NCBI GenBank assembly: GCA_028822445.1
Contig: JAPKDQ010000003.1
Coordinates: 124,001-188,000 of the forward strand
Direction of reading: 5' to 3'
Length of the DNA stretch: 64,000 nucleotides
From: Rhodospirillaceae bacterium
Lineage (GTDB): Bacteria; Pseudomonadota; Alphaproteobacteria; Rhodospirillales; Rhodospirillaceae
Both the position numbers and the translations under genes were made by a program. Shown here piece by piece: positions 1 through 64,000 of the stretch. How positions within the stretch are numbered: the first letter of the stretch is position 1; each line of letters starts with the position of its first letter. Under the pieces are notes generated by a model that did no database searches, was not told the origin of the DNA, and saw only the letters and a list, made by a program, of their open reading frames with translations.

Positions 1-749
1 ATCACGAATGGTGTGAAAGACGATCTATTGAGCCAAGCCATAAGGGCCGCAATAGATAAGATGGCAGTCACGAAAGAGAGCCCGGCAGCGGTCACCACGC
101 CTTGGGTCATTTCCACCTCGTCGGCTTTGTAGAGCTTTAGACCAAGCCATAGCCCAGAGGCGGCAATCGTCGGAATAGACAAGAGCATCGAAAACCGAGC
201 AGCCTCAGAGCGCTCGAATCCAAGAAACCGTGCCGCTGTAATCGTAATCCCGGAACGGCTCGTCCCAGGGATCAGGGCAAGCACCTGCGCTAACCCAATA
301 ATAATCACATCAAGATAAGAAGAATGATCGATCCGCTTCACTGTCATGGACATGAAGTCAGAAACGTAAAGCAAGATACCGAAGCCGAGCGTAGCCCATG
401 CAATAACCTCCAAGGACCGGACAGCGTCGCCTAAATAAAGGTCGAACAGGTATCCACCGACCAAAACTGGGATAGTACCTACCAAGACTTGTCCGGCTAA
501 ACGTGCACCAGGGTCACGGCGCCCCCTAAGAAGGCGCAGCAAGCCAGTGGCCATAGAAAAAATATCTCGCCAAAAATAGATGGTGACTGCCCCAAGGGTG
601 CCCAAATGCACGGCGACATCCAGCATTAAGCCTTGATCCGCCCATCCGGCCACCCATGGCACCAGGATCAAATGACCTGATGAACTGATGGGGAGGAATT
701 CAGTGATGCCCTGAACGATGGCTAACACGATAATTTGGGTCAAAGCCAT
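1..749 (-). CDS. uppP: Undecaprenyl-diphosphatase UppP (BacA), 3' end cut by window
   Basis: Integral membrane phosphatase that recycles undecaprenyl pyrophosphate to the monophosphate carrier used for peptidoglycan and other envelope polymers. I translated it from the minus strand; it is not in the ORF track because its stop lies outside the window. The N-terminus reads MALTQIIVLAIVQGITEFLP followed by ISSSGH, the first catalytic motif of the family. PGTSRSG near residue 160 is the second. Several hydrophobic helices follow. About 249 codons are present, so only roughly the last 15-20 residues of a typical 265-residue enzyme are missing. The ATG at 749 has a G-rich Shine-Dalgarno (AGGGGGG) just upstream. 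It is transcribed divergently from gltD. Identification is firm. Confidence 0.95.
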   Translation of the reverse strand, partial: MALTQIIVLAIVQGITEFLPISSSGHLILVPWVAGWADQGLMLDVAVHLGTLGAVTIYFWRDIFSMATGLLRLLRGRRDPGARLAGQVLVGTIPVLVGGYLFDLYLGDAVRSLEVIAWATLGFGILLYVSDFMSMTVKRIDHSSYLDVIIIGLAQVLALIPGTSRSGITITAARFLGFERSEAARFSMLLSIPTIAASGLWLGLKLYKADEVEMTQGVVTAAGLSFVTAILSIAALMAWLNRSSFTPFV

Positions 750-1130
750 AGTGCCCCCCTAAGAAAACGCCGAAGAGTATTTATATCACGGGTCCGATTC
801 GGCAGACAGCAGCAGTATAGTACACATACGTTAACTATAATAACGGTTTTGGTCCCGTTTACTGGCTTGAAAAACGGCAGATTGTCTTAACTTTTCTTTA
901 TTTATGACAGTTAAGATGTCCTTTTAACTGGTTTTTAGTGGCAAAGGATTAAGTGGGCCGTTATAATCTTAAATAAGTAAAGCGCGAAGGCTTGGACAAA
1001 CGAGCCCAGATATAAAGTGCCCGGCCGAGAAATGGCCATTTTTAGTTCCGCAGTAGTTTAAACCGCAGAAGGTCTTCCAGCAGCGGAGGACGGCGCCCAA
1101 AACCATGGCGCCGAAAGGAGGTATCCCACC
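750..1130. promoter_or_regulatory. Divergent uppP/gltD intergenic region with TTAACT/AGTTAA half-sites
   Basis: This 381-bp gap carries no convincing gene; the long minus ORF over it is a shadow of gltD. It holds an inverted repeat TCTTAACT (885-892) and AGTTAAGA (909-916), with further TTAACT copies near 831 and 924. A TATAAT at 962-967 could be the -10 of a gltDB promoter, but the matching -35 is poor. The gltD Shine-Dalgarno AAAGGAGG sits at 1114-1121. Operator function for the repeats is inference. Confidence 0.35.
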
Positions 1131-2600
1131 ATGAGCCAGAAAAAAATACGGCCCATGCTTCAATTTAACCAGCTGGACCAGGACTGGCCGGATAAGCGGC
1201 CTGCAAAGGAACGCCGCCGCGATTTTGGTGAAATTTATGACGAGTTCTCGGAAGATAAGGCAGGAGATCAAGCCTCCCGGTGTGAGCAATGCGGCATCCC
1301 ATTCTGCCAAGTACACTGCCCAGTCCAAAACAACATTCCGGATTGGCTTAAGCTGACGGCTGAAGGTCGCCTTGAGGAGGCCTACGCCGTCTCTTCGGCA
1401 ACCAATAACATGCCAGAAATATGTGGCCGGATTTGCCCCCAAGATAGGCTCTGTGAAGGCTCGTGTGTACTTGAACAATCGACGCACGGCACAGTGACAA
1501 TAGGTGCGGTAGAGAAATACATCACCGACACCGCCTGGGAAAATGGCTGGGTTAAACCGGTTGAGCCGGTCGAAGAACTAGACCAGTCAGTTGGCATCGT
1601 TGGCGCCGGCCCTGGTGGCATGGCCGCCGCAGAGGAATTACGCAAGCTTGGGTACACGGTCCACATCTACGATCGATATGACCGCGTCGGTGGCCTACTG
1701 ACCTACGGCATCCCTAATTTTAAACTTGAAAAAGACGTCGTGCAGCGTCGCGTCACGCTACTGGAAGACTCAGGGGTCGTCTTTCATCTCAACGTGAACG
1801 TTGGAGAAGACATCAGTTTTTCTGACCTGCGCAAAAAGCATGATGCTGTTCTTGTCACAACCGGCGTCTATAAGGCACGCGCGTTGAATAGTCCCGGCTT
1901 CGGCGCCGTCGGCGTTTTTCCAGCCATGACATACTTAACCGCGTCTAACCGCAAGGGCCTAGGTGATGCTGTGCCAGCGTATGATGATGGCACCCTTAAT
2001 GCGGCAGGAAAGAACATAGTCGTGGTAGGAGGTGGTGACACCGCAATGGATTGCGTTCGGTCTGCCGTGCGGCAAGGCGCAAAATCCGTCAAATGTCTCT
2101 ATCGCCGCGACCGGGGGAATATGCCCGGTTCTCAACGCGAAGTGACCAACGCCATTGAAGAAGGCGTAGAGTTTGTCTGGCTATCATCACCCGAGGCCGT
2201 ACTGCACGACGAAGACAATGTTGCGACCGGCGTCCGCGCTGTGCGTATGCGTCTCGGCACACCCGATGCAAGTGGGCGGGCAAAACCTGAAATCATTGAT
2301 GGGTCACAGTTCGTCCTACCCGCAGACCTCGTCATCGAAGCCCTCGGTTTTGATCCAGAAAATTTGCCGGGTCTATTCGACGAACCCCGATTGGGTGTCA
2401 CGAAGTGGGGCACTCTGAAAATCGATTACCGCACATTGATGACCAACATGGACGGTGTGTTTGCAGCCGGTGACATTGTGCGCGGAGCATCACTTGTCGT
2501 TTGGGCAATCCGTGATGGACGCGATGCAGCAGCAAGCATCGGTAAATATTTATTGGCCAAGGCATCAGAAGATGCCGCGCCGCTGCGTAAAGCCAGTTAA
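1131..2600 (+). CDS. gltD: Glutamate synthase (NADPH) small subunit
   Basis: Beta subunit of GOGAT. It takes electrons from NADPH through FAD and iron-sulfur centres and passes them to GltB for reductive transfer of the glutamine amide to 2-oxoglutarate. Cysteines in CEQCGIPFCQVHC (about 51-63) and CGRICPQDRLCEGSC (about 98-112) are the 4Fe-4S ligands. GAGPGG at 158-163 is the FAD fold, and VVVGGGDTAMD near 300 is the NAD(P)H Rossmann motif. At 489 residues it has the usual length. The ATG follows a perfect AAAGGAGG Shine-Dalgarno. gltB starts 11 bp downstream, so the pair is surely cotranscribed, with gltD first. Confidence 0.97.
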   Translation: MSQKKIRPMLQFNQLDQDWPDKRPAKERRRDFGEIYDEFSEDKAGDQASRCEQCGIPFCQVHCPVQNNIPDWLKLTAEGRLEEAYAVSSATNNMPEICGRICPQDRLCEGSCVLEQSTHGTVTIGAVEKYITDTAWENGWVKPVEPVEELDQSVGIVGAGPGGMAAAEELRKLGYTVHIYDRYDRVGGLLTYGIPNFKLEKDVVQRRVTLLEDSGVVFHLNVNVGEDISFSDLRKKHDAVLVTTGVYKARALNSPGFGAVGVFPAMTYLTASNRKGLGDAVPAYDDGTLNAAGKNIVVVGGGDTAMDCVRSAVRQGAKSVKCLYRRDRGNMPGSQREVTNAIEEGVEFVWLSSPEAVLHDEDNVATGVRAVRMRLGTPDASGRAKPEIIDGSQFVLPADLVIEALGFDPENLPGLFDEPRLGVTKWGTLKIDYRTLMTNMDGVFAAGDIVRGASLVVWAIRDGRDAAASIGKYLLAKASEDAAPLRKAS

Positions 2601-2611
2601 GGACGATCAAG

Positions 2612-5600
2612 ATGGCACCTAAAGATATTGCTACGCCCAAAAACACAGAGTCTGGCGAAGAATTCGTCAAGAACTGGGCTCAAAACGCAGAAAAATTGCA
2701 AGCCGCTCATGCGTATGATCCCTCTTGGGAACATGACAACTGTGGCGTTGGCATGGTTGTTGCCATTGACGGCACACCCCGGCGCGAAGTTGTCGTTGCA
2801 GGCATCGCAGCCCTTAAGGTTCTATTCCATCGGGGCGCCGTTGACGCGGACGGCAAGACCGGTGACGGCGCAGGCATCCATGTAGAAGTTCCCCAGGACT
2901 TTTTCCGGGAACACATTATTCGGACCGGACACGAATTAGCAGAAGGCGAGACCTTGGCCGTTGGCATGATCTTCCTGCCAAAATCAGATCTTGAGGCCCA
3001 GGAAACGTGCCGAACGATTGTTGAAAGCGAAGTCCTTTCCGCCGGGTACACCATTTATGGCTGGCGTCAGGTTCCCGTCGACATCTCGGTCATCGGTGAA
3101 AAATCAAACGCCACGCGCCCCGAGATTGAGCAAATCATGATATCCAATCCACGAAACTTGGATACGGACGCGCTCGAACGCGACCTATTTCTTGTCCGCC
3201 GACGCATTGAAAAGCGGGTTCTGGAAGCCGCAATTAATGATTTTTATATCTGCTCACTTTCGGGCCGGTCGGTCATTTACAAAGGCATGTTTCTTGCCGA
3301 ACAACTAACGACGTTCTACCCCGACTTACTTGATGAACGATTTGTATCTTCCTTCGCGATCTATCACCAACGGTATTCGACAAATACGTTCCCAACATGG
3401 CGGTTAGCGCAACCATTCCGGATGCTCGCCCACAACGGCGAAATCAACACCCTGCTGGGGAATGTGAACTGGATGAAGGCGCACGAATGCCGTCTGGCCT
3501 CAGACCTCTTTGGCGATGACATCGAAGACTTAAAGCCCATCATCCAAACAGGTAGCTCTGATTCCGCAGCGCTAGATTCAGTCTTCGAGCTCGTTTGCCG
3601 AGCCGGTCGTGATGCGGCTATGGCCAAAACACTCCTTATTCCGGAGAGCATTAATCAAAACGCTATCATGCCTGAGAACCATCGCGCCCTGTTTGCATAT
3701 TGCAATGCGGTAATGGAACCGTGGGATGGACCAGCAGCTATCTGCGCAACCGATGGACGGTGGGTTATCGCGGGCATGGACCGCCATGGCCTACGCCCCA
3801 TGCGTTACACCTTGACAAAAACTGGTCTACTAATCGTTGGATCAGAGACGGGTATGGTCCGCGTCCCAAATGCCGATATAGAAGAGAAGGGTCGGGTTGG
3901 GCCAGGCGAAATGATCGCTATCGATTTGGTCGACGGCGTGTTCCATCGCGACACTGAATTGAAAGACATCCTAGCAAATGCCAATCCCTATAAGGATTGG
4001 ATCAAGAACACGACACACCTCGATACGGCGGTTACTGACGACGCCCCGGAAACGGGAGAGATGTCAGCAGAAGAACTACGCCGCCGGCAAGTAGCATACG
4101 GCATGACTATGGAAGACCTGGAACTCATCCTTCACCCAATGGTTGTCGAAGCCAAAGAAGCAACAGGATCTATGGGCGATGATGCCCCACTGGCTGTTTT
4201 ATCAAATAACTATCGCGGCCTCCACTGTTTCTTCCGCCAAAATTTTAGTCAGGTGACCAACCCTCCAATCGATAGCCTTCGTGAAACAAGGGTGATGACC
4301 CTGAACACGCGCCTCGGAAACCTCGGCAACATCCTGGATGCGTCACCAGACCAGTGCGAAGTGGTTCAACTCCAGAGCCCCGTTCTGACCAACGCACAGT
4401 TCAAGGTGCTTCATGACCACATGGGCAACAAAGCGGTCGATATCGACTGCTCATTTGATGCGACAGGCGAAACAAAGAATGCTCTGCGCAACTCTATTTC
4501 CCGCATACAAAAGGAAGCGGAAGATGCCGTTCGTGGCGGCTGCACGCATGTCATTCTCTCGGATCGTGATATTGGAGAAGACAGAGCGCCGATACCAATG
4601 ATTTTAGCGACGGGTGCAGTACACACGCACCTCACAAACCAAAAACTGCGAACCTTTACCTCCTTGAACGTTCGGTCGGGCGAGTGCCTAGATACGCACT
4701 ATTTCGCGGTCTTGATCGGCGTTGGTGCCACCACGGTGAATGCCTATTTGGCCCAAGAAGCCATCGCGGACCGTCACCGCAAAGGCCTTTTTGCGGACAT
4801 GCCGCTTGGCGAAGCAATGGCGCGCTTTAAGAAAGCGACCGATGAGGGCCTCAGGAAAATCATGTCCAAAATGGGCATCTCGGTCATTAGCTCCTATCGC
4901 GGTGGCTATAATTTTGAAGCCGTCGGCTTATCCCGCTCGCTTGTCGCGGAATTCTTCCCGGGTATGCCGTCTAGAATTTCGGGCATCGGCATGCCAGGCA
5001 TTCAACGGAAAGTTCGCGGCCAGCATGATAAAGCCTATCAACCCAAAGTGATCACGCTTCCGGTCGGTGGCTTTTATAGATACCGCGCCCAAGCAGGTGA
5101 CGCCCATAGTTTTGATGGTCGGCTTATTCACACACTTCAGTCTGCTGTTGAGAAAGATAGCTATCGGATTTTCCAAAAATATTCGGAAGGCTTACGTAAG
5201 CTGCCTCCGATTAACCTGCGTGACTTGCTCGACTTCCGCCATATCAATGACGGCATCCCTTCAGAGCAAGTGGAATCGACGACTGAGATTCGTAAACGCT
5301 TTGTCACCCCAGGCATGTCACTCGGCGCTCTCAGTCCAGAGGCTCATGGCACACTAAACATTGCCATGAACCGCATTGGCGCGAAGTCAGATTCCGGTGA
5401 AGGCGGCGAAGATCGCAAGCGCTTTAAGCCCGCGCCAAATGGCGACAACGCCAATTCTGCGATTAAACAAATCGCATCAGGACGCTTTGGCGTCACTGCG
5501 GAATACTTAAACCAATGTCGCGAAATCGAAATTAAAGTCGCGCAAGGGGCAAAACCAGGAGAAGGCGGACAACTCCCAGCCTTTAAAGTAACATTGGAAA

Positions 5601-7198
5601 TTGCAGAACTGCGCCATGCCACACCAGGCGTCATGCTGATTTCACCACCGCCGCACCATGATATTTACTCTATCGAAGACCTTGCCCAGTTGATCTACGA
5701 CCTAAAGCAAATCAATCCGCGTGCACGTGTCACAGTTAAGCTCGTCGCTCGGACCGGCATTGGCACCATCGCAGCGGGCGTCGCAAAAGCGAATGCAGAC
5801 GTCATCCTCGTGTCTGGCCACAATGGCGGGACAGGAGCTAGCCCCCAGACCTCTATCAAGTACGCCGGCCTGCCATGGGAAATGGGCCTCACAGAAGTTC
5901 ATCAGGTCTTGACCCTTAACCGACTGCGCCACCGCGTATTGCTGCGCACCGATGGCGGCCTAAAAACAGGCCGGGATATCGTGATGGCCGCAATGCTGGG
6001 CGCCGAAGAATTTGGCATTGGCACAAGTTCACTTCTAGCCATGGGCTGCATCATGGTCCGGCAATGCCATTCCAACACCTGCCCAGTCGGAGTTTGCACG
6101 CAAGATTCAAGCCTGCGCAAGAAATTCACAGGCACGCCGGAGAAGGTCGTCAACCTGATGACGTTCTTGGCTGAAGAAGTACGAGACATTTTGGGTGAGC
6201 TCGGGTTTTCATCTCTTAATGAAGTCATCGGACGAGCTGATCTCCTTCAGCAGGTTAGCCGTGGCTCCGCACACTTAGACGATCTCGACCTAAACCCTCT
6301 GTTGGTTCAACCAGATTCTGGTGGGCTGCCAACCCGCAATATGACCGAGGGGCGCAACGAAGTTCCAGAAACCCTTGATGCGCAAATGATAAGAGACGCT
6401 GCACCCGCCTTGGAAGACGGTGAGAAAATGCAGCTCACCTATAATGTCGACAACACGCAGCGCGCCATCGGAACAAAGATGTCACACAAAATCGTCACCA
6501 AATATGGGATGACAGGCCTCCAGCCAGGGCATATCACTGTCCGCTTGCGTGGCAGCTGTGGCCAATCGCTTGGCGCTTTTGGCGTACAAGGCTTAAAGCT
6601 GGACGTTCTTGGTGACTCCAATGACTATGTTGGAAAAGGCTTGTCTGGGGCTACCATCGTCATACGGCCAACGACGACATCGACATTCCCAGCTCATCTC
6701 AACACGATCATTGGCAATACGGTGCTATACGGCGCCACATCCGGAAAATTGTTCGCAGCGGGCCAAGCGGCCGAACGCTTCTGCGTGCGGAACTCTGGCG
6801 CAACAGCGGTCGTCGAAGGATGCGGGTCAAACGGATGCGAATACATGACCGGTGGTCAGGTCGCCATTCTTGGACCAGTCGGATCAAACTTCGGAGCTGG
6901 AATGACCGGGGGCATGGCCTTCGTTTATGATAGAGATAAAGACTTCGAACATCGGGTAAATACGGACTCGGTAATCTACCAACGCATTGAAGTCGGTCAT
7001 TACGAAGCAACGCTGCGAAATCTCGTCACCGAGCACCACAAAGCAACGGGCTCGGCTTGGGCAGAACGCATTCTAGTCAATTGGGATCGTGAGGTTCGCA
7101 ACTTCTGGCAAGTCGTGCCGAAGGAAATGCTCGATAAGTTGGAAGTGCCGGTTCATCGCGACGCACTACACGCCAAGAATCACGAAAAATCAGCTTAA
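2612..7198 (+). CDS. gltB: Glutamate synthase (NADPH) large subunit
   Basis: Alpha subunit of GOGAT; it makes two glutamates from glutamine and 2-oxoglutarate. The N-terminal class II glutaminase domain begins at HDNCGVG. Cys44 should become the N-terminal nucleophile after removal of a 43-residue propeptide. The central and FMN-binding synthase domains follow; HNGGTGASP is visible in the FMN domain. The 3Fe-4S ligands are in CIMVRQCHSNTCPVGVC (about 1144-1160). A C-terminal glycine-rich beta-helix (GCGSNGCEYMTGG) closes the protein. At 1528 residues it is full length. It lies 11 bp behind gltD and runs convergently into the aminopeptidase gene. Confidence 0.97.
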   Translation: MAPKDIATPKNTESGEEFVKNWAQNAEKLQAAHAYDPSWEHDNCGVGMVVAIDGTPRREVVVAGIAALKVLFHRGAVDADGKTGDGAGIHVEVPQDFFREHIIRTGHELAEGETLAVGMIFLPKSDLEAQETCRTIVESEVLSAGYTIYGWRQVPVDISVIGEKSNATRPEIEQIMISNPRNLDTDALERDLFLVRRRIEKRVLEAAINDFYICSLSGRSVIYKGMFLAEQLTTFYPDLLDERFVSSFAIYHQRYSTNTFPTWRLAQPFRMLAHNGEINTLLGNVNWMKAHECRLASDLFGDDIEDLKPIIQTGSSDSAALDSVFELVCRAGRDAAMAKTLLIPESINQNAIMPENHRALFAYCNAVMEPWDGPAAICATDGRWVIAGMDRHGLRPMRYTLTKTGLLIVGSETGMVRVPNADIEEKGRVGPGEMIAIDLVDGVFHRDTELKDILANANPYKDWIKNTTHLDTAVTDDAPETGEMSAEELRRRQVAYGMTMEDLELILHPMVVEAKEATGSMGDDAPLAVLSNNYRGLHCFFRQNFSQVTNPPIDSLRETRVMTLNTRLGNLGNILDASPDQCEVVQLQSPVLTNAQFKVLHDHMGNKAVDIDCSFDATGETKNALRNSISRIQKEAEDAVRGGCTHVILSDRDIGEDRAPIPMILATGAVHTHLTNQKLRTFTSLNVRSGECLDTHYFAVLIGVGATTVNAYLAQEAIADRHRKGLFADMPLGEAMARFKKATDEGLRKIMSKMGISVISSYRGGYNFEAVGLSRSLVAEFFPGMPSRISGIGMPGIQRKVRGQHDKAYQPKVITLPVGGFYRYRAQAGDAHSFDGRLIHTLQSAVEKDSYRIFQKYSEGLRKLPPINLRDLLDFRHINDGIPSEQVESTTEIRKRFVTPGMSLGALSPEAHGTLNIAMNRIGAKSDSGEGGEDRKRFKPAPNGDNANSAIKQIASGRFGVTAEYLNQCREIEIKVAQGAKPGEGGQLPAFKVTLEIAELRHATPGVMLISPPPHHDIYSIEDLAQLIYDLKQINPRARVTVKLVARTGIGTIAAGVAKANADVILVSGHNGGTGASPQTSIKYAGLPWEMGLTEVHQVLTLNRLRHRVLLRTDGGLKTGRDIVMAAMLGAEEFGIGTSSLLAMGCIMVRQCHSNTCPVGVCTQDSSLRKKFTGTPEKVVNLMTFLAEEVRDILGELGFSSLNEVIGRADLLQQVSRGSAHLDDLDLNPLLVQPDSGGLPTRNMTEGRNEVPETLDAQMIRDAAPALEDGEKMQLTYNVDNTQRAIGTKMSHKIVTKYGMTGLQPGHITVRLRGSCGQSLGAFGVQGLKLDVLGDSNDYVGKGLSGATIVIRPTTTSTFPAHLNTIIGNTVLYGATSGKLFAAGQAAERFCVRNSGATAVVEGCGSNGCEYMTGGQVAILGPVGSNFGAGMTGGMAFVYDRDKDFEHRVNTDSVIYQRIEVGHYEATLRNLVTEHHKATGSAWAERILVNWDREVRNFWQVVPKEMLDKLEVPVHRDALHAKNHEKSA

Positions 7199-7209
7199 TC
7201 CACGTTCAC

Positions 7210-8607
7210 TCAAGCGAAGCGCTTGCGGATAACCTCGAATAGCGCTCGTTGTGCATAGGCTTCGCCACCAACGGGCCGACCAGGCTTGTCGTCTGGGTTC
7301 CACCCGAACAGATCGAGATGGACCCAGGGGATGCCATCATCGACAAAGGTCTTAAGAAACAATGCCGCTGTAATAGCCCCAGCTAGACCAGATTCGCCTG
7401 AATTACTGACATCAGCGATCTTGCTGGCAATCAGTCTCTGATACCCTGCCCACAGCGGCAACCGCCACATGGGGTCATTGTTCATCAAGCCAGCCTCTAA
7501 GATATCCTCTGCCAAGCCATCATCAGGACTGAAAAGCGCTGGAAGTTCGGGGCCCAAAGCGACCCGCGCAGCGCCAGTAAGCGTGGCGCAGTCAATAACC
7601 AAATCAGGGGACTCTTCACACGCAAGAGCCAAAGCATCGGATAGGACGACACGACCTTCGGCATCCGTATTTCCAACCTCAATCGTTGGTCCCTTCCGGG
7701 TCGCAACAACATCACCAGGGCGAAATGCGTTTCCTGCGATGGCATTTTCCACTGCGGGAACCAAAACACGCAAGCGAACAGGAAGGCCAGCGCGCATAAT
7801 CCAATCCGCAAGGCCAAGCACAGTCGCGCTGCCGCCCATATCTTTTTTCATGAAGCGCATGCCACTCGACGATTTGATGTCGAGTCCACCCGAGTCAAAA
7901 CAAACGCCCTTCCCCACCAAAGTGACCTTTGGTGCATCCGCATCACCCCAAACTAAATCGATCAAGCGCGGCGCTTTGGAAGCTGCTCTGCCAACAGCGT
8001 GAATGGCAGGAAAATTTTCAGAAAGCAGCTCATCACCAACGATGGCTTTGAAATCTGCCCCATGGGCCACAGCCAATGTCTCAGCGGCCAAGGCCAATGC
8101 ATCAGGGCCCATATCTTCAGCAGGCGTATTAATCAGGTCCCGCGTCAACAAGGCCGCATATGCAGCACCTTCGACGTAAGCACGGTCAACATCATCAGGC
8201 CACACAAGAATAGCTGGGGCATCGGAGGTGGCTGTTTTGTAACGGTCAAAGCGATAGGCGCCTAGGCACCACGACAAAACGAGCCATGTAGCGGCTTGGT
8301 TTTCGGCGCTTTTTTCTAACCCTACCATCTCATCCAACCAATAGGTGCCTTCAGGCAAACCACAGGCCAGCCGACCGCACACCCAGTGATCTAACCCATC
8401 CCCCAGCCCAACAAGCACGCGAGCCAATGTTCCGTCGGCGCTAGCGATTAAACACGTCTCTCCAGAGCCGCCTAGAAAACCAGTGGCGCCAATCCATGCT
8501 CTTAAGGCGTCGGCCTGATCATTAGACCAAGCGTCTAATCCTGCTTTCGTGACAAGAGTCAGCGGGATCGCGTCTGGATGAGCGGCAACGATCGGTAGAG
8601 AAAACAT
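7210..8607 (-). CDS. Leucyl aminopeptidase family protein (M17, PepA-like)
   Basis: Cytoplasmic dimetal aminopeptidase of the M17 family, expected to release N-terminal residues from peptides. GKGVCFDSGG (232-241) and KKDMGG (about 254-259) carry metal and catalytic residues. NTDAEGRV (313-320) is the M17 signature. The 465-residue length fits the family, with a divergent N-terminal domain. The gene ends 11 bp from the gltB stop, in convergent orientation. A small hairpin CAAGCG-AAG-CGCTTG (7211-7225) overlaps its last codons and may help separate the two transcripts. Substrate preference cannot be read from sequence. Confidence 0.93.
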   Translation of the reverse strand: MFSLPIVAAHPDAIPLTLVTKAGLDAWSNDQADALRAWIGATGFLGGSGETCLIASADGTLARVLVGLGDGLDHWVCGRLACGLPEGTYWLDEMVGLEKSAENQAATWLVLSWCLGAYRFDRYKTATSDAPAILVWPDDVDRAYVEGAAYAALLTRDLINTPAEDMGPDALALAAETLAVAHGADFKAIVGDELLSENFPAIHAVGRAASKAPRLIDLVWGDADAPKVTLVGKGVCFDSGGLDIKSSSGMRFMKKDMGGSATVLGLADWIMRAGLPVRLRVLVPAVENAIAGNAFRPGDVVATRKGPTIEVGNTDAEGRVVLSDALALACEESPDLVIDCATLTGAARVALGPELPALFSPDDGLAEDILEAGLMNNDPMWRLPLWAGYQRLIASKIADVSNSGESGLAGAITAALFLKTFVDDGIPWVHLDLFGWNPDDKPGRPVGGEAYAQRALFEVIRKRFA

Positions 8608-8637
8608 AGGGGTAGCCTTTTTAGAGCTCAGATAGAG

Positions 8638-9741
8638 TTAGCGTGGAGCGTCAACAAATTCGGGCACTTCAACTTGGGCAAGCCTAAGGTCGGGCAGAAC
8701 ACCTTCTTCAACATAATAGCGGCGGGCGCCAGGATGAAACTTAAACCCGATCCCCTTAGCCGCCCCCGACAATTTCATTAATTTCGCTCGGGGATGACCA
8801 TTGGCCAGAAGCGGCGCTGTGTTTGGATGCCAAATGGCGCGAACGATGCCGTATGCCAGGTCATCCGCCATGTCAGCTCGCCCTAGCAGAATAGCCCCCA
8901 CATCAAGGGTCGGCGTTGCTATATTGTCTCCGTACGCACCCGCCGGAATTTGCCCCAATGCAAAAAACGGGAAGATCTTCGCCAACTTCTCTGCAATCGG
9001 CCCCTCTATGGGCACGAATATCAGGGGGGCACGTTCCGCAAGGTCTTGAATAGCCAACGCGGGCGCGCCGGTTACCAAGAAGAACGCATCAATATCGCCT
9101 GCCACCATAGCAGCGACTGAAGCTTCAAGATCTAAGTTTTGAATCTTGATGTCCGAGAACCGAAGCCCAAAAGCATTCATGATTAAGCGGGCATCTATCT
9201 GTGAGCCAGAGCCAGAACCACCTAAAGACACGCGCTTGCCCTTAAGGTCCATCAAGGTCTCAATGCCGACATCCGCGCGCGCAATCAGGTGAACATTCTC
9301 AGGGAATAGGTTGGCGAGGGCCCGCAATGTGTCCCGTGGTTTGTCGCCTTCAAAGGACCCAGTTCCAAAATACGACCAATAGGCCACGTCAGCCTGAGAA
9401 AGCCCCATCTCCATTAATCCGGCCTCAACTGAACGAATATTGTCGAGAGACCCACCCGTCGATTGAGCTACAGCTATTAATCCAGGAACACCGCAGCTGC
9501 CGCCCCGCTCACAAGGACGCGAGCCCGGTGGATTTGAAATCGCATTTCCAATGAGCCCACCAATCGGGAAATACGTTCCAGCAGTAGACCCGGTGCCAAT
9601 GCGGATGATGTTGAGGTCTTGTGCCGACACTGCCCCGGAAAACGTGAGTACTCCAACCGCGAGGGCCAGGGTAAGCCAGGTTTTTACCTGCTGATAAACG
9701 GGATTTCGAGAGACCACCGGTTTCACATCACCTTTCGACAC
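8638..9741 (-). CDS. TAXI-family TRAP transporter solute-binding protein
   Basis: Periplasmic binding protein of the TAXI type, which normally feeds a fused TRAP permease using sodium or proton gradients. A hydrophobic signal segment (LTLALAVGVLTFSGAVSA) precedes the hallmark IRIGTGSTAGTYFPIGG. The body matches the NMT1/TAXI fold, with SLGGSGSGSQIDAR in the middle. The track start is a GTG; a second GTG five codons downstream behind AAAGGTGAT is also possible. No TRAP permease gene is next to it: the neighbours are the aminopeptidase and an unrelated ABC importer. It is therefore an orphan in this window. Ligand unknown; glutamate-like and other carboxylates are common for the family. Confidence 0.88.
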   Translation of the reverse strand: MSKGDVKPVVSRNPVYQQVKTWLTLALAVGVLTFSGAVSAQDLNIIRIGTGSTAGTYFPIGGLIGNAISNPPGSRPCERGGSCGVPGLIAVAQSTGGSLDNIRSVEAGLMEMGLSQADVAYWSYFGTGSFEGDKPRDTLRALANLFPENVHLIARADVGIETLMDLKGKRVSLGGSGSGSQIDARLIMNAFGLRFSDIKIQNLDLEASVAAMVAGDIDAFFLVTGAPALAIQDLAERAPLIFVPIEGPIAEKLAKIFPFFALGQIPAGAYGDNIATPTLDVGAILLGRADMADDLAYGIVRAIWHPNTAPLLANGHPRAKLMKLSGAAKGIGFKFHPGARRYYVEEGVLPDLRLAQVEVPEFVDAPR

Positions 9742-9861
9742 TATGCATCGTCACATATCACACATACGTCTCAATAGTGGTCTAATTTCGATCAATGCAA
9801 ACCCAGGTGACGGTTTTTTATGTCCAACACACGCCCACGAATTATAGGTGTCGGCTCACGC

Positions 9862-10677
9862 CTACCTGGACCCTCTCAGATCTTCCGTAAAGGCACGGAC
9901 GTAGTCGTCCGCGGGTGACATGAGAATTTCATCTGGAGTGCCGACCTGCACAACCTTGCCATCCTTCAGAATAGCAATTCTGGTGCCAAGCTTGACCGCC
10001 TCTGAAAGATCATGTGTCACGAACACTATCGTCTTTCCGAGCTCTTGCTCCAAGTTGTTCAGTAAATCTTGCATTTCTCGACGAATGAGCGGGTCCAAGG
10101 CTGAGAATGGCTCGTCCATCAATAAAATATCTGCTCCAGATGCTAGCGCACGCGCCAAGCCAACGCGCTGGCGCATACCGCCCGAAAGCTCATGTGGAAA
10201 AGCTGTTCTAAACCCATCCAAGTTAACCTTGTTAATCCATTCCCTCGCGGCGGCGTGACGCGCTAACTCAGACTGCCCCTGCACCTCCAGCCCGAATGCC
10301 ACGTTGTCTAAAACGGTTCGATGCGGCAGCAAGCCAAAACCCTGAAACACCATGGCGAGACGGTTACGGCGTAATGCTCTCAAACCAGAAGCCGACAATT
10401 CGCCGATATCCTTGCCATCGACGCGAACGTGACCAGAAGAGGGCTCAATCAAGCGATTGATGAGGCGCAGCAACGTCGATTTCCCTGACCCTGAAAGGCC
10501 CATGATCATGAAAACCTCGCCTGCGTTGATAGATAGCGTGGTTTCAGCCACCGCAACGGTGGCTCCAGTCTGTTCACGAATACCTAACGGTGAAACACCA
10601 TCATTGGACAAGGCTAAGGCTTGCTCAGACTGCCGGCCAAAAACTTTCGTCACACTATTCAGAGCTATAAGCGTCAC
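9862..10677 (-). CDS. Glycine betaine/proline-type ABC transporter ATP-binding protein (ProV/OpuAA-like)
   Basis: ATPase of a compatible-solute importer. I take the GTG at 10677, not the longer track ORF. This gives the family N-terminus VTLIALNSVTKVFG and a 4-bp GTGA overlap with the permease stop; the 86 upstream codons only shadow the permease gene. Walker A GLSGSGKST is at about 60-68, the signature LSGGMRQ at 164-170, Walker B ILLMDEP just after, and VTHD is the H-loop. The 271-residue product lacks the C-terminal CBS pair of E. coli ProV, so osmosensing by CBS domains is not expected. It forms a unit with the permease and binding protein. Confidence 0.92.
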   Translation of the reverse strand: MTLIALNSVTKVFGRQSEQALALSNDGVSPLGIREQTGATVAVAETTLSINAGEVFMIMGLSGSGKSTLLRLINRLIEPSSGHVRVDGKDIGELSASGLRALRRNRLAMVFQGFGLLPHRTVLDNVAFGLEVQGQSELARHAAAREWINKVNLDGFRTAFPHELSGGMRQRVGLARALASGADILLMDEPFSALDPLIRREMQDLLNNLEQELGKTIVFVTHDLSEAVKLGTRIAILKDGKVVQVGTPDEILMSPADDYVRAFTEDLRGSR

Positions 10678-11531
10678 GGTACACCACGACTCATCTGCAC
10701 ACGGCGGGCATAGGCTTGGGTAGTACGGTCCAGCACGATGGCCATGGCCACGATGGCAAGGCCTGCGGCTGCACCACGCCCCACGTCTAACGTATTGATG
10801 CCAAGCAAGACCTCCTGCCCCAGACCCCGGTTGCCAATCATCGATGCTATCACGACCATAGACAGCGCCATCATAGTCGCTTGGTTCACCCCAGCCATGA
10901 TCGAAGGAAGAGCCAAAGGCAACTCGACTTTCCACAACCTTTGTCCTGGCGTTGCGCCAAAGGCATCCGCCGCCTCAAGGATTTCTTTGTTAACCTGACG
11001 CAGGCCCAAATCTGTCAGGCGAATGACAGGCGGCACTGCATAAATAACTGTAGCGATAATCGCCGGGACTTTGCCAAGCCCAAACAGCATCAGCGCTGGA
11101 ATCAAGTAGACAAAACTTGGTAGGGTTTGCATGGCATCTAGAACTGGCAACCCAATAAAACGAGCGCGATCTGACCGCGACAAGAGAATTCCAAAGGGCA
11201 GTCCAACCGCAACCGCAATCGTCGTGGAGATGAGCATCAGCGCGAAGGTCTGCATCGCCTCATCCCAGAGGCCCAACACCCCCATAAGAAAGGACAAGAC
11301 AATCAAGACAAAAGCGAGGCGGATGCTGCGGCTGGCGCCATATGCGGCCAAGCCAATTAAGAGCAACACGAGCCACCACGGCGCATTACGAAAGAAGCCT
11401 TCAAGGGCGACAAGAATAACCAACAAACCATCGGAGAAGGTTTGAAAGGCGTCACCATAATGAATCACCAACCAGTCAACGAAAGCATTGATTGGTGGCG
11501 CTATGGAGATGGTAAAGGACTCAGGAAACAT
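10674..11531 (-). CDS. Glycine betaine/proline-type ABC transporter permease (ProW/OpuAB-like)
   Basis: Inner-membrane permease of the same importer. The 285-residue protein has an N-terminal stretch typical of ProW, then several transmembrane helices. The coupling loop EAADAFGATPGQRLWKVELP is the EAA motif that contacts the ATPase. Its stop overlaps the GTG of the ATPase gene by four bases, which indicates translational coupling. The ATG at 11531 is followed upstream by a short gap to the binding-protein gene on the same strand. Confidence 0.92.
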   Translation of the reverse strand: MFPESFTISIAPPINAFVDWLVIHYGDAFQTFSDGLLVILVALEGFFRNAPWWLVLLLIGLAAYGASRSIRLAFVLIVLSFLMGVLGLWDEAMQTFALMLISTTIAVAVGLPFGILLSRSDRARFIGLPVLDAMQTLPSFVYLIPALMLFGLGKVPAIIATVIYAVPPVIRLTDLGLRQVNKEILEAADAFGATPGQRLWKVELPLALPSIMAGVNQATMMALSMVVIASMIGNRGLGQEVLLGINTLDVGRGAAAGLAIVAMAIVLDRTTQAYARRVQMSRGVP

Positions 11532-11607
11532 AGCGGCCCCCGCCGCAAATTATATCAATTATCGTAGTGTGCCTGAAAGCACGGCAGATTGCGAAAATTC
11601 GTGCGGT

Positions 11608-12606
11608 CTATTTCTCAGTGCTTGATAGCGCGGCCTGCACCTTCGATGCCGTGACGTCGTCAACCCACCTGGACCAAATATCCACGCGCGTTTCTAGAAA
11701 GTGCTGCGCAGCACCCTCGGCTTGCCCTCCGGTCTCTTCCATATAGGCAAGCGCCTCACTCACGAGAGCGGAGTCCGTTTCGTAACGCCTCAAGAAGTCA
11801 ACAATACGGGGCGCACCTTCAGAGAACCTGCGATTAGCACCAATAGCCACCTCAACCACGGGGTACGCCGTCGCAGCCGTTGGGGTTGGATTGGTTGCAA
11901 GGTCAGCAAACACAGCAGCGTCAAAGGGTGGTTCCTCAAGCATCACCATATCGTACTTGCCCAACACCCAAGTCGGCCCCCAATAATACGTCACGAGTGG
12001 CTTCTTCCGGATATAAGACGACGCAATGGCCGCAGCTAAGGCTGCCCCCGTTCCTGGGCGAAAATTGGTATAATCTGCGTCTAAGCCATAAGCTTTAAGC
12101 TTAGCGCTATTAATGACCTCGCAATTCCAACCCGCAATACAGTTGTAGAACCGCCCCTTGTTCGGTTCTTCCGGATCCGTAAACAAGGCCTTATGGGCTG
12201 GCAAATCAAAGACAGAAAGAAGTCCAGGCGCGATAGCATCTTCGCCTTCAACCATGTAACGCGGAACATACCAACCCTGCACGGCGTCGGGGAAGTTCGT
12301 TCCCAGTTCTATAACTTGGTTGCGGCGCAGCCCTCTGTTCCAAACATCCGTAACATTATCCTTCCAGACCTCCATGACAACATCGATGTCGCCTTGAGCT
12401 ACACCTTGGAGTAAGGGAATGGTAGTGCCGGGAAGCACATCCGTCTCGCAGCCATAGCCCGTTTCCAGAATGACTTGAGCGACGGCGGTATGAAAAGCAT
12501 TCGATTGCCAATCCATGCCGGCAAAGACGACTGGACGGTCGACCTCACAAGCCATGGCCGGTGTGGCTAAGAACAATGCAATAAAGAAAAGGGTGTGAAT
12601 GCGCAT
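11608..12606 (-). CDS. Glycine betaine/choline-type ABC transporter substrate-binding protein (OpuAC family)
   Basis: Periplasmic binding protein, first gene of the three-gene importer unit. A clear signal peptide (MRIHTLFFIALFLATPAMA) is cleaved before CEVDRPVVFAGMDW. The remaining sequence follows the OpuAC/ProX two-lobed fold, with VLPGTTIPLLQGVAQGDIDV and several tryptophans that could form the quaternary-ammonium cage. Length 332 is normal. The likely ligands are glycine betaine, choline or proline betaine, but the exact one is not decided by sequence. The promoter should lie in the 116-bp divergent gap shared with gloB. Confidence 0.88.
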   Translation of the reverse strand: MRIHTLFFIALFLATPAMACEVDRPVVFAGMDWQSNAFHTAVAQVILETGYGCETDVLPGTTIPLLQGVAQGDIDVVMEVWKDNVTDVWNRGLRRNQVIELGTNFPDAVQGWYVPRYMVEGEDAIAPGLLSVFDLPAHKALFTDPEEPNKGRFYNCIAGWNCEVINSAKLKAYGLDADYTNFRPGTGAALAAAIASSYIRKKPLVTYYWGPTWVLGKYDMVMLEEPPFDAAVFADLATNPTPTAATAYPVVEVAIGANRRFSEGAPRIVDFLRRYETDSALVSEALAYMEETGGQAEGAAQHFLETRVDIWSRWVDDVTASKVQAALSSTEK

Positions 12607-12722
12607 AACAGAACCCTACCCAACCCAAGCCGCATCGGCAAATTACGGCCTACACCCTTGAAGATTGCGCCCAGATCAGCGTTACTCGCCCAATCAAAAG
12701 CCCGACACATTGGAGACACGCT

Positions 12723-13490
12723 ATGACTTTAGACATCCGTCAGGTTCCTGTTCTCAACGACAACTACGTTTACCTTGTCCGCGAACCGGAAAGCGGAAAT
12801 GTGGCTGTCGTTGACCCAGCCGTTGCCGACCCCGTTCTGGACAAAGCAGCTAAACTTGGTTGGACAATCACGCACATTCTTAATACGCATCACCACGGAG
12901 ACCACACCGGTGGAAACCTAGAAATAAAAGAAAAGACCGGTTGCACAATCGTCGGCCCTGGCCCAGACAAGGACCGCATCCCTGGCATCGACGTTCAAGT
13001 GAATGATAGCGACACCTTTGCTCTTGGCGCTACAGAAGCAAAGGTCTTCTTTGTACCCGGCCATACACGAGGGCATATCGCGTATTGGTTTGCAGACTCA
13101 ATCGCCCTTTTCTGCGGTGATACGTTATTTTCTATCGGCTGCGGCCGCGTTTTCGAAGGAACTATGGATCAGATGTGGACAAGCTTGAGCCGTCTCAGGA
13201 CCTTGCCACCGGAAACCCGTGTTTACTGCGCACATGAATACACCCAGAGTAATATTCAGTTTGCCGTATCGGTTGACCCCAACAACGTGGCTTTGCGTAA
13301 TCGAGAAGAAGAGGTGAAGCAGAAGCGCGACCGCGGAGAACCAACCGTGCCATCACGCCTCGGGGAAGAGCTAGCTGCCAACCCGTTTCTACGCGTAGAC
13401 CAACCTGACCTACAAAAAGCATTGGGTATGTTGGGCGCGGACCCTGTTGCGGTCTTCGCAGAAATTCGGGGCCGCAAAGACACCTTCTAA
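12723..13490 (+). CDS. gloB: Hydroxyacylglutathione hydrolase (glyoxalase II)
   Basis: Metallo-beta-lactamase-fold thioesterase that hydrolyses S-lactoylglutathione to lactate and glutathione, the second step of methylglyoxal detoxification. The dimetal motif HHHGDHTGG is at about 56-64 and the later ligand histidine is in VPGHTRGH. YCAHEYTQSN and the C-terminal LGEELAANPFLR segment are characteristic of GloB rather than of general MBL hydrolases. The ATG follows GGAGACACGCT. At 255 residues it has the expected length. It runs convergently into the RND pump gene. Confidence 0.95.
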   Translation: MTLDIRQVPVLNDNYVYLVREPESGNVAVVDPAVADPVLDKAAKLGWTITHILNTHHHGDHTGGNLEIKEKTGCTIVGPGPDKDRIPGIDVQVNDSDTFALGATEAKVFFVPGHTRGHIAYWFADSIALFCGDTLFSIGCGRVFEGTMDQMWTSLSRLRTLPPETRVYCAHEYTQSNIQFAVSVDPNNVALRNREEEVKQKRDRGEPTVPSRLGEELAANPFLRVDQPDLQKALGMLGADPVAVFAEIRGRKDTF

Positions 13491-13509
13491 GTCTCGGAAG
13501 CTGCGCCTA

Positions 13510-16500
13510 TTATGCGCCGGCCGCGCCCGTAAAGACTTCGCTAGGCAAAACACGCCGTTCCCGTGATAACAACGTGTACACCACCGGCACAACAAACAGC
13601 GTGAAGAACGATCCGAAAAGTAGGCCACCCACGACCACAAGGCCGATCTGCTCGCGACTTTCCGCCCCGGCGCCAGTTGCAAAAGCCAGCGGTACAGCAC
13701 CGAGCACCATAGCCGCCGTCGTCATTAAGATTGGGCGCAGGCGAAGCACCGCTGACTCCAACGCAGCTTCCATCTTGTCCATGCCTTGTGCCCGCCGTGA
13801 ATTGGCAAACTCGACAATGAGAATTCCGTGCTTAGAGATGAGCCCGATCAACGTGATCAATCCGACTTGGCTATAAACGTTGAGAGACCCATTGGTTACG
13901 GTCAGCGTTAACAAAGCACCAGCAATGGCCAGCGGAACAGAGATTAAAATGATGAACGGGTCGACAAAGCTTTCAAACTGGGCGGCAAGAACTAAATAAA
14001 TAAAGGCAATGGCAAGTATAAAAACCAACGCTAACCGCCCGGACGCGTCTTTAAACTCACGACTGACGCCTTTGTAGTCGATCTGAACCGGTACCTGCGC
14101 TGACTCGCGTACTGTATTTTCTATCAGAATTAGCGCCTGGGCTAAACTTAAACCAGGGTCTGCATTTGCAGAAATCGTCATCGCGCGTAAACGATTGAAG
14201 TGAACCAGCTCCCGAGGTGCCACAGTCTCTTCGAATTGAACAAGGTTTGCCAGCGGCACCATTGCATCGTCATCTCCACGGACAAAGAGCCGAGTAAGGT
14301 CGCGGGGGTCTGAACGCTCTGATTCATCGATCTGGACGACCACATCATACTGCTCCCCTGCTTTCTTAAAGCGCGTGACGTTCCTCCCACCCAGTAGTGT
14401 CTCAAGGGTGCGACCTATCGTGGCGACTGACACGCCAATGTCGACGGCCTTCTCTCGATTAACTGTCGTTCTCAATTCAGGCTTATTTAGGCGAAGGTCC
14501 GTATCCAGATCTCTAATACCGGACCCCGGTCCGAGCCGCGCAGCAACATCGTTGCCCAATCGCTCCAGGTCTTTATAGGTTCCTGTTGTCCTAACCACGA
14601 CTTCAATCTGCTTGGTCCCGCCGCGTGACCCAAAAGTTGGGGGAACAGTGGCAAAGGCAAAAATGCCTGGGATTGCGAATACGCGCGGGCTCACAATTTC
14701 CGAAATGTCATAACTTTTGCGGTCGCGCTCCCCCCACGGAATCAACGTAGCGAAGGTGGACGTCACGGTGGAAACGGGGAACCCAACCATAGTCATGTAG
14801 TTTTCAATCTCAGGGATGTCTGAGATTATGCTCTCGACTTGTTGCCCATTGCGCAACATAAAGTCTGGGGTCGCCCCCTCCGGACCAACCTGTGCAATTA
14901 TCATCAAACCTCGATCTTCGATGGGCGTGAGTTCCTGTTTCAAATTCAGAAACATGAACACAGCAGACGCCGCGATCACGATAATCCCGGCGATAACAGG
15001 GCCGCGCTGCTGAATCACACGCGATAATGCCCGGCGATATGCGTTTGTCAGCCCCGTCATTACGTCTTCAAAAATACCTGTGACAGCACCCTTCTCTTTC
15101 TCGGCCCGAAGAAACTTCGCACACATCATTGGCGTCAGCGTTAAGGCCGTTAAGCCCGACACCAGGACAGCACCGGCAAGGGTCAAGGCAAATTCCGTGA
15201 AGAGCTTCCCAATCGTGCCAGATGTAAAGGATACGGGAAAGAAAACAGCCGCTAATGTGGTCGACATGGCAATGATGGCAAACGTAATTTGCTTCGAGCC
15301 TTTAACGGCAGCGTCAAAGGGCGTCATACCGCGCTCAATTTGCCGATGAATATTTTCCAGCATGACAATGGCATCATCAACCACGAGGCCAATCGCTAAT
15401 ACAAAGGCCAGCAACGTCAATGTGTTAATACTGAACCCAAGCAAACTCATGATTGCGAGAGATCCAATCAAAGATACCGGGATCGTAACCAGTGGAATTA
15501 TCGTCGCACGCGCCGTATGGAGAAATACGAATACAACGATGGAAACCAGCACAATGGCCTCAGCAATTGCGAAGTACACCGCTTTGATAGACTCGGTAAT
15601 AAAGATTGTCGTGTCATAACCGATGCGCGCATCAATACCCTCGGGCATACCGGCGAGAATATCAGGCAGAGCGCTTGAAACAGCCTTGCTCACCTCAAGC
15701 GGATTGGCTGTTGATTGCTTCACAACGCCAAACGCAACAGCCTTTTGGCCATTAATCTGACTGAGTTGGCGCTCTTCTTCCGGACCTAATTCTATTCTGG
15801 CAACGTCTTCAAGGCGCACCAAATAGCCGTCAGCATCGCGCAAAATGACCTTTGCGAATTCATGTGTTGAACTCAGGTCTGTCTGAACAACAACCGAATA
15901 CTCACGGTCGATACTTTCAATCCGCCCCGCCGGAACCTCGATGTTTTGATCTCGCAGAGCCTGCTCTACATCTTGAGCTGTCACAGCGAATGCCGCCATG
16001 CGCGCACGGTCCAACCAGATGCGCATGGCATACCGACGCGAACCAATGAGCTCAATATTGGCGACGCCGGGCAGAGCTTGCACTTGATCAACTGCGAGAG
16101 TCTCGATGAACTCAGTAAGGTCCAAGGCCGAATACCGATCCGTTGAAAACGCGAGATAGATAATTGGCTCTGCGTCCGCCTCAACCTTCGCGATAATCGG
16201 TTCGTCGACTTCCCGCGGCAGAAATCCTCTTGCCCGCCCAACTCGGTCTCGCACATCAGACGCGGCGGCATCCGGGTCGCGGTCTAACAGGAATCGGATC
16301 GTGATCTGACTTTGCTCGGACCGGCTTATAGAACTTACGTAGTCTACCCCTTCAATACCGGACAACGCATCTTCAAGAACATCAGTCACTTGAGATTCGA
16401 TAATTGAAGCGCTGGCCCCGGGGTAAATGCTTAGAACCGTCACCACCGGAGAATCAATATTTGGGTATTCGCGTATAGAAAGGGACTGCAGAGAAATTAG

Positions 16501-16575
16501 TCCAATCAGGACAATGACCAAATTAATGACGGTTGCGAGAACAGGGCGCCGAATACAAAGCTCCGTGATGCTCAC
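13510..16575 (-). CDS. RND efflux transporter permease (HAE1/AcrB type)
   Basis: Proton-driven inner-membrane pump of a tripartite efflux system. At 1021 residues it carries the duplicated RND layout: a transmembrane helix, a large periplasmic domain, six helices, repeated. The proton-relay aspartates are in GLVVDDAIVMLENI (about residue 405). Translation starts at a GTG that overlaps the adaptor stop by four bases (GTGA). No outer-membrane TolC-type gene is adjacent, so the pump presumably uses one encoded elsewhere. Substrate range (drugs, dyes, bile-like compounds) is not predictable from sequence. Confidence 0.95.
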   Translation of the reverse strand: MSITELCIRRPVLATVINLVIVLIGLISLQSLSIREYPNIDSPVVTVLSIYPGASASIIESQVTDVLEDALSGIEGVDYVSSISRSEQSQITIRFLLDRDPDAAASDVRDRVGRARGFLPREVDEPIIAKVEADAEPIIYLAFSTDRYSALDLTEFIETLAVDQVQALPGVANIELIGSRRYAMRIWLDRARMAAFAVTAQDVEQALRDQNIEVPAGRIESIDREYSVVVQTDLSSTHEFAKVILRDADGYLVRLEDVARIELGPEEERQLSQINGQKAVAFGVVKQSTANPLEVSKAVSSALPDILAGMPEGIDARIGYDTTIFITESIKAVYFAIAEAIVLVSIVVFVFLHTARATIIPLVTIPVSLIGSLAIMSLLGFSINTLTLLAFVLAIGLVVDDAIVMLENIHRQIERGMTPFDAAVKGSKQITFAIIAMSTTLAAVFFPVSFTSGTIGKLFTEFALTLAGAVLVSGLTALTLTPMMCAKFLRAEKEKGAVTGIFEDVMTGLTNAYRRALSRVIQQRGPVIAGIIVIAASAVFMFLNLKQELTPIEDRGLMIIAQVGPEGATPDFMLRNGQQVESIISDIPEIENYMTMVGFPVSTVTSTFATLIPWGERDRKSYDISEIVSPRVFAIPGIFAFATVPPTFGSRGGTKQIEVVVRTTGTYKDLERLGNDVAARLGPGSGIRDLDTDLRLNKPELRTTVNREKAVDIGVSVATIGRTLETLLGGRNVTRFKKAGEQYDVVVQIDESERSDPRDLTRLFVRGDDDAMVPLANLVQFEETVAPRELVHFNRLRAMTISANADPGLSLAQALILIENTVRESAQVPVQIDYKGVSREFKDASGRLALVFILAIAFIYLVLAAQFESFVDPFIILISVPLAIAGALLTLTVTNGSLNVYSQVGLITLIGLISKHGILIVEFANSRRAQGMDKMEAALESAVLRLRPILMTTAAMVLGAVPLAFATGAGAESREQIGLVVVGGLLFGSFFTLFVVPVVYTLLSRERRVLPSEVFTGAAGA

Positions 16576-17645
16576 GTGCCAGGCCCTTTAAGCGCCTCAG
16601 CATCCATGACCGAAGCCCCCTCTCTCAGCTTGAGCTGTCCGGCCGTCACGATGGTTTCTCCAGCAGCCAGCCCGGACACAATCTCAACCTCGCCGCCTCG
16701 CCTACCACCAGCTTTAACATCACGCAGATTGACTATACCGTCTTCGACTACGAATACCGTCTGGCGCGACTGAATGGGCACAAGAGAGCGCTCAGGAATC
16801 ATGATCGCATTATCGCGTCGCTCAAAAATGATGGCGACCCGAGCGAATAACCCTGGCCGTAAACGCCCATCAGGGTTTTGAACCACGGCGCGTAGCGTGA
16901 CACTACGGCCAGAAGCTTCAATCCGGGGATCAATAGCGTAAACCTCCCCTTCAAAGTTCTCGCCCGGAAACGCATCGACTTGAACAACAACACTTTGCCC
17001 CGTTTCAACGGTAGACAGCAGAATTTCGGGCAGCGCAAAAGCAACTTTGATGGGATTAATGGCTTCAATGTTCACGATCTCTTGCCCGGCCATAACATAG
17101 TCACCAGGACTCACTTTGCGAATGCCAATAACGCCGCTGAACGGAGCGCGAATTTCTGTACGGTCCAACCGAGCACGCGCTAGGTCAAGGTTAGCACTAT
17201 CTTCTTGCAACTTGGACAACGCCTCATCCAAAGAACGTTGCGTTCCAGCGCCACGGCCCTCTAGGTTTACGGCTCTGTCATAATTTGCTTTCGAGAGATT
17301 CAACCGTGCATCAGCCTGATTAAATTCCGCCCGGTATATGCTGTCGTCAATTGTAATGACGAGGTCGCCCTTACTGATGGGGCGACCTTCAACAAAGCCG
17401 ATTTGGTCCACGCGGCCAGAAATCTCAGATCGCATAATAACCGCTTCATTTGACGCCAAAGACCCAACGGCCACTTCGCGTTCAATAAAGGTCCCAGCCT
17501 CTACAACAAGCATTTCGACAGGGATAGCTAGCCGTTGACCCTGCGGTCTCCCAGCCATCTGATCTACGCCACCTTCGCCTAAATAAAAGTATGAAACGCC
17601 GGCGATAGAGACCGCCAACACAACAAGGATAAGAACTCGACCCAT
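16572..17645 (-). CDS. RND efflux periplasmic adaptor (membrane fusion protein)
   Basis: Periplasmic adaptor linking the RND pump to an outer-membrane channel. It begins with a membrane anchor (VLILVVLAVSIAGVSYFYL) without an obvious lipobox. A biotinyl-lipoyl half-motif follows (ISGRVDQIGFVEGRPISKGD), then a helical hairpin with heptad-like Asn/Leu residues (about 100-150), and a beta-barrel and membrane-proximal domain to residue 357. It is upstream of, and translationally coupled to, the pump gene. The layout matches MexE/AcrA relatives. Confidence 0.94.
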   Translation of the reverse strand: MGRVLILVVLAVSIAGVSYFYLGEGGVDQMAGRPQGQRLAIPVEMLVVEAGTFIEREVAVGSLASNEAVIMRSEISGRVDQIGFVEGRPISKGDLVITIDDSIYRAEFNQADARLNLSKANYDRAVNLEGRGAGTQRSLDEALSKLQEDSANLDLARARLDRTEIRAPFSGVIGIRKVSPGDYVMAGQEIVNIEAINPIKVAFALPEILLSTVETGQSVVVQVDAFPGENFEGEVYAIDPRIEASGRSVTLRAVVQNPDGRLRPGLFARVAIIFERRDNAIMIPERSLVPIQSRQTVFVVEDGIVNLRDVKAGGRRGGEVEIVSGLAAGETIVTAGQLKLREGASVMDAEALKGPGT

Positions 17646-17679
17646 TTGTATTTCCGACTAGCGCAAGTGTCAGCCCGCG

Positions 17680-18318
17680 CTAATTTCTGCTCCGAATAGA
17701 ATTAACAAACTCATCTAGCCCTAGACGTCTCGTGCGTCTCAGGCGTTCCGCTTTAAGAATAGATTGTAAGTTCTCTATACTCTCTTCTATCACGTCATTG
17801 ACGATCACATAGTCGTATTCGGGCCAATGGCTCATTTCATCAGAGGCCTTCGCCATGCGTTTACGAATAACCTCTTCGGAGTCCTGGCCCCGCATCATCA
17901 ACCTTTGCTCAAGCTCGTCATATGACGGAGGAAGAATGAAAATGCTAATCACATCATATCGTGCTGAGTCTCTAAGCTGCTGCGTACCCTGCCAATCGAT
18001 ATCAATGAGAACATCCTCACCGGCCATTAAATGCTGCTCAACGAGCGTTCTCGGCGTTCCGTAATAGTTACTGAACACGCGAGCATGCTCCAGCAGCTCA
18101 CCGTTCTCCACTTTTTGAGTGTATTCATCTTCGGTAATGAAAAAGTAGTCGCGCCCCTCCTTTTCGCCAGGCCTTGGTGGCCGGGTCGTCATTGAGATCG
18201 ACATAAAAAGCTCGTCTTCGCGTTCAAGAAGCGCGCGCGCAATCGTGCTCTTGCCAGCCCCAGAGGGAGACGACAGCACTAGCATGAGCCCACGGCGGTG
18301 TAATTTTGAGCCCGGCAT
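17680..18318 (-). CDS. gmk: Guanylate kinase
   Basis: Phosphorylates GMP to GDP with ATP. The P-loop is in LSSPSGAGKST near residue 16. TTRPPRPGEKEGRDYFF is the GMP-binding region, and DIDWQGTQQLR is also characteristic. At 212 residues it is typical. It follows yicC on the same strand with a 29-bp gap, a pairing conserved in alphaproteobacteria. guaA and guaB, also guanine-nucleotide genes, lie about 35 kb away and are not part of this unit. Confidence 0.97.
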   Translation of the reverse strand: MPGSKLHRRGLMLVLSSPSGAGKSTIARALLEREDELFMSISMTTRPPRPGEKEGRDYFFITEDEYTQKVENGELLEHARVFSNYYGTPRTLVEQHLMAGEDVLIDIDWQGTQQLRDSARYDVISIFILPPSYDELEQRLMMRGQDSEEVIRKRMAKASDEMSHWPEYDYVIVNDVIEESIENLQSILKAERLRRTRRLGLDEFVNSIRSRN

Positions 18319-18347
18319 TATATTTTTTGTTTCTCCATCATCGGGCC

Positions 18348-19250
18348 CTACTCAACATTTTGAATTTGCTCACGGAACTGATCAATCACGACCTTAAGTC
18401 CTACCCCAATTTTGGTGAGATCCGCATCAGAAGACTTTGAGCACAGCGTATTAGCCTCACGATTAAACTCCTGCGACAGAAATTCAAGTCGGCGACCGCA
18501 CGGGCTTCCTCTAGCCATAAGCTCCCTGCCCTGAGCGACATGCGCAGACAAGCGGTCCAGCTCCTCCCTTACATCAGCCTTGGCGGCAAGAAGGGCTGCT
18601 TCCTGGGCCAATCTGGCTTCACTTAAAGCCGGAGATGCTTCAAGCAGAGCGTCGACCTGAGCCTTTATTCGGTTTCTCAGAGCATCGGGTTGGGTCGCCG
18701 CCATCTCTGCTGCACGGCGGCAATGGGTCTCTATATCGTCGATCTGGGATGACAATAAGGTCGCCATATGAGCCCCCTCTTCAGCCCGGGCCTCAATCAG
18801 AGATCCTAGCGCTTGCGATAGCCCATCTAGCAACGCATCGGATCGGTCTTGCCGCTCTTCTTCAGGTTTTGGTTCTGGATCGGATGGCTCGATTACACCC
18901 TTTAAGCCAAATAACCCGTCCATGCTTGCAGGTAGGACATCAGGAGCGTGTTCTATGGCTTTGCGCTTTGCCAGCTCAATCAGTCTATCGAGAAATTCTT
19001 CATTGATGCGATAACCTAACCCTGAATCCCTGTAGGAAACAGACAGCGTCATATTGAGGTTGCCGCGAGCGAGTCTGTCAGCAACCGATTTTCTCACCAT
19101 CGGCTCTAGCGTTTCAAGCCCAGGCGGCAGCCGCAATCGCACGTCCAGGCCCTTGCCATTCACACTGCGCAATTCCCATACCCATGACAGCGAGCCATTC
19201 AAGGCTAGCCCCTCGCTTCGTGAAAAGCCTGTCATGCTGTTGATCGTCAC
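18348..19250 (-). CDS. yicC: YicC/YloC-family endoribonuclease
   Basis: Member of the YicC family; E. coli YicC has been reported as an endoribonuclease acting on small RNA. The N-terminal SMTGFSRSEG and the C-terminal DUF1732 block (NREANTLCSKSSDADLT, then VVIDQFREQIQNVE) are both present. The middle is a long helical, charged region. At 300 residues it has the family length. The start used is a GTG; the family also commonly starts close to SMTGF. It lies between mltG and gmk on the minus strand, but the gap upstream to mltG is about 420 bp and holds a decayed gene. Confidence 0.93.
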   Translation of the reverse strand: MTINSMTGFSRSEGLALNGSLSWVWELRSVNGKGLDVRLRLPPGLETLEPMVRKSVADRLARGNLNMTLSVSYRDSGLGYRINEEFLDRLIELAKRKAIEHAPDVLPASMDGLFGLKGVIEPSDPEPKPEEERQDRSDALLDGLSQALGSLIEARAEEGAHMATLLSSQIDDIETHCRRAAEMAATQPDALRNRIKAQVDALLEASPALSEARLAQEAALLAAKADVREELDRLSAHVAQGRELMARGSPCGRRLEFLSQEFNREANTLCSKSSDADLTKIGVGLKVVIDQFREQIQNVE

Positions 19251-19342
19251 CGCGCGCCCTTCCAGGGTCTAAAAGTTGTACTTTTATAAGGACTTAATGG
19301 TTCACACGCTAGGCTCCACCGCTCAAGAAAAAGATATCTTAA

Positions 19343-19374
19343 CCATTAGGAACGATTAGGTTTTGGCCTAATGG
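19343..19374. repeat. Inverted repeat CCATTAGG/CCTAATGG
   Basis: A perfect 8-bp inverted repeat (19343-19350 and 19367-19374) separated by 16 bp, in the mltG-yicC gap. It could be an operator or a weak hairpin. No T-run follows it, so it is not a standard terminator. It lies just upstream of the kinase remnant. Confidence 0.4.
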
Positions 19375-19401
19375 ACGACTTGAGGCGACTGCGCGCTTAT
19401 A

Positions 19402-19623
19402 AACGCCTCGTATTCTATCGCAGACAGCGGCACCCCAGAAGACATTCAACGGCGCCTATGCAAACCATTCTTCACGACCAAGAAAGCATGCAAGGGCAGG
19501 CTCCTTGGTCTTCCCATCTCTCTTGATATTATTAAAAGCTTTAACGCCAAGCCTGGAACAGGAACAACGTTCACATTAGCTCTATCTAAAGTACACAACT
19601 CAAATGTACCCAACACGAACTGA
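19402..19623 (+). pseudogene. Decayed C-terminal ATPase fragment of a sensor histidine kinase
   Basis: Not in the ORF track. Plus-strand translation reads NASYSIADSGTPEDIQRRL, then CKPFFTTKK, then LLGLPISLDIIKSF, then KPGTGTTFTLALSK, and stops at 19623. This follows the HATPase_c order of bacterial histidine kinases: G1 box (D-x-G-x-x-P), F box (EPFFTTK), G2 box (GLGLSI), then PGxGTTF. G2 is damaged (GRLLGLPI) and the HGG-containing strand before PGxGTTF is missing. No start codon or upstream kinase domains remain. It is a relic about 70 codons long on the strand opposite its neighbours. Confidence 0.75.
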
Positions 19624-19672
19624 AAGCGTGTGGCCTTGAACTATTAAATAACGCAGGTTTGCACCCGCAGAG

Positions 19673-20656
19673 TTATCGGTCAACGTTCCCACGCTGAATA
19701 CGACGCCATCGCGCCACATTGCGATTATGATCCGCTAACGTTACAGCAAACGCATGGCCACCCGACCCATCGGCGACAAAGTACAGATCCTTTGTCACCG
19801 ATGGATTCAAAACGGCGGCAATAGAATCGCGCCCTGGATGACAAATCGGGCCAGGCGGCAAACCTAAAACCTTATACGTGTTGTATGGCGTTTCACCATT
19901 CAAATCCGAACGTCTCAGCGGTCGACCGAGCGGCCCTGTAGGGTCAACGCCATATGCAACGGTCGGATCAGACTGCAACCGCATACCTCGTCTTAATCGA
20001 TTCACAAAAACTGCTGCAACGCGTGGACGTTCTTGCGCGACGGATGTCTCTTTTTCAACTATAGACGCCAAGATAAGCGCATCCTCCGGCGAGTCTAAAG
20101 GAAGATCGGAAGCGCGACCCGCCCATAAGTTGGACAACACATCATCACGCGCGATACGCATACGGCGAACCAAAGCAGACCGAGATTCCCCGCGCTCGTA
20201 TCCATACGTCTCAGGGAGTAACGTGCCATCCTCTATGCGTCGCGGCAAATCACCCGTTAAACCATCAGCATCTTTAATAAGTTGGACAACTTGCGACGAT
20301 GTGAGTCCTTCCGGGATCGTAACAAACCGAATAGCAACATCGTGAGCAACGATCTTGGCTAACACATCACCTGGGCTAACACCTGGTCCGAACCGGTATT
20401 CGCCAGCCTTTAATTGAGCCGCATAGCCCATCAATCTGGCATGAAGGCGAAAGGCAAGTTCAGACCGAACGATGCCAGTGCGTTGTAAATCCCGAGCCAC
20501 ACTGCCAAGATTAGACCCCAGCTCAATGACCACAATCGTTTCTTCGCCGAGGGGTCCTGCGCTTTGAACTCGGTTCTGCAACCACAGCCATCCGCCCGCG
20601 AGCACGGCTACGCCTAGAAGTAAAAGGGCGGTGAAAACGACAAGAAGACGTTTCAT
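19673..20656 (-). CDS. mltG: Endolytic transglycosylase MltG (YceG-like)
   Basis: Membrane-anchored murein transglycosylase thought to cut nascent glycan strands and set their length. One N-terminal transmembrane helix (LLVVFTALLLLGVAVLAGGW) leads into a LysM-like region. The catalytic domain has ASIVEKET with the active-site glutamate, QSDPTVAYG, and the TPYNTYKVLGLPPGPI segment. I prefer the ATG at 20656 over the track's TTG one codon earlier. The gene follows fabF by about 10 bp, as in many alphaproteobacteria. Confidence 0.95.
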   Translation of the reverse strand: MKRLLVVFTALLLLGVAVLAGGWLWLQNRVQSAGPLGEETIVVIELGSNLGSVARDLQRTGIVRSELAFRLHARLMGYAAQLKAGEYRFGPGVSPGDVLAKIVAHDVAIRFVTIPEGLTSSQVVQLIKDADGLTGDLPRRIEDGTLLPETYGYERGESRSALVRRMRIARDDVLSNLWAGRASDLPLDSPEDALILASIVEKETSVAQERPRVAAVFVNRLRRGMRLQSDPTVAYGVDPTGPLGRPLRRSDLNGETPYNTYKVLGLPPGPICHPGRDSIAAVLNPSVTKDLYFVADGSGGHAFAVTLADHNRNVARWRRIQRGNVDR

Positions 20657-20668
20657 CAATAATAAACT

Positions 20669-21931
20669 TTAGGCGGCTGGGCCGAGAACCAGTGATGCGT
20701 TTGTGCCGCCAAACCCAAAAGAGTTAGAAAGCGCAAAACGAATATCGCGTTTCTTCGCCGTGTGCGGCACCAAGTCAATGTCGCAACTTTCTGACGGCTT
20801 ATCCAAATTCAGCGTCGGCGGAACAATCTGATTGTTGAGCGCGAGAATAGAATAAATCGCCTCAACGCTGCCGGCAGCACCGAGCAGGTGACCGATGGCA
20901 GATTTCGTCGATGACATAGACAACTTATAGGCCTGATCGCCAAACAAACGCTTTACCGCGCCCAGCTCAATTTCATCGCCCTTCGGCGTCGAGGTGCCGT
21001 GTGCATTAACGTAGTCAATATCTTCCGTGCTTAAGCCAGAATCAGCGATCGCGCCACGCATGGCCCGGAAACCGCCATCACCATCATCCGCAGGTGCGGT
21101 GATGTGATACGCATCTCCAGACAGCCCATAACCCAAAACTTCTGCGTAAATTTTCGCACCACGAGCCTTCGCATGCTCATAGGTTTCAAGCACTACGGCG
21201 CCCGCACCTTCACCCATCACGAAGCCATCACGGCCTTGATCCCAAGGGCGCGATGCTTTTTCCGGCGTGTCATTGTAATCGGTCGACAATGCTTTGGCGG
21301 CGGCAAAGCCAGCAATACCAAGACGACAAAGCGCAGCCTCAGCACCACCTGCAACCATGACGTCTGCATCACCGTACTTTATCATTCTCGCCGCATCACC
21401 AATGGCATGTGCCCCAGTCGAACAGGCTGTAACTATAGCATGGTTTGGTCCTTTGAACCCGTGCTTGATTGAGACCTGACCTGAGACCAGGTTGATCAGG
21501 CTAGACGGGATAAAGAATGGCGAAATACGACGGGGACCTCTTTCTAAGAGCGTCACCGAATTATTGTAAATCGTTTGAAGACCGCCGATACCGGAGCCGA
21601 TAATTACGCCGGTTCGACAACGCTCTTCTTCGGTTTCGGGCACCCAACCAGAATCAGCAATCGCGTCGTCAGCGGCAGTAAGGCCAAAGACGATGAAGTC
21701 GTCCATGCGCTTGCGTTCTTTGGGCGAGACAACTGAATCGACATCAAAGCGAAACGGATGGTCCTGTTCTTGGGGCACTTGGCCGCCAATCCGGCAAGGC
21801 AAATCATCGACCTCAAACCCCTGAAGGGCTCGAATACCAGACTTAGATGCAGTTAAGGATTGCCAGTTGCCTTCGACGCCACGTCCTAGTGGTGTCAGTA
21901 GACCCAGGCCTGTAATGACAACTCGTGTCAT
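20669..21931 (-). CDS. fabF: 3-oxoacyl-[acyl-carrier-protein] synthase II
   Basis: Condensing enzyme that elongates acyl-ACP with malonyl-ACP. The Cys-His-His triad is intact: Cys170 in TACSTGAHA, His311 in NAHGTSTPKGDE and His348 in KSAIGHLLGAAG. The 420-residue length and the C-terminal NSFGFGGTNASL are standard. The gene sits immediately behind acpP in the order fabD-fabG-acpP-fabF and shares its transcript. Confidence 0.97.
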   Translation of the reverse strand: MTRVVITGLGLLTPLGRGVEGNWQSLTASKSGIRALQGFEVDDLPCRIGGQVPQEQDHPFRFDVDSVVSPKERKRMDDFIVFGLTAADDAIADSGWVPETEEERCRTGVIIGSGIGGLQTIYNNSVTLLERGPRRISPFFIPSSLINLVSGQVSIKHGFKGPNHAIVTACSTGAHAIGDAARMIKYGDADVMVAGGAEAALCRLGIAGFAAAKALSTDYNDTPEKASRPWDQGRDGFVMGEGAGAVVLETYEHAKARGAKIYAEVLGYGLSGDAYHITAPADDGDGGFRAMRGAIADSGLSTEDIDYVNAHGTSTPKGDEIELGAVKRLFGDQAYKLSMSSTKSAIGHLLGAAGSVEAIYSILALNNQIVPPTLNLDKPSESCDIDLVPHTAKKRDIRFALSNSFGFGGTNASLVLGPAA

Positions 21932-22006
21932 GAAATCCTCATGGCGAAAAAGCTGCCCAAATCTTCTCTATGCGGTTCACCATTGGGCGAATCGCCTGAG
22001 AGACCC

Positions 22007-22243
22007 CTATGAAGCGCTGGCTTCAATAAAGCCGATGGCGTCTTTAACAGTCAAGATCTTCTCGGCGGCATCGTCGGGGATTTCGCAACCGAATTCCTCT
22101 TCGAAAGCCATCACAAGTTCTACGGTATCAAGACTGTCAGCCCCCAGATCGTCAATGAAGCTGGCGGTCTCGCTGACCTTGGCTTCTTCAACACCTAAAT
22201 GCTCAACAACAATTTTCTTAACGCGATCCGCGACGTCACTCAT
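22007..22243 (-). CDS. acpP: Acyl carrier protein
   Basis: Small acidic carrier that holds growing acyl chains on a 4'-phosphopantetheine arm. The attachment Ser37 is in [10 protein letters not shown]. The 78 residues form the usual four-helix bundle. It lies between fabG (162-bp gap upstream) and fabF. The gap before acpP could hold its own promoter, as is common because ACP is needed in large amounts. Confidence 0.98.
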
Positions 22244-22404
22244 GGTGCCATCCTCACTTTATCCCAGGGAGAGTATATAGCAGCGAAAACAAGCCAGTAT
22301 GTGGCCCGTCGCCCCCAAAGTTGCGGTTAGGTAGCATACTTCATATTGGAACGCTAGGTCTACGCGATGAACCTGGAGCCCTAGATTTTGATAGCCTTTA
22401 AAAG

Positions 22405-23142
22405 CTAGATCATTGCCATTCCGCCATTCACGTGCAGGGTTTGGCCGGTCACATACGCTGCTTCGTTGGAAGACAGGTAGGTTACCGCCGACGCGACATC
22501 CTCGCCGGCCCCGAACCGACCCGCTGGAATTGCGGCCATCATGGCGTCGCGTTGCTGGTCCGTCAGAGCCTCCGTCATCGGGGTTTCTATGAAACCGGGC
22601 GCTACACAGTTGGCAGTAATGCCGCGCGTCGCGACTTCTTGTGCCAGTGATTTCGTAAAGCCGATCAGCCCAGCTTTAGACCCAGCATAGTTCACCTGCC
22701 CAGCGTTGCCGGTCACACCAACCACGGATGTAATAGAAATAATTCGCCCAGAGCGACGCTTCATCATCCCGCGCACAACAGATCGAGACAACCGAAACGC
22801 AACTGCAAGATTGACGTTGATCACATCCCAAAAGTCTTCGTCTTTCATGCGTAAGATTAAACCGTCACGTGTAATCCCGGCGTTGTTAACTAAAATATCA
22901 AGCGGGCCCGCAACTGCCTCAGCATCTGAGATCAATGTCTCGACCGCATCTGTATCGGAAAGATTACACGGCACTGCATAGGCGCGCCCACCCAACCCTG
23001 ATGTCAACTCAGACAGCACGGTTTCCCTTGTTCCTGAAACTACGACAGTTGCTCCTTGAGCATGCAATGACCGCGCAATCGCGCCGCCAATTCCGCCGGT
23101 TGCTCCAGTGACGAGGGCTATTTTGCCGGACAAATCAAACAT
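22405..23142 (-). CDS. fabG: 3-oxoacyl-[acyl-carrier-protein] reductase
   Basis: NADPH-dependent SDR that reduces 3-oxoacyl-ACP. The cofactor motif TGATGGIG, the NNAG element and the catalytic Ser139, Tyr152 and Lys156 (QVNYAGSKAG) are all present. I use the ATG at 23142, which has GGAG six bases upstream, instead of the track's TTG four codons earlier. The result is 245 residues, starting MFDLSGKIALVTG. It lies about 24 bp behind fabD in the fatty-acid synthesis operon. Confidence 0.97.
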   Translation of the reverse strand: MFDLSGKIALVTGATGGIGGAIARSLHAQGATVVVSGTRETVLSELTSGLGGRAYAVPCNLSDTDAVETLISDAEAVAGPLDILVNNAGITRDGLILRMKDEDFWDVINVNLAVAFRLSRSVVRGMMKRRSGRIISITSVVGVTGNAGQVNYAGSKAGLIGFTKSLAQEVATRGITANCVAPGFIETPMTEALTDQQRDAMMAAIPAGRFGAGEDVASAVTYLSSNEAAYVTGQTLHVNGGMAMI

Positions 23143-23166
23143 TACGATCTCCAAAAATTGTCTGTA

Positions 23167-24111
23167 TCAAACTGTTTTAAGAAACTCTTCTATATCTTTC
23201 GGGCCTTGCAAGCTCACCGCCGTCAAATCGCGATCAATACGGCGCGCAAGACCGGTGAGAACTTTGCCCGCACCAATTTCAATTTGGGTGTCAACTCCGG
23301 CTTCACGCATCAGGCCGATGCTCTCACGCCAACGCACCATTTCCGTAACCTGAGAGACCAAGAGCCTACGAATATCATTAGGGTCAATAATGCTGGCGGC
23401 GGTGGCGTTCGCGACCAGCGGTACAACCGGTGATTTGATTTCGACATCCTCTAAAGCAGATGCCATGACATCGGCGGCGGGTTGCATCAATGAACAATGA
23501 AACGGCGCACTCACAGTCAGCATAATGGCGCGCTTGGCGCCTTTTTCTTTGGCTAATGCAACAGCCCGCTCGACAGCAGCCGCATGCCCAGAGATCACAA
23601 CCTGACCTGGAGCGTTGTCATTCGCGGCAGCGCACACTTGGCCATCAAGGCCTGCTTCAGAGGCAACTTCCTGTGCAACATCCAAATCCAAGCCAATTAA
23701 GGCCGCCATCGCGCCTTCTCCGACAGGAACCGCTTCTTGCATGGCTCGACCTCGAATCTTAAGGAGCTTCGCTGTATCGACCAATGAGAGAGCCCCAGCA
23801 ACAGCTAACGCCGAGTACTCACCGAGAGAATGCCCTGCAACATACCGCGCCGTATTGCGGATCGATATGGAGCCCTGACTTTCAAGAACACGGGTTGCCG
23901 CGAGACTGACCGCCATAAGCGCTGGCTGAGCGTTTTCGGTGAGGGTAAGCTCATCCTCGGGACCTCCAAACATGAGACGTGAGAGAGACTGCTCAAGCGC
24001 CTCATCAACCTCTTGAAAGACCTCCTTAGCCTCAGAAAAGGTGTCGTACAGGTCTTTTCCCATGCCAACGGCTTGAGATCCCTGTCCTGGAAAAACGTAT
24101 GCCCAACTCAT
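23167..24111 (-). CDS. fabD: Malonyl-CoA:ACP transacylase
   Basis: Transfers malonyl from CoA to ACP to supply chain elongation. FPGQGSQ at the N-terminus and GHSLGEYSALA with the nucleophile serine (about 95) define the family. The C-terminal VEIGAGKVLTGLARR is also typical (read here as IEIGAGKVL). The sequence offers two in-frame ATGs; the second (24111) is favoured because AAAGGGGG lies at proper spacing from it. First gene of fabD-fabG-acpP-fabF-mltG; its promoter must lie in the gap shared divergently with rpsF. Confidence 0.96.
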   Translation of the reverse strand: MSWAYVFPGQGSQAVGMGKDLYDTFSEAKEVFQEVDEALEQSLSRLMFGGPEDELTLTENAQPALMAVSLAATRVLESQGSISIRNTARYVAGHSLGEYSALAVAGALSLVDTAKLLKIRGRAMQEAVPVGEGAMAALIGLDLDVAQEVASEAGLDGQVCAAANDNAPGQVVISGHAAAVERAVALAKEKGAKRAIMLTVSAPFHCSLMQPAADVMASALEDVEIKSPVVPLVANATAASIIDPNDIRRLLVSQVTEMVRWRESIGLMREAGVDTQIEIGAGKVLTGLARRIDRDLTAVSLQGPKDIEEFLKTV

Positions 24112-24274
24112 GTGCATCCCCCTTTAGAAAAAACGGCGCGAAAAGCAGTTAAATCCGATTATATTGCCTATTTTAAGGCCAGCAATCAGTGGCCCTGTCA
24201 AGCGACCGGAACGATCAAACCGGTCCAGCACTTGGGATTCATCCGCAAAACCCGGCAATTCCCGCCCTCTTCCC

Positions 24275-24302
24275 TTGCTGGGGCAATGGAAATGTGTATA
24301 TT
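24275..24302 (+). promoter_or_regulatory. Candidate promoter of the rpsF-rpsR-rplI operon
   Basis: TTGCTG (24275-24280) and TATATT (24297-24302) with a 16-bp spacer resemble a sigma-70 promoter reading toward rpsF. It lies about 90 bp before the start codon, which leaves room for a leader. This is a by-eye match only. Confidence 0.45.
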
Positions 24303-24322
24303 CCGCGCCTTCATAGCTCCTT

Positions 24323-24337
24323 GCCGGTCTAACCGGC
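24323..24337 (+). promoter_or_regulatory. Short hairpin in the rpsF leader
   Basis: GCCGGTCTAACCGGC forms a 5-bp stem (GCCGG/CCGGC) in the transcribed leader of rpsF. Other bacteria have an S6:S18-binding leader hairpin with a conserved CCG that represses the operon. Whether this hairpin is the alphaproteobacterial equivalent is only a guess from its location. Confidence 0.3.
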
Positions 24338-24394
24338 TATGCCCTTAGGTCATGGGACCCGGGGGAAGAGAGAAGCCATAAGGAGAGCATTCTC

Positions 24395-24847
24395 ATGCCA
24401 CTCTACGAAAGCGTGGTCGTTGCACGTCAGGATATTTCGGCTGCACAAGTCGACACCCTGGCTGACGAATTGACCAAAATTATAGAAGAAAATGGTGGAT
24501 CGGTCGCCAAGCGCGAACATTGGGGCCTGCGCAGCCTGACCTATCGCATCAAGAAGAACCGTAAGGGCCATTACATGCTGTTTAATGTCGATGCTCCGGC
24601 CGCGGCATTATCTGAGTTCGAGCGCCGCATGCGACTTAACGAAGACATTTTGCGCTACTTGAGCATTCGTGTGGACGAACATGAAGAAGGCCAGTCCTCC
24701 ATTTTGACCAATAAAGGTCGCCCACCGGGGCGTCGTGAAGGTGGTCATGGTGGCGGTGGCGGTGGCGGACGGTTTGAGTCCGGCCGCGGCAGACCACCCC
24801 GTGATGACAACAGTGCACCAGAGACCAAACCAGTAGGAGAAAGCTAA
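24395..24847 (+). CDS. rpsF: 30S ribosomal protein S6
   Basis: Small-subunit protein that binds 16S rRNA together with S18. The N-terminal ferredoxin-like fold begins [34 protein letters not shown] is characteristic. Length 150 exceeds the roughly 100-residue core because of a C-terminal tail that is rich in glycine (seven in a row) and arginine and ends in an acidic stretch. Such tails occur in alphaproteobacterial S6. AAGGAGA precedes the ATG. It overlaps rpsR by one base. Confidence 0.97.
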
Positions 24848-25083
24848 TGGCTGATGGTCGTAAACCTTTCTTCCGTCGTCGCAAGAGCTGCCCGTTCACG
24901 GGATCAAACGCGCCGAAGATCGATTACAAAGACGTCAAACTTCTGCAGCGCTACATCTCTGAGCGCGGCAAGATTGTTCCGAGCCGGATCACTGCCGTCT
25001 CAGGCAAGAAGCAGCGCTTATTGGCCCGTGCCATTAAGCGTGCACGCTTCCTTGCTCTCCTCCCCTACGTGTTAAGCGAATAG
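24847..25083 (+). CDS. rpsR: 30S ribosomal protein S18
   Basis: Partner of S6 on the platform of the small subunit. The 78-residue sequence contains the family signature: [19 protein letters not shown], then [20 protein letters not shown]. The start ATG shares its A with the last base of the rpsF stop (TAATG), which indicates coupling. rplI follows after 19 bp. Confidence 0.97.
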
Positions 25084-25102
25084 AGGGGCAAAGGAGAACA
25101 TC

Positions 25103-25765
25103 ATGGACGTCATTTTATTAGAACGGATCGACAAGCTCGGACAGATGGGCGACGTCGTTAAGGTCAAAACTGGCTACGCACGGAACTTCCTTCTGCCTCA
25201 GAAGAAAGCCCTGCGCGCAACGGATGCGAACCGGACTTATTTCGAAAGCCGTAGAAGTGAACTTGAAGCAGTTAACCTTGAGCGTCGCGGCGAAGCCGAA
25301 GCAGTGGCTAAAAAGATGGAAGGCCTGCGCCTAGTCTTGGTTCGCCAAGCCGGTGAAGGGGGTCAACTTTATGGTTCCGTCACAGCACGCGATGTTGCTG
25401 ATGGCCTAAAAGCGGACGGCGTAAAAATGGATCGCGGACAGGTCGAACTGCACGCAGCCATTAAGCAACTCGGTAAATACGATGTTGCCGTCAAGCTGCA
25501 CCCTGAAGTCAGCGTCGACATCTCATTGACCGTGTCCCGCTCAATGGACCAAGCTGACATTGATGCTGCTGGTTCATTGCTAGAACGTGAAGAAGATGCA
25601 GCAGAAGCGATTGTTCAGGAACAAGAAGCTGAGCAAGCGCGCGACGAGAAACTCGACACCCAAGCAGCTGATGAAGCTAAAGCCGCAGCAGCTGAAGCTG
25701 CCAAAGCTGCCGTACCGGCTATCGAAGTCACCGAGGATGCCGGGAACGCCGAAGAGGGCGCCTAA
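25103..25765 (+). CDS. rplI: 50S ribosomal protein L9
   Basis: Large-subunit protein with an N-terminal rRNA-binding domain ([19 protein letters not shown], then [13 protein letters not shown]), a long connecting helix and a C-terminal domain that ends near residue 150. The remaining 70 or so residues are an Ala/Glu/Asp-rich extension of low complexity, making 220 in total. Similar extensions are seen in other alphaproteobacteria. Third gene of the S6-S18-L9 operon; a strong terminator follows. Confidence 0.97.
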
Positions 25766-25792
25766 CAAAGCGGACACCCTTCCACACGAATT

Positions 25793-25826
25793 AAAAACGC
25801 CGACCCTTAGGGGTCGGCGTTTTTAT
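25793..25826 (+). terminator. Rho-independent terminator after rplI
   Basis: AAAAACGCCGACCC, loop TTAG, then GGGTCGGCGTTTTT: a 14-bp perfect stem whose 3' arm ends in a T-run. It sits 28 bp after the rplI stop, so it ends the ribosomal operon and separates it from dnaB. The matching A-run on the 5' side could make it work in both directions. Confidence 0.92.
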
Positions 25827-25916
25827 TTGCCCCGACTCGGGCTTATCCCCATGTTACACACGGTTCCACAGGCCTTAGGCAGTGCTGATCTCGTATAGAG
25901 TTGGTATAACCCCCTT

Positions 25917-27443
25917 ATGAACCCACCAGCCATACCAGTGTTGGCGGCGGACTCGTCAGATCAAGACGTGTTTCGGTCGCCGCCTCACAACATTGAGGCT
26001 GAACGCGCTTTAATCGGCGCAATCATGCTGAATAACCGAGCATATGAATCCGTTTCAGATTACTTACGTGCCGAGCATTTTTCCGACGCCGTCCATGCCA
26101 AAGTTTTCGAATCAGCATCACGGTTGATGGAACAAGGTCACCAGGCAACACCGATCACACTTAAAACATACCTTGAGCAAGATCCCATCGTTCAAGAGGC
26201 AGGCGGCATGGCCTATCTCACCAGCCTCGCCAACTCCGTCGTCACGATCATAAATGCCGGCGACTATGGCCGCCTTATCTACGACCTGTTTCTCAGGCGC
26301 GAGCTGATAAACGTTGGCCAAGACATGGTCAACGAGGCGTTCGATTCCGATTTGGACCAAACCGCCCTCAACCAGATTGAGGACTCAGAGCAAAAACTCT
26401 TCGACCTGTCTTCCAAGGGTCAAACGGAAGGCGGCTTCGAGCAGTTTGAGCACGCCCTGACCAATGCCATCGACATCGCAGAAGCAGCACATCGGCGCGA
26501 TGGCGCGCTCGCGGGCACTACCACAGGCCTCAAGGACTTGGACTACAAACTCGGTGGCCTACACCCGTCAGATCTTCTGATTCTCGCCGGTCGCCCCGCA
26601 ATGGGGAAAACGGCCTTGGCGACCACAATAGCCTTCAACGCCGCCCAACACTTTCAGAACACAGACCGCGAAGAAGATCGTGGCAAGCTCGTCGCTTTCT
26701 TTTCCTTGGAAATGAGTTCCGAACAACTAGCGACACGCATCCTTGCAGAACGCGCGAGATTGAGTTCCCACGACATTAGAACGGGCCGCCTTGCCCATGA
26801 CGACTTTGGTCGTTTGGTGTCGGCCAGTCAGGAGCTACACACTCTGCCATTGTTCATAGATGACACCGCCGCCATTACGATCTCAGCCATGCGCACACGC
26901 TGCCGTCGACTAGCCCGCCAGGCACGCAGCGATAAACACAACGGCCTGGGTCTTATCGTGGTTGACTACTTGCAACTGCTAGATGGCTCTTCTTCCAATC
27001 GCGCTGAGAACCGCGTGCAGGAAATTTCTGCCATCAGCCGGGGCCTCAAAGCCCTCGCCAAAGAACTCGATGTTCCGGTCCTAGCCCTTTCACAACTTTC
27101 ACGTGCTGTCGAACAACGAGAAGACAAACGCCCGCAGCTCTCGGATTTGCGTGAATCGGGATCGATTGAGCAAGACGCCGACGCCGTGATGTTTGTCTAT
27201 CGGGAAGAATATTATCTCGAACGCAAACAGCCCCAGCGCGAGGCCTACGATAGGGAAGATTCCTATCAAGAGAAAATGCTCAAATGGCAAAGTGATATGG
27301 AGACAGTCCACAACGTTGCCGAGGTGATTATTGGCAAACAACGTCACGGACCAACCGGCACTGTGAAACTACTCTTTGAACCCAGCTTTACGCACTTCGA
27401 CAACCTTGCCGATATGAGCCACCTGCCGGAAGAAATGGGCTAG
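25917..27443 (+). CDS. dnaB: Replicative DNA helicase DnaB
   Basis: Hexameric helicase that unwinds DNA at the replication fork. The N-terminal DnaB domain begins around PPHNIEAERALIGAIMLNN. The RecA-like core has Walker A LAGRPAMGKTALATT and Walker B LIVVDYLQLLDG. The conserved ALSQLSRAVEQREDKRP and the arginine-finger region follow. No intein interrupts the P-loop. At 508 residues it is normal. It starts after the rplI terminator, so it probably has its own promoter in the 90-bp gap, and it continues into alr after 6 bp. Confidence 0.97.
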   Translation: MNPPAIPVLAADSSDQDVFRSPPHNIEAERALIGAIMLNNRAYESVSDYLRAEHFSDAVHAKVFESASRLMEQGHQATPITLKTYLEQDPIVQEAGGMAYLTSLANSVVTIINAGDYGRLIYDLFLRRELINVGQDMVNEAFDSDLDQTALNQIEDSEQKLFDLSSKGQTEGGFEQFEHALTNAIDIAEAAHRRDGALAGTTTGLKDLDYKLGGLHPSDLLILAGRPAMGKTALATTIAFNAAQHFQNTDREEDRGKLVAFFSLEMSSEQLATRILAERARLSSHDIRTGRLAHDDFGRLVSASQELHTLPLFIDDTAAITISAMRTRCRRLARQARSDKHNGLGLIVVDYLQLLDGSSSNRAENRVQEISAISRGLKALAKELDVPVLALSQLSRAVEQREDKRPQLSDLRESGSIEQDADAVMFVYREEYYLERKQPQREAYDREDSYQEKMLKWQSDMETVHNVAEVIIGKQRHGPTGTVKLLFEPSFTHFDNLADMSHLPEEMG

Positions 27444-27449
27444 CGCCCA

Positions 27450-28607
27450 GTGTCGGCTTTGCACCCTCCCATATCGGCAGATCATGCTGGCGCCATCCTG
27501 ACCATCAACCTCGCGGCGATCACAGAAAACTGGCGCATCCTCAAGCGTAAACTTAGGCCAGGGTGTGATTGTGGCGCTGTGGTCAAGGCTGACGCCTACG
27601 GCCTAGGTGCACCAAACATTGCCGCCGCTTTGGCCGGCGCAGGGTGTAAAACGTTTTACGTTGCCCACCTCGGCGAAGGTGTTGAGCTTCGTAAAGTCCT
27701 TGGCCGTGCCCCCCGGATTATTGTATTGCACGGCGCCAACCCGGGGCTTGAAGGTGAGGTTTTTAAGCACGGCCTCATTCCCGTTCTAAGCACACCACAT
27801 CAAATTACCGCATGGCGCACATTCGCAAGTAATACAGACGTTCTGCAGGAAACGGTTATCCAAGTCGACACAGGCATGAATCGGTTGGGTTTGAGCGATA
27901 AAGAATTCACCGGTCATCTCAATGACCCCGATTGTTTTGAGGGCCTGACCCCACTGGCACTGATGAGCCATCTGGCCTCCGCTAACACGCCCAAACACCC
28001 GCTGAACAAAGCGCAGCTCGAACGGTTCAGCCGCGCGCTCCGCGTCTTCCGTGTAAAATTTCCTGACGCCAAGGGAACCCTAAGCAACAGCAGTGGTATT
28101 TTCCTCGGCGAGACATGGCACCATGATTACGCCCGCCCTGGAGCCGCACTCTACGGCTTAAACCCTCAGCCCGGAAACAAAAATCCCATGCTGCCCGTCG
28201 CTCTACTACAGGCAAAAATCCTGCAAGTGCGACGCGTTGACAGTACCGAGACCGTTGGATACGGTGCTACCTTTCAAGCTACCGATGGTATGAAATTGGC
28301 AACGGTTTCAATAGGTTACGCGGACGGCTTTCTAAGGTCTCTGAGTAATACAGGCGCCGCTTCGCTTGATGGCTTCCCCATACGCGTCGCTGGCATCGTG
28401 TCTATGGATTTGCTAACTTTTGATGTGTCCAACGTCCCAGATTCAAGTCTCAGGCCAGGCGCCATGATCGATATATTATCGCAAGAGCAAACAGCCGATG
28501 ATCTAGCCAGCCATGCAGACACCATTGGCTATGAAATTCTAACCAGCCTCGGGCAGCGCTATGCACGACGCTATTTACCCGCCAACGCACCTGGACTGAG
28601 TTTATGA
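27450..28607 (+). CDS. alr: Alanine racemase
   Basis: PLP enzyme that makes D-alanine for peptidoglycan. The PLP lysine is in VVKADAYGLGA, and the second catalytic base Tyr is in VSIGYADGFLR. NSSGIFLGETWHHDYARPGAALYG matches the family. The start is a GTG at 27450, six bases after dnaB. Its TGA overlaps the next ATG by four bases, so translation is coupled to the lipid-transport permease gene. Length 385 is normal. Confidence 0.95.
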   Translation: MSALHPPISADHAGAILTINLAAITENWRILKRKLRPGCDCGAVVKADAYGLGAPNIAAALAGAGCKTFYVAHLGEGVELRKVLGRAPRIIVLHGANPGLEGEVFKHGLIPVLSTPHQITAWRTFASNTDVLQETVIQVDTGMNRLGLSDKEFTGHLNDPDCFEGLTPLALMSHLASANTPKHPLNKAQLERFSRALRVFRVKFPDAKGTLSNSSGIFLGETWHHDYARPGAALYGLNPQPGNKNPMLPVALLQAKILQVRRVDSTETVGYGATFQATDGMKLATVSIGYADGFLRSLSNTGAASLDGFPIRVAGIVSMDLLTFDVSNVPDSSLRPGAMIDILSQEQTADDLASHADTIGYEILTSLGQRYARRYLPANAPGLSL

Positions 28608-29377
28608 ATTTTCTCGCGGTCATTGGTCGCATCGTGCTGCGCTTTCTTGCTGAGCTGGGACGGTTCACACTCTTTACACTTACTGCCGTTTCTCATTGTG
28701 TGCGCCCGCCCATTTTTCCTCGGCTCATTGGCCGACAAATGATCGACATCGGCTTCTATTCTCTTCCCGTGGTTGGGCTAACCGCCATTTTCTCAGGCAT
28801 GGTCCTAGCACTACAAAGCTATACGGGGTTTTCACGCTTCAATGCCGAGGGGGCGATCGCTAATGTCGTCGTCCTGTCGCTGACCCGAGAGCTTGGACCC
28901 GTCCTTGCTGGCCTTATGGTGGCCGGGCGTATTGGGGCGTCCATGGCAGCTGAAATCGGCACCATGCGTGTCACAGAACAAATCGATGCCCTCACAACAT
29001 TATCAACCAACCCCTACAAGTACCTCATCGCGCCTCGGCTCATAGCCGGGCTCCTGATGCTACCCCTGCTGGTTTTGGTCGCCGACATCATCGGAGTGTT
29101 TGGCGGTTATATCGTGGCCGTGTTCAAGCTTGGCTTTAACCCGAACGTTTATCTGGCCAACACTATTGATTTTCTTGAGCCGCTCGACGTTATATCAGGT
29201 CTCGTCAAAGCGGCTGTCTTTGGATTCATTATCGCGCTCATGGGGTGTTACAACGGGTTCAATTCCAAGGGCGGGGCGCAAGGAGTTGGCGCCGCAACAA
29301 CCAATGCTGTTGTATCGTCCTCCATTCTTATTCTTGTGTTTAACTATATGATTACAGAGTTGTTCTTTTCCGCATGA
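28604..29377 (+). CDS. mlaE: MlaE-family lipid ABC transporter permease
   Basis: Inner-membrane permease (MlaE/YrbE family) of a transporter that moves phospholipids between the membranes. The family blocks FSGMVLALQSYTGFSRF, ELGPVLAGLMVAGRIGASMA and the late GFNSKGGAQGVGAATTNAVV are clear. Five to six hydrophobic helices fit 257 residues. It overlaps alr and mlaF by four bases each (ATGA), so the three genes are tightly coupled. The order permease-then-ATPase differs from E. coli, and no mlaD substrate-binding gene follows. Confidence 0.93.
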   Translation: MNFLAVIGRIVLRFLAELGRFTLFTLTAVSHCVRPPIFPRLIGRQMIDIGFYSLPVVGLTAIFSGMVLALQSYTGFSRFNAEGAIANVVVLSLTRELGPVLAGLMVAGRIGASMAAEIGTMRVTEQIDALTTLSTNPYKYLIAPRLIAGLLMLPLLVLVADIIGVFGGYIVAVFKLGFNPNVYLANTIDFLEPLDVISGLVKAAVFGFIIALMGCYNGFNSKGGAQGVGAATTNAVVSSSILILVFNYMITELFFSA

Positions 29378-30147
29378 GCCAGTCGCCAAAAATTCACCTA
29401 AAAGGTATCCGTAAGAGTTTTGGCCCTAAGGACGTCTTGAACGGCATCGATCTCGATGTTGCGACAGGTGAATCGGTTGTAGTCATTGGCGGTTCTGGCA
29501 CTGGAAAATCCGTGCTTCTCAAATGTATTCTCGGAATACTTACCGCCGACTCTGGAACAGTCGCCGTCGACGGCACAGACGTTACAAAAATTGAGGCTAA
29601 CGACCGCGATGACATCAATAAAAAGTTTGGCATGTTGTTTCAAGGTGGCGCACTATTTGACAGCATCACCGTATGGGAAAATATCGCTTTTGGCCTTATT
29701 CAAGGCAGGGGTATGAGCCGCAATCACGCTAAAGAATTGGCCCTTGAAACCTTGACCAAGGTTGGGCTGTCAAAAGATGTTGGCGCCCTCTCTCCATCTG
29801 AATTATCAGGCGGTATGCAGAAGCGCGTTGGCTTAGCGCGCGCCATCGCGGGGTCTCCAGAAATTGTGTTCTTTGACGAGCCGACAACGGGGCTTGATCC
29901 TATTATGGCCGACGTCATCAACGACTTAATTGTGACCTGTGTTAAAGATCAAGGCATCACGGCCTTATCGATCACCCATGATATGGCGTCCGCTCGAAAA
30001 ATCGGCGGCCGCATCGCTATGCTTTACCACGGCAAGCTCATCTGGATTGGCGCAGCCGGTGATGTCGACCGTTCAGGCAACGCTTACGTCGATCAATTCG
30101 TTCATGGGCGCGCAGATGGTCCAATTCAAATGGAGCTTCGGCGGTAA
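29374..30147 (+). CDS. mlaF: MlaF-family lipid ABC transporter ATP-binding protein
   Basis: ATPase partner of the MlaE-type permease. Walker A is GGSGTGKSV, the signature LSGGMQKRVGLARAIA, Walker B VFFDEPTTGLDP and the H-loop ITHD. The FFDEPTTGLDPI form and a C-terminal segment after the H-loop are typical of MlaF rather than of importer ATPases. The gene overlaps mlaE by four bases, and radA follows after 6 bp. MlaD, MlaC and MlaB partners are not in this window. Confidence 0.93.
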   Translation: MSQSPKIHLKGIRKSFGPKDVLNGIDLDVATGESVVVIGGSGTGKSVLLKCILGILTADSGTVAVDGTDVTKIEANDRDDINKKFGMLFQGGALFDSITVWENIAFGLIQGRGMSRNHAKELALETLTKVGLSKDVGALSPSELSGGMQKRVGLARAIAGSPEIVFFDEPTTGLDPIMADVINDLIVTCVKDQGITALSITHDMASARKIGGRIAMLYHGKLIWIGAAGDVDRSGNAYVDQFVHGRADGPIQMELRR

Positions 30148-30153
30148 ACCAAG

Positions 30154-31527
30154 ATGGCGAAAAAAGACCAAACTCAATTCGTTTGCCAATCCTGTGGTGC
30201 CATAACTTCAAAGTGGGTTGGAAAATGCGAGTCCTGCAATGAATGGAATACACTGACTGAAGAAGCGGGGTCGGGCTCTCTCCCCAAAGGGGTCAGTGGG
30301 GGCAAAGGCGGTAAATCCATATCCTTCGTTGGCCTCAAAGGTAAATCGGCGGCGCCACCCCGTCTTCAAACAGGCATCAAAGAGCTGGACCGCGTCTGTG
30401 GTGGTGGGCTCGTCGCCGGGTCCGCCATTCTCGTCGGCGGCGACCCAGGTATTGGTAAGTCCACACTTCTTCTGCAGGCCTGTGGAGGAATGGCTGCGGG
30501 GTCCAAGTGCCTCTACATCACTGGTGAAGAGGCCGTCGATCAAGTGCGCCTTCGCGCGTCTCGGCTTGGCCTTGAAAATGCACCAGTAGAATTAGCTGCC
30601 GCAACCAACGTGCGCGACATCGCTGCCACGCTGGATACCAAGGGCGCCGCAGACCTAGTGGTTATCGATTCCATCCAGACTATGTACACGGACGCCATTG
30701 ATTCAGCCCCAGGAACCGTGACGCAAGTCCGCACCTGTTCGCACGAGTTGATTCGGATCGCCAAGAAGCGCGGCTTTACGTTGTTCCTCGTCGGCCACGT
30801 CACCAAAGAAGGAACCCTAGCGGGGCCCCGCGTTCTCGAACATATGGTCGACACGGTGCTCTATTTCGAAGGCGAGAGAGGTCACCACTTCAGAATTCTC
30901 CGCGCTGTTAAAAACCGCTTCGGTGCCACCGATGAAATTGGGGTGTTCGAAATGGCCAATGAGGGCCTCGCGGAAGTTCCCAACCCATCGGCGCTCTTTC
31001 TCGCTGAACGGCGCGGCAATGTGTCAGGCAGTTGCGTTTTCGCGGGCCTGGAAGGCACCCGTCCCATGCTAGTTGAGATCCAGGCCTTGGTAGCACCATC
31101 CAGCCTGGGAACAGCCAGACGCGCCGTTGTAGGCTGGGATTCCGGGCGCCTAGCCATGATCGCAGCCGTGCTTGAATCCCGCTGCGGCCTTGCACTGGGT
31201 GGACATGACATTTATTTGAACGTTGCCGGTGGGTTGCGCGTTTCAGAACCAGCTGCAGATGCCGCCGTCGCGGCAGCTCTGGTATCCTCGTTCCGAGATT
31301 CTCCGGTCTCTCCAGGTGCTGTGGTCTTCGGCGAAATCGGCCTATCCGGCGAAATTCGGGCAGTCTCACAAATGGATCAACGCCTTCGGGAAGCGGCAAA
31401 GTTAGGGTTTACCGAAGCATGGATGCCCAAAAACGCGGGGCGGCGCAAACAGGCCATGGACACGCAGGGTGTCGCAATCGACTCTCTGGGTCATATTCAA
31501 GCTCTAGTCGGCAAGTTCTCTTCATGA
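30154..31527 (+). CDS. radA: DNA repair protein RadA
   Basis: RecA-related branch-migration ATPase acting in recombinational repair. The N-terminal zinc motif has Cys11, Cys14, Cys25 and Cys28. Walker A GGDPGIGKST is at about 95-104. The RadA-specific KNRFG motif is in RAVKNRFGATDEIG. The C-terminal domain is Lon-protease-like (PVSPGAVVFGEIGLSGEIR). The 457-residue length is standard. It sits between mlaF and cvpA on the plus strand. Confidence 0.97.
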   Translation: MAKKDQTQFVCQSCGAITSKWVGKCESCNEWNTLTEEAGSGSLPKGVSGGKGGKSISFVGLKGKSAAPPRLQTGIKELDRVCGGGLVAGSAILVGGDPGIGKSTLLLQACGGMAAGSKCLYITGEEAVDQVRLRASRLGLENAPVELAAATNVRDIAATLDTKGAADLVVIDSIQTMYTDAIDSAPGTVTQVRTCSHELIRIAKKRGFTLFLVGHVTKEGTLAGPRVLEHMVDTVLYFEGERGHHFRILRAVKNRFGATDEIGVFEMANEGLAEVPNPSALFLAERRGNVSGSCVFAGLEGTRPMLVEIQALVAPSSLGTARRAVVGWDSGRLAMIAAVLESRCGLALGGHDIYLNVAGGLRVSEPAADAAVAAALVSSFRDSPVSPGAVVFGEIGLSGEIRAVSQMDQRLREAAKLGFTEAWMPKNAGRRKQAMDTQGVAIDSLGHIQALVGKFSS

Positions 31528-31553
31528 GCATCAACAGAAAAACGGCCACCTAA

Positions 31554-32240
31554 ATGGATGCCATCCCCATCAACGGTCTCGACCTCGCCGTCATCATCAT
31601 CTTGTTATTGTCGGGCATCCTCGCGTTCATACGCGGGTTTGTCCATGAAGTGCTCTCAGTCGCCGCATGGATTGGTGGCGGTTTCGCCGTGGTCTATGGC
31701 GTACCACAGCTCAGCTATCTCGCTAGCCAATTCATCCTCAACGACCTGATCGCAGACATCGCCACAGGCGTGTTCATCTTCCTGATCGTTCTGATAGCCC
31801 TCTCGGTCTTGACCAAAATGCTATCAAAATCGATCCAGGCGAGTGCTCTCAATAACCTTGATCGTTCTCTGGGCTTTATTTATGGCCTCATGCGCGGTGT
31901 TGTCATTTTTGCTGCCGGGCTCCTCATTACAGATTGGGTCGTAGATAGCGGAGAGCGCCCCAGCTGGGTCATGTCCGCTAAAACTCTGCCGGTCATCGAA
32001 GGCACGGCGGATTTCATGCGCGACCTTGATCCAGAAAGCTTTAAGGCAGCCGAAGATACTGCTAAAGAAGCGTCGGATGCTGCTAGGGACGCTATGGAAC
32101 TCAAAGAAACCTTCGACAAGCTGACCCAGCCTCCTCCAGGCAGAGACCCCGATGCGCCTAAAACACCAGATGGCGCCTACCGCGATAACGAACGGAACAG
32201 CATGGACCGCCTATTTCAAACTAATCAGGATGACAAATAA
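31554..32240 (+). CDS. cvpA: CvpA family membrane protein
   Basis: Inner-membrane protein of the CvpA family, named for its role in colicin V production in E. coli and usually encoded next to purF, as here. Four hydrophobic helices fill the first 135 residues, including LDLAVIIILLLSGILAFIRG and IYGLMRGVVIFAAGLLI. The C-terminal 90 residues are charged and Pro/Ala-rich, probably cytoplasmic and disordered. The true cellular role is not settled; envelope homeostasis has been proposed. Confidence 0.92.
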   Translation: MDAIPINGLDLAVIIILLLSGILAFIRGFVHEVLSVAAWIGGGFAVVYGVPQLSYLASQFILNDLIADIATGVFIFLIVLIALSVLTKMLSKSIQASALNNLDRSLGFIYGLMRGVVIFAAGLLITDWVVDSGERPSWVMSAKTLPVIEGTADFMRDLDPESFKAAEDTAKEASDAARDAMELKETFDKLTQPPPGRDPDAPKTPDGAYRDNERNSMDRLFQTNQDDK

Positions 32241-32243
32241 GGC

Positions 32244-33722
32244 ATGGCACCGCCGGACCTCTCGTTGCTGACTACCGACCCCTGGGATGGAGATACACTG
32301 CACGAAGAATGTGGTGTGTTTGGAATTTTCGGCGATGCTGATGCCGCCTCCCACACGGCCCTAGGCCTCCATGCCTTGCAACATCGCGGCCAAGAAGCGG
32401 CAGGGGCAGTCACCTTCGACGGCGAGCATTTTCATAGCCACCGTGGCTTTGGCCATGTCTCAGACAATTTTAAAGCCGAGTCTGTCGTGTCTCGCCTCCA
32501 AGGCCACGCAGCCCTCGGCCATGTCCTATACTCGACCTCTGGTGAAATCATTATTCGTAATGTACAGCCCCTGTTTGCGGACTTTGAGTTCGGTGGCCTA
32601 GCCTTAGGTCACAACGGCAATATCACTAATGCGTTGACTGTTCGTCAGGAGCTAGTTCGCCGCGGCTGCCTTTTTCAATCAACCTCCGACACCGAGGTTG
32701 TTATCCACCTCATTGCCATTAGCCAACAACCCACCGTGGAAGAACGCGTCATTGACGCCTTGCGGCAGCTAGAAGGCGCGTATTCCATGGTAGCGCTAAC
32801 CAATGCCGCCATGTATGGCGTTCGCGACCCCATGGGGGTTCGCCCGCTGGTCATTGGCAAGCTCGATAAGGCCTACATCCTGTGCTCAGAAACCTGCGCC
32901 TTGGATATCATCGGTGCCGAGTTCGTCCGCGACGTTGCGCCGGGCGAGATGGTTATCATCGACGAAAACGGGCTGCGGTCGGTTAAACCTTTCCCATCTT
33001 ACGACTCTAAATTCTGCATCTTTGAATATATTTACTTTGCGCGGCCCGACAGTGTTTGTGAAGGGTCCAGCGTCTACGAAGTACGTAAAAAAATCGGCGA
33101 AGAACTGGCCAAGGAAAGCCATGTCCCCTGCGATGTTGTTGTTCCCGTCCCCGACTCGGGCGTACCTGCGGCACTCGGTTATGCAGCGGCGATCAATGTT
33201 CCCTTCGAATATGGCATCATCCGCAACCACTATGTCGGCCGCACATTCATTCAGCCAACAGAAAAAACACGTCACCTTGGTGTAAAGCGCAAACACAACA
33301 TCAATCGCGCCCAAATCGAAGGTAAACGGGTAATCCTTGTTGATGACTCCATCGTTCGTGGCACAACATCGACCAAGATCGTCGATATGGTCCGGCAGGC
33401 TGGCGCAACAGAAGTACACCTTCGTATTTCTTCTCCGCCAACAGCGCATCCCTGTTATTTCGGCATCGATACACCTGAACGGGAACAGCTATTTGCCGCT
33501 CAACACGACCTCGACGGCATGACCAAACTCCTCGGTGTAGATAGCCTCGCCTTTATTTCTACCGACGGGTTGTATCGCGCCGTTGGCCACGCCAAACGCG
33601 ACACAGACAACCCGCAATTTTGCGACGCCTGTTTTACGGGCGAGTATCCGTCTGCGTTGACAGACCTGAATGCTGAAGCATTGCCGCATCAGCTCTCCCT
33701 GCTGACCGAAGGCCGGGCCTAG
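32244..33722 (+). CDS. purF: Amidophosphoribosyltransferase
   Basis: First committed enzyme of purine synthesis; it converts PRPP and glutamine to phosphoribosylamine. The catalytic Cys23 in EECGVFGIFG would become the N-terminus after propeptide removal. HRGQEAAG and HNGNITN belong to the glutaminase domain. VILVDDSIVRGTTS near residue 365 is the PRPP-binding loop. FCDACFTGEYP near the C-terminus is typical. The gene starts three bases after cvpA and ends five bases before the SDR gene. Confidence 0.97.
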   Translation: MAPPDLSLLTTDPWDGDTLHEECGVFGIFGDADAASHTALGLHALQHRGQEAAGAVTFDGEHFHSHRGFGHVSDNFKAESVVSRLQGHAALGHVLYSTSGEIIIRNVQPLFADFEFGGLALGHNGNITNALTVRQELVRRGCLFQSTSDTEVVIHLIAISQQPTVEERVIDALRQLEGAYSMVALTNAAMYGVRDPMGVRPLVIGKLDKAYILCSETCALDIIGAEFVRDVAPGEMVIIDENGLRSVKPFPSYDSKFCIFEYIYFARPDSVCEGSSVYEVRKKIGEELAKESHVPCDVVVPVPDSGVPAALGYAAAINVPFEYGIIRNHYVGRTFIQPTEKTRHLGVKRKHNINRAQIEGKRVILVDDSIVRGTTSTKIVDMVRQAGATEVHLRISSPPTAHPCYFGIDTPEREQLFAAQHDLDGMTKLLGVDSLAFISTDGLYRAVGHAKRDTDNPQFCDACFTGEYPSALTDLNAEALPHQLSLLTEGRA

Positions 33723-33727
33723 GTCTT

Positions 33728-34477
33728 ATGATGGGATCCCGGCTCGCCGGTCGCATCGCGTTGGTGACAGGTGCGTCTAAGGGCATCGGCCGCGCCGTCG
33801 CGAAACGATATGCCCTCGAAGGCGCCACGGTCATCGCTATCGCGCGTAATAAAAAAGAACTTATCTCCTTAGATGACGAAATTACCCAAGCTACAGGTCA
33901 AAGCGCCGTTCTAGTTGACGAAGACCTAACCAAGTACGCGACTATTGATCAGGTCGGAGAAACCCTGTTTAAACGCTATGGCAAGCTGGACATCGTCGTC
34001 GGCGCCGCGGGTATTCTTGGACAGCTCTCGCCCGTTGGGCACATCCCGCCAGATATTTGGGACCGAGTATTCGCCCTCAATCTCACAGCCAATTGGCGTC
34101 TCCTCCGCTCAGTCGACCCTTTGCTGCGGCAGTCTGATGCAGGCCGCGCAATTTTTGTGACCTGCAGTCAGAGCTCTATGCCAGCCGCATTCTGGGGCGC
34201 CTATGGCGCATCAAAAGCAGCGCTCGACCAAATGATCCGAATTTACGCAGCCGAGATGGTTGAAACGAAGGTCAAGGCCAATCTTATAGATCCCGGCCCG
34301 GTGCGCAGCGCACTCCGCATCAAAGCGTTTCCCGGCGAAGATCAGGACACCTTGCGATCACCAGAAGACGTGACCAACGTGTTCGTTGACCTAGCCGACC
34401 CGGCTAATAACAAATCAGGAGAACGGGTTACCATCGAGAATTTATTTTCGGAGGTCCCGAGCACACCGCTCAAATGA
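33728..34477 (+). CDS. SDR family NAD(P)-dependent oxidoreductase
   Basis: Short-chain dehydrogenase of unknown substrate. TGASKGIGRAVAKRYA is the cofactor glycine motif, GAAG stands in place of NNAG, and YGASKAALDQM supplies the catalytic Tyr and Lys, preceded by a serine-rich CSQSSMP. Residues 60-70 lack an obvious choice between NAD and NADP. Five bases behind purF, so likely the last gene of the radA-cvpA-purF transcript. An SDR in this position behind purF is common in alphaproteobacteria, but its reaction is not established. Confidence 0.85.
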   Translation: MMGSRLAGRIALVTGASKGIGRAVAKRYALEGATVIAIARNKKELISLDDEITQATGQSAVLVDEDLTKYATIDQVGETLFKRYGKLDIVVGAAGILGQLSPVGHIPPDIWDRVFALNLTANWRLLRSVDPLLRQSDAGRAIFVTCSQSSMPAAFWGAYGASKAALDQMIRIYAAEMVETKVKANLIDPGPVRSALRIKAFPGEDQDTLRSPEDVTNVFVDLADPANNKSGERVTIENLFSEVPSTPLK

Positions 34478-34528
34478 GTCCCGCCGCGTCAGCGATCGGG
34501 CGCCCGGGGCAGGCCGGGGTATTTCGAT

Positions 34529-34735
34529 CATCGAGGCGCTGAAAGGTATCACCACCTATGCCGCGTATCAGGCTTCTGAAGAAAATAAAAAAGGCACGAT
34601 CGAGCCCGGAAAACTGGGAGGCCTAGTTGTTCTCGCACGCAACCCGATAACAATTTCCCGCTTGAGCTAGCAGACATCCCGGTGGTCGGCGGCCGCACAG
34701 TCTTCGAGCAGACCGCTCCTATAACCCATAGCCCC
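34529..34735 (+). pseudogene. Decayed C-terminal tail of an amidohydrolase (YtcJ-like)
   Basis: Plus-strand translation gives IIEALKGITTYAAYQASEEN, KKGTIEPGKLGGLVVLARNP, then a stop after ITISRLS. A one-frame shift restores LELADIPVVGGRTVFEQ. This is the usual ending of metal-dependent amidohydrolases: the T-x-x-A-A-Y helix, the G-x-I-x-x-G-K-x-A-D-L strand (here damaged to KLGGL), then an E-T-x-x-x-G-x-x-V-Y-like end. The frameshift, the lost Asp and the absence of the N-terminal metal domain show it is a relic. It is pressed against the 3' end of der. Confidence 0.75.
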
Positions 34736-36172
34736 TTAGCCCCTCTTGGACCGCGTATCGTAAGGGTTATCCGGTTTACGCACGTGCAGGCGGAGCGGAA
34801 CACCCTCAAAGCCAAACGTATCGCGCAAATCATTCATCAAGTAGCGATGATAACTGGTCGGCAAATCAACCGGACGAGACGTGAATAAAATAAATGTCGG
34901 CGGCCGCGCTTTAACCTGGGTGACATAGCGCAATTTGATTCGCCGCTTTTGTTTCGATAACGGCGGTGGATGCTTTTGCGTGGCATCATCGAGCCATTGA
35001 TTCAAAGCGGCTGTCTTGACCCGCGTGTTCCAAATCTCTCGGGTCTTAAACACTGTGTCCATCAATTCAGAAACGCGGCTACCGGTTTTTGCCGAAATGG
35101 TAATGGTCGGCACGCCACGCACCTGGGTCAAAGATTTAGCCAGTTTTTCTTTCAACTGAAGAAGCGACTCACTGCGGTTTGATGCCGCATCCCATTTGTT
35201 AACTGCAATGACCAGAGAGCGGCCTTCGTCAATTACGCGGGCGGCAATGGTCAGGTCTTGTTTGTCTAGGATAGCATCCGCATCCAGAACCAACACCACA
35301 ACTTCGGCCAAATCGACAGCGCGAAGGGTATCAAGCGCTGACAGCTTCTCAACGACATCGTTCACTTTCGCTTTCTTGCGCAAACCAGCCGTATCGACCA
35401 ACCGCACGGGACGGCCCTTATACTCCCAATCGATGGGAATTGCGTCGCGTGTCACACCAGGTTCTGGGCCCGTGAGAACGCGGTCTTCACCGAGCAGCCT
35501 GTTTACCAGTGTTGACTTTCCCGTGTTTGGCCGGCCAACGATAGCAAGTTGTAACGGACGGTCACCGAGCTCGTCATGCTCATCGTCTCCATCAGGAAGA
35601 CCCTCTTGAACTTCCGCAGCCTCTAGAAAACCAGGTTCCAGTTCGGCGTCAGGGTCTAAGTCCTCACCGTCGATGACCGGTGTGCCATAAGGGAGCAGCG
35701 CGTCATAAAGTTCATTAAGGCCTTGGCCATGCTCTGCTGAAAGCGCGACGGGCTCACCAAGACCTAAGCTAAAGGCTTCGTACAATCCGGCCTGAGCAGC
35801 ATTTCCCTCGCACTTGTTGGCAGCCAGAATAATCGGCGTCGATCCTCGGCGCAGAAGATCAGCAAAGTAGTCGTCCATGGGTGTAACACCGACCCGGGCA
35901 TCAATCACCATGAGGGCGACATCCGCCTCTGCAACGGCGCGCTCAGTCTGGCCTCGCATCCGCCCTTCCAGGGTGCCTTTATCGCTGTCCTCAAGACCAG
36001 CCGTATCGATCACGCGGAAGGTTAGGTCGGCGAGATGCCCCTCCCCTTCACGACGATCGCGCGTCACGCCCGGGCGATCATGCACAAGCGCCAGGCGTCG
36101 ACCAACGAGCCTATTAAACAGGGTGGACTTACCCACATTGGGGCGCCCAACAATAACCAACTTGAAAGACAT
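34736..36172 (-). CDS. der: Ribosome-associated GTPase Der (EngA)
   Basis: Double-GTPase needed for 50S subunit assembly. The first G domain begins [19 protein letters not shown] (about 6-24). The second begins [19 protein letters not shown] near 209. DTAGLEDS and [11 protein letters not shown] are the two G3 switches. NKCE and NKWD are the G4 elements. A KH-like C-terminal domain ends with a basic tail (DTRSKRG). An acidic linker of about 30 residues joins the G domains. Last gene of the yfgM-like/bamB/der block. Confidence 0.97.
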
Positions 36173-36195
36173 GGGGGCGAGGCCCTAATTAACCG

Positions 36196-37557
36196 TTAGC
36201 GGTACGCAAGCAGCGTGCCGTCGTCGTCATAGACATACATGGTCGCATTTGCGAACACAGGAGAAATCGTCACAGGAGCGTTTAGCTCAATATCGCCCAG
36301 AACAGAACCACTATACGGCGAGAGAGATAACGCTTTCTCATTCGAGCTAAAGAGGATGAGTCGATCACTTGCAATCGATGGACCTGTCCAAATGATTCGA
36401 TCTTCCTGGTCTTCTTCATCTTCAAAGCGGCGGAGTTGCGTCACCCACATAATTTGTCCCGAGCGCACATCAATGCAGACGACCTCGGAATCAATCGTCG
36501 TAGCGTAAAGAAAATCACCCGAAATCCAAGGCTGATAAACGCCGGGCACAGGCACATCCCATACCCGCTGCCCTGTTCTCAAATCAATAGAAACAAGAAT
36601 GCCAGAATGGCCCACCGCATAGACGCGACCACGGTCAATGACTGGGCGTCCACGAATATCCGTCAGACTTGCAGCCGCCTCGGTGCGCCGAACTGCGATA
36701 ACAGAATCGCTCCACAACACAGCACCATTGTCGACACGGAGAGCCGCAATCTCACCATTAGTAAACGGCGCAATGACAACGCCACCGTCGACAGCAGGGC
36801 TTCCGCCACCAAGTAAAATCGTTTGAGAACTCACACCAGAGTATGTCCACAAGCGCCTGCCGTCTTTAGCCGATAACGCAAACACTTGGTTGTCAACAGT
36901 GACCACAAACACACGGCCACCATTAACCGTCGGCGCAGATCGAATAGGGGAATCAACTTTCGCGCGCCATGCATCGCGACCAGATCGCGCATTTAAGGCA
37001 ACGACTTCCGCGAAACCCGTGGTCGCAAAAATTAAACCCTCTTCGTAGGCAAGGCCACCGCCCAGAAAATGAGCATCATCTTCGCGTTTTGGCACGAGTT
37101 CACGTCGCCACAACCGCGTGCCATTGCTAGAATTGTAAGCAGCCGCAATTGACTTCGAGTCCAGCACGAACACACGGCCGTCGGCAACAACTGGCTCGCC
37201 TAATGTGCGATTGCGTTCTCCAGACCCCTCGCCCGCCTTCGCGCGCCATAGAACCCGCGGTGACGGGCCAATGACCACGTGGTGCATAGCATGATGTGAC
37301 AATCCGCCAGCCTGGCTCCATGTATCCGTATCTTCCGGCGCGGGCAAGACGATTTGAGTATCAATTGCGTTGAGATTAGGCCTAAGGGCCCGCTCTAGCG
37401 CCAAAACTGAAATACGCGTACCTGGCAGAATCTCCTCGTCTTCACCGCCGTCAAACGGGTTGAGGTCAACGCCACAGCCAGAGAGAAGAACGGCAGACAT
37501 CACCGCCACCGTTGCAGCGGAACAAAATCGAGTGATACGAGAAGACAACATCATCAT
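36196..37557 (-). CDS. bamB: Outer membrane protein assembly factor BamB
   Basis: Lipoprotein of the BAM complex that helps insert beta-barrel proteins. The signal ends in a lipobox VLLSGC with Cys28 as the lipidation site. The rest is an eight-bladed PQQ/WD-like propeller with repeats such as GRVFVLDSKSIAAAYNSSNG and GRRLWTYSG. Length 453 is slightly above the E. coli protein because of an N-terminal acidic segment. The position between the yfgM-like gene and der matches E. coli and supports the name. Confidence 0.93.
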   Translation of the reverse strand: MMMLSSRITRFCSAATVAVMSAVLLSGCGVDLNPFDGGEDEEILPGTRISVLALERALRPNLNAIDTQIVLPAPEDTDTWSQAGGLSHHAMHHVVIGPSPRVLWRAKAGEGSGERNRTLGEPVVADGRVFVLDSKSIAAAYNSSNGTRLWRRELVPKREDDAHFLGGGLAYEEGLIFATTGFAEVVALNARSGRDAWRAKVDSPIRSAPTVNGGRVFVVTVDNQVFALSAKDGRRLWTYSGVSSQTILLGGGSPAVDGGVVIAPFTNGEIAALRVDNGAVLWSDSVIAVRRTEAAASLTDIRGRPVIDRGRVYAVGHSGILVSIDLRTGQRVWDVPVPGVYQPWISGDFLYATTIDSEVVCIDVRSGQIMWVTQLRRFEDEEDQEDRIIWTGPSIASDRLILFSSNEKALSLSPYSGSVLGDIELNAPVTISPVFANATMYVYDDDGTLLAYR

Positions 37558-37575
37558 GGCTCAGCCGATCTTCGC

Positions 37576-38415
37576 TTACGGCGCTTCCGCCTGGGTGTCA
37601 GGAACTATGCTCTCGTCGGCTGGGTCCATCTCTACGTCCGATTCACCAGCTGGGCTCATGCTGGAACTATTCCGCACGACACCACTTTGGCTCGAGAACA
37701 CAGCCGACATTTCAGAAGCTCTTTCTTTGATGCTACCCGGTGTATTTGTACCTTGGATCAATTGATCCAAGGTCGCGATCGCGGCAACCGTATCACCTGT
37801 GCGTATGGAGAGAAGCGCCATAAGTTCCAAGGCAGAATAGCTGTAAGGATTACTAGAGCCTGTTAACGGAGCCAGCACGTCTTGAAGCACAGCAGTGTCT
37901 TCACTCTCCATGCCATGGATAGCCCACAACAGCGCGGCCAAATCGGTAAAGGCATAATCCAAACTCGAATCCGCACTAAGGGCGCGATAGATATCCAACG
38001 CTTCGTCGCGCCTGTCTTGGTCGAGAAGAACACCCGCGCGCTGTAAATCAGCAAGGGCCGCATAAGTCCCGCCCTCTTCGGCAACGGAGAGAAGCCCTGC
38101 AAGCGCTGCATCTGCGTCTCCATCTATGAGTTGCTCCGTGGCTCGCGCAAAGCCATCAGCCTGCATAGCCAGTTGGTCTGCAACCTGTCCCTGCCGCCAC
38201 TGAAACGCAGCAACTACAAGAACGACTGCGGCCAGGGCACCGTAGATGTAACCTTGGTAAGTTTGCCAAAAATTATGCATCTGTTCATCGCGAAGTTCGG
38301 ATTCAACTTCGGTCATGAATGCGTCAGTCGCACTTTCCTGTTCCTCTTCGGGCGTCGGAAACGCGGTTTTTTTGTCTTTAGCTGCCTTGCGGCGGCCAGC
38401 CTTCTTGGTGCTCAC
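37576..38415 (-). CDS. YfgM-like tetratricopeptide protein, ancillary SecYEG translocon subunit type
   Basis: Membrane-anchored TPR-like protein. A basic, cytoplasmic N-terminus (KKAGRRKAAKDKK) and an acidic stretch lead to one transmembrane helix (GYIYGALAAVVLVVAAF). Helical repeats and a Pro/acidic tail follow. E. coli YfgM has this layout, links the Sec translocon to periplasmic chaperones and is also encoded upstream of bamB and der. I place the start at the GTG at 38415, which has GAGGA eight bases upstream; ATG at 38430 and the longer track ORF (38538) are alternatives with weaker signals. Confidence 0.8.
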   Translation of the reverse strand: MSTKKAGRRKAAKDKKTAFPTPEEEQESATDAFMTEVESELRDEQMHNFWQTYQGYIYGALAAVVLVVAAFQWRQGQVADQLAMQADGFARATEQLIDGDADAALAGLLSVAEEGGTYAALADLQRAGVLLDQDRRDEALDIYRALSADSSLDYAFTDLAALLWAIHGMESEDTAVLQDVLAPLTGSSNPYSYSALELMALLSIRTGDTVAAIATLDQLIQGTNTPGSIKERASEMSAVFSSQSGVVRNSSSMSPAGESDVEMDPADESIVPDTQAEAP

Positions 38416-38430
38416 AGAATGGGTCCTCAT

Positions 38431-38975
38431 CGGCCTAGTCCAGGGTCTATTCCAGAGCCTTATTCTGGATACCGGACTACCGGGGGTAAGAATAGACGAA
38501 TCGGCGCGTACCTTACCTATGCCGTCGCAGTGTTGCAATTCGGGATATTATGCCTGAAACCAAAGAGAATTCCTCGGATTTAGCATTTGTTAAATGGTGA
38601 GGGCCACACTTATCCTGATATCTCTTACACTGAAGTGCATCAACTCAAAATGCTTTGCGGCGCGCCACCCATGACCCACACAGTAACACTTGGCTACGAA
38701 TGCTGGTATGCGGGCGATGGAATGCTCTACTCAGAGCACACCAGAACGTCGCATAGGCCAGCCAGAATTTCTTCCTCACATTGGGGGAAATCAATTGCCT
38801 TAACCGGCCAGGTCGGTGCCGTCAGAACACCCCCGGTAGATCAGGCGAATAACCTAAAAAAGTCCTAGTTCACAAGGAATCTTGGTCGCTCATAAGAGCA
38901 TAATGGCCTTGCGAGGCTTCTGAATCGATGAAAAGATAAACAATCTGATTATCACGACAAGGGATTGATCGGCCC
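38431..38975. other. Intergenic stretch with an uncertain 93-codon ORF
   Basis: The only plus-strand ORF (38587-38868) starts at TTG, has no clear Shine-Dalgarno and matches nothing I recognise. The minus strand has protein-like tracts (PVKAIDFPQCEEEILAGLCD) interrupted by several stops, so an old decayed gene is possible. No terminator or repeat stands out. I do not call a gene here. Confidence 0.3.
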
Positions 38976-39332
38976 GTGAATAAATTAGTGCGGATATCCG
39001 ATTACCGATACAAAGCGTCTGCCCTTCAATTTAATCGGTCTGAACTCAGTCAACTTCTTAGGCACTATTCATCCCGCGTCATAAGCGGGGAATGGAGAGA
39101 CTATGCCATAGGCTCCACTCCTGGGTTTGCTCAGTTTTGCATTTATCGCAACAGCCAGGAGGAGCCCCTGTTTACTATTACTAAACTGGCGACAGAGGGC
39201 AAAGCACGCAGTGCTAAGGCCCGCAAAGGACGGTATGTGGTCAGCAGCCACCACCACACGCTGAAGCAAAGTCACTCCCTGCTCGATGCCCTTCAAATCT
39301 TGGACAAACCGATCAAGCTCATTTCTTCCTAG
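38976..39332 (+). CDS. DUF2794 domain-containing protein
   Basis: Short protein of a family confined largely to alphaproteobacteria; its function is unknown. The core matches DUF2794: FNRSELSQLLRHYSSRVISG, EWRDYAIGSTPGFAQFCIYR, then ALQILDKPIKLISS at the end. The start is a GTG with a poor Shine-Dalgarno (AAGGGA far upstream). Length 118 is normal. It stands alone on the plus strand and marks the last clearly core gene before the accessory stretch. Confidence 0.8.
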   Translation: MNKLVRISDYRYKASALQFNRSELSQLLRHYSSRVISGEWRDYAIGSTPGFAQFCIYRNSQEEPLFTITKLATEGKARSAKARKGRYVVSSHHHTLKQSHSLLDALQILDKPIKLISS

Positions 39333-39442
39333 AGCTGCAAGATAAATTGATAACCTGTTGTTTTAAAACATAAATTAAATAACATGTTGCTATGCAGTAG
39401 AAGCATTGCAGTCATGCAGCAATACCCATTTATTTCATGCCC

Positions 39443-39459
39443 ACGTAATATTATTACGT
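39443..39459. promoter_or_regulatory. Perfect 17-bp palindrome, operator-like
   Basis: ACGTAATA-T-TATTACGT is an exact inverted repeat of two 8-bp arms. TATATA, a possible -10 element, follows at 39461-39466. Its symmetry and position before a leader and a short ORF suggest a binding site for a dimeric regulator; which one is not evident. Confidence 0.55.
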
Positions 39460-39464
39460 CTATA

Positions 39465-39507
39465 TATCGCGTATGAGACAGGCACACGTCGTGCCGAAAT
39501 CGCGATA
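39465..39507 (+). promoter_or_regulatory. Two-tier hairpin directly before a Shine-Dalgarno
   Basis: Outer arms TATCGCG (39465-39471) and CGCGATA (39501-39507) pair over 7 bp. An inner stem GGCAC/GTGCC (39481-39485 and 39491-39495) has a five-base loop. The last A of the outer stem is the first base of AAAGGAG, so folding could affect ribosome access. It matches no riboswitch class I know. Confidence 0.5.
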
Positions 39508-39520
39508 AAGGAGAAATGTA

Positions 39521-39619
39521 ATGGATATATTATCGAAGTACCTGCACATCACAGTCCTCGTTTCGACTGCGTTGTCTACTGGGGTTATCTTCGCGTCCAG
39601 CGCCCGCGCATTATTCTAA
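39521..39619 (+). CDS. Possible 32-residue membrane or secreted peptide
   Basis: This ORF is too short for the track. AAAGGAGA lies six bases before the ATG, one of the better Shine-Dalgarno sequences in the window. The product MDILSKYLHITVLVSTALST plus GVIFASSARALF looks like a signal peptide with an AxA-type site (SSARA) and almost nothing after it. It could be a true small membrane protein, a leader peptide, or the front of a secreted protein truncated by mutation. No family is recognised. Confidence 0.4.
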   Translation: MDILSKYLHITVLVSTALSTGVIFASSARALF

Positions 39620-39681
39620 GACAGCGCTGAGCACGAATCGACCCGGACACCTTTAAGCACAGGCTTACTCCTGATCAAGGG

Positions 39682-39876
39682 TTACTCGTCTTCGGAAATA
39701 TCTTCCTCGGCGAGACCCACATCAAGATCGGGAGTGAGCTTATCGCTTTGACCGGCCATCACTGCCCACACCTTCTTCTTGAATTCGGACCTCGCAAGAT
39801 CACTGATTGATTCGGTCAGCCAGAGCTCGCTAAGAATTCCAGCAGACACGTCTTGATCTGCATTTAGAACGCCTTT
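39682..39876 (-). other. 64-codon open frame in phase with, and directly after, the methyltransferase stop
   Basis: Reading on past the TAA of the methyltransferase at 39877 gives 64 sense codons before the next stop: KGVLNADQDVSAGILSELWL, then SEFKKKVWAVMAGQ, then an acidic end EEDISEDE. The composition looks protein-like. No ATG lies in this frame; a GTG (VSAGIL) is the only plausible start and has no Shine-Dalgarno. It could be an ancestral C-terminal domain cut off by a new stop, a readthrough extension, or a separate small gene. The paralogous methyltransferase at 41.1 kb has no such tail. Confidence 0.4.
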
Positions 39877-41064
39877 TTAGGCGGGTTTAATGGCCCCAAA
39901 TAAACTCCACGAGGTGTAATTTCCGTGCTGTGGCGGCGGCACTTCGCCCAAGGCCACTTGTTGGAAATACTCGGGCGTAGCCCCACCCACATCTGGGATC
40001 AAAGCAGTCCAACAATCCTCAGCGTCGAAGCCGCCACTGGTCATCAGGTCTTCGCAATCCTGCGAGCGGAAGTCACGGTAATGGGGCTCGTTATTATGCT
40101 CGTTATCCCAATCGAGATAGAAATTGTAATAGGCGTCGACCTGAGATGCGGGTGGCAATTCCATATGGACCATCATGCCGCCCGGCCTAAGCAAACGGCG
40201 ACACTCAGCCAGCGTCTTTTTGGTCGCCTTTACGGATAACTCATGGAAGAAGAAACTGGACACAATGAGATCAAATGAATTGTCGGGGAAATCAAGGGTC
40301 TCCGCATTCTGTTGTGAGAAGTGCGCGTTAACACCCCGCGATGCCGCGCGAGCATGGGCGTAGCGAAGACAGGGCGCAGCCACATCAACGCCATACAACT
40401 CAGCGTCAGGAAAAATATCGTAATAGGGAAACAGGTTGTTTCCAATCGTGCACCCGGTCTCAAGGATCTTCTCTGGTTTAAAGTCCGGGAAACGGATCGA
40501 TAGCCATTTGCTGACCGACGCTGCGACACCACTGCGCGTTTTGCTTGGTAATAGAGACCCGCGGAAAACCAAACCACCGTGGGCATAAATCGCCCCTTGC
40601 GCCACATCACGGTCAGCATGCTCACCCTGCCAACACCCAGGCATCAAGTGGACGTCCAATGTGTCGACGTAGTCCGGCATTTTAAGTTCGGGGTCGAGTG
40701 TCAGCGTGCCGCCATGAGAACTAGATTGCGCCGCCTGGTCCGCTATTGAAATCATATCCGGCAACTGGCGTTCAACTTCTTCACGCACAGAGTCCCAAAC
40801 CATCTCCTGCGCGTTGTAGCGCAGACTGCTCCAAACCCGGTACGTCAGATTATCTTCTATTGCATCGCGCACTTCTTCACCGGAATTCGGCTCCCGACCG
40901 TACTCGGACAGAAACGCAGGCTTAACCTTCACGTCATAGGCGTCGCGCATATCGTCAGCGACATCTTTCATGATGTGCTTACGTAAGCGGGAGACAAATC
41001 CCTGACGAGCCAGTTCGTCATGTGTCGGGTCCACAAGGCTGTCGATATCGCGGATAGCGTTCAT
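39877..41064 (-). CDS. Class I SAM-dependent methyltransferase, copy 1
   Basis: Two-part protein. The N-terminal 170 residues are helical and of unknown family (PTHDELARQGFVSRLRKHIM, then RVWSSLRYNAQEMVWDSV). The Rossmann-type methyltransferase domain begins at ILETGCTIGNNLFPYYDIFP, with acidic motif II in ELYGVDVAAPCLRYA and motif IV in FDLIVSSFFFHELS, then LLRPGGMMVHMELPP. The C-terminus has many aromatic residues. Cytoplasmic by prediction; substrate unknown. The next gene upstream on the same strand is a clear paralog, 78 bp away, so the two are probably cotranscribed. The first glycine of motif I reads E-T-G-C rather than D-x-G-x. Confidence 0.85.
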   Translation of the reverse strand: MNAIRDIDSLVDPTHDELARQGFVSRLRKHIMKDVADDMRDAYDVKVKPAFLSEYGREPNSGEEVRDAIEDNLTYRVWSSLRYNAQEMVWDSVREEVERQLPDMISIADQAAQSSSHGGTLTLDPELKMPDYVDTLDVHLMPGCWQGEHADRDVAQGAIYAHGGLVFRGSLLPSKTRSGVAASVSKWLSIRFPDFKPEKILETGCTIGNNLFPYYDIFPDAELYGVDVAAPCLRYAHARAASRGVNAHFSQQNAETLDFPDNSFDLIVSSFFFHELSVKATKKTLAECRRLLRPGGMMVHMELPPASQVDAYYNFYLDWDNEHNNEPHYRDFRSQDCEDLMTSGGFDAEDCWTALIPDVGGATPEYFQQVALGEVPPPQHGNYTSWSLFGAIKPA

Positions 41065-41142
41065 AGCTGAACTCCATAGGTGTCAGTCATGGTACCCTAT
41101 AGTATCATCTCCACCACCGACATAATCAACGGAGGTGCTGGA

Positions 41143-42357
41143 TTACTTTCCAGCACCGAACAAGTAGTAGCTTGAGAAATTGCTGTGCTGCGGGGCTTCC
41201 GACTCGCCATGGGCAAAGGCGGCAAACTCATCGTCGGTCAGGCCGCCACGGTCTGGGATACGAACCAGACCACATGTCTCCGACGCAAATCCGGCTTCTT
41301 CAAGCAACCCAACCGGGTCTTGCTTGCGGAAGGCCGCATAATGGGGCTCATGATTGTGGTACGCGTCCCAGTCGAGAAAGAAGTTGTAGTAAGGGCCCAT
41401 CGCCTTGGTAGGTGGCAGTTCCATATGAATCGTCACGCCGCCCGGCGCCAACACACGATGGACTTCGGCGAGAATTTTCTTCGTCGACGGAACAGCTATC
41501 TCATGGAAAAAGAAACTTGAGACGACGAGATCAAATGAGCAGTCTTCAAAATCCATGGACTCGGCATTCTGTTGTGAGAAATGCGCCGTGATGCCACGGG
41601 ACTCCGCACGGGCATGGCCATATCGCAACACAGGCGCGCCGACATCGATACCAAAAAGCTCTGCGTCAGGAAAGGCCGACTGGAATGGCGATAAGTTCGA
41701 TCCAATGGTGCAACCAAGATCGAGAATGCGCTTGGGCTTAAAATTCGGATATTTGATACGCAAGTAATGGGCTATTGAATCCGCAACACCGCCTTTGCCT
41801 GGGTTTTTCGTTTTTCTGAGGCCACCAGAAAACACCTGGGTACCGCGCGCATAAATTGCACCGACTGCGATATCGTTTTTCACGAATTCCGTGTGAAAAC
41901 AGCCCGGCATCAAATGGATATCAAGTGAGCTCACGGCCTTCGGAATAGCCAGATCTGGGTTAAGGCGCAACGTGCCACCAGCGGGAGAAACTTTCGCAGC
42001 CTGCTCGGCCACCTCAATCATCTTGGGCAATTCGCGTTCAACCTCGTCGAGCACTGAGCCCCAGACCATTTCCTGGGCATTAAAACGCATGGAAGACCAG
42101 AAACGATAAAAACTGTTCGGCTCCATTGCTTTACGAACCGCAATCGCATCACCAGGTGCGTCACCTGTCTTTGCTTTCACCGACGGCTCTACGGTCCCGT
42201 CATAAACCGCGCGCATCTCTTGGGCCATATCCGTCATGATGACTTTTCGCATCTGCGCCACATACCCTTGGCGCGCTGCCTCGTCGTGGGTGGGTTGAGC
42301 AAATCCATCAATGGCAGGTAGACAGGCTTCTCCAGATGCTTTTTCTTCGCGGTACAT
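41143..42357 (-). CDS. Class I SAM-dependent methyltransferase, copy 2
   Basis: Paralog of the neighbouring gene, alignable along its whole length at about half identity by eye. It shares the N-terminal helical domain (PTHDEAARQGYVAQMRKVIM, then RFWSSMRFNAQEMVWGSV). Motif I is the more canonical ILDLGCTIGSNL. FGIDVGAPVLRYGHARAESRG and FDLVVSSFFFHEI are shared with copy 1, as is HFSQQNAE. It ends 64 codons earlier in phase than copy 1 would with its post-stop extension. First gene of the pair; a weak AGAGTTCT precedes the ATG. Substrate unknown. Confidence 0.85.
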   Translation of the reverse strand: MYREEKASGEACLPAIDGFAQPTHDEAARQGYVAQMRKVIMTDMAQEMRAVYDGTVEPSVKAKTGDAPGDAIAVRKAMEPNSFYRFWSSMRFNAQEMVWGSVLDEVERELPKMIEVAEQAAKVSPAGGTLRLNPDLAIPKAVSSLDIHLMPGCFHTEFVKNDIAVGAIYARGTQVFSGGLRKTKNPGKGGVADSIAHYLRIKYPNFKPKRILDLGCTIGSNLSPFQSAFPDAELFGIDVGAPVLRYGHARAESRGITAHFSQQNAESMDFEDCSFDLVVSSFFFHEIAVPSTKKILAEVHRVLAPGGVTIHMELPPTKAMGPYYNFFLDWDAYHNHEPHYAAFRKQDPVGLLEEAGFASETCGLVRIPDRGGLTDDEFAAFAHGESEAPQHSNFSSYYLFGAGK

Positions 42358-42669
42358 AGAACTCTCCGGTCAATCTTCTAACGCCATTATACGCCTCAGC
42401 ATTAGCCGGTATATCAGAAGTTTTTCAGCTCTTTTCAACTGGAATCTATGGTTGCGCTTAAATTAAGCAGCGAAAACCATCCAGTCGGTGACTTTGTAAC
42501 GGTAGCCAGGGATTTAAGAAATCAGCTGAGCAAGAGATTGCTTAGGCGCAGCGCGACCCTGGTCTTGAGTGCAATAATTTGGAAGGTGTCAGTCTTCGTG
42601 AGGAACTGTTAGCTATTGATAATTGCACCTGCCTAATATTCAAGCTCACTGGCCGAAAAGTAAATAAGT
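42358..42669. other. Intergenic stretch before the GIY-YIG-like gene
   Basis: A 54-codon plus-strand ORF (42448-42612, MVALKLSSENHPVGDFVTVA at its start) has no good Shine-Dalgarno and matches nothing I recognise. Another frame gives GVSLREELLAIDNCTCLIFK, running into the next gene. It may be decayed coding sequence. The visible drop toward AT-rich DNA begins about here. Confidence 0.25.
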
Positions 42670-43509
42670 ATGAAAAAAACTCTCGCGTGGACTGACTTGT
42701 TACCATTCACAGAGCACATCAAAATTAATTCTTTTGTGGGTCACGCAGCCAAAAAGGGAACATGGATGACTTCTCTCGAAGGTGACCTTAATTACCTATC
42801 ATCAGCAGAGGGTTGTTCACCCGTACTTAATGGTTTGTTAGATTTTAAAAATAACAAACCTCCCGCGTGTGGTCTTTATTTCCTCAGAGTGGATGTTGGT
42901 AACGGTATGCAGGATTTCGAACCAGAAAATACATCTGGATATTTTGATTACATTGGGATGGCAACTGCAGGGGGAAATTACCCACTTTTCCAACAAGGCA
43001 TTTTCGGCAGAATGTACGACCATTACCGAAAATTAACGTGCCTCCCTGCGAGGGGCCAAATTAATAAATTAATCCAAAAATACTACTTTAAGATTACAGA
43101 TGCTGAGCAACAGAAAGAAAACAGAAGCAAAGCGATTGAACTTCTAAAGGTTCAAAAATTTAAAGACTATGAAGAACTGAGGGCTTTTCTTCATGCACCC
43201 CATTTACCCCATGGTGATTTCCCATCAACAACTACTGAATACGGCACGACAGCAAACTTTCAAAAATGTTTTCAGCTCTGCACCACACAATATGACCTCA
43301 ATACAACAGATAAGATAAAGATATTTTTCGAAGAACATGTGAAGGTGTCCTTCTTCATTATACCGGGTTCCCAAAAGTCAAAGTTTGTTGAAACAGTTGC
43401 AAAAGGTGAAGGGCTGGCTATTGCAGAATATAAAAACCACTTCGATGGCATTCCCAGCCTGAACCAGCGTGATGAGTTAACAGTCAGCTCGCTCCCAGCG
43501 GGTTTGTAA
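42670..43509 (+). CDS. Unrecognised protein with GIY-YIG-nuclease-like motifs
   Basis: No close family is recognised. The order of short motifs resembles a GIY-YIG nuclease: GLYFLRV at 68-74 (GIY strand), YIGMA at 94-98 (YIG strand), RMYDHYRKL with Arg114 and His118 (catalytic helix), and EYKNHFDGIPSLN with Glu253 and Asn265 (metal-binding Glu and terminal Asn). If this is right, the domain is split by an insertion of about 130 residues (rich in Lys and Glu) that is unusual for the family. The gene is AT-rich (about one third GC in sampled lines), lacks a good Shine-Dalgarno and stands alone, all consistent with transfer. It might be a DNA-damaging accessory or defence enzyme, but this is inference. 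Confidence 0.45.
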   Translation: MKKTLAWTDLLPFTEHIKINSFVGHAAKKGTWMTSLEGDLNYLSSAEGCSPVLNGLLDFKNNKPPACGLYFLRVDVGNGMQDFEPENTSGYFDYIGMATAGGNYPLFQQGIFGRMYDHYRKLTCLPARGQINKLIQKYYFKITDAEQQKENRSKAIELLKVQKFKDYEELRAFLHAPHLPHGDFPSTTTEYGTTANFQKCFQLCTTQYDLNTTDKIKIFFEEHVKVSFFIIPGSQKSKFVETVAKGEGLAIAEYKNHFDGIPSLNQRDELTVSSLPAGL

Positions 43510-43702
43510 AAGATTAGCACGTATCCAGCGCATGGCCTGGACATGTTAGAAGGTTCATAGCGGACTCAAGACGAACGCCAAATCACCATGGGTTACTCGC
43601 GCAAAGAAAATGTATGAACTGTCATCATGTTGATTCAGTAGGATGAAGAAAACCGGCAGTATTCACCTGGTTGCCAGGGCACCTTTACCAAGGAATATGC
43701 GC

Positions 43703-44659
43703 ATGACCGGTTCGAATTCTCGCTTAATTTTCACTCTCTTAATTGGGGCGCTACTGGCGATCAATAATGCGAGGGTCATCGCTGCTGAACCTGCACTCAA
43801 GGCCACCATCCTCGGTTCGGGCTATGTGGAGCCCTTGGCCGACAAATACGGGGCGAGTATTCTGGTCGAAGCCGGAACGGAAAAACTGCTGTTCGATGCT
43901 GGGCGCGGTACAACCATACGCCTCAACCAAATCCCCGTTCCCTACGATGCGATCGACAAAGTTTTCCTCACCCACCTCCATTCCGACCACGTGGTCGGCT
44001 TGCCAGATCTATACCTCACCGGCTGGGTGCTTGGGCGACGCGACACGCCACTGCGGCTTTGGGGGCCGGAGGGCACGTCTCAAATGGCAAAACATATGGT
44101 TCATGCCTTTGATTTTGATATCACCGTCCGCCGTGACACACACACCCGCTACGCCGCCATTGGCGCCACTATCGATGCAATGGATTTTGAGGGCGGCGTC
44201 ATCTACGACGCCAATGGAATCACCGTCACCGCTTTTACCGTCGACCATGGCCCGGTCAAGCCGGCCTTCGGGTTTCGCGTCGATTATGCAGGAAGGTCCA
44301 TTGGGATATCCGGTGACACGCGGCCGAGTAATAATTTAATAGCTCACACCCGAGACGTCGACGTTTTGTTCCATGAGGCCTTCGCGCCTGAGGCGTATTC
44401 TGCTGCTCACCCCGATGTGCCATACTTAGTGATCAAAGCAATTGAAAGCGTACACACCACACCCAGCCAGGCTGGCAAAATCTTTGCGGCGGTGAACCCC
44501 AAGCTAGCGGTATTTTATCACATCGATCCGGGTAAAACATTTGCTGACGAGCTAACTCGCGACGCCCGAAAATACTATAATGGACCTCTCGAGGTGGGCG
44601 AAGATTTAATGTCCTTCAATATCGGTGAAGAGATTAAAGTGAGGCGACAGCTCCCCTAG
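43703..44659 (+). CDS. Exported MBL-fold metallo-hydrolase (RNase Z/arylsulfatase-like branch)
   Basis: The dimetal motif THLHSDHVVG is present, and the later ligands are in TVDHGPV, ISGDTRPS and FYHID. The layout resembles secreted members of the RNase Z/arylsulfatase branch of the MBL superfamily, not glyoxalase II. I start it at the ATG at 43703, which AAGGA precedes at eight bases and which yields a clean signal peptide (LIFTLLIGALLAINNARVIAA). The track start at 43643 would put 20 polar residues before the signal. Substrate unknown. Its 3' end is partly duplicated 840 bp downstream, beyond the phosphatase gene. Confidence 0.85.
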   Translation: MTGSNSRLIFTLLIGALLAINNARVIAAEPALKATILGSGYVEPLADKYGASILVEAGTEKLLFDAGRGTTIRLNQIPVPYDAIDKVFLTHLHSDHVVGLPDLYLTGWVLGRRDTPLRLWGPEGTSQMAKHMVHAFDFDITVRRDTHTRYAAIGATIDAMDFEGGVIYDANGITVTAFTVDHGPVKPAFGFRVDYAGRSIGISGDTRPSNNLIAHTRDVDVLFHEAFAPEAYSAAHPDVPYLVIKAIESVHTTPSQAGKIFAAVNPKLAVFYHIDPGKTFADELTRDARKYYNGPLEVGEDLMSFNIGEEIKVRRQLP

Positions 44660-44729
44660 TCCTTTAAAAATGTTGGCTGAGCATCTAAAGGGGAAACAGC
44701 GAATTCAAAAACAAACCCAAATACTATTT
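44622..44729 (+). repeat. Direct repeat, copy A (3' end of the MBL hydrolase gene)
   Basis: TCGGTGAAGAGATTAAAGTG and the following stop codon and downstream bases recur at 45464-45570. In between lies the phosphatase gene. Copies are roughly three quarters identical by eye over about 107 bp, both in the coding end (GEEIKVRRQLP versus GEEIKVRRHLP) and in the non-coding part (TAGTCCTTT, TTGGCTGA, ATCTAAA). Confidence 0.75.
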
Positions 44730-44844
44730 TTCCTGCTTGTTCATAGGTGGTCTTTTTTAAAGAACAAATTATGGACATGTATCCATTAGTAATATTTGCC
44801 ATATTACAGCCTCTGTAATTGGATAACGTTTCTCAAGACTAAAT

Positions 44845-45390
44845 TTATACGGCCTCCAGCCCAATAATTAATTTCCATTGGTCGCTCATTGTAGGGAGCC
44901 ACTTTTTGAGCAACGGTGAGGCTGCTTTCTCATGAGCCACTCCTTTTCTCAAAGTTAAATATTTATACATAAAAACAGACACCCGATAATTAGCAGCGCA
45001 ATGGACGAAGACCCTATCATTCTCAAAAGAATCCATAGCACTAAAAAAATGCTCAAGGTGATCAGAAGTTGGCGCATCAAAAGGCACGGGAATGTGCATG
45101 TATTTCATACCCAGGGAAGTAACAATTTTGTCCTCTCCAGGGATTGCATTATCCGAGTCATGCATGGCTAAATTTATTACCACCGAGTAATTTGCTTTAG
45201 CTATTTCATTTATTTGACTAATGTTTGGCTGCCCACCTGTGCCAATGTTATCAGTTATCTGAAAAAAATTGGCGATGTCTTCCATGCCGCCCTCTTTCAA
45301 ATCTTCTCTCGAAAGAGAAGCGCTAGACAATAAAGACAAGCCTAAAATTAACGGTAATATTTTTATTTTTTTCACGTCGTTCACACTCAA
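44845..45390 (-). CDS. Exported DUF442-like dual-specificity phosphatase family protein
   Basis: A signal peptide (LPLILGLSLLSSASLS) precedes a domain like the DSP-type phosphatases related to DUF442/Blh N-termini: NIGTGGQPNISQINEIAKAN (the substrate-binding loop region), VVINLAMHD, and the active-site strand RVFVHCAANYRVSVF with Cys131 and Arg136. The loop is C-x4-R, one residue shorter than the canonical C-x5-R; I recall the same HCAANYR form in related annotated phosphatases, but activity is uncertain. AT-rich, on the opposite strand to the MBL gene and enclosed by the direct repeat. In Blh proteins of other proteobacteria a DUF442 domain is fused to an MBL domain; here they are neighbours, though the MBL type differs. 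Confidence 0.65.
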   Translation of the reverse strand: MSVNDVKKIKILPLILGLSLLSSASLSREDLKEGGMEDIANFFQITDNIGTGGQPNISQINEIAKANYSVVINLAMHDSDNAIPGEDKIVTSLGMKYMHIPVPFDAPTSDHLEHFFSAMDSFENDRVFVHCAANYRVSVFMYKYLTLRKGVAHEKAASPLLKKWLPTMSDQWKLIIGLEAV

Positions 45391-45463
45391 AAAAAGGGGT
45401 TTCTAAGAATGGATAGCGTTCTTAGTGCTATGGGGTTTCTTGTTTGTGAGTTTTTAACTTGGG

Positions 45464-45570
45464 TCGGTGAGGAGATTAAAGTGCGACGGCATCTTCCCTA
45501 GTCCTTTTAAATCATTGGCTGACTATCTAAAAATTAGACACCCGATTTCAAAACAAAATCAAAGACTATA
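45464..45570 (+). repeat. Direct repeat, copy B (decayed second copy of the MBL gene tail)
   Basis: Reads VGEEIKVRRHLP and a TAG at 45499-45501 on the plus strand, matching the last codons of the MBL hydrolase, then the same downstream non-coding pattern. Nothing before it looks like the rest of that gene. It overlaps the 3' end of the TPR gene's region only by its last bases. Confidence 0.7.
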
Positions 45571-47490
45571 AAAATTAACCCCAATCATAACTCTATCTTT
45601 TTTCCCGCCATAAAATGCAGAGTGCAACCTATCAGCTGGGAAGATTGTTATCATGCCCTCACATGGAAGGATGTCTTCGCTGGGGTCATAAAGTTTCAAA
45701 ATGCCTGGTTCACTGCAATTTTGATCTCCTACAGAGAGATAATACACAAGGGAGTACTTTTGGTAATGTAAACCAAGCTCCTTTTCTTTGTCTGAACTAT
45801 TTAGGTGCCTGTGAGGAGTCAGCCCACCTCCAGCACCCAAGATATTAAAGAAAGAATCGTATATGTAGATTTCTGATTTAACAGCCTTCATCATAATAAT
45901 CGTTAAATCTTCTGCTACAGTTTTTATAATAGAACGATTATCTCCAAACATATTAAAGTCTGGCGAGCACCTACCATTTCCATAACGAGCATCTCCACTT
46001 CTCGTTTTATCTAGTTCTCTAGAACTCATTTCGTACAGAGTAGAAATCAGCTTGGCTTCTACCGCTCTGTTTAAAATAAGTGGATTGGACGTTAATCCCA
46101 TAACGCCACGTAGATTGCTTATGTTGTCAACGCTGGCCTCACTTTTCTTGCGGGACTTTCTTGACTTCAGAACACTCAACAATAATCTAACGCGCTTTGA
46201 TTTTGGATCGATGGAATTTGCTTTTTCCATGCTTTCTAAGGCTGAATCTATATCTCCATTACTATAAAAAATAATGCCCAAGTTAATATAGGCTGCGGAA
46301 AAGGAAGGCTTCAACGCTATCGCTTGCCTATAGCTTGCTTCAGCCCCTTCTGACCTGCCTAGATCTCGCAGCGCGTTACCCAAGTTGCTATGGGCTTCGG
46401 CATAGTCAGCTTTCAGCGCTATCGCTTGCCTATAGCTTGCTTCAGCTTCTTCTGGTCTGCTTAGTTCCTTCAGTGCGATGCCCAAGTTATTATGGGCTGC
46501 GGCAACGTCAGGCTTCAACTTTATAGCTTGCCTACAGCTTACTTCAGCCTCGTCTAATCTGCCCAGTTCTTGAAGCGTGTTACCCAAGTTGCTATGTGCT
46601 TCGGCATAACCAGGTTTCAACTTTATCGCTTGCCTATAGCTTGCTTCAGCCTCCTCTAATCTGCCAAATGCTTGCAGTGTGGCACCCAAGTTGCTATGGG
46701 CTTCGGCATAGTTAGGTTTCAGCGCTATCGCTTGCCTATAGCTTGCTTCAGCCTCTTCTGACCTACCTAGATCTCGCAGGGCATTGCCCAAGTTGCTATG
46801 GGCTTCGGCATAGTTAGGTTTCAGCGCTATCGCTTGCCTATAGCTTGCTTCAGCCTCTTCTGACCTACCTAGATCTCGCAGGGCATTGCCCAAGTTGCTA
46901 TGGGCTTCGGCGTCTTCCGTTTCTAATTGCACGGCTCTTTGGTTGGCATTTAAAGCCTCAGGTTTCCTGCCTGTTTGCCCGAACACTGCCCCAAGCACTT
47001 TCCAGCCAAATTGATGGCCGGGAAATTGTTGAGTCATGGATATTGCTAACGTCTCTGCATCGTCATGCCGTCCGTTTTGATAGTGCTCTAAAAGGCTTTT
47101 TAATTCAGATTGAGGCGGTGATTCGTTATTGCTTACTGCCAGAAGCCGCTGGCTCAGAGCATTAAGTTTTTCTGAATTCACCCAACTTTTCTTTCCCTGC
47201 GCAAGGGCTTCTTTCGCCGCTTCAGCCTGATTCTCTTTGATGAGTGCGTCAATGTAACTGAGCCAAAACTGTTCTATATTAGGATTGGCGTCGATGGCAC
47301 TTTTGAAGTGTGGCAGCGCCGCCCCAGACTGGTTAATAGAAACCGCTATGAGACCTAGATTATGATGGGCATCAGGGTGCTCAGGCTGGACTTGCAATAT
47401 GGACCTATAAAGGCGTTCAGCTTCTTGAAGATTACCTTGATTATGCGCAGCAACACCCTGTTGCAGCGCTTGATCAAGAGTCAGTTCCAT
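45559..47490 (-). CDS. TPR-repeat protein with C-terminal 2-oxoglutarate/Fe(II) oxygenase-like domain
   Basis: The first 430 residues are tetratricopeptide repeats. A run of 34-residue units of the type AEAHSNLGNALRDLGRSEEA spans about 190-425, two of them identical in protein and nearly identical in DNA. The last 140 residues resemble a 2OG-Fe(II) dioxygenase: LTPHRH near 558, a second His in DRLHSAF near 617 and Arg in KKDRVMIGVNF near 626. Proteins with this pairing are often guessed to hydroxylate a protein or glycan target; the TPR part would select it. No signal peptide, so cytoplasmic. The ATG follows AGGAATATTTA. AT-rich; divergent from the TonB receptor gene. Confidence 0.75.
   Translation of the reverse strand: MELTLDQALQQGVAAHNQGNLQEAERLYRSILQVQPEHPDAHHNLGLIAVSINQSGAALPHFKSAIDANPNIEQFWLSYIDALIKENQAEAAKEALAQGKKSWVNSEKLNALSQRLLAVSNNESPPQSELKSLLEHYQNGRHDDAETLAISMTQQFPGHQFGWKVLGAVFGQTGRKPEALNANQRAVQLETEDAEAHSNLGNALRDLGRSEEAEASYRQAIALKPNYAEAHSNLGNALRDLGRSEEAEASYRQAIALKPNYAEAHSNLGATLQAFGRLEEAEASYRQAIKLKPGYAEAHSNLGNTLQELGRLDEAEVSCRQAIKLKPDVAAAHNNLGIALKELSRPEEAEASYRQAIALKADYAEAHSNLGNALRDLGRSEGAEASYRQAIALKPSFSAAYINLGIIFYSNGDIDSALESMEKANSIDPKSKRVRLLLSVLKSRKSRKKSEASVDNISNLRGVMGLTSNPLILNRAVEAKLISTLYEMSSRELDKTRSGDARYGNGRCSPDFNMFGDNRSIIKTVAEDLTIIMMKAVKSEIYIYDSFFNILGAGGGLTPHRHLNSSDKEKELGLHYQKYSLVYYLSVGDQNCSEPGILKLYDPSEDILPCEGMITIFPADRLHSAFYGGKKDRVMIGVNFYSL
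46690..46900. repeat. Near-identical 102-bp tandem repeats within the TPR gene
   Basis: Units containing GCATTGCCCAAGTTGCTATG and CTACCTAGATCTCGCAG repeat with a period of 102 bp (34 codons) with almost no changes between the two best copies; more distant copies extend to about 46300. The synonymous sites are conserved too, which indicates recent duplication or gene conversion. Not a CRISPR array: no spacers and in frame. Confidence 0.85.
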
Positions 47491-47609
47491 TAAATATTCC
47501 TAGTGGCGGTCAGGTTTCTCATACGAGGATTGTGGCAGAATATTTGTGGGGGGGGTAGCCTGGTATGGAGCCTGTTTGTAGCGTCGTTGCGCAACCCTCA
47601 CTACAAACT

Positions 47610-47638
47610 TTGTAATAAATACAAAAAAATAGTATGTT
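47610..47638 (+). promoter_or_regulatory. Candidate promoter of the 47.7-kb TonB receptor gene
   Basis: TTGTAA (47610-47615) and TATGTT (47633-47638) are 17 bp apart, about 40 bp before the start codon, in a short AT-rich gap. No Fur-like inverted repeat is seen here, unlike the receptor at 60.7 kb. Confidence 0.35.
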
Positions 47639-47677
47639 AAATTTATCAGTCTGAAAAACTCTCCTGGGGGGTCAGGT

Positions 47678-50245
47678 ATGGCTAAGTTACCAGTAATTCT
47701 TGGGGCTTTTGTCCTAATCTTATCAACAATGGTTGATGCTCAAGGAACCAGAGCAGATAGCAAAACGAGCCTGATTAAACCTGAAGAGATTATTGTCACG
47801 GCTACCAAGCGTGCGCAGAGCCTTCAGGATGTCCCGATAGCTGTCAGTGTCGTTAATGCTGCTGTGCTTGAACAATCACAGGTGAACGACCTGATTGATC
47901 TTCAAACCTTAGTGCCAACATTGCGCGTTACCCAACTTCAAAATTCTTCCCAAACAAACTTTTTGATAAGAGGTTTTGGTAATGGGGCCAATAATGTCGG
48001 CATTGAAGCAGAAGTTGGCGTCTTTATTGATGGTGTTTACCAATCTCGTGCAGCATCTTCCATATTGGATCTTCCAGAACTTGAGAGAATTGAAGTACTT
48101 CGAGGCCCACAATCAAGTATTTACGGAAAAAATGTGTCTGTGGGGGCAATTTCAATCACAACAAAAGCCCCAGAATTCGAATTTGGTGGGATGGCTGAGC
48201 TGACCTATGGCAATTATGACCAGATGATTGGCAAAGCAAGCATTACCGGTCCAATTTCTGACAAAGCAGCATTCCGCCTCTCAGGTTCCATCAATCAGAG
48301 AGATGGCTACTATACTAATACGATTACAAATGGAGATATTAACGATCGAGATCGTTTTTCATTGCGAGGTCAGTTTCTCTTAGAGCCGTCTGACAATTTC
48401 ACAATCAAAGTGATTGCTGATTACAATAAGATTGATGAAACTTGTTGCGGGGCTGTTCAGCTTTTCAATGGGATACTCACACAGGTGATTGGTGCCCCGT
48501 TCCCTTTTGGGCTTGGAAAAACAATAGGAAACCCCGCCAACCTGTTTGACCGTGAAGTTTCCTATAATAAAGACCCAAGCAATGAACTTGAGGGCAAAGG
48601 GTTATCGATAACTGGCGAAGTAGATCTTGGTTTTGCTAACTTTACATCGATAACAGCATACAGAGAGCAAACAAATAATAGTGACAATACGGTAGATTTC
48701 TCAGGAGCAGATATCGTCGATCTGCTGCAATATCAGAAGTTTGAGACCTTCACGCAAGAGTTCAGGCTAACCTCCAAAGATGCTGGTGATCAACTTGACT
48801 GGCTCCTTGGCGCCTACTATTTCGACGAAAGCGTGCCAACATGCTGCAGGACACTTACGTTCGGCGCGGACACATTCAACTTTGCGAATGTTTTGGCTGG
48901 CGGACAACTTCCTGGACTGCAAGCTTTGCTTGGTATTCCCCAGGGGACATTTTTCGCAAACGGCACGGGTATTGTTGACAATTATACCCTTGACGATAAA
49001 TCGGTACAGGTTTTTGCAAACGCAGACTTTCATGCATCTGATAAATTAACTTTCTCGCTTGGTGGCGCTTACATTGATTCGAAGAAATCTGCTAAATCTA
49101 GCGTTGTTCTAAATGACGTGTTCTCCAGCTTAAACTTCCCTGCAATTGGTGAAGGGGTAGTAAGGCAGACGGTAATAGCACAACAATATGCAGCGTTAGG
49201 AGTGGATGCCACTAACCCGGCAGCTATCGCCGCTATAGAAGCCATTGCACCAGGAACGTTTGCAGCAATATCTAATGGAGCGGGAGCGTTTGCGGCAGCA
49301 AATAGAAATAATCCCGCAGTCAATCCATTCCTTGCATTCCTGCCACTTCAATTTTTTCCGGTGCCTGTCAATTATCCGAACGCCAATGAAACGGGAGTGC
49401 TAAAAGGTAATAAAATTACCTATCAAGCGCGATTAGCCTATGACTTCACGGATAAAGTCAAAGGCTATGTCAGCTATGCAACCGGCTGGAAAGGTGGGGC
49501 TATTAATTTGTCGTCAGACTCAAGGCCTCCCACTGCTGGTTCAAGTGGAAGATTCGCACAACCTTCCGACGTGAATGTGATTGAATTGGGCCTTAAGAGT
49601 AGCTTTGACCGTGGTTACTTAAACTTAGCGATTTTCAAGCAGGAGGTGAAAGATTTTCAATCCAATCTATTCACTGGCGCCGGCTTTGAAATTTCCAACG
49701 CAGGTAGCGAAGTGCACAAAGGTTTTGAAATTGATGCGGCATTCGCACCAACAGAAAACCTTGTTATTGCATCATCAGTTATCGTAATGGATCCAAAATA
49801 TAAAGATTTCCAGGGAGCGCCTTGCCAAGCATTCGATCTAGCGAGATGCGGTGCTGGGCAGTCATCTAGAGATTTAAGCGGGGAAAAAGCTGGTGGCATC
49901 CATGAAGTAAGCTGGTCGACATCTGTTACTTACTCACACGAGTTTAATAGTGGTTTATCCGGGTTCTTAAGGGGTGAATATCTCTACGAAAGCAACGTTG
50001 ACGTCGTAGATAATGTTCCAGCCTTTGCCGCAGGAACCCCGCTTGCACAACGTAAAGTTAACAATCTTAATGCTAGTGCAGGGTTAGAGATGGATAACGG
50101 AATAGAACTTGTCCTGTGGGGCCGGAATCTTACAAATGATGATAACCTTCTCAGCGCATTTCCAACAACTATTCAAGAAGGTAGCTTTAGCGGTTACCTT
50201 AATGCGCCGCGCACCTACGGTCTAACTGTACGCAGCAGATTCTAA
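47678..50245 (+). CDS. TonB-dependent receptor
   Basis: Outer-membrane gated channel energised by TonB. A signal peptide ends near VDAQG. A TonB-box-like EEIIVTATK (about 36-44) leads into the plug (SLQDVPIAVSVVNAAVLEQS, then IRGFGNGANN, VFIDGVYQSR, IEVLRGPQSSIYGKN). The 22-strand barrel ends in the usual aromatic residue (TVRSRF). The plug resembles the large group of receptors found in sphingomonads and marine bacteria whose ligands are often not iron siderophores. No transporter or iron gene is adjacent. The neighbours are the TPR oxygenase and a lipid-type membrane oxygenase, so the ligand may be organic; this is inference. Confidence 0.93.
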   Translation: MAKLPVILGAFVLILSTMVDAQGTRADSKTSLIKPEEIIVTATKRAQSLQDVPIAVSVVNAAVLEQSQVNDLIDLQTLVPTLRVTQLQNSSQTNFLIRGFGNGANNVGIEAEVGVFIDGVYQSRAASSILDLPELERIEVLRGPQSSIYGKNVSVGAISITTKAPEFEFGGMAELTYGNYDQMIGKASITGPISDKAAFRLSGSINQRDGYYTNTITNGDINDRDRFSLRGQFLLEPSDNFTIKVIADYNKIDETCCGAVQLFNGILTQVIGAPFPFGLGKTIGNPANLFDREVSYNKDPSNELEGKGLSITGEVDLGFANFTSITAYREQTNNSDNTVDFSGADIVDLLQYQKFETFTQEFRLTSKDAGDQLDWLLGAYYFDESVPTCCRTLTFGADTFNFANVLAGGQLPGLQALLGIPQGTFFANGTGIVDNYTLDDKSVQVFANADFHASDKLTFSLGGAYIDSKKSAKSSVVLNDVFSSLNFPAIGEGVVRQTVIAQQYAALGVDATNPAAIAAIEAIAPGTFAAISNGAGAFAAANRNNPAVNPFLAFLPLQFFPVPVNYPNANETGVLKGNKITYQARLAYDFTDKVKGYVSYATGWKGGAINLSSDSRPPTAGSSGRFAQPSDVNVIELGLKSSFDRGYLNLAIFKQEVKDFQSNLFTGAGFEISNAGSEVHKGFEIDAAFAPTENLVIASSVIVMDPKYKDFQGAPCQAFDLARCGAGQSSRDLSGEKAGGIHEVSWSTSVTYSHEFNSGLSGFLRGEYLYESNVDVVDNVPAFAAGTPLAQRKVNNLNASAGLEMDNGIELVLWGRNLTNDDNLLSAFPTTIQEGSFSGYLNAPRTYGLTVRSRF

Positions 50246-50565
50246 GAATAGGTCGCAGAAACTTTTACCGCGCGGCCATTAGAACGCCTCTGAATGTGCC
50301 ATGAAGGCACCCAATTGTTAGTGGGCTTTCACGCGAGCTAATACAGTCCACCCAAATGCTTTCTGCCGGGCCGAGTTTGCCGATACCGAAGCGTTTTAGC
50401 CTCATTAGCCGTCAGTCTCGGCGGATATGACGAAGTTCAAGCTTCCATTGATAATGGGTCACCTACACCCATTATCAATCAGCTGGCTTAGTGCTGAAGC
50501 TTGTTTGCAGACATGGCTAGTGTACCCATGCTGGGATTTGCTTGTTTAAAACGCAGTGTCCGCGT
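50246..50565. other. Intergenic stretch after the TonB receptor
   Basis: No gene is supported here. A partial inverted repeat TTGATAATGGG/CCCATTATCAA (near 50450-50480) could form a hairpin but is not followed by a T-run. Some segments look protein-like on the minus strand but are broken. Confidence 0.3.
50449..50480. terminator. Hairpin between convergent genes, possible terminator
   Basis: TTGATAATGGGT and ACCCATTATCAA pair over 12 bp with a loop CACCTAC. It sits between two convergent genes. The absence of a T-run makes classical termination doubtful. Confidence 0.4.
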
Positions 50566-50826
50566 CTAGCAATGGATATAGGGATTGCCAATCAAATTAC
50601 TGAGTTCTTTACGAAATTCCATCAGAAAGACCTTGGTTACCTCATCGAAGAAGAGAGTCGGGATACTTATCCCAGGCTCAAGGTTACCTTGATGAGTTGT
50701 CTCAGAATCATTAACTAGAAATTTGAGTACCCTTGGGGCTTGATTGGTAAAGACACTCAGATTGCGAACGTCTAACCGGAATTACCCATCTCGGCTAAGT
50801 TAGCCGCGGCTGCTTTGCTGATTTCA
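50566..50826 (-). pseudogene. Decayed coding fragment of unrecognised family
   Basis: On the minus strand an open frame of 71 codons without a start (50566-50781) reads FRLDVRNLSVFTNQAPRVLK, then GNLEPGISIPTLFFDEVTKV, ending LIGNPYIHC. Just before it, in another frame, EISKAAAANLAEMGNSG is seen. Together they look like the frameshifted end of a once larger protein. I cannot name the family. It lies immediately behind the stop of the membrane oxygenase gene. Confidence 0.4.
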
Positions 50827-52038
50827 CTACCGTAACCTTGCCCTATTAATTAAGGATAAGATTAAAATATTAATCGCTGAATAACCCAATAAACTGATCG
50901 CTATGGGGCCCAGGCTCATATCAAAGTAAGAATAAACTCCTATCATCACGCATAGCGCGAGGCGAGTGATCTCCATTGTAAAGCCTTGTTTTCCATCAAG
51001 CCAAAGAGATGTGCAGTACATAGTAAAAGCCATCATGCTGACCGTAACCCAGAGTTGTTGATAATTTAGCTCACCGCTTTCTAGCAGCACCAATCCCACA
51101 TATGCCAAAGCAATGAGTTGAAAAACTGAGTACATTTTTATTTTCCCAGATACTTCAGGATTGTATTTCTGGAAAGTTTGAGAATTAAATTCATCTTTAG
51201 CTGGTTGGTTAGGAAGGCTCTTAGGTTTCCAGCCCGTTCTTGCAAAGAGCACTAGAAATTTTTCTTTCCAGTTCTGCGCATACCAGATGTCTTTTACGAT
51301 ATTTGTGTAAATGTGTAGATTGGCCCAAATAGGATTAAAAGTATTTAACGCACCCCTGATTCCATAAATTGGTGCCTCGTTATCGTCCTCTTCTTTAAAA
51401 GTGCCAAACATCCTGTCCCAGATAATAAAAACGCCCCCATAGTTCTTATCAATGTAATTATCATTTTGTGCATGATGAACTCTGTGATTTGAGGCGGTGA
51501 CAAAAAACTTCTCATACCAGCCAAGCTTTGGAATGTGCTCACTGTGTACCCAGAATTGATAAATTAAGTTGATGGATGCAACGCTGACAAATACATAGGA
51601 AGGAACGCCCAATAAAAATACAGGTATGTAAAACACCCAGGTAACAAATGCTCCGGTTCCAGTCTGCCTTAATGCGGTGCTGAGATTGTAGTCCTCACTT
51701 TGATGGTGGGCTACATGCGAAGCCCAGAAAATTTGTCTCTCGTGACTGATTCTATGAAACCAGTAATAACAAAAATCATAAAAAACGAATGCAAAAGCCC
51801 AAACTATTGGAGAGGAAGAATCCATTCTCCATAAAGCGTACTGAGTCTCGATTGCATAAAATACATAGCCACCAATACCAATAATAATAAGTTTGTTAGC
51901 CGACCTTAAAGAGCCCATAAAAAGGCTGCTAATCGCATCATTGAGGCGATAAGTATTCTTCCTTTTTATGATGCCATATGCCAGCTCAATTAATATTGCT
52001 AGCAAAAAGAACGGGACTGCATAAGGAACATAATCCAT
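50827..52038 (-). CDS. Fatty acid hydroxylase/sterol desaturase superfamily membrane protein (alkylglycerol monooxygenase-like)
   Basis: Integral-membrane di-iron oxygenase. Eight-histidine clusters are visible: HRISH (H-x3-H, about 95-99), HVAHH (H-x2-HH, about 108-112) and HRVHH later. At about 403 residues it is longer than simple sterol desaturases; three further hydrophobic segments at the C-terminus recall the TMEM195/alkylglycerol monooxygenase branch. Expected substrates are lipids such as sterols, hopanoid-like compounds or ether lipids. I use the ATG at 52038 instead of the track's TTG two codons earlier. AT-rich; last gene before the guaA boundary. Confidence 0.85.
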   Translation of the reverse strand: MDYVPYAVPFFLLAILIELAYGIIKRKNTYRLNDAISSLFMGSLRSANKLIIIGIGGYVFYAIETQYALWRMDSSSPIVWAFAFVFYDFCYYWFHRISHERQIFWASHVAHHQSEDYNLSTALRQTGTGAFVTWVFYIPVFLLGVPSYVFVSVASINLIYQFWVHSEHIPKLGWYEKFFVTASNHRVHHAQNDNYIDKNYGGVFIIWDRMFGTFKEEDDNEAPIYGIRGALNTFNPIWANLHIYTNIVKDIWYAQNWKEKFLVLFARTGWKPKSLPNQPAKDEFNSQTFQKYNPEVSGKIKMYSVFQLIALAYVGLVLLESGELNYQQLWVTVSMMAFTMYCTSLWLDGKQGFTMEITRLALCVMIGVYSYFDMSLGPIAISLLGYSAINILILSLINRARLR

Positions 52039-52050
52039 AGCCAAATCATA

Positions 52051-52081
52051 GAATTAGATTTATTCCCACTCAATAGTAGTC
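52051..52081. repeat. Partial second copy of the guaA 3' end, att-like
   Basis: GAATTAGATTTATTCCCACT then CAATAGT matches GAATTA..CTACTCCCACTCAATCGT at the guaA stop (52229-52256), including the bases outside the gene. Read on the minus strand it encodes TTIEWE and a stop, the same end as guaA (TIEWE). This is what integration into the 3' end of guaA would leave behind. Confidence 0.6.
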
Positions 52082-52238
52082 ATAAAATAACTCTAGTAGG
52101 GGCATTGGCTTTCGAGTGCCAAGATAGAGTTTACAAGTGACGAAATGGCGTGGGTATAAGGATTTCAGTACTGTTAAAAGGGTTAAGGTTTTTTGTAACT
52201 AACAACCTTCTCAACGTTAGAGGCTTGTGAATTAATGT

Positions 52239-53792
52239 CTACTCCCACTCAATCGTGCCGGGGGGCTTGGATGTGACATCATAGGTCACACGATTAACGC
52301 CCTTCACCTCGTTTATAATTCGGTTTGCCACACGACCCAAGAATTCCATATCAAAGTGGAAGTAATCCGCTGTCATACCGTCTGTCGATGTGACCGCCCT
52401 GAGTGCCAAGGCATAGTCGTAAGATCGTCTATCACCCATCACCCCAACCGTGCGCACAGGCAGAAGCACCGCGAATGCTTGCCAGATCGAATCGTATAGA
52501 CCAGCGTTTCTTATCTCCTCAAGATAAATCGCGTCCGCTTTGCGTAAAGTATCCAACTTCTCTTTGGTGATCTCTTGGCCTGGAATGCGGATTGCTAATC
52601 CTGGCCCTGGGAACGGATGCCGCCCGACCATCGTGTCCGGCAAACCCAGTTCGCGTCCAAGGTCGCGAACCTCATCTTTGAACAATTCACGCAAGGGCTC
52701 GACCAAATCCATGTTCATCCGGTCAGGTAAGCCGCCGACGTTATGGTGAGATTTAATCGTAACGCTTGGCCCTCCCGCAAAAGATACACTCTCAATCACG
52801 TCGGGGTATAGGGTGCCCTGTGCTAGGAAGTCTGCTCCACCGACTTTCTTAGCCTCCGCTTCAAAAACATCAATGAACGTCGCACCGATAATTTTACGTT
52901 TCTCTTCCGGGTCCGTCTTTCCCGCAAGCTTGCCGAGGAATAGGTCTTCGGCGTCGTTCAAGACGAGGTTAATATTGAATTGGTCGCGGAACACTTCGAT
53001 CACTTGCTCGGTTTCACCAGCCCTCATTAAGCCGTGGTCTACCAACACACAGGTTAACTGATCGCCAATAGCTTCATGCAGCAACGCCGCCACCACTGAA
53101 GAATCAACTCCGCCTGAAAGCCCACAGATTACCCGGCCCTCACCAACTTGGGCCTTCACCGCAGCGATAGCCTGCTCCTTGAACGCGGCCATCGTCCAAT
53201 CGCCAGTAGCACCACAGATTTTATGGGTAAAATTCTCAATTAGCGCTGCACCCTGCGGGGTATGAACCACTTCTGGATGGAACTGCACGCCATAGAAATT
53301 ACGCGCCTCGTCCGCAATCGCCGCAAACGGGGCACCGTCAGAGGTCCCCACCACTTTAAATCCGTCCGGCAGCAAGTTCACACGGTCACCGTGGCTCATC
53401 CACACTTGCTCGTGGTCACCCTGAGCCCAAACATCATCGAATAATGCACAGACAGCCGTCACATCTAAAAAGGCCCGGCCAAATTCGCGATGATCGGCGT
53501 CTTCGACCTGGCCACCCAGTTGAGCAACCATCGTTTGCTGGCCGTAACAAATTCCGAGGATTGGCAGACCCATATCGAACAGGCCTTGGGGAAGCCGGGG
53601 CGTGTCATCACCGATAACAGAGGCAGGGCCACCGGACACAATAACACCGCACGGATCATAGCGCCGAATGCTGTCTTCTGTGACTTTGTTGAACGGATGC
53701 ACCTCAGAATAAACACCGCTTTCGCGCACGCGCCGAGCGATCAACTGGGTCACTTGAGACCCAAAGTCGATGATGAGAATACGGTCAGTCAT
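52239..53792 (-). CDS. guaA: GMP synthase (glutamine-hydrolysing)
   Basis: Converts XMP to GMP using glutamine. The class I glutaminase domain has Cys82 in GICYGQQ, with His172 and Glu174 in FHPEV. The ATP-pyrophosphatase P-loop is GLSGGVDSS (about 224-232). The dimerisation domain ends in PPGTIEWE, the extremely conserved C-terminus whose DNA serves as an island attachment site in many bacteria. Length 517 is normal. It follows the RsmB-like gene and guaB on the same strand. Confidence 0.97.
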
Positions 53793-53827
53793 AAAAGCAC
53801 TTCATGAATATTGAGGTAAAAACGAGC

Positions 53828-55126
53828 CTAGCCTTCGGCCTTACGCTGAAGGATGGCAATGAAAAACCCATCAGTTTGGTGCCGGCGCGGCGACAGGCGC
53901 AAGAACTTCCCACGTCCAGGATATCTCGTCCCAAGCACAACCTTCCAGATGTCTCCGACCGACAAAGACCGGAAATGTTCATGGCGCTCAAGAAAGTGCT
54001 CAATGCGGTCTTCATTTTCTTGCCGCAGCAACGAACATGTCACATAGACTAGGCGACCGCCCGGCTTAACCATGCGCCCGCCCTGGGTCAGCAAAACATC
54101 TTGCTCTTCAATATATTTACTGAGGTCTTTCGGTGTGAGCCGCCAGCGGGCATCAGGGCTCCTGCGCCACGCACCCGTACCAGAGCACGGCGCATCAACA
54201 AGCACACGGTCAAAACTCTTCCGGCGCTTGTGCAGCCAGTTCGTATTCTCTGGATCAAGCACGCGCGTCGTCACCGAGAACACACCGGCGCGTTTAAGGC
54301 GCTGCTTAGATCTATTTAAACGTCTAGGCTCATTATCCGTGGCAACGATCCGGCCATGACCGCCCATTGATGCAGCCATCGCTAGCGTTTTTCCGCCACC
54401 GCCCGCACAAAGATCAAGGACGTCGTGATCTGACCGCACGTCAACTAAAAGGGATGCTAGCTGCGACCCCTCATCCTGCACTTCTATTAGCCCCTCTTTA
54501 AAGGCCTTGCTGTTCCCCAGAATAGTACGCTCTGACATGCGCAAGCCGATGGGTGACCACTCGGTCTTTTTGACCTTTAGGCCCTCAGCCTCTAATGCCG
54601 TCGCAGCAGCGACACGGTCTCCTTTAAGCGTATTCACGCGAAGGTCGACGGGCGCCTCCAAAGACAGGGCCATGAGTTCATTCTCGGCCTGGTCACCGAA
54701 CAAATCTGTAAAATAGGGCCATAGCCAGTCAGGGCACTCTGTCGCCACATGAGACGGCATGTCATCGAGCGAACGAGCCGAGGCCTCTGTAAGAGCTCCC
54801 CGCTCCGCTTTATCCAATGTCGCGGGCGCATATCCCTCACCGGTACAAAGCCCATCGATAGTCGAGAGTTCTTGTCCCTCATTGAAGACGCTATCTGCAA
54901 GCACGAGAAGGCGCGGCGTTGGCTTGTCCTGGCCGAGGCGCCACCCAAGCCTGCTGCGCATTCTTACGGTACGCCAGAGGCGGCTAGAAATATCGCGGCG
55001 GTCTTTCGATCCAATGTAGCGCCGCATGCGGAAATAACTGCGGACGACGCCATCGCCTGCGGCCGAATCAGCATCCATAGCCGATAAGACTTCAACGGCG
55101 GCTTGAAGGCGCGCGGCGGGTGTCAT
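53828..55126 (-). CDS. RsmB/NOP2-family RNA (cytosine-5) methyltransferase
   Basis: SAM-dependent m5C methyltransferase, probably for 16S rRNA. Motif I is DLCAGGGGKTLAMAA. Motif IV DAPCSGTGAWRRSPDARWR and motif VI YVTCSLLRQEN supply the two catalytic cysteines. The N-terminal 150 residues form the RsmB-like RNA-binding part but without a clear NusB domain. I prefer the ATG at 55126 (MTPAARLQAA) over the track's TTG. It sits between guaB and guaA, a frequent alphaproteobacterial arrangement. Confidence 0.9.
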   Translation of the reverse strand: MTPAARLQAAVEVLSAMDADSAAGDGVVRSYFRMRRYIGSKDRRDISSRLWRTVRMRSRLGWRLGQDKPTPRLLVLADSVFNEGQELSTIDGLCTGEGYAPATLDKAERGALTEASARSLDDMPSHVATECPDWLWPYFTDLFGDQAENELMALSLEAPVDLRVNTLKGDRVAAATALEAEGLKVKKTEWSPIGLRMSERTILGNSKAFKEGLIEVQDEGSQLASLLVDVRSDHDVLDLCAGGGGKTLAMAASMGGHGRIVATDNEPRRLNRSKQRLKRAGVFSVTTRVLDPENTNWLHKRRKSFDRVLVDAPCSGTGAWRRSPDARWRLTPKDLSKYIEEQDVLLTQGGRMVKPGGRLVYVTCSLLRQENEDRIEHFLERHEHFRSLSVGDIWKVVLGTRYPGRGKFLRLSPRRHQTDGFFIAILQRKAEG

Positions 55127-55159
55127 AAGCGGGGAACCCAAACCGACACAAGGGCCGGG

Positions 55160-56653
<1,494 letters not shown>

Positions 56654-56703
56654 TTATCGCACACTTCTCTTTACCCCTCAAGGCACCGACAGCGCCTAAA
56701 TGA

Positions 56704-57393
56704 CTATTCTTTGAATCCCATGGCAACCACATACATCTCCGCCGATTCCTTGCGGCTCGACGGAGGCTTAGCGTGGGCTACCTTGGCACAGCGGGTCTTC
56801 ATAGACTTAAGCAACGAACCCTCTGCACCACCCTGAAAAACCTTACAAACGAAAACTCCGCCGGGGGCGAGGACTTCTTCAGCGAACGACCAGGCCGCTT
56901 CCATGAGAGCGACGATTCGAAGGTGATCAGTTTGGGAGTGCCCCATCGCTGGCGCCGCCATATCTGAGAGGATGATATCGACCGGGCCACCCAGTGCCTC
57001 TTTGAGCCGCTCTAGGGCATCCATATCCATGAAGTCGAAGGTCATGCAGGTTGCGCCCGCGACCTCTTCCCATTCTCGAATATCAAGCGCCACTACCTGA
57101 CCTTTTGGTCCAACGCGATCAACAGCGATTTGGGTCCAACCGCCTGGAGCGGCGCCCAGGTCAATGACACGCGAGCCCTTTTTGAGGAATTTGAACCGTT
57201 CATCTAGCTCAATCAGCTTGAAGGCGGCACGGGACCTGTACCCAGCCGCCTGCGCCTGACGTACGTAAGGGTCGTTGAGTTGGCGTTTTAACCAGCGCGT
57301 TGACGATGACTTACGCCCCTTCGCGGTTTTAACGCGGACACTAAGTCCGCGTCCGCTGCCGTTCCCCGATACCGACCCTTGCTTTTTTGTCAT
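56704..57393 (-). CDS. rlmE: 23S rRNA (uridine-2'-O)-methyltransferase (FtsJ/RrmJ)
   Basis: Methylates the 2'-OH of a uridine in the 23S rRNA A-loop. The SAM site is IDLGAAPGGWTQIA. The K-D-K-E catalytic set is visible as the Lys in SRAAFKL, Asp in LSDMAAP, Lys in FVCKVFQ and Glu near the C-terminus (SAEMYVV). A basic, Ser/Gly-rich N-terminal tail of about 40 residues is typical of alphaproteobacterial forms. It starts 12 bp after the Ppx/GppA gene, a conserved pair. Confidence 0.95.
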   Translation of the reverse strand: MTKKQGSVSGNGSGRGLSVRVKTAKGRKSSSTRWLKRQLNDPYVRQAQAAGYRSRAAFKLIELDERFKFLKKGSRVIDLGAAPGGWTQIAVDRVGPKGQVVALDIREWEEVAGATCMTFDFMDMDALERLKEALGGPVDIILSDMAAPAMGHSQTDHLRIVALMEAAWSFAEEVLAPGGVFVCKVFQGGAEGSLLKSMKTRCAKVAHAKPPSSRKESAEMYVVAMGFKE

Positions 57394-57405
57394 ATCGCGC
57401 CGGCC

Positions 57406-58464
57406 CTAGCCTACGGAAACGGATGAAGTTACCGACGCCTGATAAGACGTCGCGTGCAGCATGTCCATCAGCATTCCTTCTCGCAGCCCTCTATCTGCCA
57501 CACGCAATTGACCTACGGGCCATAGCCGACAAATCGCTTCAAGAATCGCACAGCCACCGAGAACCAAATCTGCGCGCTGCCATCCAATGCATGGTTCAGC
57601 CGCGCGCTGCTGCAGGCTCATGTGACAGAGAGAACGGCTGTGTCCAATAAGTGTCTCAAAATCCAATGTGATGCCATCAACGGCCGTACGGTCATATCGA
57701 GGTAGCTCCAGGTGGATCCCGCCGAGGGTCGTCACCGTGCCAGACGTTCCGATCATTTGGGTTTCTCCGGCCAAAACGCGCGCCCGGATACCATGCTGTT
57801 GTTCAAATGGACCCAGCAGGCGCCCAACTCTGATCGCAACTTCTTCATAGGTGCGTTCGCATAAATCGCCGCCGCCGCAATCTTCCGCGACGGTTAAAAC
57901 ACCCAGTGGCATGGAAATACAGCCGAGAATTTCCATTGATTTAACATCTCCGACTCGGACGAAAAGAACTTCTGTGCTGCCACCACCAATATCAAAGATA
58001 ACGGCATAGGGAACACCTGGGTCAATTAGTGACGAGCATCCTTTTAACGCAAGCCCCGCCTCCTCATCCGCCGATATGATTTCTAGGGTGATGCCCGTTT
58101 CGTCGTGAACGCGATCGACAAACTCACCACAGTTTTCAGCCCGCCTACAGGCCTCCGTCGCAACCTGACGAGACACCGTGACCCCGCATTTATCCATTTT
58201 ATCTGCGCAGCACTTCAGGGCCTCAACCGTTCGGTCCATCGCAGCCTTGGACAACAAACCAGACGCACTAAGGCCTTCACCAAGACGCGTGATCCTGGAA
58301 AAAGAATCGACGACGGAAAAATCTTGTTCTTGCGGACGAGCCACGAGCATACGGCAGTTGTTCGTGCCGAGATCAACCGCGGCAAGAACAGCTTCGGGAC
58401 AATTGCGCCCCTCATCAAACGGTCCGTTCAACCGTTTGCCCTCGCCTAAATGCGAACGGGCCAC
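57406..58464 (-). CDS. Ppx/GppA family phosphatase
   Basis: Member of the exopolyphosphatase/guanosine pentaphosphatase family. The actin-like ATPase fold begins AAVDLGTNNCRMLVA. FDIGGGSTEVLFV carries the second phosphate-binding loop, and GTSGTVTTLGGI the third. At about 352 residues it lacks the C-terminal HD domain of E. coli Ppx, like other short alphaproteobacterial members. I start it at the GTG at 58464, which has GAGAGGA at good spacing; the track's TTG start is upstream. Whether it acts on polyphosphate or on pppGpp is not decided. Confidence 0.9.
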   Translation of the reverse strand: MARSHLGEGKRLNGPFDEGRNCPEAVLAAVDLGTNNCRMLVARPQEQDFSVVDSFSRITRLGEGLSASGLLSKAAMDRTVEALKCCADKMDKCGVTVSRQVATEACRRAENCGEFVDRVHDETGITLEIISADEEAGLALKGCSSLIDPGVPYAVIFDIGGGSTEVLFVRVGDVKSMEILGCISMPLGVLTVAEDCGGGDLCERTYEEVAIRVGRLLGPFEQQHGIRARVLAGETQMIGTSGTVTTLGGIHLELPRYDRTAVDGITLDFETLIGHSRSLCHMSLQQRAAEPCIGWQRADLVLGGCAILEAICRLWPVGQLRVADRGLREGMLMDMLHATSYQASVTSSVSVG

Positions 58465-58572
58465 GCAAATCCTCTCTATAGGACTGCACCTGCACAATGG
58501 CCGATACAGAATTATCTCTGTGAGCCATGGTACCGCCGGGTTGCAGGGCGCGGCAAGGGCGGAAACTAAACT

Positions 58573-58794
58573 CTAGTTATCCAGGAACCGACGAATGTGG
58601 ATGCAAATCTCGTCCGTATGAAGATCAACCAAGCCCTGCCCCATATAAGGCAGTTCGATAGACGACCCCTTAGGGACCAATTTTTCTAAGCCAACAGATT
58701 TTTCGCCCTGGGGGTGCCGTACACAGAACAAACGCAGGCTGGAAAAGGCGGGGAAGGGTCTGTGCCCGCCCATGGCAGCCACAACCGTAGCCAT
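58573..58794 (-). pseudogene. Possible C-terminal remnant of an alpha/beta hydrolase
   Basis: The 73-codon ORF ends GSSIELPYMGQGLVDLHTDE and then ICIHIRRFLDN. This resembles the last strand and helix of alpha/beta hydrolases, where the catalytic His would lie in a G-H-G type turn (here MGQGLVD, so the His is lost). No nucleophile elbow or upstream domain remains. It has no good Shine-Dalgarno. The family call is weak. Confidence 0.3.
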
Positions 58795-58859
58795 CGCAAT
58801 GCTTGAGGGTGGACTTTGATATATACAATAGAGCGAGCACTTTGTTTTTGTGTCTGAAC

Positions 58860-58961
58860 CTACAGCCTTAGACCGACAAGCAGCTGGCCATCGGGACCAT
58901 TTAAAAACCGGCGCTTAACGCCCGGATAAAGTTGCCAGAGCCGTCTGCCGCTCTCGTCCAT
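58860..58961 (-). other. Possible 33-codon ORF behind the MFS gene
   Basis: ATG at 58961, eight bases after the MFS stop, opens a frame MDESGRRLWQLYPGVKRRFL that ends VGLRL and a stop. It could be a short coupled ORF or the start of a gene whose remainder decayed (the fragment at 58573-58794 lies further along). No family is recognised and no Shine-Dalgarno is strong. Confidence 0.2.
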
Positions 58962-58968
58962 AGGACAC

Positions 58969-60168
58969 TCACTTAGCCGAAGAATCCTGAGCCAGTTCGT
59001 CAGGAAGAGCGCGCACGAATCGAACCGCTTGGATCACAATCACCAAAAGCAAAGTAACCATCAATGTATAAACACCGAAGAATCCAAATTCCTGAAGCGC
59101 CACACCCGCAAGAAGTGTGCCAACAATACGACCCGCAAGCTGCGTGGACGTGGCCAACCCTTGAACCGTACCCTGCATGCCATCAGGCGCATGCCGGGCT
59201 AGAACACTAATCAGAACGGTCCCCCATAGCGGACTGGAAATAGACAATACGAACAACCACGCCCAGGCAAAGGCACTCCCCGATGACAGCAAGAAACCGC
59301 ATAAGGCGATAACATCAACCGTTGCTGCGTAGGCCAGCGTCCTCTCTTCACCAAAGCGTTTAGTCATCGGCCCAATCAAACCAAATGTAGTAATCAGAAA
59401 AGCGATACTGAGGCCCGCAAACCCAAAGCTCACGAGCTGTGGCGTCCAATCCACTGAAATGCCCCAATACGGATAGGCCAACTGCTCGGCATTCATCTTA
59501 AAGCCGCTAATCCAAATCATGAGCACCAGTGGCCATAGCGCCGGAGTAGACGATAACGCTTTTAGTTTTCTGCCCATTGACCCCTTGGGCGGGGACTTTT
59601 TGGGTGCCTCCCCGTTTTCTTTCGACTGCGGTTCTTCTAGAAAAAAGAAGACCCCGGCGGCTGCGACGATAGATAAGCTTGCTGCTGCAAGGCACGGCAA
59701 AAACTGTGAAAAGGTGTTTGCATCACTTCCCATTAGGAACCCGCCAATCGTCGGGCCAATCGCGAGACCTATCCCCATAGCACCAAACACTTGGCCCATA
59801 GCCTTGGCTCTATTCTGCCCCGCACTCACAATCGCTACATAGGCAAGCGCAATCGAAACAGATCCGTGAAAAACACCTTGAAGAACGCGCGTGGCGTAGA
59901 GAGCAGTCAGTGAATCGGCGAAGGCAAACGCAATAAATGATAGGGCCGTGCCACCCAAGGTGCATGTCAACGCGCGACGACGGCCGATACTATCGCTTAA
60001 ACGCCCCCATAACGGATTCCCGAAAATGCCGACCAGCGGCATTAAGGTAAAAAGAAGCGCTACTTCAAATTCAGACGCCCCATATCGCTGACCAAGGAAT
60101 GGGAGCATGGGCACGACCAAACTCACGGGGATCGCGTTAATAGCCACAGCGGCCAGAAGAATGGGCAT
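58969..60168 (-). CDS. MFS transporter (drug/metabolite efflux type)
   Basis: Twelve-helix major facilitator. The motif-A loop NPLWGRLSDSIGRRRAL lies between helices 2 and 3, and LQGVFHGSVSIALAYVAIVS resembles the drug:proton antiporter motif region. A charged central loop (SKENGEAPKKSPPKGSMGRK) separates the two halves. Length 399 is typical. The start ATG has only a weak Shine-Dalgarno. Substrate unknown. It is transcribed away from the tRNA gene. Confidence 0.88.
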   Translation of the reverse strand: MPILLAAVAINAIPVSLVVPMLPFLGQRYGASEFEVALLFTLMPLVGIFGNPLWGRLSDSIGRRRALTCTLGGTALSFIAFAFADSLTALYATRVLQGVFHGSVSIALAYVAIVSAGQNRAKAMGQVFGAMGIGLAIGPTIGGFLMGSDANTFSQFLPCLAAASLSIVAAAGVFFFLEEPQSKENGEAPKKSPPKGSMGRKLKALSSTPALWPLVLMIWISGFKMNAEQLAYPYWGISVDWTPQLVSFGFAGLSIAFLITTFGLIGPMTKRFGEERTLAYAATVDVIALCGFLLSSGSAFAWAWLFVLSISSPLWGTVLISVLARHAPDGMQGTVQGLATSTQLAGRIVGTLLAGVALQEFGFFGVYTLMVTLLLVIVIQAVRFVRALPDELAQDSSAK

Positions 60169-60354
60169 GAAGTAAAAAATCCTAACTGAGAATTCCCAAC
60201 TTGCGGGGCAGAGAGCTCAGGAACAACAAACCCAAAGCCCATATCCGCGTGTCGGTTGACCTCGAGGTAAGGAAAGCTTGAAAATAAGCGTTGGAGCGAA
60301 AAGCTTGAAAACACGCGCTGAATGACTAGGATGCGCCGCGTTCTGGGACGGTGA

Positions 60355-60374
60355 AGCCATTTTTTCAGATGGCT
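60355..60374. repeat. Short hairpin upstream of tRNA-Gln
   Basis: AGCCAT and ATGGCT form a 6-bp stem with an eight-base loop TTTTTCAG. It lies between the MFS gene and the tRNA gene, in a gap with no ORF. Function unknown. Confidence 0.3.
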
Positions 60375-60428
60375 GGTGCTAACCCAACAGTCTCACTTTA
60401 TATTAAAGTACTAAGAGGTCGCTCCTAG

Positions 60429-60502
60429 TGGGGGATAGTTTAACGGTAGAACTGCGGACTCTGACTCCGTCGGTCCTGGTTCGAATCCAGGTCCCCCAGC
60501 CA
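60429..60502 (+). tRNA. tRNA-Gln (anticodon CTG)
   Basis: TGGGGGA pairs with TCCCCCA in a perfect 7-bp acceptor stem, followed by G and an encoded CCA (60500-60502). The D arm has AGTTTAACGGTAGAACT, the anticodon arm GCGGACTCTGACTCCGT with CTG in the loop, and the T arm CCTGGTTCGAATCCAGG. CTG reads CAG, glutamine. The 74-base length and TTCGAATC loop are standard. Confidence 0.96.
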
Positions 60503-60663
60503 CCACTCTAGTCAAACTATCTGTCCATCCGGATTTCCTGCTTTGACCCTAGTGTCTATAGCATGGACCGATCCAAACCATTATTTTCTATGATCTAAAA
60601 CCTGAATAGAAAACAAGATCCGTCACAAATTCACGACAGTGTCATATAGATAAAATACCTCTC

Positions 60664-60697
60664 AATTAATAATGAGAATGACTTGCATTTGCATTTA
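60664..60697 (+). promoter_or_regulatory. Fur-box-like sequence before the FecA-like receptor
   Basis: TTAATAATGAGAATGACTTG followed by CATTTGCATTT contains the repeated AATGAGAAT/GCATT hexamer pattern of Fur-type operators, about 45-80 bp before the start codon. Iron-dependent repression of the receptor is the expected meaning. Some alphaproteobacteria use Irr or RirA instead, so the regulator is not certain. Confidence 0.55.
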
Positions 60698-60741
60698 ATG
60701 TACGATATCTCCTCGCCCATCAGAAACAAAGGGCGATAGCT

Positions 60742-63024
60742 ATGCACACTCACTACTCACATTTTCGATCAGTCTTCGCTGCGGCGGCTTTTTCTTTTTC
60801 TTGGCTCCAAGTGTCCACAGCATGGAGCCAGGAAAGCGCCCGACAGGACGTGGCTGATGAGTCGCCCTCGCCGCTCATTATTGAATCCATTACCATCGTC
60901 TCCAGCCGCAATGCAGCGGACCGTATCGCCGGCTCCGCAGACTTTTTGAGTGCCGCTGATCTTGAAGAATTCGATTACGGAGACATTAACCGCATCCTAC
61001 GCCGTCTACCCGGGGTCAATATACAGGATGAAGACGGATTTGGCTTGCGGCCCAACATCGGGCTACGCGCCACCGGACTCGATCGGTCTTCGAAGATCAC
61101 GCTCATGGAGGACGGCGTTCTCATCGCACCGGCACCGTATGCCGCGCCATCCGCTTATTACTTTCCTCACGCCGCACGCATCTCAGCGGTTGAGGTGGTC
61201 AAAGGACCAAGTGCCATCAAGTACGGTCCTTTCACCACCGGCGGCGCCATCAATCTGTTTTCTACACCGGTGCCAGAAACAACCGGCGGCCAAATCGATG
61301 CCCTTTTCGGCTCAGACTCCTTTACCCAAATTCATGCCCGTGGCGGCAACCGTGTCGCTGTGTCTGACGCCTTAGAAATCGGCGTCTCTGGCGAAGCGCT
61401 CAAATGGAACAGCGATGGGTTCAAAGTGCTCGACGGGGGCGGCAACACGGGATTCGATATTAATGACTATGTGGGCAAGGTCGAGCTCGTCTCGCACCAC
61501 GTGGAGGGCGTAAAGCAGAGCCTTCAGATCAAGGCGCAGTATTCGAACGAAATTTCAAACGAGACCTACCTCGGCCTGACAGACAAAGACTTCGCAGCAA
61601 CACCCTTCCGGCGCTATCGGGGCAGTCAACGCGATCAAATGGACGCTGATCACCGCGGTTACCAGGTGACATACAGGGCCAGCTTTACGGAAGGACCGAG
61701 CGTCACTGTCGTGGCCTATCGCAACGAATTCGAACGCGATTGGTTTAAACTGGCTAAGGTTGCTGACCCTGCAGCAGGGAAAGTCAGCCTAAGTAAGCTT
61801 TTAGAGCAACCCACCGCTTTTCCCGGCGCCTTCGATACCATTATCGGCAAGCAAGGGTTTATCAGCGCCGATAACGCGCTCGCCGTAAAACATAATAGTA
61901 GAAGCTATGTCTCAGAAGGTATCCAGGCCGCCGTAGTTACGCCATTTAATATTAGCGGCATAAGCCACAAAGTTACCGGCAGCTTCCGTTACCACGAAGA
62001 TCGCATGAACCGTTTTCAGTGGGTAGACAGCTTCCGCATGGACAACGGCACCATGGTGCAGACCTCGGCCGGTATTCCTGGGACAGACAGCAATAGAATT
62101 GACTCTGCAAAAGCATGGTCGGGTTATGTCAACGATGAAATTGCCATGGGGCGCTGGACGTTAACGCCTGGCGTGCGCATTGAGAGCATCGATTTCCAGC
62201 GCCTAGATTACGGGAAAACCGACCCGGAAAGAACGGGGAATAGCCTCAAAACCAAGCGCAATTCCGTCACTGCCGTCATGCCCGGGATCGGTATCGCGTA
62301 CAGAATCTCAGACCCTACCCTTGTGTTTGCCGGGGTCCATCGCGGGTTCACCCCGCCTGGTGCAGGATCAGCTGCCGAGGAGGAGACATCGGTGAACTAC
62401 GAAGCCGGCGTCCGTTATTTGGAAAGCGGGCTTTATGCAGAGGGCATCGGGTTCTTTACCAACTATCAAAACCTCATCGGTACCTGCACAAACTCATCAG
62501 GTGGTGGGTGCCTCATCGGAGATCAGTTCGACGCCGGAAAAGTTGATACCTACGGTCTAGAAGCAACATTGGGCTTAGACCTTGCCAGCGCTACCGAAAG
62601 CCAATGGTCGGTGCCCCTAGACATCACCTACACCTTTACCCGTGCACGCTTCCAAAGCGGCTTTAAAAGCGGCTTCGGTCCATGGGGGTCAGTCGTAAAA
62701 GGTGACAGCCTTCCCTACATTCCGCGTCATCAAACAACAATTAGCCTAGGCGTTGTCGATGCACATTGGAGCCTTCGAGCATCACTGAACTACGTTTCTA
62801 AAACGCGCAGTCAGGCAGGCCAAGGACCTATTGCTGTCTCTGAAACAGTCGACTCCCGAGCAGTCGTGGACTTAGCAGGGGAAATCGCTCTAACCGAAAA
62901 CGCAGCTCTGGTTGTCAGGGCTGAAAACGTATTCGACACCGTCTATAGCGTTTCTCGCAGACCCGCCGGACTAAGACCCGGCCTCCCATTTTTAGCAAAA
63001 TTTGGTATTAAACTGCGCCTTTAA
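60742..63024 (+). CDS. TonB-dependent receptor, FecA-like
   Basis: Outer-membrane receptor close to ferric-dicitrate receptors. A signal peptide ends near TAWSQES. The plug reads RILRRLPGVNIQDEDGFGLR, RATGLDRSSKITLMEDGV, then IAPAPYAAPSAYYFPHAARI and VEVVKGPSAIKYG, the typical FecA plug pattern including the A-P-Y-x-x-P-x-A-Y-Y loop. The barrel ends KFGIKLRL. There is no N-terminal FecR-signalling domain before the plug, so it is probably not a transducer. Length 760. A Fur-like box lies upstream; no periplasmic or ABC uptake genes are adjacent. Confidence 0.92.
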   Translation: MHTHYSHFRSVFAAAAFSFSWLQVSTAWSQESARQDVADESPSPLIIESITIVSSRNAADRIAGSADFLSAADLEEFDYGDINRILRRLPGVNIQDEDGFGLRPNIGLRATGLDRSSKITLMEDGVLIAPAPYAAPSAYYFPHAARISAVEVVKGPSAIKYGPFTTGGAINLFSTPVPETTGGQIDALFGSDSFTQIHARGGNRVAVSDALEIGVSGEALKWNSDGFKVLDGGGNTGFDINDYVGKVELVSHHVEGVKQSLQIKAQYSNEISNETYLGLTDKDFAATPFRRYRGSQRDQMDADHRGYQVTYRASFTEGPSVTVVAYRNEFERDWFKLAKVADPAAGKVSLSKLLEQPTAFPGAFDTIIGKQGFISADNALAVKHNSRSYVSEGIQAAVVTPFNISGISHKVTGSFRYHEDRMNRFQWVDSFRMDNGTMVQTSAGIPGTDSNRIDSAKAWSGYVNDEIAMGRWTLTPGVRIESIDFQRLDYGKTDPERTGNSLKTKRNSVTAVMPGIGIAYRISDPTLVFAGVHRGFTPPGAGSAAEEETSVNYEAGVRYLESGLYAEGIGFFTNYQNLIGTCTNSSGGGCLIGDQFDAGKVDTYGLEATLGLDLASATESQWSVPLDITYTFTRARFQSGFKSGFGPWGSVVKGDSLPYIPRHQTTISLGVVDAHWSLRASLNYVSKTRSQAGQGPIAVSETVDSRAVVDLAGEIALTENAALVVRAENVFDTVYSVSRRPAGLRPGLPFLAKFGIKLRL

Positions 63025-63056
63025 AAGAAGGCAGGTATACGCAACAAGGCCAGAAT

Positions 63057-63090
63057 GGACGGTGCTTCCCGCAATCCGGTAGCGCCGTCC
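63057..63090. terminator. Hairpin between convergent receptor and symporter genes
   Basis: GGACGGTGC pairs with GCGCCGTCC over 9 bp (one G-T wobble) with a 16-base loop. It sits in the 149-bp convergent gap. There is no clear T-run, so efficient intrinsic termination is uncertain. Confidence 0.35.
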
Positions 63091-63173
63091 CTGGTTCTCT
63101 GAAAGTTTTCCCTGTTACGACCCTAGTGTGTTTCTCAAATTGCAACATGCTTTGTTACTTCTAGGGCTGCTCA

Positions 63174-64000
63174 CTAAACAGCGGCTACTTCTCTGAATTT
63201 ATCTTCGTCCAACTCACCTTCTAACTTTGCCACCACAACAGCAACCGCGGCATCACCGCTGACGTTAACAGCCGTTCGCGCCATATCAAGTATGCGGTCA
63301 ATGGGTAGAATAAGTCCGACAATGAGCGCGGTTTGCTCTACGGAAATACCAATGACCGGCAATATGGTGGACAAGAGAAATAGAGATGCCGAAGGCACGC
63401 CCGCAGTTCCAATGGATGCCAGGGTCACCGTCACAGCAATCATGACATAGTCCATCGCAACAAGATCAATACCAAAGGCCTGTGCAGAAAAAACGGCGAC
63501 CACGCCCAAATAGAGCGCCGTTCCATCCATATTAATGGTCGCGCCAAGCGGAAGAACCGACGAGGCCACAGACTGTTTGACGCCGAGGTTTTCTTCAACG
63601 CAGGTCATAGTCACAGGCAATGTGGCTGAGCTAGAGGCGGTGGAATACGCCACAGCCTGAGCGTCTATAATGCCACGGAAGAACCGCACTGCCGGAAGCT
63701 TGAGTAACACCTTAATTAAGCCGCCGTACACCAAACCTGCATGTAAGATGCACGCTGTGTACACGACTACAACAAGGGTCAGAAGCTTAAAAATGGTCTC
63801 TGTCCCGAGCGTGCCAGCCACCCAAGCGACCAAAGCAAAAACACCGTAGGGCGCTAGCTCCATAACAATATGGGCCACTTTAAGCATGGCCTCTGCCGCT
63901 GCAGAGATCGCATCGCCAACCGCGCGGCCCTTCTCACCGGCCATGACGATACCTGTGCCAAACAAAAGAGCAAAGACGATGATTGCAAGCACATCACCTT
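63174..64000 (-). CDS. Dicarboxylate/amino acid:cation symporter (DAACS), 5' part outside window
   Basis: Sodium- or proton-coupled carrier of the GltP/DctA family. Only about the C-terminal 275 residues are in the window; the frame runs open to the edge and the track's GTG at 63992 is internal. The family blocks are clear: IIVFALLFGTGI, the serine-rich TASSSATLPVT hairpin loop, and PLGATINMDGTALY. The last helices end in PVIGISVEQTALIVGLILPI and the substrate-binding DRILDMARTAVNVSGD. Specificity between glutamate, aspartate and C4-dicarboxylates cannot be settled from this part. Confidence 0.93.
   Translation of the reverse strand, partial: GDVLAIIVFALLFGTGIVMAGEKGRAVGDAISAAAEAMLKVAHIVMELAPYGVFALVAWVAGTLGTETIFKLLTLVVVVYTACILHAGLVYGGLIKVLLKLPAVRFFRGIIDAQAVAYSTASSSATLPVTMTCVEENLGVKQSVASSVLPLGATINMDGTALYLGVVAVFSAQAFGIDLVAMDYVMIAVTVTLASIGTAGVPSASLFLLSTILPVIGISVEQTALIVGLILPIDRILDMARTAVNVSGDAAVAVVVAKLEGELDEDKFREVAAV

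Follow-up and report, generated by a model that had tools for sequence, protein, structure and literature searches.

The gap between 39.33 and 39.65 kb of the window (the whole 64,000-nucleotide stretch analysed, part of contig G000:C25 in a Rhodospirillaceae-like source genome of 2.85 Mb) is, as judged from comparative sequence analysis, a one-gene unit encoding an unannotated microprotein behind a promoter of recognisable class. This unit is probably activated by a regulator of the LsrB/VtlR type and transcribed into a hairpin-led mRNA, whose product would be a membrane microprotein that binds a partner. A preliminary description of this DNA had reported a palindrome, a leader hairpin and a 32-codon ORF in an otherwise empty gap. 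All of these elements are present, but the gap is not empty, since it holds a gene next to the gene of a DUF2794 protein:

38976 to 39332, plus strand: DUF2794 gene, the constant upstream neighbour (Pfam PF10984, E 2.9e-18; family-wide synteny)
39521 to 39619, plus strand: gene of a 32-residue microprotein with a single predicted transmembrane (TM) segment (coding selection, synteny and a leave-one-genus-out profile)

The ORF at 39521-39619 encodes the peptide MDILSKYLHITVLVSTALSTGVIFASSARALF. Comparison of eight genomes yielded dN/dS values mostly between 0.1 and 0.4, and the variable columns of the eight sequences were distributed over codon positions 1, 2 and 3 as 15, 6 and 20. The synonymous-site bias that had been proposed as a check was evident in four independent pairs, with 25 synonymous versus 18 nonsynonymous changes, a synonymous excess above chance (p = 1.3e-5). 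These substitution patterns mark the ORF as a genuine gene that is subject to purifying selection. In DNA and protein searches it was detected directly 3' of DUF2794 in every genome of the window's genus (seven in all) and in a single genome from a different genus. The window peptide has no family in Pfam, NCBIfam or PHROGs, and neither it nor five relatives gave a Pfam match, including to DUF1127 (PF06568). Its sequence predicts insertion into the membrane. KdpF, AcrZ and CydX are small regulator peptides of about 30 residues that cross the membrane once and tolerate sequence drift. The window peptide resembles them in length, in its single span and in its tolerance of drift; unlike them, it shows no detectable homology and no known membrane-complex partner gene adjoins it.

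The DNA following DUF2794 was then read throughout the family. In seven genera (g1, g2, g4, g6, g8, g17 and g19), 31 of the 36 complete DUF2794 loci carry a single-TM ORF of 25-41 aa (mostly 31-35 aa) with a ribosome site, two example peptides from other loci being MSSYFRLMDRFFAGALMVTGVWYVSAIAQMI and MQKRYAELLENTATLLVSGFMVAAVLGSIYSLS. One of these 31 loci is interrupted by a contig end, and 28 of the 30 uncut loci satisfied strict criteria, compared with 0.55 in shuffled DNA; as this set was selected for having the ORF, 28 of 36 is the fair count. When the window's genus was withheld from training, the resulting profile still placed all seven peptides of that genus above 1066 decoy ORFs (7.4-18.5 versus 6.2 bits). 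Most g19 peptides were not placed above the decoys by the leave-one-genus-out profile, so their relatedness rests on position and promoter. Across the seven genera the slot peptides thus appear to have diverged almost beyond recognition, and an order-wide profile search returned only weak matches outside two genera. Its sole short-frame match (L035) was discarded, since nothing comparable was seen on reading the locus. In genera without the microprotein (g7, g3 and g20; loci L036, L038 and L053), DUF2794 is followed by a longer hydrophobic ORF with apparently two TM spans.

The gene downstream of the microprotein is convergent in the window, and the strand and length of this neighbour vary across genera. 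The microprotein gene is therefore a single-gene unit rather than a leader peptide, as had alternatively been suggested; the constant same-strand downstream gene expected of a leader peptide or attenuator was not found. Further along the minus strand of the window (39877-41064 and 41143-42357) lies a tandem pair of paralogous SAM-dependent methyltransferases, both extended at length at the N terminus, and genome G009 has a homologue at the corresponding locus.

The most conserved regulatory DNA of the unit is located upstream of the interval delimited in the preliminary description, which had missed this main control element:

39389 to 39419, plus strand: putative activator array GCTATGC-N7-GCATTGC-AGTCATGCAG (LysR-type T-N11-A plus VtlR/LsrB-like box), conserved with the microprotein loci
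39403 to 39415, plus strand: candidate VtlR/LsrB box GCATTGCAGTCAT, one mismatch to GCAT-N3-TG-N3-T (published consensus; PMC7486931, PMC8844928)

The array follows the general pattern GCnATGC-N7-GCATnGC-nnATGC, in which an invariant ATGC is succeeded by a near-invariant CA completing T-N11-A, by an invariant C and, 22 bases past the first ATGC, by GCcATGCr; in most other genera it continues with TGCATTGCAgcAt and then TAtnnT. It was found in all 31 DUF2794 loci with the microprotein and in none of the 19 without. Array scores were 17-33 in the former and at most 4.4 in the latter; the matrix was trained on 24 of the 31 loci, and the other seven scored 17.0-29.7. Moreover, a sequence-only model (R1) gave one strong match per genome, always at the microprotein locus, and the LysR signature T-N11-A (ATGC-N7-GCAT) was recognised in 28 of the 31 loci. 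This co-occurrence ties the array to the ORF, and its form is suggestive of an activator site. The same array speaks against the peptide being the hydrophobic toxin of a type I toxin-antitoxin pair, an extremely improbable reading to which a length of about 30 residues, one TM span and a structured 5' leader would lend themselves; in addition, the gene is single-copy in each genome at a fixed, vertically kept position, and a simple scan found no antisense sigma-70-like promoter.

The VtlR/LsrB box is exact in five congeners (GCATTGCTGTTAT and similar) and occurs with at most one mismatch, at a fixed place, in 15 of the 31 loci (chance 0.13% each); 11 loci have at least three mismatches to the published box although the whole array aligns, and that consensus derives from few promoters. 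In the window the box would span about -58 to -46 of the predicted transcript start, and the box of the Sinorhizobium meliloti PabcR1 promoter lies at -61 to -49 (PMC8844928). The Brucella box is CAATGCAGCCATGCA (PMC12595884). The abcR1 promoter, which drives an LsrB-activated sRNA, likewise combines T-N11-A with GCAT-N3-TG-N3-T upstream of the -35 at a nearly equal distance (PMC8844928), but its product is an anti-Shine-Dalgarno sRNA, whereas that of the microprotein locus is a conserved peptide.

It was the weaker R1 matches that pointed to VtlR/LsrB. Twenty of these were obtained, nearly all outside the microprotein genera and none beside DUF2794. Outside those genera, weaker matches lie before genes for DUF1127-like small proteins, before an OsmC-like gene (names taken from the translations) and before a presumptive sRNA that ends in a terminator. 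The published targets of VtlR/LsrB are the abcR sRNAs and DUF1127 proteins, with the box GCAT-N3-TG-N3-T (PMC7486931). A Pfam search of the window's genome revealed four LysR-type regulators (LTTRs), one of which (L154, at about 499 kb of contig G000:C8) directly follows the thioredoxin-reductase gene trxB on the same strand, an arrangement that lsrB also shows in Rhizobiales (PMC11975290). L154 matched the structure of Agrobacterium tumefaciens LsrB (9HH1) with a phmmer E value of 1.2e-89 and a nearly identical recognition helix. These matches identify L154, the neighbour of trxB, as an LsrB orthologue. The equivalents of C144 and C273 of Agrobacterium LsrB are valine in this protein, so a thiol switch of the Agrobacterium type is not expected here. 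With a box upstream of the promoter and an orthologue beside trxB both at hand, we infer that LsrB regulates the microprotein promoter.

Control mainly by another regulator, either PhaR or a different LysR protein, is unlikely. The genome does encode three further LTTRs as well as PhaR, a PHB-sensing repressor whose site is YGCR-N-YGCR (PMC12542648), and the -35 element TGCATTGCA of many genera matches that pattern exactly. However, the window's genus keeps the upstream array but has TTTATTT in place of TGCATTGCA; PhaR is equally present in family members devoid of the microprotein gene, and the T-N11-A spacing is a LysR feature, as is the agreement with the VtlR/LsrB box. PhaR was consequently rejected as sole regulator, given the missing element in the window's genus and its occurrence in the gene-less members.

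Between the array and the ORF, the exact palindrome ACGTAATATTATTACGT, with 8-nt arms about one unpaired T, is present as initially described, and the putative core promoter coincides with it:

39443 to 39459, no strand assigned: palindrome ACGTAATA-T-TATTACGT, 17 bp, overlying the predicted -10; exact core GTAATATTATTAC once in the genome
39449 to 39454, plus strand: predicted -10 box TATTAT, aligned in position with TAtnnT in other genera

The -10 had formerly been sought just after the palindrome, but the CTATAT located there (39460-39465) is not conserved. TATTAT inside the palindrome is the conserved candidate; with it, transcription is inferred to start at about 39461 and the whole hairpin stays in the transcript. 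The palindrome itself is kept only in the window's genus and one sister and is absent from other genera with the gene. As a regulon operator it was dismissed, in view of the single exact core in the genome (one-mismatch sites are scattered) and the lack of conservation in other genera, and its interpretation as an operator is not supported as a general feature either. An additional operator for a dimeric repressor, specific to the window's genus and its sister and supplementing rather than replacing LsrB/VtlR activation, is quite doubtful: the form GTAATA-T-TATTAC recurs in five of the eight sequences, including the intact copy of G009 from another genus, and both sides are changed in G001; yet the site overlies the -10, is broken on one side in G005 and G006, has one exact copy in the genome and is dispensed with by other genera that keep the gene. 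The palindrome is probably the -10 region and not an operator.

Downstream of the predicted start, the two-tier hairpin and the adjoining Shine-Dalgarno sequence were both confirmed, the latter starting on the last stem base at position 39507:

39465 to 39507, plus strand: 5'-terminal leader hairpin of the predicted mRNA (folding and covariation)
39507 to 39513, plus strand: Shine-Dalgarno sequence AAAGGAG (AAAGGAGA), outside the stem save for its first base and conserved in the genus

The stems TATCGCG/CGCGATA enclose GGCAC/GTGCC, with an MFE of -16.9 kcal/mol and a z score of -2.3. Over 16 stem pairs in eight genomes, 79.7% of the cells were paired. The proposed check for stem covariation revealed changes on both sides in seven pairs and 12 cells, compared with means of 4.0 and 4.7 in shuffles and ranges of 1-4 and 1-6 in slid controls, and a stem covariation of 0.315, which exceeds the values of the shuffles (0.166) and of the slid controls (0.107 at most). 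The leader hairpin is thus supported by covariation within the alignment. Since the Shine-Dalgarno sequence lies outside the stem, a thermometer or switch is not indicated; the simplest role for the hairpin would be protection of the 5' end of the mRNA. The leaders of other genera often contain some hairpin, mostly without significance. A structured leader on a short transcript, behind a type of promoter from which sRNAs are transcribed elsewhere (AbcR; PMC8844928), could also denote a regulatory RNA in which the ORF is secondary. This is very improbable given the purifying selection on the protein and the retention of a hydrophobic ORF where the DNA is unrecognisable, and an Rfam scan of the window matched only a tRNA. 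Taken together, coding selection, synteny, the covarying leader hairpin and the conserved activator-type array lend support to the original suggestion of a regulated small membrane protein.

In the LsrB/VtlR-dependent mechanism that we favour, a regulator of this type would bind the array at 39389-39419 and bring RNA polymerase to a promoter whose -35 is poor and whose -10 sits within the palindrome. The transcript would start near 39461 and open with the hairpin, which probably shields its 5' end while leaving the adjacent Shine-Dalgarno sequence free, and translation would yield a single-span peptide. Our best guess is that this peptide is a membrane adaptor, most likely binding a larger membrane protein such as a transporter or a sensor kinase. 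The sensor kinase PhoR is a binding partner of DUF1127 proteins in Agrobacterium (PMC12501420), which by analogy makes a sensor kinase a reasonable first partner candidate, and no more. The peptide would occupy the regulon position of the LsrB/VtlR-controlled DUF1127 small proteins, which are missing from this clade.

The VtlR/LsrB-activated DUF1127 proteins (BAB1_0914, BAB2_0512 and BAB2_0574 of Brucella; Atu1667 of Agrobacterium) share with the unit described here a very small protein, a single-gene organisation and a LysR-type box of equal sequence at about the equal place, and the array precedes DUF1127 genes in related genera. They differ in that DUF1127 proteins are arginine-rich and soluble, whereas the window peptide is a hydrophobic single-TM one that matches nothing in Pfam or NCBIfam. 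DUF1127 was absent from all 38 genomes tested in the seven genera with the microprotein, and 17 of 25 genomes sampled from the rest of the family contain it. The array motif precedes DUF1127 genes both in other genera of the family and in other families of the order. In the sample from the rest of the family, only 7 of 29 DUF1127 upstream regions reached 12.6 or more when scored with the matrix of the microprotein array (top score 27.5; window 26.8); of 1002 control windows, three scored at least 12, and one of these three duplicates a known array. The strict box pattern upstream of DUF1127 genes occurred near chance (only 2 of 30), so that the matrix proved the more informative of the two scans. 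Microprotein and DUF1127 genes thus seem to share one promoter logic while occupying complementary clades. The complementarity amounts to a single evolutionary contrast, and in five genomes of g19 (L054, L067, L069, L071 and L076) the array and the microprotein are both missing after DUF2794, as is DUF1127, so the module can be lost altogether and functional replacement is only a hypothesis. We consider it speculative, and rather unlikely, that the membrane microprotein replaced DUF1127 as the LsrB/VtlR output, regulator and box having stayed while an unrelated, rapidly drifting single-TM peptide next to DUF2794 was swapped in.

These results describe an unannotated family of genes for proteins of fewer than 45 residues, whose members can be recognised from their position and promoter but hardly from the encoded sequence. 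Where protein homology fails, the promoter array offers a way to detect such genes. They further suggest that the LsrB/VtlR regulon, studied in Rhizobiales, may reach Rhodospirillaceae-like bacteria with a different small-protein output. Elsewhere in the order, a VtlR/LsrB-like box of the GCATGGCTGCCATGCG type stands before a presumptive sRNA with a C-run and a strong terminator (L115, L116, L117 and L129; also L126 and L128). These C-run-bearing RNAs are candidate AbcR-like sRNAs, and Rfam gave no family in ten loci with related boxes. An OsmC-like ORF with an upstream array motif (L127) was also observed in the DUF1127-encoding genome G017.
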